From contig JAKSVH010000003.1 in NCBI GenBank assembly GCA_024408085.1, positions 81,157 through 127,894 of the forward strand: a stretch of 46,738 bases of DNA, written 5' to 3'. Below the pieces are notes generated by a model. The model made no database searches. It was not told the origin of the DNA and worked only from the letters and a program-made list of their open reading frames with translations. This DNA is from Bacilli bacterium. GTDB lineage: Bacteria > Bacillota_I > Bacilli_A > RFN20 > CAG-826. Of this stretch, positions 1 to 46,738 are shown piece after piece (position 1 is the first letter of the stretch; the number at the start of each line of letters is the position of its first letter). The translations under genes were made by a program, and so were the position numbers.

Positions 1-1
1 T

Positions 2-469
2 ACAAGTGGTAATTTTGTAAGTTTTTTAAATGATTCAACAGAAAGTGAACCGGTAATTGATTCAATAAATAAAGATGAATCTGATAGTTATATGCTATCC
101 AAAGTTTATAATGAAAAAACTAATGGAATCAGATTAGGTTCAAGAAATGCGGTTGGTTCATTTTCTGTTAAATTAGTTGATGGTTTTACTTTTAATCGTT
201 TAAAAGTTACTGCGGTTACATTTACTTCTTCAAAAGAAGTTACTAAAGAAGATGGTTCTACTGAAATTCAATATACCGGTGATAATGAATCAAAATTCAA
301 AGTTAATGATTTAGATACTGAAATTTCTTTATTAAAAAATGAAGTAATTACAGAATCAACCAATCCTACAAGTCATTTATTTGAATTTGATATAGCACAA
401 GATTATTTATCTATTATTGGGACACAACAAAGACCTTGTATTTTAGGAATTGAAATGTGGACTGAATAA
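2..469 (+). CDS. Phage putative virion/exported protein, 5'-truncated by window edge
   Basis: The open frame runs in from the left edge, so this is the C-terminal part of a longer protein; the first in-frame ATG at 92 is internal. The evidence is alignment with the next gene: residues read upstream of 92 (TSGN...SDSY) match the same stretch of the 228-aa protein (TSGN...DDSY). Both proteins share the pattern RLG...GSF, SxFKVN, LLKxE and a terminal RPCILxIEMW. The two are tandem paralogues. The part seen has no membrane segment; by analogy one should lie upstream. No enzymatic motif is visible. In a filamentous-phage context it may be a minor virion or assembly protein, but this is inferred from position only. 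Confidence 0.7.
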   Translation, partial: TSGNFVSFLNDSTESEPVIDSINKDESDSYMLSKVYNEKTNGIRLGSRNAVGSFSVKLVDGFTFNRLKVTAVTFTSSKEVTKEDGSTEIQYTGDNESKFKVNDLDTEISLLKNEVITESTNPTSHLFEFDIAQDYLSIIGTQQRPCILGIEMWTE

Positions 470-488
470 TTAGAAAGGAATAGATATT

Positions 489-1175
489 ATGGAAAAGAAA
501 TCTATTTTTGGTGGAATTCTCGCATTACTTTTAATTGGTGGTGTCGTTGGTTCTATTGGTTATCTCTCAAAAGGTTTTAAAGATTTTGATTACAAAACTT
601 GGTTTACAAAAGGTGTTAGTAATTCAGAACAAAAAACCGATGAAGATATAGAGGAAAATTCATCAAGACAAAACATTAGAAAGTTTGATTTTAAAACTAA
701 TATAAGTGGAAAAATGGAAACTTCCGGTAATCAAGATATTGTAACTTTTATGAATTCTTGTATAACTGGTGACCCTATTATTGAATCTGTTAGAAAGAAC
801 GATGACGATTCTTATAAGTTAGTTGAAACTTTTAAAGATAAAGAATTGGGTTTACGTTTAGGAACAGATGAGAAATTAGGTTCTTTTGATGTTAGTTTTG
901 TGGGCGATTATAAGTTTAATAATATTCAAATCACTTGTATTAATTATGGTCGTAAACGCGGTGATATACCTAACGTTTACAATAAACAATCTACTAATTC
1001 ACGTTTTAAAGTTAATGGTTCAAGTGAAATCAAATTATTAAAGGATGAAGATTTATCTATACCTTATGAACCTATCGTTCGTTCCATTTCTTACGATACA
1101 CTTCAAGATCATTTAGAATTTGTTGGTATTGAGGGTCGTCCTTGTATTTTAGCAATAGAAATGTGGGTGATTTAA
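489..1175 (+). CDS. Phage membrane-anchored putative virion protein, paralogue of preceding gene
   Basis: 228 aa. A hydrophobic segment at about residues 7-26 after a short basic N-terminus predicts a type II membrane anchor or uncleaved signal, followed by a mostly polar domain. The C-terminal ~120 residues are paralogous to the preceding protein (RLG, GSF, RFKVN, LLKDE, RPCILAIEMW). The start at 489 is supported by AGAAAGGA about 10 bases upstream. It stops one base before the next gene, so the genes are probably co-transcribed. No known family was recognised. Small membrane-anchored proteins ahead of a pIII-like gene fit virion components of a filamentous phage. Confidence 0.75.
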   Translation: MEKKSIFGGILALLLIGGVVGSIGYLSKGFKDFDYKTWFTKGVSNSEQKTDEDIEENSSRQNIRKFDFKTNISGKMETSGNQDIVTFMNSCITGDPIIESVRKNDDDSYKLVETFKDKELGLRLGTDEKLGSFDVSFVGDYKFNNIQITCINYGRKRGDIPNVYNKQSTNSRFKVNGSSEIKLLKDEDLSIPYEPIVRSISYDTLQDHLEFVGIEGRPCILAIEMWVI

Positions 1176-1176
1176 T

Positions 1177-1899
1177 ATGGAAATGAAGAAAATTTTAAAG
1201 TTTATTTTCGCAATTTTAGGTGTTTTAGCAATCGCAACGTGTGTTGTGTTGGCAATTAAATTACCATCTACATTTACTGATTTGGGTAAAGAAGTTGGTT
1301 TGATAAGTGAAAAGATAGATGAAAATGATTCTAATTTAAGAGGAATGCCATTTACATCTGATTTTTCACATCAAACAAATTTAGGTAGTGATTATAAATC
1401 ATCTTATATTAAAAATAGCGGTGATAATAATCGTTGGTATTGTTCTTGGGGGTCTGGTGCCTCTCTTTCCGAAGATGAAAGTTATCATTCGTTTATTTTA
1501 GGTTGGAATAAAATTTCTTCCGTTTATTATGGTTCATATACATATTTCGATAAAATTTCTAATGTCACAGAATTATCAAAAACAGATGAATTATATAAAT
1601 TCACTTATTTATTAATGGATTTTGACTTTTATCAAAATCATACTATTTCATTCGGTGTTAAACCTCACGATAGTTTACGAGATTCTTCTTTAAAATTAAT
1701 TACTTCTCATAATAGAGGGGAATCTTGGTCTGTTGTAACAGAAATTAGTTCTGATTATTTACAATCTACTAAAACTTTTGATATTTCTGCAACATTTAAT
1801 AAAACATCGCAAGCATATACACGTTATGGTTTGGTTTTAGAATCTAAATTAGATAAAGCAAGATTAGAAATTAATAATGTTTATGCTATGGGGGTTTAA
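1177..1899 (+). CDS. Phage membrane-anchored hypothetical protein
   Basis: 240 aa. The N-terminus is MEMKKILKF followed by a hydrophobic segment to about residue 28, then about 200 polar, Ser/Tyr-rich residues with alternating hydrophobics suggesting a beta-rich exported domain. The start codon follows the previous stop by one base; a second ATG lies six bases downstream and the true start could be either. The next gene begins three bases after the stop. It has the same layout as the two genes upstream but no clear sequence similarity to their shared C-terminal domain. The function is unknown; a virion protein is possible. Confidence 0.7.
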   Translation: MEMKKILKFIFAILGVLAIATCVVLAIKLPSTFTDLGKEVGLISEKIDENDSNLRGMPFTSDFSHQTNLGSDYKSSYIKNSGDNNRWYCSWGSGASLSEDESYHSFILGWNKISSVYYGSYTYFDKISNVTELSKTDELYKFTYLLMDFDFYQNHTISFGVKPHDSLRDSSLKLITSHNRGESWSVVTEISSDYLQSTKTFDISATFNKTSQAYTRYGLVLESKLDKARLEINNVYAMGV

Positions 1900-1902
1900 T
1901 CT

Positions 1903-3768
1903 ATGAAAAGAACAAAAAAATTTTTGATATTTTCTTCATTAATTTTAGGTAGTTCTTTAAGTTGTATTAATAACCCTATTATTACTGCTTTTGCAAGTGG
2001 TGAGGAATTAGTGCCATCTATTGATTTAACATCACCTATTGATGATTTACTTTATGATGATACATTTAGAGAATCATATTTGAATGGCGTATATAATTTC
2101 GGCACTCACGAAAAATGTGTAGTTTTAAATTTTTTTGAATATGGATTTAAAAGACAATATTCAACAGATTATGGTCTTTATGTTTATGTTTACAATCCTT
2201 TTCAAAGTGTGGCAATTAATGAATATGGTAAAAACAAAATTGAAATTGGTTTTTCACACGATGATTCAGAGGACGCAATAGAAGATATACCCTACAACAA
2301 ATATGATTTAACCTTTGTTTCAAAAACTATTACTGATGAGGATAGAAATAAGTTTTATAAATTTAAAGTAAATGTTGATGAAGATTTTTATTCTCATTTA
2401 ATTGATAAAGAAAAAAGGATTTATTCAGTTAGTGGTGTTGAAGTTCAAATGGAAAATAAGACCACTGCAACAGATTTATTTGTTGGTTCAAAATTTGTTT
2501 ATACCGGATTCGGCGCTAATTGTGATGGTAATTCAGAATCTACTTTAAATTGTAATAAAGTTGGTTTAGATACAATAGAATTAGTTTTACATGGCGGTTA
2601 TAAACGTAGTGGTTATATAAACGAGGCATTAACGCAAGCAAAAGATTTACATTATGTTTATTTTGAAGTTCCAAATAAATATGAACGTAAATATGGTTCT
2701 TTGTATTCTATTAAGTTTGAGGGTTATCGTTATGATTTTACTCAACCTTTTTATGTTTGGGATACTTCAAAAACCGATTTTGGTCGTTATTCTCAAATGC
2801 AAGATTGGTTTTATTTCTTTGACCCTAAAACATTTGATAATACTGCTCAATCAATGGAAACCTCTTTATTAGAAGAACCTTATAAATTGGCTTATGGTGG
2901 TAGATCAAATAGACCTAACATTGAACACGGGTCTGATTATTTAAATACACTTCCAAAAGAACGTTTATTTAAAACTAATGATTTATATAAGGAAATTTCT
3001 GCGAATGAGGTTGAGGAAAGATATTTTGACAATCAAAATAAGATTAAAAAGAAAATAATTAATATTTCTAACGAATTGTCAATTGATGATTTCCAAAAAC
3101 AAACCGGAACATCTCCTACTCCATCATCGACATTTTTAGGAAGTTTTCTTAATTTCTTTTACGGAAAACAAACCGGTGTTAATAGAGTTCAAGAAGATGG
3201 TGTTTATTGGGATGATTTAGAATGTTTAGTTAAAATTGTTAAAAAAGAATCTGATTCTGATGGAAATACTTATTTTATTAATAAAAAAGATGTTTCCGAT
3301 TTTAACAATACATTTAAACATTCTCAAAATAATGATAGTTCTTTATATTTGTTTAGATTTGATACATCGGACTATTGGGCTGCACCTATTTCTGAAATAT
3401 ATGCTGACCATTGGTTATGGCACGATGATTCTCAATATAGAGGTTATTCTGCTTATATGTCTGCTATTATTGATTTTGATATTATTTCACTTACTTTTAA
3501 AGGAACACGCGGAATGGTTGTTATTCCTGTTTGTTCTTCACCTATTAATATTTTTGCAGATATTACAAATCCACCTATGCCAAAAGATGATGGTTTACCA
3601 CGTTGGGTAATTATTCTTCTTTCTTGTGTTGGTGTCGGTGTTGTTTGTTATGTTGGTTATAACATCTACAACAAAGTTATTGAAAATAAACAAAATAAAT
3701 TAGATTACAATCTTAAAAAGGTTGAATGGGATAAACATAAAAATAAAAAGAATAAACGAAAGGAATAA
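1903..3768 (+). CDS. Phage exported protein with signal peptide and C-terminal membrane anchor (pIII-like layout)
   Basis: 621 aa. Residues 1-31 form a signal peptide: basic KRTKK, a hydrophobic core, and a likely cleavage after AFA at 29-31. Residues ~32-560 are a large Tyr/Asp/Asn-rich exterior domain. Residues ~567-588 form one membrane segment (starting RWVIILL), followed by a strongly basic tail (HKNKKNKRKE) that would stay in the cytoplasm. Signal peptide, big ectodomain and C-terminal anchor with short basic tail is the classic topology of filamentous-phage pIII adsorption proteins, and it sits at the end of the structural block as pIII genes usually do. A GGGGG-containing ribosome site precedes the start. 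No sequence family was recognised, so the pIII role is inferred from topology and context. Confidence 0.7.
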   Translation: MKRTKKFLIFSSLILGSSLSCINNPIITAFASGEELVPSIDLTSPIDDLLYDDTFRESYLNGVYNFGTHEKCVVLNFFEYGFKRQYSTDYGLYVYVYNPFQSVAINEYGKNKIEIGFSHDDSEDAIEDIPYNKYDLTFVSKTITDEDRNKFYKFKVNVDEDFYSHLIDKEKRIYSVSGVEVQMENKTTATDLFVGSKFVYTGFGANCDGNSESTLNCNKVGLDTIELVLHGGYKRSGYINEALTQAKDLHYVYFEVPNKYERKYGSLYSIKFEGYRYDFTQPFYVWDTSKTDFGRYSQMQDWFYFFDPKTFDNTAQSMETSLLEEPYKLAYGGRSNRPNIEHGSDYLNTLPKERLFKTNDLYKEISANEVEERYFDNQNKIKKKIINISNELSIDDFQKQTGTSPTPSSTFLGSFLNFFYGKQTGVNRVQEDGVYWDDLECLVKIVKKESDSDGNTYFINKKDVSDFNNTFKHSQNNDSSLYLFRFDTSDYWAAPISEIYADHWLWHDDSQYRGYSAYMSAIIDFDIISLTFKGTRGMVVIPVCSSPINIFADITNPPMPKDDGLPRWVIILLSCVGVGVVCYVGYNIYNKVIENKQNKLDYNLKKVEWDKHKNKKNKRKE

Positions 3769-3770
3769 TT

Positions 3771-4097
3771 ATGTATAAAAAACATTATTTTAAAAGTAAA
3801 AAAACTTGTGAACGTGATTATCACAAAGATATTACAGAATTGCAAGAAACAATTCGTCCAATGATACCTACTTTACAAAAAAAGGGTGTTGTAATTTCAA
3901 GATGGGGAAATGGTGATTTTAATTTTAAGAAAGGAAAACGTTCTTTATCTGTAACTATGTTTGCTTTTGGAAACAAAACTCGTATTAAAAAAATATCAAG
4001 TAATATTACACCTTTTGAATTACAAGTTGTTCCTAAATCTGTAATGGATTATGAATTGATTCAAGAAAAAATTTATAAAGGTTTGAAAATTAAATAA
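3771..4097 (+). CDS. Phage small basic cytoplasmic protein of unknown function
   Basis: 108 aa, Lys-rich, with no signal peptide or membrane segment. The N-terminal half looks helical (about residues 15-40), followed by a strand-rich stretch with SRWGNGDFNF and RSLSVTMFAFG. AAAGGA lies seven bases before the start and the gene follows the pIII-like gene by two bases, so it belongs to the same transcription unit. Small basic proteins in this position of ssDNA phages are often nucleic-acid binding (for example ssDNA-binding protein), but no motif here proves it. Confidence 0.6.
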   Translation: MYKKHYFKSKKTCERDYHKDITELQETIRPMIPTLQKKGVVISRWGNGDFNFKKGKRSLSVTMFAFGNKTRIKKISSNITPFELQVVPKSVMDYELIQEKIYKGLKIK

Positions 4098-4124
4098 TAT
4101 TCAAAAAAGTGAGGTTAAAAGATT

Positions 4125-4301
4125 ATGTTCTACGTATTACAAGTTATTAGAAAACGCGGATCAGTTGATATTTATTATCGTGAGAATAGGGAATCAATAT
4201 TGGAATTAGAAAGAATTATCCATAATGCTTATCCAAACGCAACGATGAATAAATATACTGCGGATTCTTGGGTTAACTTTAATTATAAATCTTTTAACTG
4301 A
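4125..4301 (+). CDS. Phage hypothetical small protein (58 aa)
   Basis: 58 aa beginning MFYVLQVIRKRG and ending NYKSFN before TGA. AAGTGAGG lies about eight bases before the ATG, the same strong ribosome site style as the small membrane-protein gene at 5034 and the recombinase at 9484. Codon choice (TTA, CGT, GGT) matches the phage genes. No membrane segment and no recognised family. It lies between the small basic protein gene and the structured non-coding stretch ahead of a ribbon-helix-helix gene. Confidence 0.6.
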   Translation: MFYVLQVIRKRGSVDIYYRENRESILELERIIHNAYPNATMNKYTADSWVNFNYKSFN

Positions 4302-4325
4302 CATTTTATTTTCTCCTATGGTTTC

Positions 4326-4406
4326 GGTGGGTTTGTCCTAAAAATCCACCTCGTATTGAAAGGGTATGAGGTGTTATTTCTTAAGAAAAAGTTAATAACT
4401 CCCTGG
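4326..4406 (+). promoter_or_regulatory. Structured leader with mutually exclusive hairpins
   Basis: Two 9-bp stems compete for the same bases. Stem 1 pairs 4326-4334 with 4342-4350; stem 2 pairs 4347-4355 with 4365-4373. Each contains one G-U pair. The shared segment CACC (4347-4350) can belong to only one stem at a time. A third inverted repeat, GTTATT (4373-4378) with AATAAC, ends near 4406, ten bases before the start of a ribbon-helix-helix gene. The arrangement resembles an attenuator or protein-responsive leader, or a DNA packaging hairpin. The stems are directly visible; the role is inference. Confidence 0.45.
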
Positions 4407-4415
4407 GATTAAATT

Positions 4416-4571
4416 ATGTTATCAAAATATAAAAAAATGTTACAAGTATCGATTCCAAATTCTTTATATGAGAAATTAGAATACGAATCTAAATATCTAT
4501 ATCCTCATAATTCAAAGAGTGAAATCGTTACTATTGCTTTGAATCGTTATTTGAACGATAGAAAGGATTAA
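4416..4571 (+). CDS. Ribbon-helix-helix (Arc/MetJ/CopG-like) DNA-binding protein
   Basis: 51 aa. The pattern is a short N-terminal strand (KMLQVSIP), a first helix (NSLYEKLEYESKYL), a turn, then a second helix beginning SKSEIVTIALNRYL. This strand-helix-helix order, with polar residues alternating in the strand and an S-K-S-E-I start to helix B, is typical of ribbon-helix-helix repressors that bind operators as dimers through the paired strands. It ends two bases before the next gene. A likely role is copy-number or lysogeny control in the phage. Candidate targets are the 8-bp inverted repeat at 4980-5006 or the leader just upstream. The fold is fairly sure; the target is not known. Confidence 0.75.
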   Translation: MLSKYKKMLQVSIPNSLYEKLEYESKYLYPHNSKSEIVTIALNRYLNDRKD

Positions 4572-4573
4572 TT

Positions 4574-4927
4574 ATGAGAATTGCTAAAATTAGAAATAAA
4601 TATATGTATAACACTACTAAAGATGATAAGGGTTCACACCATTATATTATTTTTTATGACAACAAAAATAAAAGATATAATGCGGTTCAATTAACTCATC
4701 TATATACAAAAGATAAAGATAGATTTATTAAAGTTAAAAAAGGATTAATAAAAATTGAAAAATTTAAAGAATTTGAAGTTCCGAGTGGTGTAAAAAAAGA
4801 AATTTATTTTAAAAATTCTTTTGGCGGAAAAATTGACATAAACAATAGAAGATATGTTGATAAAGTTTATGATCGTTTTTTAAGCAAAAAACAATCTGAT
4901 GAAATTAAGGAATTTATTTATAAATAA
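4574..4927 (+). CDS. Phage hypothetical protein (117 aa)
   Basis: 117 aa, rich in Lys, Asn and Tyr, with no signal peptide or membrane segment. The first ~55 residues (RIAKIRNKYMYN..., HHYIIFYDNKNKRYNAVQLTHLY) suggest a small beta-barrel fold of the kind seen in some nucleic-acid-modulating or toxin-like proteins, but no catalytic residues can be assigned. AAAGGA precedes the start. It forms a two-gene unit with the ribbon-helix-helix gene and is followed directly by a terminator at 4931. A toxin/antitoxin-like pair cannot be excluded, because a ribbon-helix-helix gene directly ahead of a small basic protein is a common antitoxin-toxin order. Support for that is weak. Confidence 0.6.
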   Translation: MRIAKIRNKYMYNTTKDDKGSHHYIIFYDNKNKRYNAVQLTHLYTKDKDRFIKVKKGLIKIEKFKEFEVPSGVKKEIYFKNSFGGKIDINNRRYVDKVYDRFLSKKQSDEIKEFIYK

Positions 4928-4930
4928 AAG

Positions 4931-4970
4931 AAAACCTAGGCAATCTCTATACCTAGGTTTTAGAAATTAT
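4931..4970 (+). terminator. Rho-independent terminator
   Basis: A perfect 10-bp inverted repeat AAAACCTAGG (4931-4940) / CCTAGGTTTT (4952-4961) with an 11-base loop, just after the 117-aa gene stop. A weak T-rich stretch follows (ATTATTTTTC). It would end the ribbon-helix-helix/117-aa unit and separate it from the ATPase unit. Confidence 0.65.
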
Positions 4971-4979
4971 TTTTCTAAC

Positions 4980-5006
4980 TAGTTATATTAAATCTCTTTA
5001 TAACTA
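4980..5006. promoter_or_regulatory. Inverted repeat, candidate operator upstream of the ATPase unit
   Basis: TAGTTATA (4980-4987) and TATAACTA (4999-5006) form a perfect 8-bp inverted repeat with an 11-base AT-rich spacer. It lies 27 bases before the start at 5034 and just after a terminator, so it overlaps the only place where a promoter for the small-membrane-protein/ATPase unit can sit; its right arm contains a -10-like TATAAC. It is a plausible operator for one of the phage ribbon-helix-helix proteins. Confidence 0.4.
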
Positions 5007-5033
5007 ATCTGTCAATAAAAAGTGAGGTATTTT

Positions 5034-5405
5034 ATGAAAAAAGTTCTAAAAAGAACATTAATTATGATCTTATTGTTAGTTTTAGGATTAACGATTGGAT
5101 ATTTTATTTTTGGTTGGAATACAATTAGTGGTTCAGAATTAAGTTCAGAATCATTTTTAAATACATTTTATGTTTCTTTGGATGAAAAAACATATTTAAG
5201 TTTTGGTTCAATGAAACAAATAACTTTGTTAAGGGAAAAAGAAATATATTTTTTTGATACATATGTTTATAGTGATTCAATTTTTGAAGTTAAATCTTCT
5301 ATTGATAATAAACCATATTATTTTTCGGTAATTGATGAAGAAACTATTTATTGTTATGACTTCAATACCTACGTTTATAAGGTGGTAACTGAAAATGGAA
5401 AATAA
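5034..5405 (+). CDS. Phage small single-pass membrane protein
   Basis: 123 aa from the ATG at 5034. A longer frame starting with GTG at 5022 exists, but that GTG lies inside the ribosome site AGTGAGG (5021-5027), which is well spaced from 5034. The N-terminus MKKVLKR is followed by a hydrophobic segment at about residues 9-28, then an exterior domain of ~95 residues rich in Tyr/Phe/Ser. The C-terminus overlaps the ATPase gene by 11 bases, so translation is probably coupled and the products may act together, for example in the trans-envelope assembly complex. No family was recognised. Confidence 0.65.
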   Translation: MKKVLKRTLIMILLLVLGLTIGYFIFGWNTISGSELSSESFLNTFYVSLDEKTYLSFGSMKQITLLREKEIYFFDTYVYSDSIFEVKSSIDNKPYYFSVIDEETIYCYDFNTYVYKVVTENGK

Positions 5406-7590
5406 ATGGTTTAAAAATTATAGATTTTATGTTCTTTTGTTTATTACATTAGGATTTGTAGTTTTATCTTATTTTTGTTTTAGTGATTCATACTTACGTC
5501 TTATTTTTGCTTTTAAGGATATTGGTTTATCTATTGGTTATTATTTCTGTGAATTATTTTCTATACCTCATAATATTAAACCTACTATAAATGACCTTCC
5601 GATTTTAATTATTAAAGAAGAAACTGGCGTTCCTTATACACCATCTGATATTTCTACAATTATTCCTCAATCAACAGATTTCTTTAAAGTTAAATGGCAA
5701 ACGTTTTGGAAATCTTGTTGGAATAAGGAAACATTTGGTCGTTATTGTGGAAGTGTCATCAATGGTTTTAGTCATTTCGCAAGATGGATTTTAATTTTAG
5801 TTCCAATAGTTATTATTTTTATATTTTGGTTTAAACTTTATTTCAAACCTTATGTTGATTCAAAAGATGATAAAGATTCAGTTCCTTTATTAATATTTAA
5901 AAAGTGTTTTGTCAATCCTTTTAAAAAGGTAAGAAATTTTGTTAAGGATGTTTTTCAATATTATTCATCTCATAGACATTTTTCTATTATTTGGTTAATA
6001 ATGTGGTTAATTAATTTTAATACTTTTTCAATACTTTTAGGTGCGATTTCATTTTACTTTTATTTTGTTGTTTCATTTGATTTTAAACATATTTATTTCC
6101 AAATTTTTAAGTTGTTTATTGATTTAAAAATTATACCTATTATTTTGGCGGTTATTCTAATTATTGTCTTAATACTTAAAGCACGTAAAAATATAGCATA
6201 CGCACGTTTAAATCATTATGAAATGCGTAATAGAGGATTTTTAAATTCTCTTGGTTTGGTTGTTTTGATTAGTGGTGTTACCGGTAAAGGTAAAACTTTA
6301 ATGATGACCGACCTCGCATTATCACAAGAAGTTATGTTTAGGGATAAATGTTTGGAAAAGATTTTAGAAAATGATTTGAAGTTTAAGAATTTTAATTGGA
6401 ATACATTTGAAACTGATTTAAAGAACGCAATTTATTTTCATCAAATATATACTTTGGCAACGTGTGAAATTTGGGTTAGAAAAAAACGTTATAGATTTGA
6501 AAAAAATCCATCAAAAGAAAAGATATTTGGTTATGACTATAATAATTACGGTCTTTATTATAATAATGGATTAGTTACAGAGTATTTATTTGACGTTTTA
6601 GAAAATTACGCAAAGTTATATTTTGTTTATATTATTGAATCTTCTTTATTGGTTTCAAATTATGGAATTAGAGTTGATAATACTTTACAATCTGTCGGTC
6701 ATTTCCCTTTATGGAATTCTGACTTTTTCCGTAAATCTACTGAATTACAAGAGGCATATACGCGTCATAGTCATATCATTGATTTTGATATGTTACGTTT
6801 AGGAAAAAGAGTATTAAAAGATAATCCTATTGCGGATTCTGTGGAATTTGGTGTTTTTGTTATTACAGAAGTTGATAAGGAAAGAGGTAATCAATTAACA
6901 AATCAAACAATTAAAGCGGATTCTGAATCTGCTAATCCAAAAAATGATTTAACCGAGTTGTGTCAAAAAATAGAACGTCATTCGGCAACGATTGATAATT
7001 ATCCATTTATGCGTATTTTTAGTGATTCACAAAGACCTACCTCTTTGGGTGCGGATAGTAGAGAAATAGCGGAAAAAATCGTTTATATTAGAGAAATTAA
7101 CGATACAAAAAATACACTAATCGGTTTTATGTTTGATGAAATGATTTACGATTTTTTCAGAGGTAAATTTGAAAAATATTACTATCGTTATCGTTTCGCA
7201 CGATCAGACAACACTTTATTTATTTATTTATTAAAAAATATTTGTGGTTTCTTTATTAACAGACATTTAAAGAAAATTAACGAGTTCGGTTATGCCTCTG
7301 TTTTAGGGCAAACTGAAAAATCAACAATGGATGGTGATTACGAAGATATTAAATGGTATAGGATAAATAAGAAGATTTATTCTAATCGTTATAAATCTAA
7401 CTGCTTTAAAGATTATTTCTTTAATAAAGCATTAAAGAGTCCTATTGGCATTGATGATTTAAGAGAATATTCAAATACTCAACCTACTATGGAAGAATAT
7501 AATTTACAAAATTCATATTTTATTGAGAAAATTAATCACGTTATGGATATTGAATCGGAAGAATCAACCGATAATAAAGATTCAAATTAA
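5395..7590 (+). CDS. Multi-pass membrane P-loop ATPase, Zot/pI-like phage assembly protein
   Basis: 731 aa. About five hydrophobic segments lie in the N-terminal ~270 residues: one at 10-30, one near 128-150, two or three between about 200 and 270. An ATPase domain follows. The Walker A motif is GVTGKGKT at 294-301; the probable Walker B is VFVITEVDKE at about 487-496, where the usual acidic pair is replaced by TEVD. In filamentous phages a Zot/pI ATPase energises strand extrusion through the membrane. The usual order there is ATPase then a single membrane segment; here the membrane region is N-terminal and multi-pass, so this is a divergent or independent version. Alternatives are an FtsK/VirD4-like DNA pump. 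A ribosome site GGTGG precedes the start. The gene overlaps the small membrane protein and is followed by Rep. Confidence 0.6.
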   Translation: MENKWFKNYRFYVLLFITLGFVVLSYFCFSDSYLRLIFAFKDIGLSIGYYFCELFSIPHNIKPTINDLPILIIKEETGVPYTPSDISTIIPQSTDFFKVKWQTFWKSCWNKETFGRYCGSVINGFSHFARWILILVPIVIIFIFWFKLYFKPYVDSKDDKDSVPLLIFKKCFVNPFKKVRNFVKDVFQYYSSHRHFSIIWLIMWLINFNTFSILLGAISFYFYFVVSFDFKHIYFQIFKLFIDLKIIPIILAVILIIVLILKARKNIAYARLNHYEMRNRGFLNSLGLVVLISGVTGKGKTLMMTDLALSQEVMFRDKCLEKILENDLKFKNFNWNTFETDLKNAIYFHQIYTLATCEIWVRKKRYRFEKNPSKEKIFGYDYNNYGLYYNNGLVTEYLFDVLENYAKLYFVYIIESSLLVSNYGIRVDNTLQSVGHFPLWNSDFFRKSTELQEAYTRHSHIIDFDMLRLGKRVLKDNPIADSVEFGVFVITEVDKERGNQLTNQTIKADSESANPKNDLTELCQKIERHSATIDNYPFMRIFSDSQRPTSLGADSREIAEKIVYIREINDTKNTLIGFMFDEMIYDFFRGKFEKYYYRYRFARSDNTLFIYLLKNICGFFINRHLKKINEFGYASVLGQTEKSTMDGDYEDIKWYRINKKIYSNRYKSNCFKDYFFNKALKSPIGIDDLREYSNTQPTMEEYNLQNSYFIEKINHVMDIESEESTDNKDSN

Positions 7591-7624
7591 TAATACATAT
7601 ATACATATATTCAATTTTTATTAA

Positions 7625-7646
7625 CAAGATTTAATCTTGGTTTTTT
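7625..7646 (+). terminator. Hairpin plus T-run directly ahead of rep (terminator or attenuator)
   Basis: CAAGAT-TTA-ATCTTG (7625-7639) followed by G and TTTTTT, ending 14 bases before the rep start codon. It could end ATPase transcripts or limit rep expression by read-through. An AT-rich direct repeat (ACATATAT twice, about 7594-7609) lies upstream; nothing else coding is seen between 7591 and 7660. Confidence 0.4.
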
Positions 7647-7660
7647 ATGAGGTGGTAAAA

Positions 7661-8863
7661 ATGGAACAAGTATATAAAATTTACAATGACGGAAGTCATT
7701 ATATAGGAACAAAATTTTTTCGTTTACCGGAAACAAAAATGGACGAAGAAGATGGGGGATTATATTATTGTGATAAGAAACCATTAGAAAAGAACGAGAA
7801 CGTGTCTTTTAAAGAATTTCGTTCTGAAAATATTGTAAAACACAAAGAGGAACAATCCTTTAATATTAATAATGAATTATCAAAAGAATTTAAAAAGGTT
7901 TTACGTAAATATTTAGTTCGTTTTTCAAATATAGATGATTTAGAAAGATTTACAATTAAAACCGCTTTTAAATCATTAAAAGAAAAATCAAAAAAACATA
8001 GTGAATTTATATTAAAACCTTTTGAGGTTAATAAAGAAGATTTACACGCGATCTTTGTAACTTCTATTTCAGAAGATTTAAAAACAATTATTAAGAATAA
8101 TGTCACTTATCTTTTGAGAAATGGAAATGAGAACGAAGAAATTTATAATTTTCTTTTTGAAAAATATATTTCTTTGTTTTCTGAAATATTTAGTAATAAT
8201 TTTGAAAAATATAAATTTATTATTAGTAATTACTTAAAATTTCATATTGGTAATTTTTCTTACGTTGAAAAGAAGAATCTATCAAGTAGAGTTAAACGAT
8301 TTAGGATTAAAGCATATTCTAATCGTTGGAATTATTTTGTAACTTTTACATATGATGATGAAAAGATGGATGAGAAAACATTTAAAACAAAGTTAAAAAA
8401 ACGTTTGTCTAATCTTCATAATCGTAAAGGTTGGAAATATATGGGTGTATTTGAAAAATCACCAAAGGATAGATTACATTTTCACGCATTACTATATATA
8501 CCTTCTGGTTCAATGATTGGTGAAATCTGTTCTATTAGTGATTATTCAACGAAGAATCATCGTAAACAAGTTCGATTTGAAAATACGGATTTCAGAAATA
8601 AGTTTGGAATTAATGATTTTAAACCTTTGAATCCTTTTGAAATCAAAAGAACAGATATTTTAAATTACATTACAAAGTATATTGGGAAATCAAATGAACG
8701 TATCTTTTATAGTCGTTCAATCCCTACATTTCTATATGTAAAATTCAATGATGAGAATCAATGCGTGGTAACACGCATTATTGAAGATATGATTATTCAT
8801 TATGTTTTATTTGATGATTGTTTGATTACTTCTATACCTATCAATATGAAAAGGAATTGTTAG
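7661..8863 (+). CDS. HUH-superfamily rolling-circle replication initiation protein
   Basis: 400 aa from ATG 7661. A longer frame starts with TTG at 7637, but GAGGTGG at 7649-7655 is ideally placed for 7661. The three motifs of rolling-circle initiators are in order: motif 1 FVTFTY at 226-231, motif 2 HFHALL with metal-binding His273 and His275, motif 3 NYITKYIGK with candidate nucleophile Tyr336 (or Tyr340) and Lys339. This motif 3 style resembles initiators of Microviridae and filamentous phages. The enzyme should nick the plus-strand origin, stay covalently bound to the 5' end, and start rolling-circle synthesis with host polymerase. The ~220-residue N-terminal part is Lys/Glu-rich and of unknown role. 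The GC-rich hairpin region 330 bases downstream is the best candidate origin. Confidence 0.8.
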   Translation: MEQVYKIYNDGSHYIGTKFFRLPETKMDEEDGGLYYCDKKPLEKNENVSFKEFRSENIVKHKEEQSFNINNELSKEFKKVLRKYLVRFSNIDDLERFTIKTAFKSLKEKSKKHSEFILKPFEVNKEDLHAIFVTSISEDLKTIIKNNVTYLLRNGNENEEIYNFLFEKYISLFSEIFSNNFEKYKFIISNYLKFHIGNFSYVEKKNLSSRVKRFRIKAYSNRWNYFVTFTYDDEKMDEKTFKTKLKKRLSNLHNRKGWKYMGVFEKSPKDRLHFHALLYIPSGSMIGEICSISDYSTKNHRKQVRFENTDFRNKFGINDFKPLNPFEIKRTDILNYITKYIGKSNERIFYSRSIPTFLYVKFNDENQCVVTRIIEDMIIHYVLFDDCLITSIPINMKRNC

Positions 8864-8882
8864 AGGGCTTTTAAATTAAAAG

Positions 8883-8909
8883 AAATTTAGGATTGTTGTC
8901 CTAATTTTT
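8883..8909 (+). terminator. Rho-independent terminator after rep
   Basis: TTAGGA (8887-8892), loop TTGTTG, TCCTAA (8899-8904), then TTTTT. Flanking A and T runs can extend the stem across one mismatch. Confidence 0.65.
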
Positions 8910-8933
8910 GTCGTATTTAGAAACTGAAAATTT

Positions 8934-8961
8934 TGGATTTTTTAGTGATTTTAGGTAAAAT
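8934..8961 (+). promoter_or_regulatory. Candidate promoter for the second ribbon-helix-helix gene
   Basis: TTGGAT (8934-8939), 16 bases, TAAAAT (8956-8961), located after the rep terminator and 32 bases ahead of the start at 8994. Confidence 0.4.
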
Positions 8962-8993
8962 TTATTCAATAATTGTTGTAGGAAGTAAAATGT

Positions 8994-9164
8994 ATGATCA
9001 AAAAAGAAAATTCGTTAGTTCAGATAACGTTAACACCGCAAAATTTAGTAAAGTTAAATCAAATCCAAAAGGATTTGGAAGAAAAGTTGGGTATAACTTT
9101 AACAAAGAGCAAAGTCATCGGTCTGTTGATAAGTCAATATGAAATAGCAAACGTCAAAAAGTAG
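8994..9164 (+). CDS. Second ribbon-helix-helix DNA-binding protein (56 aa)
   Basis: 56 aa, read in a frame one base ahead of a slightly longer spurious frame on the same strand. The protein begins MIKKENSLVQITLTP and continues with a helix (QNLVKLNQIQKDLEEKLG), then TLTKSKVIGLLISQYE. This is the strand-helix-helix order of CopG/Arc/MetJ proteins: alternating VQITL strand, amphipathic helix A, and helix B opened by T-K-S. AGGA lies about ten bases before the ATG, and a promoter-like sequence is upstream. It sits alone between the rep terminator and the putative origin region, a usual place for a replication or lysogeny repressor. The overlapping frame starting at 8933/8990 gives a basic, unstructured sequence with no family features and is taken as the shadow. 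Confidence 0.75.
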   Translation: MIKKENSLVQITLTPQNLVKLNQIQKDLEEKLGITLTKSKVIGLLISQYEIANVKK

Positions 9165-9189
9165 GGTTTATATTGTATATAAAATAAGA

Positions 9190-9243
9190 GTGGGTATAGG
9201 CGGTTAAACGCAAATTCGCGTGTCCGCCTAACCACCTTTTTTT
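9190..9243 (+). terminator. GC-rich hairpin A with T-run: terminator and/or replication element
   Basis: AGGCGG (9198-9203) pairs with CCGCCT (9224-9229). An inner stem ACGC/GCGT (around 9208-9220) and an outer GTGG/CCAC extend it. TTTTTTT follows at 9237-9243. The T-run makes it a good terminator for the 56-aa gene. Its GC content stands out strongly from surrounding DNA, and it neighbours hairpin B, so it may also act as DNA structure in replication or packaging. Confidence 0.6.
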
Positions 9244-9259
9244 ATAAATTAACTACTTG

Positions 9260-9319
9260 GACGTGCTATGTATTGGCGGACGCAACGCGGACGACACTTG
9301 TTTTTATACATAGCACGTC
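9260..9319. other. Long hairpin B: candidate rolling-circle origin / packaging signal
   Basis: A perfect 14-bp inverted repeat, GACGTGCTATGTAT (9260-9273) / ATACATAGCACGTC (9306-9319), encloses a 32-base loop. The loop holds a direct repeat GCGGACG twice (7-mers four bases apart) and then ACACTTGTTTTT. The GGCGGAC of the loop is also complementary to GTCCGCC in hairpin A. It is non-coding. Filamentous phages keep their origin and packaging signal as hairpins in the intergenic region near rep, so this is the best candidate here. The repeats are visible; the function is inferred. Confidence 0.55.
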
Positions 9320-9381
9320 TAATACTCACTAACCGAAATTTAATTGAGGTTAATATATTAAAAGTTAAAAATTAAAAGTTA

Positions 9382-9411
9382 TTGACTAGTTCATCACTTT
9401 ATCATTATAAT
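9382..9411 (+). promoter_or_regulatory. Promoter of the DDE recombinase gene
   Basis: TTGACT (9382-9387), 18 bases, TATAAT (9406-9411). The direct repeat AAAGTTAAAAATTAAAAGTT lies just upstream. It would give a leader of about 65 bases before the start at 9484. Confidence 0.65.
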
Positions 9412-9424
9412 AAAATCACTTAAC

Positions 9425-9462
9425 CCGTAAATGTCTAATTTTTTTAGATATTTGCGGTTTTT
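9425..9462 (+). terminator. Attenuator-like hairpin in the recombinase leader
   Basis: CCGTAAATGTCTAA (9425-9438) pairs with TTAGATATTTGCGG (9444-9457) over 14 bp with two G-U pairs, a TTTTT loop and a TTTTT run behind it. It lies between the promoter at 9382 and the start codon at 9484, so every transcript from that promoter must pass it. It would reduce recombinase expression unless terminator formation is prevented. Confidence 0.55.
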
Positions 9463-9483
9463 CGTAAAAAGTGAGGTGATTTT

Positions 9484-10449
9484 ATGAATTCAGTTGGAAA
9501 TTATAATAGTCCGTATTCGGCAAAGGAAAAGTATCATATTTTATCTATGCTTGGTAATTATGATAAAGAGTTTATTTGCCATCGTTATCATTGTTCTGTA
9601 AGGTCAATTTATAGGTGGAAAAGGTTATATGATGGTTCTATTGAATCATTAGAAAATAAATCTTCACGTCCGCATAATTCACCACGTAGGCAAACGGATG
9701 AGGAAATTCTTAATATTCATAAACTCATCAAACGCAATCCAAATATTTCGTTAAATGAATTATATGGAAAATTGAGATTGAATTATGGTTATTCTCGTAA
9801 TCCGGTAACCTTATATCGTTATTTAAGAAAGATTGGTTATTTTAAGGATTTGTCTAAAACGAGAAATAACTATAAACCTAAACCTTATGACACACCGGTT
9901 CATATTGGGGAAAAATGTCAATTAGATGTAAAAGTTGTTCCTTATGAGTGTAGAGTTAAAGGTGTTCCATTTGATATGAATTTTTATCAATATACTATTA
10001 TTGATGAGGCAACACGTGAAAGGTTCATTTATCCTTACAAAGAACAATGTGCGTATTCCACGTGTGATTTTATAAGACGAGCAATCGCATTTTTTGGTTA
10101 CAAACCTAAAATTATTCAAACTGATAACGGACAAGAGTTTACATATTTGGTTCAAACTAAAAAAGATAAAGTTCATCCTATGGATTTATTGTGTAAAGAA
10201 TTAGGTATCACGCACGTATTAATTAAACCACGCACACCGCGACATAATGGAAAAGTTGAACGTAGTCATAGATCTGATAATGAAAGATTTTATAAATATT
10301 TGAAATTCTATTCTTATGATGATTTAGTTTATCAGATGAAGAATTATTTAAAACGTTCTAACGATATTCCATCGTCTGCTATTGGTTGGAAAACACCTAA
10401 TCAAATGAGAAAAGAATTTTTATTAAAAGATCTTGGTATTTTTGAATAA
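9484..10449 (+). CDS. IS481-like DDE transposase/integrase, probably the phage integration enzyme
   Basis: 321 aa. An N-terminal helix-turn-helix pair (about residues 10-110, with VRSIYRWKRLY and a second HTH around NPVTLYRYLRK) precedes an rve-type catalytic core. The DDE residues are Asp148 (QLDVK), Asp214 (TDNGQEF) and Glu259 (RHNGKVERSH). The spacing of 44 residues between the second Asp and Glu is longer than the usual ~35, because of an insertion around YLVQTKKDKVHP. AGTGAGGT seven bases ahead of the ATG matches the ribosome sites of the phage genes. There is no second IS gene and no obvious terminal repeats immediately around it, so it looks like an integral gene of the phage rather than a separate insertion sequence. 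Spiroplasma plectroviruses are known to carry transposase genes in this role. Confidence 0.75.
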   Translation: MNSVGNYNSPYSAKEKYHILSMLGNYDKEFICHRYHCSVRSIYRWKRLYDGSIESLENKSSRPHNSPRRQTDEEILNIHKLIKRNPNISLNELYGKLRLNYGYSRNPVTLYRYLRKIGYFKDLSKTRNNYKPKPYDTPVHIGEKCQLDVKVVPYECRVKGVPFDMNFYQYTIIDEATRERFIYPYKEQCAYSTCDFIRRAIAFFGYKPKIIQTDNGQEFTYLVQTKKDKVHPMDLLCKELGITHVLIKPRTPRHNGKVERSHRSDNERFYKYLKFYSYDDLVYQMKNYLKRSNDIPSSAIGWKTPNQMRKEFLLKDLGIFE

Positions 10450-10454
10450 ATAAC

Positions 10455-10548
10455 TTAATAACATAGTTATTAATTTCAAAACCAATTCTTTTTGTCATAC
10501 TTTCTTAATGGAAAAAAAGCACCATTTTTATATATTTGGTGTTTTTTT
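10455..10548. terminator. Inverted repeat and bidirectional terminator at the element/chromosome junction
   Basis: A perfect inverted repeat TTAATAAC-ATA-GTTATTAA (10455-10473) lies just after the recombinase stop. A bidirectional terminator follows: an A-run, CACCA (10520-10524), an AT loop, TGGTG (10537-10541) and seven T. It would stop both the plus-strand recombinase and the minus-strand 5'-nucleotidase transcripts. The right end of the mobile element must be in or near this region; no target duplication can be seen without the left end. Confidence 0.65.
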
Positions 10549-10596
10549 CTTCTAAAAATAAAATTATAAAAAATAAATGCGATTAATTCTTACTTT

Positions 10597-12234
10597 TTAG
10601 TGAAAAGGGTTTGACAATTTTTCAAAAAGTAATTGTTCTCTTGCAAATATTGGATTTGTAAAAGAATAATAGCTTGATTCAAAAGACTTTTCAGAGTTTT
10701 CTAGCAAGTAATCTTTTAAGATTTCGCGATAAATATAAGGCTCATTATTCTTCTTTAAATAGCCTATAATTTCTAACTCTGGGAAGTTGTCATATTTTCT
10801 TTGTGAGTCACAATGGAATGCAAGATAATCAAGACAAGCTACTTTGTAGACTCCATCATATCTGATGTCAATCGAAGGTTCAGCACGATATAAATTATTT
10901 CTAAATCTAAGCATGTTTGCAGCTTCTCTTCCGGTTACTTCAATAACATAAACTGCGTTATCAAATGGGAAAATATTGTATAAATCAGAGTAGGTCATTG
11001 TTGAACTATAATGTGATGCTCTAGCATAGTTGGTATAAGCAAAATCAACAGTAAATCCTTCGCTCACAGCTTCATTATAAATTGCTTCTGCCATTAAGTT
11101 TGGAAGTTGTTCACTTGAATAGAACGGACCTGATAAATTAGTTGATAAAACTTGGCTTCCGATGTCTTTTGTTTGAGCATCATATTTATCTAAAATGCCC
11201 TGGATTTCTGGGTCAATTTTGTAATTTAGTTCACTTTTTACGTTGTATGATGAAATTGTGGTGACACTTGTTGAAGCATCCACAATTTGGTTTGTTTCAA
11301 AGTTGTAATACATTGTGACTTCACCAATAATTTCTCCATAGCTACCAAATTGCGCAAAGCTAACATTGTTTACTGAAGTTAGTTCCTGTTTATGAGTGTG
11401 AGCATTCAAGACGAAATCAACATAACGTTTCTTAGAAACGCTTGAGATTTTTGTAAACGATAAATCAAGCATTTGGTCAAAAGAGGAATGCGAAGAAGCA
11501 ATAATAACATCACAATTTTTCTTTGTTCTTAGGAAATCTGAAACTTCTTTAATTTTTTCGGTTTGATTTGTAAAAGAAACATTTTGTACAAGCTGTGTTG
11601 AAATAGAAGTGATTTGATCTTCTCCAATGGTTCCAATAATTCCAACTTTTAAGCCATTATCTAAAACATAAGTTGCATACGATTTACCAAATTGTTCTTG
11701 TTGAGTTTCTCCGGTTCTTTTTGACTCCCAGTTGTAGTCATAAACGTTTGCAGCAAGGTTTGGAAAATTAGTTGATTTTACGTTGTTTTTAAAAGCGTCT
11801 ACACCCCAGTCAAAATCGTGGTTTCCGACAATTCTTGCAGATAAATCTGCATTTTCAAAAACTTCGTTAATTAGTTTGCCTTTATTGTAGTTAGATTCTA
11901 ACGATCCTTGCCAGGTATCTCCAGAGTCTATAAATAATGTATTTGGTTCAGCAGTTTTTGCTTTCATGTATGAGCCAAGATAACCAAGCCCCATTTGTTG
12001 ACCATCTTCTTTTATTGCACCATGAAAATCATTGATGCCGTAAATATAAAATGGCTGAATACCAGATGTTGGTCTACTAGCACTATCGTTTTTTATTTCA
12101 TAGCCATTAAATTTTTCTGCTACTGGTTCAGGATCTGGATTTAAATGTTCAGGTTCTTTTTCCCCGCCTTGAGTGCATGAAAACAAGGACAAGCAGAGTA
12201 GCGGCGTGATTGATGTTAGAATAAACTTACGCAT
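10597..12234 (-). CDS. 5'-nucleotidase / UshA-type metallophosphatase lipoprotein
   Basis: 545 aa from the ATG at 12234. A frame nine codons longer exists, but 12234 begins a good lipoprotein signal (MRKFILTSITPLLCLSLFSC, lipobox LFSC, Cys20). The calcineurin-like phosphoesterase domain shows the metal ligands in order: INDFHG, DSGDTWQGS, VGNHDFDWG, the His in SSHSSFD, and NAHTHKQE. The C-terminal 5'-nucleotidase substrate domain begins near VLSTNLSG. The enzyme is anchored on the outer face of the membrane and hydrolyses extracellular nucleotides or 2',3'-cyclic nucleotides for salvage; the exact substrate cannot be read from sequence. TATAAT at 12241-12246 ends six bases before the ATG and no ribosome site is present, so the mRNA is probably leaderless. 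Confidence 0.85.
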   Translation of the reverse strand: MRKFILTSITPLLCLSLFSCTQGGEKEPEHLNPDPEPVAEKFNGYEIKNDSASRPTSGIQPFYIYGINDFHGAIKEDGQQMGLGYLGSYMKAKTAEPNTLFIDSGDTWQGSLESNYNKGKLINEVFENADLSARIVGNHDFDWGVDAFKNNVKSTNFPNLAANVYDYNWESKRTGETQQEQFGKSYATYVLDNGLKVGIIGTIGEDQITSISTQLVQNVSFTNQTEKIKEVSDFLRTKKNCDVIIASSHSSFDQMLDLSFTKISSVSKKRYVDFVLNAHTHKQELTSVNNVSFAQFGSYGEIIGEVTMYYNFETNQIVDASTSVTTISSYNVKSELNYKIDPEIQGILDKYDAQTKDIGSQVLSTNLSGPFYSSEQLPNLMAEAIYNEAVSEGFTVDFAYTNYARASHYSSTMTYSDLYNIFPFDNAVYVIEVTGREAANMLRFRNNLYRAEPSIDIRYDGVYKVACLDYLAFHCDSQRKYDNFPELEIIGYLKKNNEPYIYREILKDYLLENSEKSFESSYYSFTNPIFAREQLLFEKLSNPFH

Positions 12235-12265
12235 AAATATATTATACACGAAATAACGCATAAAA

Positions 12266-12296
12266 AAACGATAGGAATTCCTACCGTTTTTATTTA
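12266..12296 (-). terminator. Terminator of the thrS operon
   Basis: The stem ACGATAGGAATTCCTACCGT (about 12267-12288) is a near-perfect palindrome flanked by A/T runs. On the minus strand it is followed by seven T, just downstream of the 221-aa gene. Confidence 0.7.
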
Positions 12297-12306
12297 TAAA
12301 TTTAAC

Positions 12307-12972
12307 TTATTTGCGTAAAGTAAATTGAGCAGTTTTGTTTATTAACAAATCGCCTTTTGCTTCCCATAAAGCATCTTTGTACCAAGCTGGAGTTTTTGAA
12401 TCAACTGAGCTTTCTCTTTCTTTTAAAGAGGCATCAGCTTTTTCAATTTCTGGTCTATTTGTTTGAAGTGCTTTAACTTTCTTGCTTCTAATTACTGTTG
12501 CAAGAACGCAGCCAGCTGCTGCAAGTGCGCCAACAATAATTAGGGCAATTGCAATACCTTTTTGTTCTTCTGGAAGTGGAAGGACTCCTGCAGTGGTCAT
12601 AATGCCAAAGAATAAGCAGAATAATCCAACGCACATAAGGAAGATAGAAAGTGGGCCAAAAGCCTTACCGTTTAAGAGTTTTAGTTTGCGATCTAATTCG
12701 TCTCTTTCTTTCTTTAACGCCTTGCGTTCATCCTTAACTTTAGTGTATTCATCAAGTTCTGGACCTTCTTTACAATCGACAAATCCAATGATTCTAAAAA
12801 CCTTTTCTTTTTCGGTTCTTGTTGAACCATCTGAATTACGAGATACTGTGTTAACGTATTCTTCATTAACTCCAATATCGAATTGGTAGCCACCTTTTTC
12901 GACAAAGTCGTTTAATTTGTTTGCTGCTTGTTTAGCATCTTGTGCTGTGAAATTTACTGGATGTTTAGCCAT
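12307..12972 (-). CDS. Membrane protein with coiled coil, unknown function
   Basis: 221 aa. The N-terminal ~75 residues are soluble. A charged coiled-coil stretch (DERKALKKERDELDRKLK, about 82-100) leads into two membrane segments (about 107-130 and 138-162), then a cytoplasmic tail. AAGGAG precedes the start by eight bases. It lies 11 bases after thrS and ends at a terminator, so it is co-transcribed with thrS under the T-box. No family was recognised, and the link to threonine charging may be only positional. Confidence 0.75.
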   Translation of the reverse strand: MAKHPVNFTAQDAKQAANKLNDFVEKGGYQFDIGVNEEYVNTVSRNSDGSTRTEKEKVFRIIGFVDCKEGPELDEYTKVKDERKALKKERDELDRKLKLLNGKAFGPLSIFLMCVGLFCLFFGIMTTAGVLPLPEEQKGIAIALIIVGALAAAGCVLATVIRSKKVKALQTNRPEIEKADASLKERESSVDSKTPAWYKDALWEAKGDLLINKTAQFTLRK

Positions 12973-12983
12973 CTTTTTTCTCC

Positions 12984-14708
12984 TTAATCTTCGTATTTCG
13001 GTAGTGCTCTTGAAGCAATTTCTTTCTTTAACATATCAAGGAATTCTTCAAGTTTAACTGTGTGTTGTGCTTTACAACCGAAGTGACGGTATGTAACTGT
13101 TCCTTCTTCTTTTTCGTGGTCACCAATGACAATGGTATAAGGAACTTTCTTAACTTGGGCATTTCTCATACGATAGCCAAGTTTATCTTCACCTGCATCT
13201 AAAGATGCACGTAAGCCAGCTTTCTTCATAATATCAACAATTTCCTTAGCTTTTTCTAAATGGAATTCATTGTTAACCGGAAGAACTCTGACATGTTCTG
13301 GAGACAACCATAACGGGAATGCTCCACCAAAGTTTTCAATGATGATACCGATGAATCTTTCGATAGAACCGAAACATGCACGGTGAATCATAACTGGACG
13401 GACTTTTTCACCTTTTTCATCAACGTAAGAAACGTCGAATCTTTCTGGTAAGTTCATATCAAGTTGGATTGTTCCACATTGCCAGACACGATTCATGCAG
13501 TCTCTAACTTTGAAGTCAAGTTTTGGACCATAGAATGCTCCATCACCAGGATTAATCTTGAATTCTTTTCCGCTTGCTTCGCAAACTTCTTGAAGAATTC
13601 TTTCGGATTCATTCCAAATATCGATTGATCCGATGTAGCCTTCTTCGGGACGCGTTGATAATTCAATCTTGTATTCAAGACCAAATAATGAATAGATTTC
13701 ATCATAGAGTTTTAAGATTGATCTAATTTCAGATTCAATTTGATCTGGACGAACGAATGTGTGTGCATCATCTTGTGTGAATGAACGAACACGGAATAAA
13801 CCATTAAGTGCACCTGAAGCTTCAAATCTATGGACGTGACCTAACTCAGCGTAGCGGAGTGGAAGTTCACGATAAGAATGTAAATCATTCTTGTAGCAGA
13901 GTATTGAACCTGGGCAGTTCATTGGCTTAATTGCAAATTCTTTTTCTTCAACTTCTGTTGTAAACATGTTGTCTTTGTAGTGATCCCAGTGGCCAGAAGT
14001 AATCCAAAGTTCTTTGGAAAGCATGATTGGTGTATCGACTAACATGTAATCATATTTTCTATGAACTTCTTTCCACATGTTTTCAAGTTCAGTACGTAAA
14101 ATCATTCCATTTGGAAGCCAGAAAGGGAATCCTGGACCAAATTCAGAAAGCATGAATAAGCCTAATTCTTTTCCGAGTTTACGGTGGTCTCTTTGCTTTC
14201 TATCTTCAAGCATTTTTAGATAATTATCTAAAGCTTGTCTTGATGGCCAAGATGTTCCGTAAATTCTAACTAATTGTTTGTTTTTAGAATCGCCTCTCCA
14301 ATATGCTCCTGCAATGTTTAAAAGTTTAAAGTTTTGAATCTTACCTGTGGATTCAACGTGATCACCTTTACAAAGGTCGAACCAATCGCCTTGACGGTAG
14401 ATTGAGATTTCTCCTTCGAATCCATCAATAAGTTCAAGTTTGTAAGGATTATCTTTGAAAAGTTCTTTAGCTTTTTCTTTAGAAATTACTTCTTTTACAA
14501 ACTTTTCATTCTTTGCAGCAATCTTGTGCATTTCTTTTTCAATTGCTGGTAAATCCTCTTCAGTAATTGGAGTTGGGAAATCAACATCGTAGTAGAATCC
14601 TTCTTCAATTGCTGGACCAAATCCAAACTTTGCACCTGGGTAAAGATGTGAAATTGCTTCAGCCATTAAGTGTGAAGTGGAGTGGTTTAATTTTTCAAAG
14701 TCGGTCAT
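12984..14708 (-). CDS. thrS: Threonyl-tRNA synthetase lacking the TGS domain
   Basis: 574 aa, about 65 shorter than the common bacterial form. The protein starts almost directly with the editing domain: HSTSH (His9, His13) and the CKGDH motif, the Zn-like site that hydrolyses Ser-tRNA(Thr). Class II catalytic motifs follow: motif 1 around GPGFPFWLPNG, the zinc Cys in KPMNCPG, motif 2 HRFEASGALNGLFRVRSFTQDDAH, the third zinc ligand in PVMIHRA, and motif 3 with SIERFIG. The anticodon-binding domain is C-terminal. AGGAGG lies seven bases before the ATG, and a T-box leader is upstream, so no N-terminal part is missing by sequence error. Loss of the TGS (N1) domain is also known in Mycoplasma ThrRS. 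Confidence 0.95.
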   Translation of the reverse strand: MTDFEKLNHSTSHLMAEAISHLYPGAKFGFGPAIEEGFYYDVDFPTPITEEDLPAIEKEMHKIAAKNEKFVKEVISKEKAKELFKDNPYKLELIDGFEGEISIYRQGDWFDLCKGDHVESTGKIQNFKLLNIAGAYWRGDSKNKQLVRIYGTSWPSRQALDNYLKMLEDRKQRDHRKLGKELGLFMLSEFGPGFPFWLPNGMILRTELENMWKEVHRKYDYMLVDTPIMLSKELWITSGHWDHYKDNMFTTEVEEKEFAIKPMNCPGSILCYKNDLHSYRELPLRYAELGHVHRFEASGALNGLFRVRSFTQDDAHTFVRPDQIESEIRSILKLYDEIYSLFGLEYKIELSTRPEEGYIGSIDIWNESERILQEVCEASGKEFKINPGDGAFYGPKLDFKVRDCMNRVWQCGTIQLDMNLPERFDVSYVDEKGEKVRPVMIHRACFGSIERFIGIIIENFGGAFPLWLSPEHVRVLPVNNEFHLEKAKEIVDIMKKAGLRASLDAGEDKLGYRMRNAQVKKVPYTIVIGDHEKEEGTVTYRHFGCKAQHTVKLEEFLDMLKKEIASRALPKYED

Positions 14709-14727
14709 ATTTTTACCTCCTAAAGTA

Positions 14728-14945
14728 AATAAAAAGCGTCCCTATTTAAGGACGCTATTAACGCGGTACCACCTTAATTTATAACCAAATGGTTATACTC
14801 TCAAGTACTCGTAACGTGAGCATTCGTCTACATTGGTTTGTAGAAGCTCAGAAGTGGTATTAGCGAATTTCTCATAGGAACCTTTCACCTTACGTTCCCT
14901 CTCTAGATGAGAAGTTTTCGTTAACGTGTCTTCGTCAACGCCAAC
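14728..14945 (-). promoter_or_regulatory. T-box riboswitch (threonine) controlling thrS
   Basis: On the minus strand the conserved T-box AAGGTGGTACCGCG lies at 14762-14775, followed by a terminator stem AGCGTCC/GGACGCT (14735-14741 with 14750-14756) and TTTTT. The Stem I region contains AATACCACTTCTGAGC with a threonine codon ACC at 14856-14858 in the specifier position. A promoter, TTGATT (14972-14977), 17 bases, TATATT (14949-14954), overlaps the stop codon of the upstream ROK gene. Uncharged tRNA(Thr) should stabilise the antiterminator and raise thrS expression. Confidence 0.9.
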
Positions 14946-14973
14946 AATAATATATTCCTATTTAGAATATAAA

Positions 14974-15813
14974 TCAAATAATTTTCGCACATTGTAGTGC
15001 GTAGACGCCTGCACCCATTAGTCCAGCGCCCTCAGAAAAGTAACATTCTTTAATCAAAACATTTGGATTATCCGAACGAATTCTGTCAAAGAACATATCT
15101 TTTGCTTTCATAAGTCCGCCTGTGAAAACCATAATGTCTGGTTGGTAAGAATCTGACATAAGTTTGATGTATTGATTTAAAACTTTAACCCATTCGTTAA
15201 GTAGTTCAACTCCATCTCTTTCTTCATATCTAGCAGACTCAAACATTTCTTTTGCAGATTTGATGTTTTTTCCATTCATTTTTGCGAACTTTTCAATGTT
15301 GCAACCACCGATAGTTTCAAACTCAATCATCTGGCCTTTCCAGTTGAATAAAGTGTGGCCAACTTCAGTGACATAATCTTGAATTTTTTTATCAACGCAA
15401 AGAGCGCCTCCAAGACCTGTAGAAATGGTTACAAAAAAGACTCTATCAAATTTCTTTCCAGCGCCTAAGTAGGCTTCGCCTAAACAAGCAACTTGTGCAT
15501 CGTTTCTGAGGTAGACTGGAAGGTTAAATTCTTTCTTTAAAATTTCACCAAAATCAATGTCTCCAATATGAACATTTGGAAGGACAATAATTTTACCTGT
15601 TTCTGGGTTAACAACACCTGGTACTCCAGCGCCGATTGCAACGACATCTTCGAGTGGAAATTGTTTGATCATTTCAATGCAGTTTTCCATGAACTTTTCT
15701 TTGCTTCCAGCTGGGGTTGGAGTGACTAAATCTTTCTCGACTTCAAAGCGAGAATTGATAAGAGCTAATCTGGTGTTTGTGCCACCGATATCAAATGCGA
15801 GTACTTTTCTCAT
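14974..15813 (-). CDS. ROK-family sugar kinase (glucokinase-like)
   Basis: 279 aa from the ATG at 15813; an in-frame TTG two codons earlier is less likely. The N-terminal phosphate loop is FDIGGTNTRLALI, the ROK core contains GVPGVVNPETG, LRNDAQVACLGEAYLGAG and STGLGGALCV, and FTGGLM sits near the C-terminus. It should phosphorylate glucose or another hexose with ATP in the cytoplasm. The usual ROK zinc motif (CGCxGCxE) is not present: after the conserved GH the sequence reads TLFNWKGQMIEFETIGGCNIE with one cysteine. The promoter TTGAAA (15844-15849), 16 bases, TATAAT (15822-15827) ends eight bases before the ATG and no ribosome site is seen, so translation is probably leaderless. Confidence 0.85.
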   Translation of the reverse strand: MRKVLAFDIGGTNTRLALINSRFEVEKDLVTPTPAGSKEKFMENCIEMIKQFPLEDVVAIGAGVPGVVNPETGKIIVLPNVHIGDIDFGEILKKEFNLPVYLRNDAQVACLGEAYLGAGKKFDRVFFVTISTGLGGALCVDKKIQDYVTEVGHTLFNWKGQMIEFETIGGCNIEKFAKMNGKNIKSAKEMFESARYEERDGVELLNEWVKVLNQYIKLMSDSYQPDIMVFTGGLMKAKDMFFDRIRSDNPNVLIKECYFSEGAGLMGAGVYALQCAKII

Positions 15814-15863
15814 ACGCAACTATTATAGTAAATATAAAATATTTTTCAATTGTGGGAAACTCG

Positions 15864-15978
15864 GTGGATAACTTAGTTATATATTTAAAAAGTTTCGATA
15901 AAATGTGAAGAAAGTAAATTTTTGATGTAGATAAGTTATCCACAATTTCCAAAAAGTTAAGAATTCATCGAAACTTTT
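15864..15978. promoter_or_regulatory. Interleaved inverted repeats with DnaA boxes between ROK kinase and dnaB
   Basis: Two 12-bp inverted repeats interleave. GTGGATAACTTA (15864-15875) is matched by TAAGTTATCCAC (15932-15943), and AAAAGTTTCGAT (15888-15899) by ATCGAAACTTTT (15967-15978). The first pair carries DnaA-box sequence: TTATCCACA at 15936-15944 on the plus strand is a perfect consensus, and TTATCCACC on the minus strand at 15863-15871 has one mismatch. The block lies between the two divergent promoters, so DnaA and a second unknown regulator may control dnaB-dnaI and possibly the kinase. Confidence 0.7.
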
Positions 15979-15980
15979 GT

Positions 15981-16009
15981 TTGATTTTAGGTATTCTTTT
16001 TGATAGATT
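15981..16009 (+). promoter_or_regulatory. Promoter of dnaB-dnaI
   Basis: TTGATT (15981-15986), 17 bases, TAGATT (16004-16009), ending 11 bases before the ATG with no Shine-Dalgarno between. A very short leader is expected. Confidence 0.5.
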
Positions 16010-16020
16010 ATTAACCACTT

Positions 16021-17274
16021 ATGGATTACATATCAAAGAACGACTATTATGAAATAAGATTCGCATCAATGATTACAAACGTTGATAAAGATACGCTTCT
16101 CGAGCTTTATCAACCTCTTATTGGTGCAGCAGCATGTGCTCTTTATTTAACTATGTTAAAGCAAAAGAGAAATGCTGATGGTGGAACTATTTTCAAAATG
16201 GAACAGCTTCTTAAGACAATGCAATTAAGTGCAGATTCTTTATTAAGTGCACGTCATTATCTAGAAGCAGTTGGTTTAATTCGCACTTTTGAGTCTAAAT
16301 CCGAAGATGTACGTTGTTACATTTATCAAGTCTTTTCACCAAAATCACCAAAAGCCTTCTTTGAAGACGTCTTATTTAGCGGTCTTCTTATTCAGGCTGT
16401 TGGGGATAAGGAAGCAAAAAGACTTGCAAACAAGTACAAAGTAAATCTAACAATTCCAGAAGAATACAAAGAAGTTTCAGCTTCCTTTGTTGATGTTTAT
16501 AAACCAAATTATGATGATCCAGCATTTTTCAAAACATTTGGTCATCAAATCATTGGTAGAGACCACGGAAGAGCACAACTTACATTCAATCATGACCTTT
16601 TCTTTAAATATATAGGAGAAAACTCAGAACTTGATGCTTCTCAATTTAAGAAAAAAGACATGAAGGAAATTGAAAGACTTGCAACATTGTTTGGATTAAA
16701 TGAAAAACAAATGGCAAATATTGTTGTAAAAGAATATTGGGTCAATGGTTCCTTGCACCTTGAATTTGATAAAATCAAAAATAGAGCGGAAGAAGAAATT
16801 AAAGTTAATGTTACTCCAGTAAATGAAAAATCAAATGTATCTGGAGACAGCGATCTCGCTAGTAAAATCCAAATGATGGATGAAGTCGCACCAGCAAAGT
16901 TCCTTCAATACTTACAAAACGGAACAAAACCAGCAAGAAGTGATATTAATATCATTAATTCACTTTCTAAAGATTATGGTTTCGGAAATGGTATAATAAA
17001 CGTAATTGTAGATTACGTCTTAAATAAAAATAGCAATGTTCTCTCTAAGAACTATTGCGAAAAGATTGCATCCTCTCTCGCTAGAGAAGGTTGCAAATCA
17101 ACCGTAGACGCAATGAATTATTTAAATAAGATAAGCGTCAAGGTTACTAAAAAGGTTTCACCAAAGAAACCTGCCGCAGTTAATATTGAAGAAGAGGAAA
17201 CAGATGAAGATGTTTCCCTCGATGAAATTAACGCATTAATTGGAGAAGTGGAGGTAAAGAAGAATGTCAGATGA
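16021..17274 (+). CDS. dnaB: Replication initiation/membrane attachment protein DnaB (Bacillota type)
   Basis: 417 aa. The N-terminal winged-helix domain has the typical LYQPLIGAAACALYLTM pattern of Bacillus-type DnaB (related to DnaD), followed by a helical region with the PxxFLQYLQNGTKPARSD segment and a C-terminal DnaD-like domain (VIDYVLN-type helices, about 325-375). It is not the hexameric helicase. In Bacilli it works with DnaD and DnaI to load the replicative helicase at the origin and at restarted forks. The gene ends in TGA overlapping the dnaI start by 11 bases, so translation is coupled. No ribosome site is seen at its own start. Confidence 0.85.
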   Translation: MDYISKNDYYEIRFASMITNVDKDTLLELYQPLIGAAACALYLTMLKQKRNADGGTIFKMEQLLKTMQLSADSLLSARHYLEAVGLIRTFESKSEDVRCYIYQVFSPKSPKAFFEDVLFSGLLIQAVGDKEAKRLANKYKVNLTIPEEYKEVSASFVDVYKPNYDDPAFFKTFGHQIIGRDHGRAQLTFNHDLFFKYIGENSELDASQFKKKDMKEIERLATLFGLNEKQMANIVVKEYWVNGSLHLEFDKIKNRAEEEIKVNVTPVNEKSNVSGDSDLASKIQMMDEVAPAKFLQYLQNGTKPARSDINIINSLSKDYGFGNGIINVIVDYVLNKNSNVLSKNYCEKIASSLAREGCKSTVDAMNYLNKISVKVTKKVSPKKPAAVNIEEEETDEDVSLDEINALIGEVEVKKNVR

Positions 17275-18184
17275 ATTAAAAACATTTAATCCAAAAGATA
17301 TCATTCAAGATAAGATTGATATGAAATCTTATGCTGAAAAACTTTTAGATGCTCTTCGCGCCGACACTGAAGTTTATGAATTAATTAAACCTTTAGGTTT
17401 AACTAATAGAGAAGTTCGCGAAAATATTGGAAGACTCAATGATTTCAGAGAGGATTACAATATTTGTAAGAACTGCCCAGGATATGACAAATGTCCAAAG
17501 GCTGAAAAACATATTTCAACCTATGTTTGTAAAGATGGAAACTATCTCACAACAAGATGTGAGCCATGTAAGAAAGCAATTGAAAAAGCTAAGATTGACG
17601 CAAAGTATGTATTCAGCGATTTCCCAGCAGAATGGAAACAATCTACTCTCAAGAAATTAGATCTTAGCGAAAACAGAAGACCACTTATTAAAGAATTCGT
17701 TAATATCGTTAAAGGAAAATCGAATCGTTGGTTATTTGTAACTGGAAATCATAAGGTTGGAAAATCATATGTTTTAGTTACATTTGCAAATGAATTTATT
17801 GCAATGGGACTTGGTCAGGTTGGTGTTATCAATGCTGTTACTAAGTTCAAAGAACTTGCAGACATTTCATTCAAACAAAAAGAATACTTTAATGAACAAG
17901 TTCACGCATTATGCACACTTCCATTACTTATCATTGATGACTTTGGTGAAGAATACAAAAATGAATTCATTCGCGACTCAATTGTCATTCCAATCTTAAG
18001 CGAAAGAAATCACAACAATTTACCAACATTCTTCTCATCAGATTTTACAGTTAAAGAAATCGAAAGACTTTATTCTGTTGGCAAAAACGGTGGTGAAATC
18101 CGTGGAAAACAATTAGGAAAAATTATTCTCGAAATGGCTGAGAAAGAATTTGACCTAACAGGTGCATCTATTTACAAAAAATAG
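17264..18184 (+). CDS. dnaI: Primosomal helicase loader DnaI
   Basis: 306 aa. The N-terminal domain has the cysteine cluster Cys68, Cys71, Cys77, Cys89, Cys99, Cys102, which fits the zinc-binding helicase-contact domain of DnaI. The C-terminal AAA+ domain has Walker A GNHKVGKS (161-168) and Walker B LLIIDDFGEE. It loads the hexameric replicative helicase as an ATP-dependent clamp loader. GGAGGT lies nine bases before the start within the dnaB coding end. Its 3' end overlaps that of the convergent fpg-coaE gene by 17 bases. Confidence 0.9.
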   Translation: MSDELKTFNPKDIIQDKIDMKSYAEKLLDALRADTEVYELIKPLGLTNREVRENIGRLNDFREDYNICKNCPGYDKCPKAEKHISTYVCKDGNYLTTRCEPCKKAIEKAKIDAKYVFSDFPAEWKQSTLKKLDLSENRRPLIKEFVNIVKGKSNRWLFVTGNHKVGKSYVLVTFANEFIAMGLGQVGVINAVTKFKELADISFKQKEYFNEQVHALCTLPLLIIDDFGEEYKNEFIRDSIVIPILSERNHNNLPTFFSSDFTVKEIERLYSVGKNGGEIRGKQLGKIILEMAEKEFDLTGASIYKK

Positions 18185-19553
18185 AATCAAGTTGTTTATA
18201 TAAATTAGCGACGTCTTTATCATTTTTGATAACGTATGTCGCTTTTTTCTTATTTTCAGTGTGATAATTTTTATTTAAAGTTAAAGAAGAATCGACTTCA
18301 GAACCTCTAGCTTTTAAGTGTTCGATTTGTGATTGTTTACTTGCATCAACATAGATGATTTTATCGCAAAGTAAATCAAGTCCAGATTCAAAAAGTAGTG
18401 GAGCTTCTACAACGATTGGTTTCTTAGAATTTTTAATTTCTTTTTCGACAATTTCAGCAACTTTTGAATGAACGATTTTTTCTAATCTTGTCTTCTTGTT
18501 TGGGTTGGAAATTAAGAAGCTTCTTAACCAATCACGATCAATATCGCCTTTAGAAATTTTTAAGTCTGGAATGAACTTTTTAATCTCTTTTTGGATTGAT
18601 GGTTGTTTATATAAAATATGCACGATTTCGTCGGTATTTTGCACAAAATACCCGTGTTTTCCCAAGTATTTTGATACAGTTGACTTTCCAGTTCCGATAG
18701 GTCCAGTGACACCAATAACCTCTTTGATTGTAGGATTCTTTTGGCAATGTGGACAGTATGTTGTGCCACGTCCGTTAACGAAAATTTTTCTTAATTTGCA
18801 ACCGCATTTTGGACAAGTTCCATCTTTCTTTCCGTAGACTTTGAGGTTAACTTGGAAGTTACCAGAAATGCCTTCTTTTGGATGATAAGATTTGATTGTT
18901 GAACCACCGGCCCTAATTGCTGCATTTAAAACATCTATTGAAGCTTTCCAGATTTCATTAAGTTGCTTTTTAGAAACTAGTTTTGCAGGAGTTTCTGGAT
19001 GAACTTTAGTTGCAAACAAAACTTCATCGACATAGATGTTTCCAAGACCAGACATAATGCTTTGATCTAAAAGTGCAGTTTTAATTGCAATTGATTTGTT
19101 TTTGAATGCCTTCTCAAGAAGTTTAGAATCCTTCATCATAAAAGGATCTGGGCCAACCTTTGATAGTGGTTCTTCCTTCATATAATCTTCTAAAGAAGAT
19201 AATTTTATTCTTCCAAATCTTCTTGTGTCATTATAAATAAGTTTTGTCCCATCATTAAAATGGAAGACAACTAAATCATGTTTTGTTATTTTTTCTTTCT
19301 CATCTTTAAGGAAGTATTTTCCTTCCATTCTGAGGTGAGAAATCATAACTTTGTTATTGGTTAAATAGAAGATAATAAATTTGCCAACTCTACCGAAGTC
19401 ACTGATGGTTTCATTGATTAATGATTTTGCAAACTCTTTTGAATCACCATCAATTGTTTGCTGTCTTAAAACATCAACACTTGTAATGGTTTTTCCAAGT
19501 GTCATTTCATTTAGAATGTTTTTAACAGTTTCGACTTCTGGTAATTCTGGCAT
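18168..19553 (-). CDS. Fused formamidopyrimidine-DNA glycosylase (Fpg/MutM) and dephospho-CoA kinase (CoaE)
   Basis: 461 aa in one open frame. Residues 1-274 are a complete Fpg: catalytic Pro2 and Glu3 (MPELPEVE), a helix-two-turn-helix region, and the C-terminal zinc finger CPKCG...NGRGTTYCPHCQ with the conserved Arg. It removes 8-oxoguanine and nicks the abasic site. Residues 275-461 are CoaE, with Walker A GPIGTGKS, DEIVH, and EAPLLFESG; it makes CoA from dephospho-CoA and ATP. The usual CoaE lid Arg/Gln pattern is weak (LTLNKNYHTENKKK), so kinase activity is less certain. No ATG or ribosome site lies at the junction (near 18731). polA, mutM and coaE are neighbours in many Bacillota, so loss of one stop codon explains the fusion. 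The start follows the polA stop by two bases. Confidence 0.9.
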   Translation of the reverse strand: MPELPEVETVKNILNEMTLGKTITSVDVLRQQTIDGDSKEFAKSLINETISDFGRVGKFIIFYLTNNKVMISHLRMEGKYFLKDEKEKITKHDLVVFHFNDGTKLIYNDTRRFGRIKLSSLEDYMKEEPLSKVGPDPFMMKDSKLLEKAFKNKSIAIKTALLDQSIMSGLGNIYVDEVLFATKVHPETPAKLVSKKQLNEIWKASIDVLNAAIRAGGSTIKSYHPKEGISGNFQVNLKVYGKKDGTCPKCGCKLRKIFVNGRGTTYCPHCQKNPTIKEVIGVTGPIGTGKSTVSKYLGKHGYFVQNTDEIVHILYKQPSIQKEIKKFIPDLKISKGDIDRDWLRSFLISNPNKKTRLEKIVHSKVAEIVEKEIKNSKKPIVVEAPLLFESGLDLLCDKIIYVDASKQSQIEHLKARGSEVDSSLTLNKNYHTENKKKATYVIKNDKDVANLYKQLDSIFCK

Positions 19554-19555
19554 TG

Positions 19556-22162
19556 TTATTTAGCATCGTACCAAGTGCGACCATAACCTCCATCAACTTC
19601 AAGTTTAACATCTAACTTCATGGCGTTTTCCATGATATTTTTTACTAAATCGTAGACTTTTTCTTTTTCATTGTTTGGAACTTTGATTAAGAGTTCGTCG
19701 TGGATTTGGCAAATAATTTTTGATTCAAGATTGTTTTCTTTGAGTGCTCTATTCACCTTGATCATAGCAATCTTGATTAAGTCAGCAGCAGTGCCTTGAA
19801 TTGGTGCATTCATTGCTGCACGTCTAGCGAATTCACGTACTTGATAATTTGTATCGTGAATTTCACGTAAATATCTTCTTCTACCTAATAAGGTAGAGAC
19901 ATAAGATTTTTCGTTAACTTCGTCTGAAACTTTTCTAAAGTACTCGCTGATTTCTGGATAGGCATCATAAAAACTTGAAATTATTTCCTTCGCTTCTTTT
20001 CTAGAGCAATCAATTTGCTCTGCTAAACCGAAATCAGAGATTCCGTAGATAATTCCAAAGTTAACAGCTTTTGCTCTTCTTCTTTCAAGTGGAGTTGGGT
20101 TTTCAGTTTTGAAAACTCTTCTTGCAGTTGCTGAGTGAATATCTTCTCCTGATTCGAAAACATTTTGAAGTGCTTTACAACCAGAAAGTGATGCAAGAAT
20201 TCTTAATTCAATTTGTGAGTAGTCGAGTGAAAGAATTGAATAATTTTCGTCATCATAATAGAAAGCTTTTCTAATAAGTTTCCCTTCTTCATCACGAACA
20301 GAAATATTTTGTAAATTTGGTTCACTTGAAGAGAGTCTTCCTGTTTGAGTTAAAGCTTGGTTAAAGATGGCGTGGAGTTTTCCATCACCATGGATGTGAG
20401 CAATCAAACCATCAACATAAGTTGAGAGTAATTTTGCATATTTTCTATATAATAGAATTTCACTAACAATTGGGTGTTTATCAAGTAAATTTTTAAGTGC
20501 ATCAACAGATGTTGACATCTTCTTGTCTTGTGAAGGAAGTTGTAATTTGTTGTAAAGAATTTCGCCAACTTGTTTTGGAGAATCAATGTTGAACTCTTCG
20601 CCAGCCATTTCATAAACTCTTGCAGCAATATTTTTGAGATTAACTTTAAAGTTTTCTCCCATCTTTTCTAAGACATCAGCGTGGATTGGGAAACCTTCAA
20701 TTTCCATTTCTGCTAAAACTGATGCAAGAGGAATATCAACTTCTTCATAAAGTTTTCTACATTGCAATTGTTCAAGTTCAGAGAAGATCTTATTTGCAAA
20801 TTTCTTTGAATAGAAAGCAAGTTTTGCAGTTCTTTCCGGATTTGAATTATCAAATAATGAAAGTGCATCTTCCTTAGTCGAAGAAATGTCTGCACCAAAG
20901 TAATGCATGATTGATTCAGCATTATTATTTAAGGTTGAATCGAGCAAGTAACCAGCAAGAAGAATATCAAAATATAAACCTTCAATTTGAATTCCTTCGT
21001 GGGCTAATGCACCTTTGATTGCCTTGTAATCATAACAGTATTTTTTAATGTCTGGATTTTTCAAAATATCCAGGAATTCAGGGGAATTTTTGAAATTTTC
21101 CTCTTTAATGTAAACAATTTTTGATGGAGTAGCGATGGCCATTCCATAGATAACTGCCTCATGATAGTTGCCTGGTTCAATGTCTAAAGCAATGGCAATT
21201 TCATCACCAACATTGATGCCTTTAAGTGAATCAACTTCTTCATATTTGATTTCGTCATCTTCTTCATAACTCATACGTTTTAAGTTTTGAGGAAGCCTAT
21301 TAAGAAGTTGTTTCATATCAAGGTGTGAACAGAAAGAATTAATCTTTGAGAATTCATAACCTTGATAAACAATGTCATCAAGTCCAAATGGAAGTTCAAC
21401 GTTTGTTTGAATTTGTGCCATTTCATAGCAATGTCTTCCAAGATCTTGGTTTGCAACAATTGATTCACCAACTTTAGATTTCATTGTCTTAGCAGCTTCA
21501 ACAATTGCTTCGAATGAACCATAATCTTGAATCAGCTTAACAGCGGTTTTATCACCAACTCCTGGTATACCAGGAAGGTTATCGGATGAGTCACCACGTA
21601 GACCTTTATAGTCAATAATTTGAAGTGGTGAGAAACCGTATTTTGCAGGCATGGTTTCGGTATTCATAATATCGATGTTTGACATGCCGGTTTTAATAAT
21701 GTGAATTGAGACGTGTTCATCAATTAATTGGAGGAAGTCTCTATCAGAGGTGTAGACAATAACTTCTTTGCCAGCAGCACCAGCCATTTTAGCAACAGTG
21801 CCGCAAATATCATCAGCTTCAAAACCTTCTTTTTCGAACCAGAAAATGTTCAAGCATTTTAAAAATTCTCTTGCGAGCGGCATTTGAATCTTAAGTTCTT
21901 CTGGACAAGGTTTTCTATTTGCTTTGTAGTTTTCGTCTTCTTTATGTCTAAAGGTTTGATGTCCTGTATCAAAACCCACAAATAAAGAATCGCCTTCTTT
22001 CAATCCCTTAAGGATTGTATTAATCATATTGGAAAATGCAAAAACGCCATTAGTAGGAGTTCCATCATGAGATCTCATAAGTTCTCCACCAGACATTGCT
22101 GCAGTGGCGTAGTAAGCTCTAAAAAGAAGTGAGTTACCATCAACAATATAAACTTTATTCAT
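19556..22162 (-). CDS. polA: DNA polymerase I
   Basis: 868 aa. The N-terminal 5'-3' exonuclease domain is intact (FEADDICG, YTSDRDFLQ, GDSSDNLPGIPGVGDKTA). The middle domain has the 3'-5' exonuclease fold, but the DEDD residues are altered (LDIEPGN in place of the DTE motif), so proofreading is probably absent, as in Bacillus Pol I. The polymerase domain shows motif A LDYSQIELR (Asp647), motif B RRRAKAVNFGIIYG with Lys and Phe, and motif C QIHDELL (Asp822). It processes Okazaki fragments and fills repair gaps. GGAGG precedes the start, which overlaps the end of dnaE by eight bases. Confidence 0.95.
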   Translation of the reverse strand: MNKVYIVDGNSLLFRAYYATAAMSGGELMRSHDGTPTNGVFAFSNMINTILKGLKEGDSLFVGFDTGHQTFRHKEDENYKANRKPCPEELKIQMPLAREFLKCLNIFWFEKEGFEADDICGTVAKMAGAAGKEVIVYTSDRDFLQLIDEHVSIHIIKTGMSNIDIMNTETMPAKYGFSPLQIIDYKGLRGDSSDNLPGIPGVGDKTAVKLIQDYGSFEAIVEAAKTMKSKVGESIVANQDLGRHCYEMAQIQTNVELPFGLDDIVYQGYEFSKINSFCSHLDMKQLLNRLPQNLKRMSYEEDDEIKYEEVDSLKGINVGDEIAIALDIEPGNYHEAVIYGMAIATPSKIVYIKEENFKNSPEFLDILKNPDIKKYCYDYKAIKGALAHEGIQIEGLYFDILLAGYLLDSTLNNNAESIMHYFGADISSTKEDALSLFDNSNPERTAKLAFYSKKFANKIFSELEQLQCRKLYEEVDIPLASVLAEMEIEGFPIHADVLEKMGENFKVNLKNIAARVYEMAGEEFNIDSPKQVGEILYNKLQLPSQDKKMSTSVDALKNLLDKHPIVSEILLYRKYAKLLSTYVDGLIAHIHGDGKLHAIFNQALTQTGRLSSSEPNLQNISVRDEEGKLIRKAFYYDDENYSILSLDYSQIELRILASLSGCKALQNVFESGEDIHSATARRVFKTENPTPLERRRAKAVNFGIIYGISDFGLAEQIDCSRKEAKEIISSFYDAYPEISEYFRKVSDEVNEKSYVSTLLGRRRYLREIHDTNYQVREFARRAAMNAPIQGTAADLIKIAMIKVNRALKENNLESKIICQIHDELLIKVPNNEKEKVYDLVKNIMENAMKLDVKLEVDGGYGRTWYDAK

Positions 22163-25100
22163 GTTTATTTGCCTCCAATTTTGTAATTTGTTTTATTGAG
22201 AATTCTTGTTTCAAAGAACGGAAGTATCCATCAACAACAACTATGTTGTTTTTCTTTAACACACTTGAAGATCTTTCAAATGCATCAGCGAAAACAGTAA
22301 GCTCTTTTTCGCAAGTATCATCATAGATGGTTACGAAAGCCATCTGTTGTTTTTTCTTTGTGGTGATCTTTTTAACATTTTTAACAATTCCAACAACTTT
22401 AATGTCACCAGAAGTAGAATCGATTTGATCTAATTTAACAGCTTTGAGAGTCTTAATTTCTGAAGTATAAGCATCAAGTGGTGAACCTGAAACCATAAGT
22501 CCTAATGCGTTGAATTCACGGTTTAAGTTGTCCATGAAATCATCATTAGTTTTTGTGATAACTGGTTTTGGAAGGAAGCTTGGATCGATTGCAATTAAAC
22601 CTTGATCGTCGATTAAAGCACCTGCATAACTTAATGCATTTGGAACGTTAATTCTAAGTGATGCTCTTGAAGGCTCAATTGAGTCAAATGCACCTCCATC
22701 AATTAAGTTCATAAGTTGAGCATCGCTAAAGCGATATTTTTGCATTCTGACTACAAAATCAAATAAATCTTGGAATGGACCAGCTTGTCTTTCGTTAAGG
22801 ATATTTGTGACTGTAACACCTGAAATTCCTCTAACAGAAGAAAGTGGGAATAAGATGTCTTTTCCTTCAAGTTTAAATGTAACACCGGACTTGTTAATGT
22901 CTGGACATTTTACTTTAATTTTGAGAGCTTTCATCTCTGCAATAGTGTTATTAAATTCAGTGGTGGAAGCATTAGATAAAATTGAAGCGTAGAATTCTTC
23001 TGGATAATGAGCTTTTAAGTAAGCCATTCTACAAGTAAAGATTGCGTAAACAACGGAGTGTGATCTGTTAAATCCGTAGTTAGCAAATTTATCAATGAGA
23101 TTGAAAACATCAGTTGCTTCTTGCTCCTTGTAGCCTTTCTTAATTGCACCGTTCACAAATGAGGAACGTAAAGCCTCAAGTTTCTTGCTATCTTTCTTAG
23201 AAACTGCACGTCTAAATGAGTCTGCTTCACCTAAAGTGAATCCAGCCATTTTCGATGCAATTTGCATAATTTGCTCTTGATAAACAATAACGCCATAAGT
23301 TGGTGCTAAGATTTCTTCAAGAGCAGGTGAAAGATATTTTGGTTTTAAACCAGAGTTTTTCTTTTTAGCGAAGTCCTTAATGGAATCCATTGGACCTGGT
23401 CTATATAAAGCAAGAAGTTGAACGACATCTTCGAACGATTTAATTTTCAAAGTTCTGATAGCATTTCTCATACCAGCAGATTCAAGTTGGAATAAGCCCA
23501 TGGTTTTAGCAGAGCCAATCATCTTAATTCCAAGTGGATCGTTGTATGGAATTTCGTCACGTTTTAAATCAATTCCTTTTTCCTTTAGCAAAGCTAAACA
23601 ATCTTCAACAATTGTTAAGTTGCGAAGGGCTAAAATATCCATCTTTAAGAAGCCTTGTTCTTCGATGTAATCTTTTTCAAATTGTTCAACGTATCCGCCA
23701 TCAAAGGCTTTTGATAGTGGAATAACGCCTTCAAGTGGTTCAGCATTTAAAACAACACCAACAGCGTGGAGTGATGCTTGTCTTGGAAGTCCTTCAATCT
23801 TGCTAGCAAGAGTAACGATTTCCAAATAGTATTTATCGTTGTTAACTAAGTCTCTAAATTGAGCGTTAGTTTTATAAATTTCTCTAAGAGAAAGTTTGTC
23901 ATCTTTTTCATCTTTAATGAGCTTGGTAAAAAGTTCAATGTCATGTTTTTCATAATTGAAAATTCTACCAACATCATTAAGTGCAGCTTTTGCACCAAGT
24001 TTTTGAACCGCCATAATTCTAGCAATTCTGTTATTGCCGTATTTTCTACGAATATATTCAACGATTTCTTCACGATGGATATCACTAAAGTCAACGTCAA
24101 TATCTGGCATTGTTTGTCTAGCAGGATTCAAGAAACGCTCAAAGAGCAAGTTATATTCAAATGGATCTGGAACAGTAATGCCTAGGGCATAAGAAACTAA
24201 AGAACCTGAAGCAGAACCACGGCCTGGACCAACAGCAATGTCATTTTCTTTCGCAAAGTTAATGTAGTCTTGAACGATTAAGAAATAATCGCTATAGCCC
24301 ATCTTTTTGATGGTATCTAATTCGAAGTTAATTCTGTCGATGTATTTTTGAGAAGTTTTGCCTTTTTCCTCAAGACCTTTGAGAGCATTCCTTCTCAAAA
24401 CATCATCTGCAGATTCACCAGTTTCTTTAACCCAAGAAATCATTTTTCCACGTTGAGAAATGAAGGAAAATTCAATTTTCCCCACGAATTCTTCAATATT
24501 TTTAATTTCTTCAGGAGTGTAATCTTTTAAGATTTCTTCTTGAGTTTTGAGATATTCATTACCTTCAAGGTTCTTAATTTCAAGAACTTCTTTTGAGTCA
24601 ATTGCCTTCATCATTTCAAGAACGATTGCGTCTTCTTTTTTGATGTATTTAATTGATGGGAAAGCGATGGTTTTGTATCCGTGTGTGAATGCGAAATCAC
24701 GCATTGCTGCAACGTAATCAACTTCAGAAGTGACTTCAATACCAATGTAGAAGTTTGAAAAACCACGAGTTAGCTTAGCTAATCTTCTAGCAAAGTCATC
24801 TGAGTTATTTAATAAAGGTTCCTTGAGCGGTTCATTATTTGAAGAAAGAACAACTACAAGTCCTTCACTAAGTTCTGCAATTGTGTTTGCGTGAGCTTCT
24901 CCATTTTCAACTGCCAAAGAAAGTTTTAGTAAGTTGTGATAGCCTTCTTCATTTAAAACGTAGAAGCTAAATAATAAGTTATCAATAAAAAGATCTTCGC
25001 CGAGAACAACCTTAAGTCCTGCTTTTTCAGCTTCATGAAAAAGTGAAGGAGCGCCAGTTAGATTTTGAAAATCTGAAATACCAACAGTAGTATACCCAAG

Positions 25101-25190
25101 TTTTTTCGCAGTCTTTAAATAATCCTCAATCTTTAAGCCTGATTTGAGGAAAGAGTAACCGCTATAAACATGTAAAGGTATAAAACTCAT
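22155..25190 (-). CDS. dnaE: DNA polymerase III subunit alpha (DnaE)
   Basis: 1011 aa. The PHP domain at the N-terminus is degenerate (HVYSGYS and SDFQN in place of the metal-binding HxHSxYS and DHxN), so no PHP exonuclease is expected. The catalytic aspartates are in PDIDVDF (Asp363, Asp365, Asp367) after GPGRGSASGSL. The helix-hairpin-helix region and OB-fold (VVGIVKNVKKI...) lie C-terminal. In Bacillota DnaE extends RNA primers beside PolC. No proofreading domain is present in this gene. An extended -10 (TGC-TACAAT, with TACAAT at 25197-25202) ends six bases before the ATG without a ribosome site, which suggests a leaderless mRNA. It leads a dnaE-polA-fpg/coaE operon. Confidence 0.95.
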   Translation of the reverse strand: MSFIPLHVYSGYSFLKSGLKIEDYLKTAKKLGYTTVGISDFQNLTGAPSLFHEAEKAGLKVVLGEDLFIDNLLFSFYVLNEEGYHNLLKLSLAVENGEAHANTIAELSEGLVVVLSSNNEPLKEPLLNNSDDFARRLAKLTRGFSNFYIGIEVTSEVDYVAAMRDFAFTHGYKTIAFPSIKYIKKEDAIVLEMMKAIDSKEVLEIKNLEGNEYLKTQEEILKDYTPEEIKNIEEFVGKIEFSFISQRGKMISWVKETGESADDVLRRNALKGLEEKGKTSQKYIDRINFELDTIKKMGYSDYFLIVQDYINFAKENDIAVGPGRGSASGSLVSYALGITVPDPFEYNLLFERFLNPARQTMPDIDVDFSDIHREEIVEYIRRKYGNNRIARIMAVQKLGAKAALNDVGRIFNYEKHDIELFTKLIKDEKDDKLSLREIYKTNAQFRDLVNNDKYYLEIVTLASKIEGLPRQASLHAVGVVLNAEPLEGVIPLSKAFDGGYVEQFEKDYIEEQGFLKMDILALRNLTIVEDCLALLKEKGIDLKRDEIPYNDPLGIKMIGSAKTMGLFQLESAGMRNAIRTLKIKSFEDVVQLLALYRPGPMDSIKDFAKKKNSGLKPKYLSPALEEILAPTYGVIVYQEQIMQIASKMAGFTLGEADSFRRAVSKKDSKKLEALRSSFVNGAIKKGYKEQEATDVFNLIDKFANYGFNRSHSVVYAIFTCRMAYLKAHYPEEFYASILSNASTTEFNNTIAEMKALKIKVKCPDINKSGVTFKLEGKDILFPLSSVRGISGVTVTNILNERQAGPFQDLFDFVVRMQKYRFSDAQLMNLIDGGAFDSIEPSRASLRINVPNALSYAGALIDDQGLIAIDPSFLPKPVITKTNDDFMDNLNREFNALGLMVSGSPLDAYTSEIKTLKAVKLDQIDSTSGDIKVVGIVKNVKKITTKKKQQMAFVTIYDDTCEKELTVFADAFERSSSVLKKNNIVVVDGYFRSLKQEFSIKQITKLEANKHE

Positions 25191-25226
25191 GCGAATATTG
25201 TAGCAATATTTATAAATAAATAAAAT

Positions 25227-25253
25227 AAAAAGGTATCAAATTGACACCTTTTT
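25227..25253. terminator. Bidirectional-type terminator after the DHH phosphoesterase gene
   Basis: AAAAAGGTATCAA / TTGACACCTTTTT pairs with one mismatch and carries A- and T-runs on both sides. It lies between the DHH gene end and the dnaE promoter. Confidence 0.75.
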
Positions 25254-25270
25254 AGAATTGATATTGTTTG

Positions 25271-26254
25271 TTATTCAAACATCTTGTCGAGTTCTTTAAT
25301 GAGTTCAGTTACTTCTCTCCAAGTTTTCAACTTGGTGGCAGAAGCTTGAGTATGTCCTCCGCCTCCAAATCTTTCTGCAAACTTATCAATTTCAGTACCT
25401 GCACTTCTTATAGAAACTCTCCAGTTTCCTTTCGCTACATCTTCAGTAATTGAAAGCCATGCATGAATTCCTTTGAAGTGTGCGAAGACATTAACATTGT
25501 CCTTTCCTTGGATTGGAAGAAGTCCAAATTTCTTAAGAATTTTGTCGGTTAATACATAGTATGCAACACCGTGTTTTGTAATTTTGTAGTGTTTAAGAAC
25601 GTATTTTCTAACTTCAAGATCAGTAAGATTTTCATCATACATTTCATTGTATGCTTGGACTAAATCAAAACCAGTTTCAAGAAGTTTTTGTGCAATAAAG
25701 AAAGTGTGATTAGTGGTGTGGGAGTATAAGAATCTTCCAGAGTCACCAACGATAGCTTTATATAAATTTGCAGCAGTTTCTTTAGAAATCTTGTATTCTG
25801 GTTTACTTAAAAGCATAGATGCAATAAGTTCACCTGCAGCAATCATTGTGTCATCAACAATTTGTAAATCTCCATAGGAGTCTACTGCTGGATGGTGGTC
25901 AATTTTGATGATGCATTTTGCTTTTTCATAACGAGTGTCTGCAGCTCTATCAATTGTTGACAAGTCAACAATAATTGCCAAGAACTCTTGATCAAACCAT
26001 GCATCATCAATTGTTTGCATGACTGGGAAACATTTGTTAGTGAGAGAAACGTGATCATCACCAACGTAGATAACGTCCTTATCTGGCCAGTTATCTTTGA
26101 TAAAGGTTGCAAGACCAAGTTGAGATCCGAATGCATCGTAGTCTGGATGGTCGTGTCTAAAAACAGCGATGTGTTTAAATTCTTTAACAAGTTCAAAGAA
26201 CTTATCTACATCTTTAGCGTAACCTTTAATTCTATTTTCAATAATCTTTTCCAT
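25271..26254 (-). CDS. DHH/DHHA1 phosphoesterase, NrnA-like (oligoribonuclease / pAp phosphatase)
   Basis: 327 aa from the ATG at 26254; a frame 12 codons longer begins inside ackA. The DHH domain has RHDHPDYDAFGS, the Asp of VDLSTIDRA, and IKIDHHP; the DHHA1 domain ends with GGGGHTQASA. NrnA-type enzymes degrade short RNA oligonucleotides to mononucleotides with Mn and often dephosphorylate 3'-phosphoadenosine 5'-phosphate; they can also remove pGpG produced by c-di-GMP phosphodiesterases, such as the one encoded at 39660. The start codon follows the ackA stop by one base, so the two genes are translationally coupled. Confidence 0.85.
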   Translation of the reverse strand: MEKIIENRIKGYAKDVDKFFELVKEFKHIAVFRHDHPDYDAFGSQLGLATFIKDNWPDKDVIYVGDDHVSLTNKCFPVMQTIDDAWFDQEFLAIIVDLSTIDRAADTRYEKAKCIIKIDHHPAVDSYGDLQIVDDTMIAAGELIASMLLSKPEYKISKETAANLYKAIVGDSGRFLYSHTTNHTFFIAQKLLETGFDLVQAYNEMYDENLTDLEVRKYVLKHYKITKHGVAYYVLTDKILKKFGLLPIQGKDNVNVFAHFKGIHAWLSITEDVAKGNWRVSIRSAGTEIDKFAERFGGGGHTQASATKLKTWREVTELIKELDKMFE

Positions 26255-26255
26255 T

Positions 26256-27446
26256 TTATTTCTTATAGAAAGCAAAAGTATCTCTTGCAATCATGACTTC
26301 TTCATCTGTTGGGATGACAACAACTTTAATCTTTGAATCTGGTTTAGAAAGTAAAGCTTCTTTACCTCTAACTTTGTTAGCTTCATAGTCAATTGAAAGA
26401 CCTAAAGCTGGAGTAATTTCTTTTAAGATATCTTCACGGGATTCAATTGAGTTTTCACCAATACCTGCTGAGAAGATAATTAAATCTGCTCCACCTAAAC
26501 GGACATAGTATTGTCCAATAAAGTCTGCAATACGACGTGTGAATAATCTAATTGAAAGTTGTGCATCTTTGTTTCCTGCTTCAGCAGCTGCAATGACGTC
26601 ACGTGAGTCATTTGAAACTGTTGAGACACCTTGGAAACCTGATTGTTTATTGAAGATTTGATACATTTCTTCAACTGATTTACCTGTGCATTTGCAAAGA
26701 TAATTCATAACTGATGGATCTAAATCACCAGTTCTTGTTCCCATCATAATTCCACCTAAAGGTGTAAGACCCATGGATGTAGCAACACATTTGCCATCTT
26801 TGATGGCAGTGATGGAAGCACCAGAACCAATGTGACAAGAAATAATTCTTGGGTGTTCAACACCTGGTAAATACTTGAGACCCATTTCGCTTAAGTACTT
26901 GTGTGAAGTACCGTGTGCGCCATAGCGTCTGCAATCGTATTTTTCAGTGAATTCTTTTGGAATTGGGAATGTGTAATCTTCTGGTTCCATTGATTGATGG
27001 AATGCTGTATCAAAAACTGCAACATTAGTAACATTTGGGAGGATTTTCTTAAATGCTCTAAAACCAACTAAGTGAGCTTTGTTATGAAGTGGTGCAAGTG
27101 GAATTAATGATTCAATCTTTGCTTCAGTGTCTTCATTAAATAATTCTGATTTTGAGAAGTACTTACCACCTTGAACGATACGGTGACCAACAGCCACAAT
27201 TTCATTCATGTCTTTAACAATTCCTTTTTCAAGCATAGCTTCGACAACTAATTCGACAGCACGAGCATGATCGAGAATTGGTAAAACTTTCTTTTCGCTT
27301 TCGCCATTCCATTTCATTCCGAAGATGGCGTCTTCGTGTCCGATTCTTTCGGCGTTTCCGGAACATAAAACTTTTTCTTCAGGCATTTCAAAAAGCTTAA
27401 ATTTTAAGCTTGATGAACCTGCATTAACAGCCATAACTTTTGCCAT
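26256..27446 (-). CDS. ackA: Acetate kinase
   Basis: 396 aa, the usual length. The signature NAGSSSLKFKLF is at residues 8-19, followed by VGHRIVQGG, DTAFHQSM, GTSHKY, CHIGSGAS, MGLTPLGGIMMGTRTGDLDP and the C-terminal FSAGIGENS. It converts acetyl phosphate and ADP to acetate and ATP, the energy-yielding last step of fermentation. GAGGT precedes the start. A promoter, TTGCTA (27494-27499), 17 bases, TATAAT (27471-27476), lies upstream on the minus strand. No pta gene is present next to it. Confidence 0.97.
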   Translation of the reverse strand: MAKVMAVNAGSSSLKFKLFEMPEEKVLCSGNAERIGHEDAIFGMKWNGESEKKVLPILDHARAVELVVEAMLEKGIVKDMNEIVAVGHRIVQGGKYFSKSELFNEDTEAKIESLIPLAPLHNKAHLVGFRAFKKILPNVTNVAVFDTAFHQSMEPEDYTFPIPKEFTEKYDCRRYGAHGTSHKYLSEMGLKYLPGVEHPRIISCHIGSGASITAIKDGKCVATSMGLTPLGGIMMGTRTGDLDPSVMNYLCKCTGKSVEEMYQIFNKQSGFQGVSTVSNDSRDVIAAAEAGNKDAQLSIRLFTRRIADFIGQYYVRLGGADLIIFSAGIGENSIESREDILKEITPALGLSIDYEANKVRGKEALLSKPDSKIKVVVIPTDEEVMIARDTFAFYKK

Positions 27447-27470
27447 ATTTTTTACCTCGCAACGTGAAAT

Positions 27471-27499
27471 ATTATAGTCAAATTAGGTAACAATAGCAA
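27471..27499 (-). promoter_or_regulatory. Promoter of ackA
   Basis: On the minus strand, TTGCTA at 27494-27499, 17 bases, TATAAT at 27471-27476, about 25 bases before the ATG with GAGGT in between. Confidence 0.6.
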
Positions 27500-27794
27500 T
27501 TAAATAAAATAAATTTTATCAGTCACTATATTAATGCCTATAATTAATGCTTAAATAGGAAAAAGAAAATTTGGAGAAAAAATACGTCAAAATTTAGCAC
27601 TTTTTTAACAAAAATTTTGTTCTTTCAAATTTGATAAAAAAGTAATCTAAAATTTGAATAAATTCTTAAATAAAATTTTATATGGGAATAACAAAAATTT
27701 TGCTGATAATCTAACTTTGTTAGTACTTTAATAATTCAAAAGGGAATAGATAATAATTTTTAATCCTAAAATTTTAATGATTTTTATAAGAATT
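27500..27794. other. AT-rich intergenic region with A-tracts and a 14-bp direct repeat
   Basis: No coding frame, RNA gene or terminator is seen in this stretch. It is almost pure A/T with many A-tracts (AAATTT, AAAATTTT), which predicts bent DNA. The 14-mer TAACAAAAATTTTG occurs at 27606-27619 and again at 27689-27702, 83 bases apart; each copy contains the palindrome CAAAATTTTG-like core. It may hold binding sites for the divergent ackA and glycogen operons. Confidence 0.45.
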
Positions 27795-27823
27795 TTTCAG
27801 ATTTTGCAAAAAGTCAATATAAT
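27795..27823 (+). promoter_or_regulatory. Main candidate promoter of the glycogen operon
   Basis: TTTCAG (27795-27800), 17 bases, TATAAT (27818-27823). It predicts a start near 27830 and a leader of about 105 bases. A second, weaker promoter (TTATTA 27893-27898, 16 bases, TATGAT 27915-27920) lies closer to the gene. Confidence 0.5.
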
Positions 27824-27849
27824 CGGGAAAATGAGGGGATTTTTTGCAA

Positions 27850-27863
27850 TGTAAACGTTTTCA
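27850..27863 (+). promoter_or_regulatory. cre site (catabolite-responsive element)
   Basis: TGTAAACGTTTTCA matches the Bacillota CcpA operator consensus TGWAANCGNTNWCA at every position. It sits about 20 bases downstream of the predicted start of the promoter at 27795, a location where CcpA normally blocks transcription. It should place glgB to the esterase gene under carbon catabolite control. Confidence 0.8.
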
Positions 27864-27934
27864 CTATTAAAAGGAAAGTAATTTTATAAAAATTATTACA
27901 TCTTTATATATTATTATGATAAACTTTAGGCATT

Positions 27935-29770
27935 ATGGCATACGGATTATTATTAGACTTTCTTTACGGCCAAACAATTGATGCATATCAGTATTTCGGA
28001 GCGCACTTTGAAAAAAGAGGCCGTACAAGTGGTGTAGTTTTTAGACTATACGCACCTGGCGCAGATGATGTTTCAGTAATAGGAGAATGGAATGGTTGGG
28101 ACGTTGGCGCAAACAAAATGGCCAAGGCCGACGACTCTGGAGTGTGGGAGGTTTTTGTTCCAGGCGTTTTAAACTACCAATCCTACAAATATCACTTTAG
28201 AAACGCACACGGCAACTATGTTGATAAAGCAGACCCAGTTGCTTTCTATTCAGAATTAAGACCAAATACCTGTTCAAGAGTTTTTGATTATACAGGTTTT
28301 GTATGGCACGACGAAGATTGGATGAAAGCTCGTACCAGAAACTTTGAAAAACCACTTTCCATTTATGAGATGCATATTGGAAGCTGGATTGGTCACGGTG
28401 AAAACAATCGTTATTTCTCATATGAAGAAATTGCAGATAAGTTAGTTGACTATGTCAAAGCTATGGGATTTACCCACGTTGAATTCATGCCAGTTATACA
28501 ACACCCATTTGATGGTTCTTGGGGCTATCAAGCTACAGGTTTCTATTCTGTAGACTCCAGATATGGAAATCCACATCAATTCATGTCTTTAGTTGATAGA
28601 CTTCACCAAGCCGGAATCGGTGTAATCGTTGATTTTGCTCCAGTTCATTTTGCAACAGATGCTTGGGCACTTGTTGATTATGACGGTGCAAACTTATTTG
28701 AACCATCAGATCCTAATAGACGCTTCAGCCCATGGGGTAGCGCATATTTTGATTTAGGAAAAGATCCAGTTAGATCATTCTTAATGTCAGCAATGAACTA
28801 CTTCGTTACCGAATGTCACGTTGATGGTTTAAGAATTGATGCTGTTAGTAATATATTATATTACGAAGGTAATAAAGCATTAGGCAGAAACGAAGGCTCA
28901 ATCGAATTCCTCAAGCGCCTAAATGCACGTATGCACGATAGACACTGCTCACTTATGATGATTGCAGAAGACTCAACAGATTTCCCAGGAGTTACTAAAC
29001 CAACTGAATGGGATGGAATTGGCTTTGACTATAAGTGGGACTTAGGTTGGATGAATGATACTTTAAAGTATTATTCCAAAGACCCTGTCTACAAGAAATA
29101 TGAACATAATAAGTTAACATTCTCAATGGCTTATTTCTTTAATGAAAACTTCATGTTACCATTCTCACACGACGAAGTCGTCCATGGTAAAGGAACATTA
29201 GTAAATAAGCTTTGGGGTGATTATAATCAAAAGTTCATGCAATTAAGGAATTTAATCGCATACCAGTACGCACACCCAGGCAAGAAACTCAACTTCATGG
29301 GTAACGAACTTGGTACTTTTGATGAATGGAATGAAATTAAATCCTTAGCATGGAATTTAAAATCATATCCAATGCACGACTCATTCGGTCGTCTCTTTAG
29401 AGACTTGAACCTCATTTACAAAGCAGAACCTGCAATGTATATGAACGAGTACAATCCAAATAACTTCAACTGGTTAGAAGTTGATAACTCAGATCAATCT
29501 ATCTTTGCATTTGAAAGATTTGATGGAGATTCTCGTTTGGTTTTCGTTTTCAACATGACTCCAAATTACTACGAGTACATTGAAATTCCAGTAACACAAC
29601 CTGGAACTTACACAGAGATTTTTAACTCAGAAAAAGATGTTTATTCTGGATGTAATCAATATAACGGTGCTCCAATTAAGTCTACTGAGTTTGGGCCTTA
29701 CGGAAGACCTCACAAAATCACAATCAAGCTCGCCTCCTTTGGAGCATGCATTTTCAAATATAAAAAATAG
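27935..29770 (+). CDS. glgB: 1,4-alpha-glucan branching enzyme
   Basis: 611 aa. A CBM48 domain (about 25-105, FRLYAPGADDVSVIGEWNGW) precedes the GH13 barrel. The catalytic residues are visible: Asp302 nucleophile in DGLRIDAVSN, Glu345 acid/base in MIAEDST, and Asp413 in FSHDEVVHGKGT. VDFAPVHF is the first conserved region. It cuts alpha-1,4 chains and rejoins them as alpha-1,6 branches during glycogen synthesis in the cytoplasm. The protein lacks the long N1 domain of some GlgB proteins. It is the first gene of the operon. Only a weak ribosome site (TTTAGG) precedes the ATG, and a downstream promoter would leave only about eight bases of leader. Confidence 0.95.
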   Translation: MAYGLLLDFLYGQTIDAYQYFGAHFEKRGRTSGVVFRLYAPGADDVSVIGEWNGWDVGANKMAKADDSGVWEVFVPGVLNYQSYKYHFRNAHGNYVDKADPVAFYSELRPNTCSRVFDYTGFVWHDEDWMKARTRNFEKPLSIYEMHIGSWIGHGENNRYFSYEEIADKLVDYVKAMGFTHVEFMPVIQHPFDGSWGYQATGFYSVDSRYGNPHQFMSLVDRLHQAGIGVIVDFAPVHFATDAWALVDYDGANLFEPSDPNRRFSPWGSAYFDLGKDPVRSFLMSAMNYFVTECHVDGLRIDAVSNILYYEGNKALGRNEGSIEFLKRLNARMHDRHCSLMMIAEDSTDFPGVTKPTEWDGIGFDYKWDLGWMNDTLKYYSKDPVYKKYEHNKLTFSMAYFFNENFMLPFSHDEVVHGKGTLVNKLWGDYNQKFMQLRNLIAYQYAHPGKKLNFMGNELGTFDEWNEIKSLAWNLKSYPMHDSFGRLFRDLNLIYKAEPAMYMNEYNPNNFNWLEVDNSDQSIFAFERFDGDSRLVFVFNMTPNYYEYIEIPVTQPGTYTEIFNSEKDVYSGCNQYNGAPIKSTEFGPYGRPHKITIKLASFGACIFKYKK

Positions 29771-29784
29771 GAAGGTAATATTTT

Positions 29785-32193
29785 ATGTTTAGTTCCACAA
29801 AAGAATTTAAAGCAGAGTTCAAGAAAAGATTACTTGAAAAGTACGCAAACAATGTCGAAGAATCACACATTTTCGAACAATATGATGTCTTAGGCAAAAT
29901 GGTCAGAGACTATGCTGGACAATACTGGAGAGAAACACGTGAAAAGGTTTTCGCAGATGGTAAGAAAGAACTTATCTATTTCTCAATGGAATTCCTTATT
30001 GGAAGACTCCTTGTTAACAATATGCAAAACCTTGGCATCTATGATGTTGCTAAGAAAGGTCTTGAAGAACTCGGTTTAGATATCAATAAATTAGAAGAAC
30101 AAGAATCTGATGCAGGTTTAGGCAATGGTGGTTTAGGCCGTCTTGCAGCTTGCTTCTTAGACTCAATTTCTTCACTCGGTTATCCAGTCACCGGAAACAC
30201 AATTCGTTATGAATATGGTTTCTTTAAACAACTTCTTGAAAAAGGTTACCAACTTGAAGTTCCAGATCAATGGTTAACAAACGGCTTCTGTTTCGAAGTT
30301 AGAAAACCAAAACACGCTGTTGAAATTCAATTTGGTGGTGAACCTGTTTCATTTATGAAACAAGATGGCTCTCTTGGTTTAAAGACAAAGAACGCAGTTC
30401 ACGTTAAAGCTGTTCCATATGATGTTTCTATTATTGGTTACAAGAATGAAGTTGTTAACACATTAAGACTTTGGGCTGCTGAACCAAGTGAAATACACTT
30501 ACCAAAGAACATGCCATTCGATGAATATTTATCAATGCTTAAGGAAATTTCACATGGTCTTTATCCAGATGATTCAACTGAAAAAGGTAAGTTATTAAGA
30601 CTTAGACAACAATACTTCTTAGTTTCCTCAGGACTTCAATCAATTTTAAGAGGCCACTTCAGAAGACATAAAACATTACTTAATTTACATGATCACTATG
30701 TCATGCAACTTAACGATACTCACCCAATCCTTGCAATTCCAGAATTAATGAGATTAATGATGGACGTTTATGGCTATGGTTGGGATGAAGCTTGGGGCGA
30801 AGTTACTAAAACAATCGCATTTACAAACCACACAATTATGCAAGAAGCACTTGAAAAGTGGCCAGTTGAATTCATTGGTAAAGTCTGTCCAAGATGTATG
30901 GATATTATTTGGGAAATTAACCGTAGATTTAACGGTTTCTTAGCAGATAATAACATTCCAATGGAAGTTAGAGACGATGTTCAAATTATTCGTGATGGAC
31001 GTGTCTATATGGCAAATCTTGGTGTTTATGCTTCATTCTCAGTAAATGGTGTTGCAAAACTTCACACCGATATTTTGAAGAAAGAAACATTTAAATATTT
31101 CTATGAACTTTTCCCAGAGAAGTTCAACAACAAGACAAATGGTGTCACTCATCGTAGATGGTTAATGTATTCTAACCCAAAACTTGCAGACTTGATTACT
31201 AGCAAAATTGGTCCAGGTTGGATCTTAGATATGGAACACGAAATTTCCAAATTTGGTGAATTCCAAAATGATGCTAAAGTTCAACAAGCAATGATTGACA
31301 TTAAGAAAGAGAATAAGCACGCTCTAGCAAAATATATTAAGGAAAAAATGGATATTGAAATTGATGAGAATTCCATTTTTGACGTTCAAATTAAGCGTAT
31401 GCACGCATACAAACGTCAAATCATGAAGATTCTCCACATCATTTATCTCTATCAAAGAATTAAATCAGATCCATCATTTACAATGTATCCAAAGACATTC
31501 ATCTTTGGTGCTAAAGCAGCTCCTTCATACGTGTACGCAAAAAAGATTATTCAACTCATTTTAGCAGTTGCTGAAGTAGTGAATAACGATCCAGAAGTCA
31601 GCAAATTCATGAAGATTGTCTTCGTTGAAAACTATGGCGTTACACTTGCAGAAAAGATTATTCCAGCAGCAGATGTTTCAGAACAAATTTCTACAGCATC
31701 CAAAGAAGCTTCAGGAACTTCTAATATGAAGTTAATGATGAACGGTGCTGTTACTCTTGGAACACTTGATGGTGCTAACGTCGAAATTCATGATTTAGTC
31801 GGAGAAGATAATTGTATTATCTTTGGTTTAACTTCTGACGAAGTTCTTAACTACTACGCATGTGGTGGTTATTCTCCATGGGATGTCTATAACTCAGATC
31901 CAAGAGTTAAACAAATTATGGATTCATTATTTAATGGTCCATGGACAAAGAAACCAGATCAATTCCAACTTATCTTTGATGAAATCATGAGAAACAATGA
32001 TACATTCTTCATCTTAAAAGATCTTCCAGCTTACATTGAAGCAATGGAAAAAGTTGATGAACTTTACAAAGATGAAAAGAATTGGGCTAAGATGTGCATT
32101 GTCAACGTTGCTCAATCAGGTTACTTTACATCTGATAGAACAATCAGAGACTACGTTAGAGACATCTGGCACTTAAAGAAAGTTAATGAATAA
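29785..32193 (+). CDS. glgP: Glycogen/alpha-glucan phosphorylase
   Basis: 802 aa, the usual length. Conserved features include ESDAGLGNGGLGRLAACFLDS near the N-terminus, QLNDTHP, the KRMHAYKRQ stretch, and the pyridoxal-phosphate lysine in EASGTSNMKLMMNGA followed by TLGTLDGANVEI. It releases glucose 1-phosphate from non-reducing ends of glycogen using phosphate. GGAAGG is placed nine bases before the start, and the gene follows glgB by 14 bases. With the branching and debranching enzymes around it, it completes the breakdown half of the pathway. Confidence 0.97.
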   Translation: MFSSTKEFKAEFKKRLLEKYANNVEESHIFEQYDVLGKMVRDYAGQYWRETREKVFADGKKELIYFSMEFLIGRLLVNNMQNLGIYDVAKKGLEELGLDINKLEEQESDAGLGNGGLGRLAACFLDSISSLGYPVTGNTIRYEYGFFKQLLEKGYQLEVPDQWLTNGFCFEVRKPKHAVEIQFGGEPVSFMKQDGSLGLKTKNAVHVKAVPYDVSIIGYKNEVVNTLRLWAAEPSEIHLPKNMPFDEYLSMLKEISHGLYPDDSTEKGKLLRLRQQYFLVSSGLQSILRGHFRRHKTLLNLHDHYVMQLNDTHPILAIPELMRLMMDVYGYGWDEAWGEVTKTIAFTNHTIMQEALEKWPVEFIGKVCPRCMDIIWEINRRFNGFLADNNIPMEVRDDVQIIRDGRVYMANLGVYASFSVNGVAKLHTDILKKETFKYFYELFPEKFNNKTNGVTHRRWLMYSNPKLADLITSKIGPGWILDMEHEISKFGEFQNDAKVQQAMIDIKKENKHALAKYIKEKMDIEIDENSIFDVQIKRMHAYKRQIMKILHIIYLYQRIKSDPSFTMYPKTFIFGAKAAPSYVYAKKIIQLILAVAEVVNNDPEVSKFMKIVFVENYGVTLAEKIIPAADVSEQISTASKEASGTSNMKLMMNGAVTLGTLDGANVEIHDLVGEDNCIIFGLTSDEVLNYYACGGYSPWDVYNSDPRVKQIMDSLFNGPWTKKPDQFQLIFDEIMRNNDTFFILKDLPAYIEAMEKVDELYKDEKNWAKMCIVNVAQSGYFTSDRTIRDYVRDIWHLKKVNE

Positions 32194-32689
32194 TATGGAA
32201 AAGATTAATCTAGCAAAGCTATATGATTTACAAGCAGATTTAGATAAAGAAATCGCTAAAAATCATGGCTGTACATATGAATCAACACATGAGAAAAGGC
32301 TTTTGGCCTTAATCATTGAAATTGGTGAACTTGCCAATGAGACAAGATGTTTTAAGTTTTGGTCAAATAAAGGGCCTTCTCCAAAGGAGATTACAATGGA
32401 TGAATACGCAGACGGTCTTCATTTCTTTCTCTCACTTGGAATTCCTTTAAAGACTGAAAAGATGGAATATGAACTTTCAAAAAATGAAGGGGAATTAACT
32501 CTTCAATTCCACGAAGTTTATAGACTCATCGTTGACTTAAAAGAACATTATGATCTTGCTCATTACACTAAGGCACTTCAATATTATTTGAATATTGTTT
32601 TGTCTTTAGGTTATCACGCAGAAGACATTACACAAGCATATTTAGCTAAGCTAGAAGTTAATCATACTAGACAAGCTACAAATTATTAA
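32186..32689 (+). CDS. Dimeric (all-alpha, MazG-like) dUTPase
   Basis: 167 aa. Metal-binding motifs of the dUTPase_2 family are present: EIGE (45-48) with Glu52, then the FKFWSNKGPS segment, then ExxD (Glu73, Asp76). It hydrolyses dUTP (and often dUDP) to dUMP, keeping uracil out of DNA and feeding thymidylate synthesis. The start at 32186 overlaps the glgP stop by eight bases; an alternative ATG at 32195 directly after that stop would remove three residues. It lies inside the glycogen operon between glgP and malQ with no pathway link that can be seen. Confidence 0.85.
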   Translation: MNNMEKINLAKLYDLQADLDKEIAKNHGCTYESTHEKRLLALIIEIGELANETRCFKFWSNKGPSPKEITMDEYADGLHFFLSLGIPLKTEKMEYELSKNEGELTLQFHEVYRLIVDLKEHYDLAHYTKALQYYLNIVLSLGYHAEDITQAYLAKLEVNHTRQATNY

Positions 32690-32703
32690 AAGAAGGTAAT
32701 TTT

Positions 32704-34119
32704 ATGGGAAAACATGGCGTTTTACTTGCAGTATCTTCCTTACCAGGAAAATATGGCGTTGGAGACTTCTCTGACGAAGCATTCAAGTTTGTTGATATGC
32801 TTGCAAACCACAAAGTTGATTTATGGCAAATTTTGCCATTAAATCCAATTGGTTATGGACATAGTCCATATCAACCATTTTCATCTTACGCTTTTGATGA
32901 AATTTACATTTCAATTGAAGATCTTCAAAAAAGACATCTCCTTGGTCGTGTAAATAAAGTCAGAGCACGTTCAATGGCTGATTATGAAAAGGCAAGATAC
33001 ATTAAAGAACAAGCAATTTGGAAAGCATTTGAGGTCTTCAAACAAAATCCAAAAAATATGGCAAAACTAGATAAATTTATCAAGGAGAACCCATATATTG
33101 AAGAATACGCAGCATTTATTACTTTAAAAGAGTTTAACTGTGGTTATTCATGGAATGAATGGAGATTCTTTGAAAAAGATAGACCAGAAGATTTCGCATA
33201 CTTAAAGGCCAAACACGCTTTTGCTCAAATGATTTTAACTGAAGAATGGAACAAAATTAGAGCTTATGCAAATAAGCACAACATTAAAATTATTGGCGAT
33301 GTTCCTTTCTATGTTGGCTATGACTCAAGCGATGTTTATTTCCATAGAGAATCCTTCATGTTAGATAGAGAAAATAAACCAACTTGTATTGCTGGTGTAC
33401 CACCAGATTACTTTAGTAAAGATGGTCAAAGATGGGGCAATCCAATCTGGAATTGGGATTATCTTTATGAACATGATTTCAAGGCAATGATGGATAGAAT
33501 TTTCTTTGCAAGTAAGTTTTATGACATTATTCGTCTCGATCACTTTAGAGCATTCGATTCATACTGGGCAATTAACCCAGCATGCCCAACAGCAGTTGAT
33601 GGAGAATGGCGTTATCCAGATGGATATAGATTCTTCCGTCGCTTCTTTGAAAAATATCCAGATGTTCAACTTATTGTTGAAGATTTAGGCGATTTACGTC
33701 CAGAAGTTTTGTATCTTAGAGATACATTCATGCTTGCAGGAATGAGGGAAATCGAATTTACAATTTGGGATGACGAATTCAATAACAAACATATTGAACG
33801 TGAAAACCAAGTCTATTACACATCCACACACGATAACGAAACACTCGCACAATGGATTGCAACTCTTTCAAAAGATGAGAAAACTAAGCTTAATAACAGA
33901 ATGAATGAACTTGGCATTACTGGTAAAAACCTTTGTGAAAAGCTCATTAAATATGCTTATCGTAGACAAGAAAGAATTGTCATCGCATCTGTTTCAGATA
34001 TTTTAAATTTAAACAAAACTCATCGTATGAATATTCCAGGTATTGTTAACGATGTTAACTGGAGATTCAAACTTCAAGGTTTTAGACAACTCGGAAAACA
34101 ATTATCAAAATTTTTCTAA
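32704..34119 (+). CDS. malQ: 4-alpha-glucanotransferase (amylomaltase)
   Basis: 471 aa, GH77. The N-terminus has VSSLPGKYGVGDFSDEA and the LPLNPIGYGHSPYQPFSSYA substrate-site stretch. Catalytic residues are Asp279 (RLDHFRAF), Glu326 (VEDLGDL) and Asp377 (STHDNET). It moves maltooligosaccharide units between alpha-1,4 glucans, so it recycles short chains left by phosphorylase and debranching enzyme. It is slightly shorter than typical MalQ (~500 aa) but complete in motifs. GAAGG precedes the start. Confidence 0.95.
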   Translation: MGKHGVLLAVSSLPGKYGVGDFSDEAFKFVDMLANHKVDLWQILPLNPIGYGHSPYQPFSSYAFDEIYISIEDLQKRHLLGRVNKVRARSMADYEKARYIKEQAIWKAFEVFKQNPKNMAKLDKFIKENPYIEEYAAFITLKEFNCGYSWNEWRFFEKDRPEDFAYLKAKHAFAQMILTEEWNKIRAYANKHNIKIIGDVPFYVGYDSSDVYFHRESFMLDRENKPTCIAGVPPDYFSKDGQRWGNPIWNWDYLYEHDFKAMMDRIFFASKFYDIIRLDHFRAFDSYWAINPACPTAVDGEWRYPDGYRFFRRFFEKYPDVQLIVEDLGDLRPEVLYLRDTFMLAGMREIEFTIWDDEFNNKHIERENQVYYTSTHDNETLAQWIATLSKDEKTKLNNRMNELGITGKNLCEKLIKYAYRRQERIVIASVSDILNLNKTHRMNIPGIVNDVNWRFKLQGFRQLGKQLSKFF

Positions 34120-34126
34120 TTAAATT

Positions 34127-36664
34127 ATGTCGTTAAGAAATTCTTATAGAGAATGTATTCAAATACATTACCAAAGAGATGACTCCAATTACAAAAATTG
34201 GGCTCTTTGGTTATGGGAATTTCCACAAGGAAATGGTAAAGAATACCAATTCACCGGAAGAGATGAATATGGCGTTTTTGCAAACCTTCCGTTAACAACT
34301 TGGTCTTGCTTAGTAAGAACCAACAACCTTGGTTTAATCATTAAATCCAAAGGAACTTGGAATGAAAAAGACGGACCAGATAGAGTAATTAAATTTTCTA
34401 AATTGCATCACGATAAATTTGGAATTTATCACGTTTATCTTAAAGATGGTTTAGATGATGTTTTTGATAACCAAGAATTAGAAAAATCTAACATTATTAA
34501 CTACGCTAGATTTATTAACTTTACTTCATTTGAAGTCAAAACAAGTGACACATTCCAAGAATTTTCAATTTACAAAAACAAACAATTCTTTAAGAATGTT
34601 AAACTTCAAAAACCTGTAAAAGAAACAGTCTATGAAATAAATAAAGATGTTGATATTACTTTTGATGATCTTTATGAAGTAGAAATTAATTTCTATGAGA
34701 CCCAAAAAACATCAAGAGAACCAATTACTCACAGCTTACTTTATAGAACTAAAAAGTTCGAGAAAATGTATGAATATAATGGAGAATTAGGGGCAATTTA
34801 CACTAAAAAGGCAACAACCTTTAAAGTTTGGTCTCCTGTTTCTAGCGCAATTACTTTAAGACTTTATAACAAAGGAACTCCAAATTATATTGTTGGTAAA
34901 AAAGGAATTGATAAACCGTTTAGAGAAATACCAATGGTCAAAGATGAACACGGTGTTTTCTCTACAACTGTTCATAAAAACTTGGAAGGTAAGTACTATA
35001 CTTACGTAGTTACAAATGCACTTCATGAGCAATCAGAAGTAGTGGATCCATACGCAAAATCTACAGGTGTCAATGGATTAAGAGGAATGATTGTTAATTT
35101 TGAAAGAACCAATCCAGCTGGATTTAAAGATATTGAAATCAATCCTATTAACCCAAAACATTTAACAATTTACGAAACTCATATTGCAGATATTACTTCT
35201 AGTAATACTTGGACAAATGTTAAGAAATTTAGAAAGCTCGAAAAGACTTTCTTGGGAGCTTGTTTAGAGGGTACAACATACAGCGAAAACGGTAAAACCG
35301 TTTCTACTGGTTTTGACCACATTAAAGAACTTGGCGTAAATGCTGTTGAGCTTCTTCCAATTTTTGACCAAGCAAATGACGAAATTCATCCAACATTTAA
35401 CTGGGGTTATAACCCAATTAACTACAACACTTTAGAAGGTGCTTATTCAACAAATCCATTCAATGGTTACACTAGAATTCGTGAGTTCAAACAACTCGTT
35501 AAGAAATATCATGACAATGGCATGAACATCATCATGGATGTTGTTTTCAACCACATGAATGGTGCTCCAGGAAGTAACTTTGATGTTATTATGCCTGGCT
35601 ATTACTTTAGATATCATCACAACGGAACCTTATCGAATGGATCTGGTTGCGGAAACGAAACTTCATCAGAACTTCCAATGATGAGAAAGTTCATGATTGA
35701 CTCAGTAATGTTTTTCGCAAAAGAATACAAATTAGGTGGTTTTAGATTCGACTTAATGGGCCTTCATGATTTAGACACAATGGAAGAATTATCCAGGAAT
35801 TTGAAGGATTTTAATAAAAATATCGTGATTTTTGGTGAACCTTGGTGTGGTGGAGGAAGCGCTCTTCCATTTAAGGATAGTGCAGTCCAATACAATATTC
35901 CTAAGTTTAAAGGTTATGGTGCATTCAACGATAAAATTAGAGAATCATTAGTCCATTTAAACAATGAACCAACATACACAGGCTGGTGTGGAAATAGTAA
36001 GTTTTTGCCAGATGAAGGCGAGACAAATCAAGTTGTTGCAGCTGTTAAAGGTATGATTTTTGGAATGGGTGAAGGATTTGATGATCCAAATACACAAGTT
36101 AACTATGTTACTTGCCACGATAACCACACAATGTACGATAAACTCAAAGCTTCTAATTTCAAAGATGAAGCTGAGATTAAAAAGGTTTCAACTCTTGCCC
36201 ATTCAATTGTCTTTACTTCGAACGGAATTTCTTTCATGCTCGCAGGTGAAGAATTTTTAAGAACAAAAGGTGGCTGTGAGAACTCATATAATGCTCCTTA
36301 CGGAGTAAATGCTTTAGATTATTCTTTGAAAGTGAAGAATTACGATATGTTCAAGATTTTCCAAAAGTTAATTAAATTTAAACAAAACGTTTATGAACTA
36401 GCACTTGAAAAAGGTTTGAACAATTTACTTAAAGTTGATTCAGAAGATTTAAACTTAATTTCCTATGCATTAGCAGACAAAGACACAAATAGGCTTTATT
36501 TAGTGTTCCACATGAATGGTTATAGAAATGGTGGTGCACACATTGTTGATTTAAGTGGCTACAAACTTTATCTTGATACAATCAATTCTCATAAATCTTT
36601 AGGAGCTAAAACTTCATTAGTTCCATACGAAACATTAATTTGTTACAAAGAAAGAAATGAATAG
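34127..36664 (+). CDS. Cytoplasmic type I pullulanase (glycogen debranching)
   Basis: 845 aa. A CBM41-like domain at about 10-110 (IHYQRDDSNYKNWALWLWEF) is followed by a CBM48 domain at about 205-300 and the GH13 barrel. The pullulanase signature appears as FNWGYNP near 424-430. Catalytic residues are Asp542 (GGFRFDLMG), Glu571 (FGEPWCGG) and Asp665 (CHDNH). It hydrolyses alpha-1,6 branches. There is no signal peptide, so it should act on intracellular glycogen together with the phosphorylase. It starts eight bases after malQ without a clear ribosome site and overlaps the next gene by eight bases. Confidence 0.9.
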   Translation: MSLRNSYRECIQIHYQRDDSNYKNWALWLWEFPQGNGKEYQFTGRDEYGVFANLPLTTWSCLVRTNNLGLIIKSKGTWNEKDGPDRVIKFSKLHHDKFGIYHVYLKDGLDDVFDNQELEKSNIINYARFINFTSFEVKTSDTFQEFSIYKNKQFFKNVKLQKPVKETVYEINKDVDITFDDLYEVEINFYETQKTSREPITHSLLYRTKKFEKMYEYNGELGAIYTKKATTFKVWSPVSSAITLRLYNKGTPNYIVGKKGIDKPFREIPMVKDEHGVFSTTVHKNLEGKYYTYVVTNALHEQSEVVDPYAKSTGVNGLRGMIVNFERTNPAGFKDIEINPINPKHLTIYETHIADITSSNTWTNVKKFRKLEKTFLGACLEGTTYSENGKTVSTGFDHIKELGVNAVELLPIFDQANDEIHPTFNWGYNPINYNTLEGAYSTNPFNGYTRIREFKQLVKKYHDNGMNIIMDVVFNHMNGAPGSNFDVIMPGYYFRYHHNGTLSNGSGCGNETSSELPMMRKFMIDSVMFFAKEYKLGGFRFDLMGLHDLDTMEELSRNLKDFNKNIVIFGEPWCGGGSALPFKDSAVQYNIPKFKGYGAFNDKIRESLVHLNNEPTYTGWCGNSKFLPDEGETNQVVAAVKGMIFGMGEGFDDPNTQVNYVTCHDNHTMYDKLKASNFKDEAEIKKVSTLAHSIVFTSNGISFMLAGEEFLRTKGGCENSYNAPYGVNALDYSLKVKNYDMFKIFQKLIKFKQNVYELALEKGLNNLLKVDSEDLNLISYALADKDTNRLYLVFHMNGYRNGGAHIVDLSGYKLYLDTINSHKSLGAKTSLVPYETLICYKERNE

Positions 36665-37448
36665 CAAAATAACTACTGGACATCTAGACATTGTTGAACT
36701 ACCCTTTTTAAACACGAAAAGAGCAGTTAGAATCTGGACTCCAGACGATTATAGTAATGATAAAAAATACCCCGTCATTTATATGCATGACGGTCAAAAT
36801 ATTTTTAACTTTTTTGATAAAAGTATGGAGATGTGGAACCTCAACGAAATGGTTTCAGATTGCATCATTGTTGGAGTTGATCATGGCGGCGTAAAAAGGA
36901 TAGATGAACTTTCTCCAAAAGCATGGACAAAATATGGTAAAAATGCGCCTTATGTTTGTAAACCTTGTGGCGAAGAATATTGTGACTTTTTAGTGAACAC
37001 AGTTATGAAATTTGTGAACGAAAATTACAGCACAAAACAAGGCAGAGAATTTACATCAATTGGTGGTTCATCAATGGGTGGAATTATGTCGCTTTATATT
37101 GCCCTTGCTTACAAAGAAATCTTCGGAAAAGCCTATGTCTTCTCTCCAGCATTTAAAGTGTATTCTACTGGGTTTTTTGAGAAATATCTCCAGGAAAACC
37201 CGATTATTTTAGAAAATTTACCTTACCTTTACATTGCTTCTGGAGGCACTCATGGAGCTGAAAGAAAAGGCTCTGGCGGAGATGAATCTATCATTGCAAA
37301 ATATGTTCCTTACATTAAAGAAGAACTTATAAAAAGAGGCTATTCAAAAGAGAAAATTGAAACCAAAATTTTAGAGGGTAGAGTTCATCATGAAACAACT
37401 TGGAGAGAGCTATTCCCAAGTGCCTACAAATGGTTAGAAAATAAATAA
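36657..37448 (+). CDS. Putative esterase of the esterase-D/CE1-like alpha/beta hydrolase fold
   Basis: 263 aa. VIYMHDGQNIF and the nucleophile elbow GGSSMGG (Ser139) are typical of the putative esterase family; the catalytic His is probably His244 or His245 in VHHETTW. No signal peptide is present. Related enzymes hydrolyse ester bonds on sugars, siderophores or small thioesters, so the substrate is unknown. Its start overlaps the pullulanase gene by eight bases, making it the last gene of the operon; a role in handling modified glucans is possible but only suggested by position. Confidence 0.8.
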   Translation: MNSKITTGHLDIVELPFLNTKRAVRIWTPDDYSNDKKYPVIYMHDGQNIFNFFDKSMEMWNLNEMVSDCIIVGVDHGGVKRIDELSPKAWTKYGKNAPYVCKPCGEEYCDFLVNTVMKFVNENYSTKQGREFTSIGGSSMGGIMSLYIALAYKEIFGKAYVFSPAFKVYSTGFFEKYLQENPIILENLPYLYIASGGTHGAERKGSGGDESIIAKYVPYIKEELIKRGYSKEKIETKILEGRVHHETTWRELFPSAYKWLENK

Positions 37449-37449
37449 G

Positions 37450-37480
37450 AAAATGCGAACCAAATTTGGCTCGCATTTTT
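37450..37480. terminator. Convergent terminator of the glycogen operon
   Basis: AAAATGCGA plus CCAAA pairs with TTTGG plus TCGCATTTT with one internal mismatch; a T-run follows on the plus strand and an A-run precedes. It serves both the esterase gene and the convergent DUF523 gene. Confidence 0.75.
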
Positions 37481-37481
37481 C

Positions 37482-37913
37482 TTATAATAATTTGTCTATT
37501 TCGTCTTCGCTATAGACTTCAATTCCTTTTGATTTTAGAAGCTTAGCGGTGACTCCCATTCCTGGAATCAAACGATCCATGAAGTAACCGTTATGAATCA
37601 TATGTGTTCCGCAACTTGGAGAGTTTTCTTTTAATACTGCTTTTGTGATTCCAAGGTATTGGCAGAGCATCAATGCTTTGCTAGCGCCAGTCTCGAAGTT
37701 TTTAGTAACATTTGTTCCGTCTTTCATTATGACTTGGCTTCCTTTAATCTCGCTAGGATTTCTAGGACATTTAAGTCCGCCTTCCATTTCTGGACAGAAT
37801 AAAACTAACTCATATTTTTCTTTGAGTTTTTCTACATCAGGATGATATTTTCCCTGACCTTTGTAATTACATTTTTCGCCTACTAAACAAGCACTAATCA
37901 ATATTTTTTGCAT
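37482..37913 (-). CDS. DUF523 family protein
   Basis: 143 aa. The family pattern is clear: ISACLVGEKCNYKGQGK at the N-terminus, LFCPEMEGGLKCPRNPSEI in the middle, and KENSPSCGTHMIHNG near residue 95. The conserved cysteines suggest metal or cluster binding, but the family has no established biochemical role. The promoter TTACAA (37942-37947), 16 bases, TAAAAT (37920-37925) ends six bases before the ATG with no ribosome site, so a leaderless mRNA is likely. It is divergent from the YgjP-like gene. Confidence 0.85.
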   Translation of the reverse strand: MQKILISACLVGEKCNYKGQGKYHPDVEKLKEKYELVLFCPEMEGGLKCPRNPSEIKGSQVIMKDGTNVTKNFETGASKALMLCQYLGITKAVLKENSPSCGTHMIHNGYFMDRLIPGMGVTAKLLKSKGIEVYSEDEIDKLL

Positions 37914-37919
37914 ATGAGT

Positions 37920-37950
37920 ATTTTAACAACAATTATTTTTGTTGTAAAAT
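37920..37950. promoter_or_regulatory. Interlocked divergent promoters
   Basis: Plus strand: TTAACA (37923-37928), 16 bases, TAAAAT (37945-37950), for the gene at 37958. Minus strand: TTACAA (37942-37947), 16 bases, TAAAAT (37920-37925), for the gene at 37913. Each -35 overlaps the -10 of the other, so the same ~31 bases serve both directions. The internal inverted repeat ACAACAA/TTGTTGT adds two-fold symmetry. Confidence 0.6.
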
Positions 37951-37957
37951 ATAAAAT

Positions 37958-38578
37958 ATGGAAATTCCAGCATTTATCTATGTCTATAAGGGAAAACAAT
38001 ATAATGTTTTCATTTCAAAACGTTTTCAACGAAACATTTATTATAGATTTAGAAAAGATGGTTTCTATGTATCTTGTCCTCGATTAACTTCCCGTTTAAC
38101 AATCACACAAGGACTAGATAAATTCGCAGGGAAGTTAATCGCTCAATTTGAGAAAAGAAATGGTAATTATTCTTTCTCGGAGAATTACATTTACATTCTT
38201 GGAGAAAGATACGAACTTAGTCAGTTTCATTTAGAAAATGACAAGGACGTCCTTGATTTTCTCATCGAGAAGGCTAAAGTAGTGTTCTTTAATTTAGTTC
38301 GAAAGAACGAAGAAATAATGGGTATAAAAAATCCATACAAAATTAAAATAAAGAATACAGGTTCTCAGTTTGGTTCAAACTCGAAGCAAACTCATACTTT
38401 ATCCTTCCAATTCAATTTGATTCACTATAGTGAAGAAATAATTGAATCGGTAGTGATCCATGAGCTTGCTCATGATTTCTACAGAAACCATCAAGAAGGT
38501 TTCTATGAAGTGGTGTACAAATACTGCCCAAAATATAAAGAAATACAGAAAAAACTTAAGAAAGGAATTCACAAATGA
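37958..38578 (+). CDS. YgjP-like (SprT/DUF45) zinc metallopeptidase
   Basis: 206 aa. The zinc motif HELAH (168-172) is followed by the NHQEGFYEVVYKYCPKY stretch typical of the YgjP/DUF45 family, in which the C-terminal region supplies the third ligand. The N-terminal half is beta-rich. The family is thought to be a soluble protease or partner of restriction-related proteins, but the substrate is unknown. A -10 hexamer ends seven bases before the ATG. The stop (TGA) overlaps the next start in ATGA. Confidence 0.85.
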   Translation: MEIPAFIYVYKGKQYNVFISKRFQRNIYYRFRKDGFYVSCPRLTSRLTITQGLDKFAGKLIAQFEKRNGNYSFSENYIYILGERYELSQFHLENDKDVLDFLIEKAKVVFFNLVRKNEEIMGIKNPYKIKIKNTGSQFGSNSKQTHTLSFQFNLIHYSEEIIESVVIHELAHDFYRNHQEGFYEVVYKYCPKYKEIQKKLKKGIHK

Positions 38579-39291
38579 TATACGAAATTAAATCAAGACA
38601 AAACGATAAGATTAAAGAAGTTGTGAAACTTTCAAATATGAAATCTTCTAAAGAAGCAAAACTTTTTAAGATCGAAGGATTTCATGCATTTGAAATGGCT
38701 TTAGAAGCAAAGGCTGTTAAATCAGTCTTTACTTATAAAGAAATAAAAGATTTGCCATCTAATATTCCTCAATACATTGTTTCAAAAGAAATAATGGAGA
38801 AGATTTCATATGCTAAAAATCCACAAGGCGTAGTGGTAGTGTGTAACTACATTCCAGTAAGAGCAATAACATCAAATAAAGTCTTACTTCTAGATGATGT
38901 TTGTGATCCTGGAAATGTCGGAACACTTTTAAGAACTGCTTTAGCGTTCGGATATAAAGATGTAATTATGCTTGGAGGTTGTTCTCAATACAATGAGAAG
39001 GTTCTCCAATCAACTCAAGGTGCAATCTTTAAATTAAATATCGTCAACGATATTGATATAAATAGTCTAAAAGACTATGAAATACTCGCTACAGAAATAA
39101 AAGGCTCAGTGGAACTTTCTAAAGTTACACCTGGACCTAAACACATCCTTGTGCTCGGAAACGAAGCACATGGAGTGTCAAATAAAATCCTCTCACTTGC
39201 AAGTAAGAGGATTAGAATTGATATTTCTGATATCGAGTCACTTAACGTTGCTGTTGCAGGAGCAATTGCAATGTATAAGTTATCTAATTAA
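38575..39291 (+). CDS. SpoU/TrmH-family RNA 2'-O-ribose methyltransferase
   Basis: 238 aa. An N-terminal substrate-binding domain (KSRQNDKIKEVVKL, IEGFHAFEMAL) is followed by the SPOUT knot with its three motifs: DDVCDPGNVGTLLRTALAFG, VLGNEAHGVS and SLNVAVAGAIAMYKL. It methylates a ribose in rRNA or tRNA using S-adenosylmethionine; the target cannot be assigned. It is often annotated near pheS in Bacillota, and pheS lies about 7 kb further on here. The start overlaps the YgjP-like gene by four bases. Its end is two bases from that of the convergent HPt gene. Confidence 0.9.
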   Translation: MIYEIKSRQNDKIKEVVKLSNMKSSKEAKLFKIEGFHAFEMALEAKAVKSVFTYKEIKDLPSNIPQYIVSKEIMEKISYAKNPQGVVVVCNYIPVRAITSNKVLLLDDVCDPGNVGTLLRTALAFGYKDVIMLGGCSQYNEKVLQSTQGAIFKLNIVNDIDINSLKDYEILATEIKGSVELSKVTPGPKHILVLGNEAHGVSNKILSLASKRIRIDISDIESLNVAVAGAIAMYKLSN

Positions 39292-39293
39292 CT

Positions 39294-39647
39294 TTAGTTA
39301 ATCTTAGAGATAACGTCGAGGTATAATGCCTCGACTTTTTTGTAGGCTGCATTAACTTCTTCTGGGTTAGTAGTTTTTGCTAAGTCTCCACGCATAAGTT
39401 CAGTAAGAGCAACTGCTGCAGTGCCAAGTTCTTTGAATGCTAAATTGAGTGATACACCTTTTAATGTGTGTGCCTCAAAGAAAGCTTTTTCATAATCGTG
39501 AGCTTCAATAGCTGCTTTTAAGCCATCAAGTTTTTGAGTTTCTTTGAACTTCAAAACAAATCTTTCGATTAAAGCATCATTCATTAATCTTGAAAGTGCT
39601 TCTTCGTAATTGCCGCCAATTTCTTCGTAAAATTTCTTAATTTCCAT
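39294..39647 (-). CDS. Histidine phosphotransfer (HPt) protein
   Basis: 117 aa, all-helical. The phosphoacceptor motif is AHTLKGVSLNL with His60. It should carry phosphate between receiver domains. It follows the REC-GGDEF-EAL gene by 12 bases, and the hybrid kinase gene lies before that, so the three genes form one operon with every step of a phosphorelay. The gene has a weak ribosome site (GCGAGAA). Confidence 0.9.
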   Translation of the reverse strand: MEIKKFYEEIGGNYEEALSRLMNDALIERFVLKFKETQKLDGLKAAIEAHDYEKAFFEAHTLKGVSLNLAFKELGTAAVALTELMRGDLAKTTNPEEVNAAYKKVEALYLDVISKIN

Positions 39648-39659
39648 GGGTTTTCTCGC

Positions 39660-41327
39660 TTATTTGTGATTTTTTAAATAGGTAATAAACTCATCTTCTG
39701 GGAGTGGTTTAGAATAGAAGTAACCTTGAATTGCATCACAACCAAGATCACGATAAATGTTCTTTTGTTCCTCGTTTTCAACACCTTCAGCGAATACTTT
39801 TGCACCAAGTTCGTGTGCAAGAGCGATGACGTGTTTAACGACATCTTTTTGAGCTTCAAGACGTCTTGCAAAGGTGATATCAAGTTTTAGATAATCCATT
39901 GGAATATCACTAATCATGCCAAGGCATGAATAACCAGAACCGAAGTCATCAATTTCAATTTTGAAACCTTCATCACGGATGATTTTTGCCTTCGCAAGAA
40001 CATCAGCAGAGTTTCCTGCTAAAGATTCAGTGATTTCAAAATGAAGTTGTTCTTTATTAAAACCAAAGTGTTTAACAGCTTTAGTTAAAAGTTTTGGATC
40101 TGCAAAAACAGCCAAGTCTCTACGTGATAAGTTAACTGAAATTGGAATTTCTTTTAATCCTAACTTTTTACATTTAGCAAGGAATTCACAGGTTTTTTTG
40201 ACGATAAACTCGTCTAATTTGGTAATTAAACCAGTTTCTTCGAATGTAGGAATGAAGTCTCCTGGAGAAATAAAACCAAGTTCAGGATGGATCCATCTAA
40301 CAAGTGCTTCTGCTCCGACAAGTTCATCGGTTTTGCAGTCATGTTTTGGTTGAATGTAGATTTTAAAATCCTCATTTTTAATGGAATCATCCATGTATTC
40401 AACAAGTAAATGTCTATAGTTTTCTTTTTCAATAATTGTTTTATCAAAGAAGATAATGCTTCCTTCTGACTTAGCATTATTAGAATGATAAGTAGTGAAG
40501 AGTTTATTCATTATGTTGTTTGTTTTTAAAGATTTGTCGACATTTTCGTAAACAATATGTTTCAAAGAAACATTTGGAATTGGTGAAAGTTCATGAAGTT
40601 CTTTTTCGATGTCTTCTATGATTGCTTTATAGTCAACCTCAGAATTAATAACGAATGCTAAATTGTCTCCACCATAACGGGCCATTGCTAAAGCATTATT
40701 TCCGTATTTTTGGAAAATTGAGCCCATTACTTTAAGGAGTTTATCACAATCATCTTCACCATAAGTGGTGTTCATATAAGTAAAATCTTGAATGATACAT
40801 AAAATGTATGTTAATTTTACATCTGCTTTTTTAAGAACGTTATCAGAGACATAGTGAAAGAATTCTCTATTGATTAAACCAGTCTTGTGATCAAGTCTAG
40901 TTTCAAGAATTGCCCCAACAGATTCTTTTAATCTAATTAAAGCTTCAACTCTTTTTAAAATTACGTTAGGTTTATATGGTTTTGTGACGAAATCGGAAGC
41001 GCCTTTTTCAAGGGCGTGTTCTTCTTCGTCTCCTTCGGAGGTTGTTACAATAACAGGGATTTTCTTGTAATCTTCATGTTTATTGTATTCATCTAAAAAG
41101 CCATAGCCATCTAGCACAGGCATTTGGATGTCTAATAAAATTAAAGAAATAAATTCAGCATTGTTTTTAACAATATCAAGAGCTTCTTTTCCGTTTGTAG
41201 CTTCTAAAACGATGTATCTTTCATCGAGAATTGACTTTAAAATTTCTCTATTAATGTCATTGTCTTCGACAACTAATACAGTTTTCTTAAGATTAAATAA
41301 GTCTTGTTCGTTACGAAATGCCGTCAT
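39660..41327 (-). CDS. Response regulator with degenerate GGDEF and intact EAL domains (c-di-GMP phosphodiesterase)
   Basis: 555 aa. The REC domain at about 14-135 has acceptor Asp66 (LLDIQMP) and Lys116. The GGDEF-like domain (about 140-290) has RYGGDNLAF, with the catalytic Glu replaced by Asn222, so cyclase activity is unlikely; it may bind GTP as a regulator. The EAL domain (about 305-552) keeps the active-site set: Glu340 in AEALVRW, Asn399 (SVNLS), Glu431, Asp460-Asp461 (DDFGSGYS), Lys481 and Glu514 (AEGVE), then QGYFYSKP. It should cleave c-di-GMP to pGpG. Start overlaps the kinase stop (ATGA). Phosphorylation of REC is expected to set the output. Confidence 0.92.
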   Translation of the reverse strand: MTAFRNEQDLFNLKKTVLVVEDNDINREILKSILDERYIVLEATNGKEALDIVKNNAEFISLILLDIQMPVLDGYGFLDEYNKHEDYKKIPVIVTTSEGDEEEHALEKGASDFVTKPYKPNVILKRVEALIRLKESVGAILETRLDHKTGLINREFFHYVSDNVLKKADVKLTYILCIIQDFTYMNTTYGEDDCDKLLKVMGSIFQKYGNNALAMARYGGDNLAFVINSEVDYKAIIEDIEKELHELSPIPNVSLKHIVYENVDKSLKTNNIMNKLFTTYHSNNAKSEGSIIFFDKTIIEKENYRHLLVEYMDDSIKNEDFKIYIQPKHDCKTDELVGAEALVRWIHPELGFISPGDFIPTFEETGLITKLDEFIVKKTCEFLAKCKKLGLKEIPISVNLSRRDLAVFADPKLLTKAVKHFGFNKEQLHFEITESLAGNSADVLAKAKIIRDEGFKIEIDDFGSGYSCLGMISDIPMDYLKLDITFARRLEAQKDVVKHVIALAHELGAKVFAEGVENEEQKNIYRDLGCDAIQGYFYSKPLPEDEFITYLKNHK

Positions 41328-43210
41328 CTTTTAAGGTTCTTTCTAACTTCTTCTTTTAATAAGTTAAAATCAATTGGTTTTGCGATATGTCCATTCATTC
41401 CTGCTGCGATTGCTTTTTTCTTATCTTCATCAAAAGCATTTGCAGTCATGGCAATGATTGGAACTATTTTAGCATCTTCTCTTGATAATTTCCTTATTTC
41501 TTGTGTAGATTCATATCCATTGAGTTCTGGCATCATAATATCCATTAATACAACATCAAATGAATTTGGTTTACTATTCTTAAATATTTCAAGTGCTTTT
41601 TGACCATCAGTGGCAGGTGTAATTATTGCACCATTTTGCTCTAAGATTGTCTTAGCAATTTCCATGTTAAGTTCGTTATCTTCTGCAAGTAAGATTCTAA
41701 GACCTTCCATTGTAAAGCTATCATCTTTAGAAGCAATAGCTTCCTCTACTTGAGAATCTGCAACTTTAAATGGAATTGTGATGAAGAATTCTGTTCCTTT
41801 TCCAAGTTCAGATTTAACTTCAATTTTGCCTCTCATAAGATCAACAAGTTGCTTGGTAATTGACATACCAAGACCAGTGCCTTGGTAGTTACTTCTAGCA
41901 GTCTTTCTTTCTTGTGAGAATGGTTCAAAAATTTTCTTTATAAATTCTTCACTCATTCCAACGCCTGTATCGATGGTGTGGAAGACGTAATTGACGTAAC
42001 CATCAACCTCGTCAGATTGGTAAACTTCAAGGTCAACTCTTCCTTCGTTTGTGAACTTCACTGAGTTACTTAAAACGTTAATCAAAATTTGTCTAATTCT
42101 GGTCTCGTCTCCAATGATAAATGGATGGGTTGGAGTTTTCAAAAATCTACACTTAAAAATAATGTCTTTTTTAGTGGCTTCACCAAACATAATAAATGAG
42201 ACTCCGCCGACAGCTTTTCTGATATCAATTCTTTCTTCATTTAAGAAGTCACTTTGTTTGTTTTCAATACGTGTCATATCGAGAACATCATTAACTAAAG
42301 AAAGTAAGTGTTTTGATGCTGTGTCAATTTTATTGACATATTCTTTAACTTTCTTTGGATCTTTCTCGTCTTTTGCAAGATTTGTTAAACCCATAATTCC
42401 GTTAATAGGAGTACGAATATCGTGGGACATATTTGCCAAGAATTCTTGCTTTGTTGCGTTAGCTTTTTGGGCTGCAGAAACTTCGTGATAATCCTCCAAG
42501 AAAGTTTCTCTTTGACGAGTAACGTTAATGGAGTAAATTGCGACTGTAAAAACAGCAAATCCAAGTGAGTAGAAAGGACCATCTGGATAAGCCATTTGAA
42601 GGACACCAAAAATAGCTGGAATAATTAAGAAGAAAGCACCCGAGAAGTATTTAACTGTCGGTGATTTTTGCTTGAAATGTATAAATCCTTTAATAACGGC
42701 GTACACTGCGAGCGGAATGTATTGTGCGAATTGTAGTGCGAATACGACATAACGCACAGTCCTGTTGAGCGTGTGGTAGACACCTTCTGAGTCAATATTA
42801 AACCAGAATGATCTGCCTGTAGCATTTGCAATAATGTTAGTCAAAATTAAAGATAATTGAACTGCTAAAACGACATATCTATAAATAGAAACTACAATTT
42901 TTTGTTTCTTTTCGAATTTAAAAAAGTGAACAGCGTAAATAGAAATTGCGACAGATGAAGCAGCAGCAAAAATATGGAATAAGTAAGTTGAGATTTCGTA
43001 TGTGATTGGTGAATGTGGAGCGACTGCGAAACCGATTAAACCCCAAAGAGCATCAATTCCACAGAAAATAATGAAGAAGATAAAAACTTGTGTGAGTTTT
43101 TTGTCGACTGATTGTTTGTACGCTGTTGAAACAGTTCTATTTAGAATGATTGCAACAATAAACGCACAAATAACACCAACGTATGCATATAGTTGATAAA
43201 CGAAATCCAT
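41324..43210 (-). CDS. Hybrid sensor histidine kinase with multi-pass membrane sensor
   Basis: 628 aa. The N-terminal ~230 residues contain about seven membrane segments with short loops, so the ligand or signal is sensed within or at the membrane. A short linker leads to HisKA (MSHDIRTPINGIMG, His263), HATPase (N-box Asn382 in LSNSVKF, DTGVGMS, GTGLGMS) and a C-terminal REC domain with Glu510/Asp511, acceptor Asp557 (LMDIMMPE) and Lys in AKPIDF. It autophosphorylates and passes phosphate to its own receiver, then probably to the HPt protein and the EAL-domain regulator encoded downstream. TATAAT at 43236-43241 and AGGT near 43220 fit a leadered mRNA. Confidence 0.92.
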   Translation of the reverse strand: MDFVYQLYAYVGVICAFIVAIILNRTVSTAYKQSVDKKLTQVFIFFIIFCGIDALWGLIGFAVAPHSPITYEISTYLFHIFAAASSVAISIYAVHFFKFEKKQKIVVSIYRYVVLAVQLSLILTNIIANATGRSFWFNIDSEGVYHTLNRTVRYVVFALQFAQYIPLAVYAVIKGFIHFKQKSPTVKYFSGAFFLIIPAIFGVLQMAYPDGPFYSLGFAVFTVAIYSINVTRQRETFLEDYHEVSAAQKANATKQEFLANMSHDIRTPINGIMGLTNLAKDEKDPKKVKEYVNKIDTASKHLLSLVNDVLDMTRIENKQSDFLNEERIDIRKAVGGVSFIMFGEATKKDIIFKCRFLKTPTHPFIIGDETRIRQILINVLSNSVKFTNEGRVDLEVYQSDEVDGYVNYVFHTIDTGVGMSEEFIKKIFEPFSQERKTARSNYQGTGLGMSITKQLVDLMRGKIEVKSELGKGTEFFITIPFKVADSQVEEAIASKDDSFTMEGLRILLAEDNELNMEIAKTILEQNGAIITPATDGQKALEIFKNSKPNSFDVVLMDIMMPELNGYESTQEIRKLSREDAKIVPIIAMTANAFDEDKKKAIAAGMNGHIAKPIDFNLLKEEVRKNLKR

Positions 43211-43393
43211 ATTTAGTACCTGCTTTGCTAAATTAATTATAAATTAATATATTTAAAATTAGAAACAAAAATTCGATTTTTTAATAATTAAAACTTCCAA
43301 TTAGTCCTAGCTTTTTACTAATTTTATTAATTTTGTGTTGCTTTTTATTTTTCTTTCTATAAACTTTATGTTTAAAAGAAAGGAGAATTTTTT
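43211..43393. promoter_or_regulatory. Divergent promoter region between kinase and lipoprotein genes
   Basis: AT-rich, without coding potential. Minus-strand TATAAT at 43236-43241 serves the kinase. On the plus strand TTGCTT followed 16 bases later by TAAACT, about 45 bases before the lipoprotein start, is a possible promoter. No repeats beyond simple A/T runs were seen. Confidence 0.4.
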
Positions 43394-45910
43394 ATGAGAA
43401 AATTCAAACTTATAGTCAGCGCCTTACTTGCGAGTACAATGGGCGTTGTTGCAGTTAGTGGACTTACTGCATGTGGAGACAATGAGCAAAAAGAAAGCGT
43501 AACATCTGTTTCCATTACTAATAAAAGTTCAGTCAAATCAATGAAAGTTGATGACAGTGTTACATTAAAAATTAATGTTAATGCTTCTAGTGAAGATGCT
43601 AAAGGCATTGATGTTGTTTCTTCTGATGCTACTGTAGTTAAAGTTACAAAATCAGGATCTAACTACAAAGTTACTGCTTTAAAAGAAGGAAGCGCAACAA
43701 TCACTGTTACATCTACTTATGACAACACTAAGAGCGACTCTGTTGATATTGCAGTTGTTGAAGCTGGTTTCGATCCATCATGGATTGAAGAAGGATTTAC
43801 CTACTCAAAAACCTTCCCAACCTCAGAATTAAAGAAATTCTTAGGAAGCGGAACTTATATAGTTCCAGAGTTCGCTAAATTAGATGGCGGTTCATATTAT
43901 TTGAACTATCCAGAAGATGATGAATACTATGCACAATTCATCATTATTGTTGATGGAATTAGAGTGGATGAATATGCAGATCTTTGCGGTAAAGCTGGTT
44001 TCGATAGAATTCTTTCATCTAGTGAAGGTGGTTATGAAATCATTGATCCAACATTAACTTTTGATGTTATTGTTTCATCCAGCTATGATGAAGAAACATA
44101 CGAAGAAGCTGCACCAACAATCTTAACATTTTATAAATGTTCAGATGTTTGGGGTTCAAGCAAGAAAACAACCGATACTGCTTGGAGCGAAAAGAAGATA
44201 AAAGATGCAATTGAATATTGTAGTGCGCCTGAACTCGCTAGAGCAGTCGCAGCAGTTCCATTTGTTGCACTTGGTGAAGATTATGAAATTTCTTCATATA
44301 TTGAAGATTATGGTTTCTTCCAAATGCCAATTCCTAACTCAGTTATGATTTGTGATTATTCACTTGATGACAGCATGCTTGATGGTTATGAATCAGTTCT
44401 TACCGCCGCTGGTTATGTAAAAGAAACTGGTGAAGATGGCTATGTTACATTCGAAAAAGATCTTGATGCATACTTACATATGTCACTTGCATATGGTTGG
44501 GATGCAACCGGAAACACAATTTATGGTTTTATTTCAGCAGTTGAGTTAACAAATTATCCATCAACCGAAATTTCAGATTTCGTTTCAGATGATGTCGAAT
44601 CATTCTATGATATTCCAGATTTTGCTGGAACTGCTAAATCCTATGGATTTATGATTACTCCTATGTATGAATTCGATGAAGATTATGAAGTTGTCGGTGA
44701 ATACAATGAAGCTACAGTTAACGTAAATGGTTCTAAAGAAGCCGATTTCAATGCTTATGTTCAATTGTTAAAAGATAACGGTTTTGAAACCGAAATTGAT
44801 AAAACATATTATGAAGATTATGGTGAAATCGACGCTACTGCAACAAAGGGAAGAATTTATATTGATCTTGTTTACTACGCAGAAGAAGTTGATTATTACG
44901 AATACTCTAAGACTGATGGTGATATCGAAATGAAGATTTCAGCTGACGATTCAGTTGATGAACCAAAAATTTATTTTGATGATGAATCAGTTATGGTTGT
45001 TGCTGAAGAAGTATTAACAGTCACTGCTACTGCAAGAGTTCCAGGTACTATTACTTATGCTTCAAGCAATACTGAAGTAGTTACTGTTGATGAAACTAGT
45101 GGTGCACTTACTGGTGTTGCAAAAGGAACAGCAGTTGTTACTGCAACTTTAAAAGTTAGTGAATCAGTTTCATACAAAGCTACAATTAATGTTTCTGTTG
45201 TTGATAAAGCAACAGGCATCAATGTTACAGGTCCTGCTACAGTTGGCAAAAACAAAGTTGTAAACTTTGCTTATGAAGCAACTCCGGCTGGCTCCAAAGC
45301 CGTTGGCGAAGCCGTCTTCTCGATTACAGAAGGTTCTGAATTTGGCACAATCACTCCAGCTGGTGTCTTTACCGCAGCTGATGTTGATGAAGAACGCTCA
45401 GTTACAATTAAATGTCAAGTTGGTGAATTAAGTGCAACAAAGGTTGTTACTGTTAAGCCAGTTGTTGATGTTGTTGATACAATTACATTAGCAAAATTAG
45501 GTCTTTCAACCATTGGAACAGTTTATACTGATTTCAGTGGCAAAAAAGATGTTTCGGAAGCAGCTTATGCTGGTAGATGTGCTGGTAAAGATGGCACAAT
45601 CCAATTAAGAACAAAAACAGATGGTGGTTGTTCTGGAATTATCTCTGCAACTTCAGGTGGCGCTTTAGCTTCAGTCACAGTTGCTTTCAATAGTCAAACA
45701 ACTGGCACTAAAGGTGTTCAAATTTATGCTTCAGATAAAGCATTTACAGTTGATGATATGTTTAGTGGTTCAATGACACCAGTCAAACAAATCACTGCAA
45801 GCGATACAAATAAGACATTTGAATTCAGCGGTGACTTTGCTTACATCGGTATTAGATCAATTGATGGTGCATGTTACCTTGATAACTTCTCAGTAACCTG
45901 GCAAGCATAA
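43394..45910 (+). CDS. Large surface lipoprotein with bacterial Ig-like (Big_2) domains
   Basis: 838 aa. The lipoprotein signal has lipobox LTAC (Cys27). Residues about 36-118 form a Big_2 domain (SVSITNKSS, DSVTLKINV, VTALKEGSATITVTS). A long acidic middle part (about 120-520, rich in Asp, Glu and Tyr) has no recognised family but seems to contain repeated modules. Two further Ig-like segments lie at about 525-690 (YASSNTEVVTVDETSGALTG in the first), followed by a C-terminal beta-sandwich with SFSVTW-like ending that resembles a carbohydrate-binding fold. It should sit on the outer face of the membrane, perhaps in adhesion or substrate binding. AAAGGAG nine bases before the ATG is a strong ribosome site. 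It is divergent from the phosphorelay operon. Confidence 0.85.
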   Translation: MRKFKLIVSALLASTMGVVAVSGLTACGDNEQKESVTSVSITNKSSVKSMKVDDSVTLKINVNASSEDAKGIDVVSSDATVVKVTKSGSNYKVTALKEGSATITVTSTYDNTKSDSVDIAVVEAGFDPSWIEEGFTYSKTFPTSELKKFLGSGTYIVPEFAKLDGGSYYLNYPEDDEYYAQFIIIVDGIRVDEYADLCGKAGFDRILSSSEGGYEIIDPTLTFDVIVSSSYDEETYEEAAPTILTFYKCSDVWGSSKKTTDTAWSEKKIKDAIEYCSAPELARAVAAVPFVALGEDYEISSYIEDYGFFQMPIPNSVMICDYSLDDSMLDGYESVLTAAGYVKETGEDGYVTFEKDLDAYLHMSLAYGWDATGNTIYGFISAVELTNYPSTEISDFVSDDVESFYDIPDFAGTAKSYGFMITPMYEFDEDYEVVGEYNEATVNVNGSKEADFNAYVQLLKDNGFETEIDKTYYEDYGEIDATATKGRIYIDLVYYAEEVDYYEYSKTDGDIEMKISADDSVDEPKIYFDDESVMVVAEEVLTVTATARVPGTITYASSNTEVVTVDETSGALTGVAKGTAVVTATLKVSESVSYKATINVSVVDKATGINVTGPATVGKNKVVNFAYEATPAGSKAVGEAVFSITEGSEFGTITPAGVFTAADVDEERSVTIKCQVGELSATKVVTVKPVVDVVDTITLAKLGLSTIGTVYTDFSGKKDVSEAAYAGRCAGKDGTIQLRTKTDGGCSGIISATSGGALASVTVAFNSQTTGTKGVQIYASDKAFTVDDMFSGSMTPVKQITASDTNKTFEFSGDFAYIGIRSIDGACYLDNFSVTWQA

Positions 45911-45928
45911 TTAAAACGCATAATAAAG

Positions 45929-45960
45929 AAGTCTGTACCTTATGGTATGGACTTTTTTTA
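45929..45960 (+). terminator. Terminator of the lipoprotein gene
   Basis: AAGTCTGTACC (45929-45939), loop TTAT, GGTATGGACTT (45944-45954), 11 bp with two G-U pairs, then a T-run. The 3' arm contains TGGACT (45948-45953), which may also serve as -35 of the next promoter. Confidence 0.8.
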
Positions 45961-45976
45961 TTTGCGTGTTTATAAT
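45948..45976 (+). promoter_or_regulatory. Promoter of the pheS T-box leader
   Basis: TGGACT (45948-45953), 17 bases, TATAAT (45971-45976). The -35 lies in the terminator hairpin of the gene before it. The predicted start is near 45983. Confidence 0.5.
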
Positions 45977-45982
45977 ATAAGC

Positions 45983-46190
45983 GCGTTGACGAGAAGTAGT
46001 AACTCGATAACCTTAGATAATAGGGAATGTGGAATAGTGGAACCCACAAGTGTCTAAGACGAGTGAATTCACCTCTGAGCATCTTCTTGTAATGAGAAGC
46101 GTTAACCACGTTACGGCGTTAGAGCAACTATAAGTTGAATTAGGATGGCACCACGGAGAAATTCGTTCCTTGTTGTGTCATTTTTATTTT
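45983..46190 (+). promoter_or_regulatory. T-box riboswitch (phenylalanine) controlling pheS
   Basis: The conserved T-box is present as AGGATGGCACCACGG at 46142-46156. Upstream, GTGAATTCACCTCTGAGC carries a phenylalanine codon TTC at 46068-46070 in the specifier position. A GC-containing stem after the T-box followed by TTTTTATTTTTTT forms the terminator. Uncharged tRNA(Phe) should allow read-through into pheS. Confidence 0.88.
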
Positions 46191-46208
46191 TTTAGGGGGA
46201 TGGAAACC

Positions 46209-46738
46209 ATGTCAGAAATATTCCAAAAAGTCGCAGATCTTAAAGAAAAGATTCTTAAAGCTGCAGAAGAAATCCATGATGAAGCAGGTCTTAAAGTTTT
46301 CCAAGACACTTATATGTCAAAAAAGAGTGAACTTTCTCAACTCATGGGTGAAATCAGAAATCTTGAAGGCGAAGACAAAACAAAGTTTGGTCAAGCAATG
46401 AATGAAGCTAGAGGTGCAGTAACTGCTGCATTCCAAGCAAAACAAAAAGAAATTCAAGATGCTGCAATCGCAAAGAAACTTGAAGCAGAGAAGATTGATA
46501 TTACTCTTCCAAGCTTTAACTATAAAATGGGCGGAATTAACCCATTCTATTTAATCCAAGACGAAATTATTGATACTTTCGTCGCTATGGGTTACGAAGT
46601 AAAAGAAGGACCAGATGTAGAATCTGACTACTATAACTTCGAAAGAATGAATATTCCTGCAGACCATCCTGCAAGAGAAATGCAAGATTCTTTATACATT
46701 AATCCAACAACCCTTTTAAGAACACACACTTCTCCAGA
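46209..46738 (+). CDS. pheS: Phenylalanyl-tRNA synthetase alpha subunit, 3' end outside window
   Basis: 176 codons are visible. The N-terminal coiled-coil arm (about 1-90, MSEIFQKVADLKEKIL...) that contacts tRNA is followed by the start of the catalytic domain: GGINPFYLIQDEI, GYEVKEGPDVESDYYNFERMNIPADHPAREMQDS (motif 1 region), then LLRTHTSP. AGGGGGA lies eight bases before the ATG at 46209; an in-frame ATG at 46200 is inside that ribosome site and is not used. pheT is expected downstream. Confidence 0.95.
   Translation, partial: MSEIFQKVADLKEKILKAAEEIHDEAGLKVFQDTYMSKKSELSQLMGEIRNLEGEDKTKFGQAMNEARGAVTAAFQAKQKEIQDAAIAKKLEAEKIDITLPSFNYKMGGINPFYLIQDEIIDTFVAMGYEVKEGPDVESDYYNFERMNIPADHPAREMQDSLYINPTTLLRTHTSP

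Follow-up and report, generated by a model that had tools for sequence, protein, structure and literature searches.

Between a ROK-family kinase gene on the minus strand and dnaB-dnaI on the plus strand lies a 201-bp gap containing two 12-bp inverted repeats, which raises the question of what these repeats are and how they bear on the helicase-loading genes. The window, i.e. the whole stretch of 46,738 nucleotides analysed here, belongs to a 1.15-Mb genome of an uncultured Bacilli lineage assembled in 37 contigs. The genes around the element are:

14974..15819, minus strand: ROK-family sugar kinase gene, the divergent neighbour
16021..17274, plus strand: dnaB, helicase loader/remodelling protein (PF07261; NCBIfam DnaB models below their cut-offs)
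17264..18184, plus strand: dnaI, helicase loader ATPase (PRK08939 below its cut-off; phmmer matches to solved DnaI/helicase-loader chains)

A ROK gene precedes dnaB in many relatives, and other genes such as pfkA occupy that place in some. The window also contains a single reading frame (18168-19553, minus strand) combining formamidopyrimidine-DNA glycosylase (MutM) and dephospho-CoA kinase (CoaE), and a transposase/integrase-type gene with an rve domain (9484-10449, plus strand) approximately 5.5 kb before the element.

Both 12-bp repeats reported by the first-pass annotation are exact and at the positions it gave: the first comprises GTGGATAACTTA (15864-15875) and TAAGTTATCCAC (15932-15943), the second AAAAGTTTCGAT (15888-15899) and ATCGAAACTTTT (15967-15978), and their order is A-B-A'-B', i.e. 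they interlock. When the 201-bp intergenic region was dinucleotide-shuffled 20,000 times, a 12-bp inverted repeat of any kind arose in 255 (1.3%) and an interlocked pair in none, confirming that the interlocked repeats before dnaB are real and beyond chance, as had been argued. AAAAGTTTCGAT has two exact matches in the 46.7-kb window, both in the dnaB upstream region.

It is very improbable that the interlocked arms form an RNA switch, a pseudoknot or a DNA cruciform. As RNA, the window sequence does give a good fold (z = -4.1), but across 16 relatives the arms pair in 59.9% of cells versus 59.3% in shuffles, compensatory changes between them show no excess, and the dnaB transcript would not include the arms, which precede the probable dnaB promoter. 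Structured RNA, pseudoknot and cruciform were thus rejected, as pairing between the arms is not maintained in the 16 relatives, and because of this lack of conserved pairing the arms are better read as protein-type sites. The earlier view of the interlocked repeats as one device is given up, since their complementarity is not retained in relatives. Judged from the alignments, neither A-A' nor B-B' is a conserved unit, and each is instead made of separate protein-type sites. The first repeat corresponds to DnaA boxes 2 and 4 with their adjoining bases, so that the proposal of a pair built on DnaA boxes holds for the boxes, including the perfect TTATCCACA, and fails for the repeat itself. The second, proposed as the site of an unknown factor, does mark a conserved site, which is in fact a 29-bp palindrome present twice (consensus AAAAAGTTTCGAT-NNN-ATCGAAACTTTTT, hereafter X) and not a 12-bp element with distant arms; B-B' is the left half of X site 1 matched with the right half of X site 2. 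The region is laid out as follows:

15822..15849, minus strand: promoter-like site of the divergent ROK-family gene, TTGAAA-16-TATAAT, 11/12 matches
15853..15861, minus strand: DnaA-like box 1, TGTGGGAAA, degenerate, two mismatches as read from the sequence; TGTGGAAAA or TGTGGATAA in relatives
15863..15871, minus strand: DnaA box 2, TTATCCACC on the minus strand, one mismatch, position conserved
15886..15916, centre 15901, no strand assigned: X site 1, TAAAAAGTTTCGATAAAATGTGAAGAAAGTA, left half good, right half weak
15926..15934, minus strand: DnaA box 3, TTATCTACA on the minus strand, one mismatch
15936..15944, plus strand: DnaA box 4, perfect TTATCCACA, CACA invariant in 16 relatives
15950..15980, centre 15965, no strand assigned: X site 2, CAAAAAGTTAAGAATTCATCGAAACTTTTGT, left half weak, right half perfect
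15981..16009, plus strand: probable dnaB promoter, TTGATT (15981-15986), 17 nt, extended -10 TGaTAGATT (TG 16001-16002, TAGATT 16004-16009), read from the sequence

The control region thus has one perfect DnaA box, two with one mismatch and one degenerate, i.e. at least two near-consensus boxes, and each of its X sites has one poor half. X site 1 has a matrix score of 11.5, while X site 2, itself a member of the training set, has the highest score of the whole window (24.7) and abuts the putative -35 box of dnaB. The probable dnaB promoter is a weak consensus match (8/12), under the promoter-scan threshold. Among 16 aligned relatives, TGTGG of box 1 and CGAT of X site 1 are invariant, and box 3 corresponds to the left arm of the relatives' palindromic pair TGTGGATAA-G-TTATCCACA.

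The dnaB gene was located in 55 of 59 related genomes, and its upstream region follows a fixed order throughout the genus: a reversed DnaA box (TGTGGAWAA) with a second one about 11 bp on; an X half-site or site, whose CGAT core is present in 19 of the 21 upstream regions; the DnaA palindrome TGTGGATAAGTTATCCACA, either whole or as a single good arm; another X site, which can be recognised in about 15 of these 21; and an extended -10 near the ATG, with TG.TA...T conserved in relatives. In same-genus genomes the palindromic pair TGTGGATAAGTTATCCACA lies about 65-75 bp beyond the two reversed boxes, and the two X copies are 64-66 bp apart. The first-pass annotation had let its proposal stand or fall with conservation in relatives, and genus-wide both the DnaA boxes and the X sites are kept in position and sequence while the DNA between them has diverged. 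X at dnaB is degraded or missing in several relatives (L011-L014, L020, L021) and two sister-genus genomes, and the sister-genus genome G029 has strong X sites at oriC and a weaker one at dnaB. Several other genera of the family likewise have DnaA boxes before dnaB, usually two of them spaced about 65-85 bp apart, and X is not kept there. As far as these alignments indicate, the DnaA part is taxonomically wider, and X at dnaB is mainly confined to this genus, with one weak case outside.

The earlier suggestion that the second motif be sought at oriC proved fruitful, as X matches are present there in most genomes. The dnaA upstream region, adjoining an rnpA-like gene, was assumed to be oriC, and for an independent test the X matrix was trained solely on dnaB sites. 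The best oriC match of this matrix reached p<0.05 in 16 of 19 genomes, clear sites not being found in the other three (G002, G007 and G012). With the full 31-bp matrix, which was partly trained on oriC sites and whose oriC spacing is therefore descriptive, two sites 136-139 bp apart occur in 14 of 18 same-genus genomes. Because of the kinship among the genomes, combined p-values overstate significance, and the per-genome shuffle test together with the fixed position is the safer guide. Many of the genomes compared are, moreover, incomplete. In the window's own genome, TTCGATAAAATCTAAG and ATCGATTAATTC lie among DnaA boxes upstream of dnaA.

X also recurs at the opposite end of the replication cycle. 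On a 648-kb contig of a relative (G019), the terminus was placed near 259,456, based on the GC-skew maximum at that position and gene orientation converging there. At 260,105, close to a tyrosine recombinase gene, this contig carries a dif-like sequence (GGTTAACATAATNNNNATTATNCGAAGTT), of which 21 of 22 genomes have a single copy. The best dif match of the dnaB-only matrix reached p<0.05 in 18 of 21 genomes, and its top position is 22 bp before dif in 19 genomes and 23 bp in the window's own, G022 peaking elsewhere than this fixed offset. When oriC sites were also used, the X centre fell 22 bp before dif in 20 of 21 genomes, and 23 bp in the window's own. Some of these sites are weak taken singly; around dif, column conservation rises to an island over the X site, the flanks being unconserved. 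In 16 of 21 genomes the 130 bp preceding dif contain DnaA-like boxes with at most one mismatch, for the most part at -95/-94 (approximately 0.04 per genome expected). At G000:C1:124278-124306 (L271, L176) and in L169-L189, the single-copy dif-like GGTTAACATAATNNNNATTATNCGAAGTT has the X palindrome 22-23 bp off and DnaA-like boxes about 95 bp upstream.

Two further X loci were found. A conserved element downstream of plsY, beside parE, has an X half-site inside the apparent plsY terminator and, in many genomes, DnaA boxes as well. The four genomes examined at rpmF, the gene for ribosomal protein L32 (L270, L272, L275 and G019:C1:285792), each have an X site roughly 100 bp ahead of this gene, with no DnaA box. 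In most genomes DnaA boxes occur together with X at oriC, dnaB, dif and plsY, and they are absent at rpmF. With its own dnaB site left out of training, the 648-kb contig has six of its ten best X matches in intergenic DNA, which makes up 6% of it, and one of 200 column-permuted matrices equalled this enrichment. Genome-wide profile E-values are rough, and many matches are due to chance: the strongest single match in G019:C1 lies inside dxs and was taken as a coding coincidence, and matches to the TCGATNNNATCGA pattern alone are mostly coding and were likewise put down to chance. A palindromic DnaA-like pair (ATCCACATTGTGGAT) was noted between hrcA-like and hemW-like genes, named from their translations (G000:C1:157612; L038). 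Pairs or triplets of TTAGTAGnnnnTTAGTAG occur downstream of plsY (L103-L122), before dif (L169-L189) and at several places in G019:C1, often just past the end of a gene and ahead of a reversed DnaA box, and recall DnaA-trios beside boxes. TTAGTAG pairs were discarded as a terminus mark, as they occur at several other places in one contig and are hence non-specific; a scan for exact trios found no such pair in the window.

Factor X itself is hypothetical and, inferred from its sites, is probably a dimeric, sequence-specific DNA-binding protein. A regulator of the CRP/FNR type, prompted by a regulator-like gene near dif, was rejected, as sites of this type have an even centre and that of X is odd. 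ParB was set aside because parS (TGTTTCACGTGAAACA) with fewer than two mismatches is absent from the window's genome, and the two HTH_ParB matches examined are XRE-type regulators. WhiA, suggested by ribosomal-protein promoters among the X matches, has an operator with the consensus core GAYACRCY (PMC11701221), which is absent from the X consensus. The X gene was also sought near strong X sites, where it would lie if autoregulated, and was not found, and literature searches for the motif gave no relevant report.

We consider it likely that 15853-15980 is the control region of dnaB-dnaI, with DnaA boxes interleaved with two X operators for proposed joint control by DnaA and X. The first-pass annotation had proposed control by DnaA and another factor, and conserved candidate sites for both do precede dnaB, though not with the interlocked repeats as a single unit. 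Binding of DnaA to the boxes is inferred from established DnaA biology. The X operator would be TTCGAT-NNN-ATCGAA with A-tract flanks bound by dimeric X, and an X dimer on X site 2, from its geometry against the -35 box, could obstruct RNA polymerase or make contact with it; some six helical turns separate the two X sites, which would allow them to face the same side of the DNA. Free DnaA would occupy the boxes and, together with X on the site adjoining the -35 box, form a nucleoprotein complex holding dnaB-dnaI transcription down until DnaA is drawn to newly made origins. The supply of helicase loader would thereby follow those DnaA and X signals that are also at work in oriC. Repression is a guess from the promoter overlap and DnaA autorepression elsewhere, and is the preferred sign, with activation as the less favoured alternative. 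More tentatively, X may be an uncharacterised chromosome-cycle protein of this lineage; jointly with DnaA it would mark out the origin, the promoter of the helicase-loader genes and dif (at a fixed 22-bp offset), linking initiation, loader supply and termination or dimer resolution.

DnaA might instead be the sole replication signal here, X being the local operator of an ordinary transcription factor unconnected to the replication cycle. This is unlikely: DnaA boxes before dnaB do reach other genera without X, and the rpmF site suggests that X can act without DnaA, but X is found again in oriC and, at a single set distance, beside dif, loci with no common metabolic theme, and stays on the dnaB side while the divergent gene varies among genomes. 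It is also rather improbable that the region is chiefly a DnaA-titration or recycling element of the datA/DARS type, with X in the role of IHF and a secondary effect on dnaB expression. DnaA boxes and a second factor's site do meet at several separate loci, and IHF plays such a part at oriC, datA and DARS2 (PMC10380432); against this, the element has only about four boxes, of which, in the window, one is perfect and another clearly degenerate, and it sits on a promoter with X site 2 abutting its probable -35. The titration site that the first-pass annotation had also proposed gained no specific support.

To our knowledge, little is known about the control of helicase-loader supply in Gram-positive bacteria. 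That oriC, the loader promoter and dif have a site in common points to a factor so far unrecognised, for whose isolation the 29-bp X palindrome is a ready bait sequence. It was unexpected that a conserved accessory site should keep a fixed spacing to chromosomal dif and have DnaA boxes in its neighbourhood, and X sites at oriC and dif hint that in these uncultured gut bacteria a single factor touches replication at its start as well as at its end.

Replication-gene promoters regulated by DnaA include the autoregulated dnaA-dnaN, and DnaA boxes are predicted before the Caulobacter helicase gene dnaB (PMC8203912). The present region resembles them in its DnaA boxes clustered upstream of a replication gene and differs in two ways: dnaB here encodes the Gram-positive helicase loader, and interleaved with the boxes is a second palindromic operator. 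The literature searches made turned up no account of this loader gene being controlled by DnaA. The basal unwinding system consists of DnaA boxes with DnaA-trios (PMC8287927), and shares with the present loci the boxes and, at the plsY and dif elements, TAG-containing repeats accompanying them, although the dnaB region is a promoter region and not an origin. In E. coli, IHF acts with DnaA at oriC, datA and DARS2 (PMC10380432), which likewise places sites of a second DNA-binding protein among DnaA boxes at the origin and other control loci, but the X site is a long symmetrical palindrome, and the X loci include a helicase-loader promoter and dif. RefZ, a TetR-family protein, binds a few nearly palindromic motifs (RBMs) at genus-conserved chromosomal positions in Bacillus, one of them near oriC, and these motifs lie mostly on the chromosome arms and serve placement of the sporulation septum (PMC6657595). 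X is similar in its few near-palindromic motifs at conserved positions, the oriC neighbourhood included, whereas its sites lie in oriC, at dif and before dnaB.
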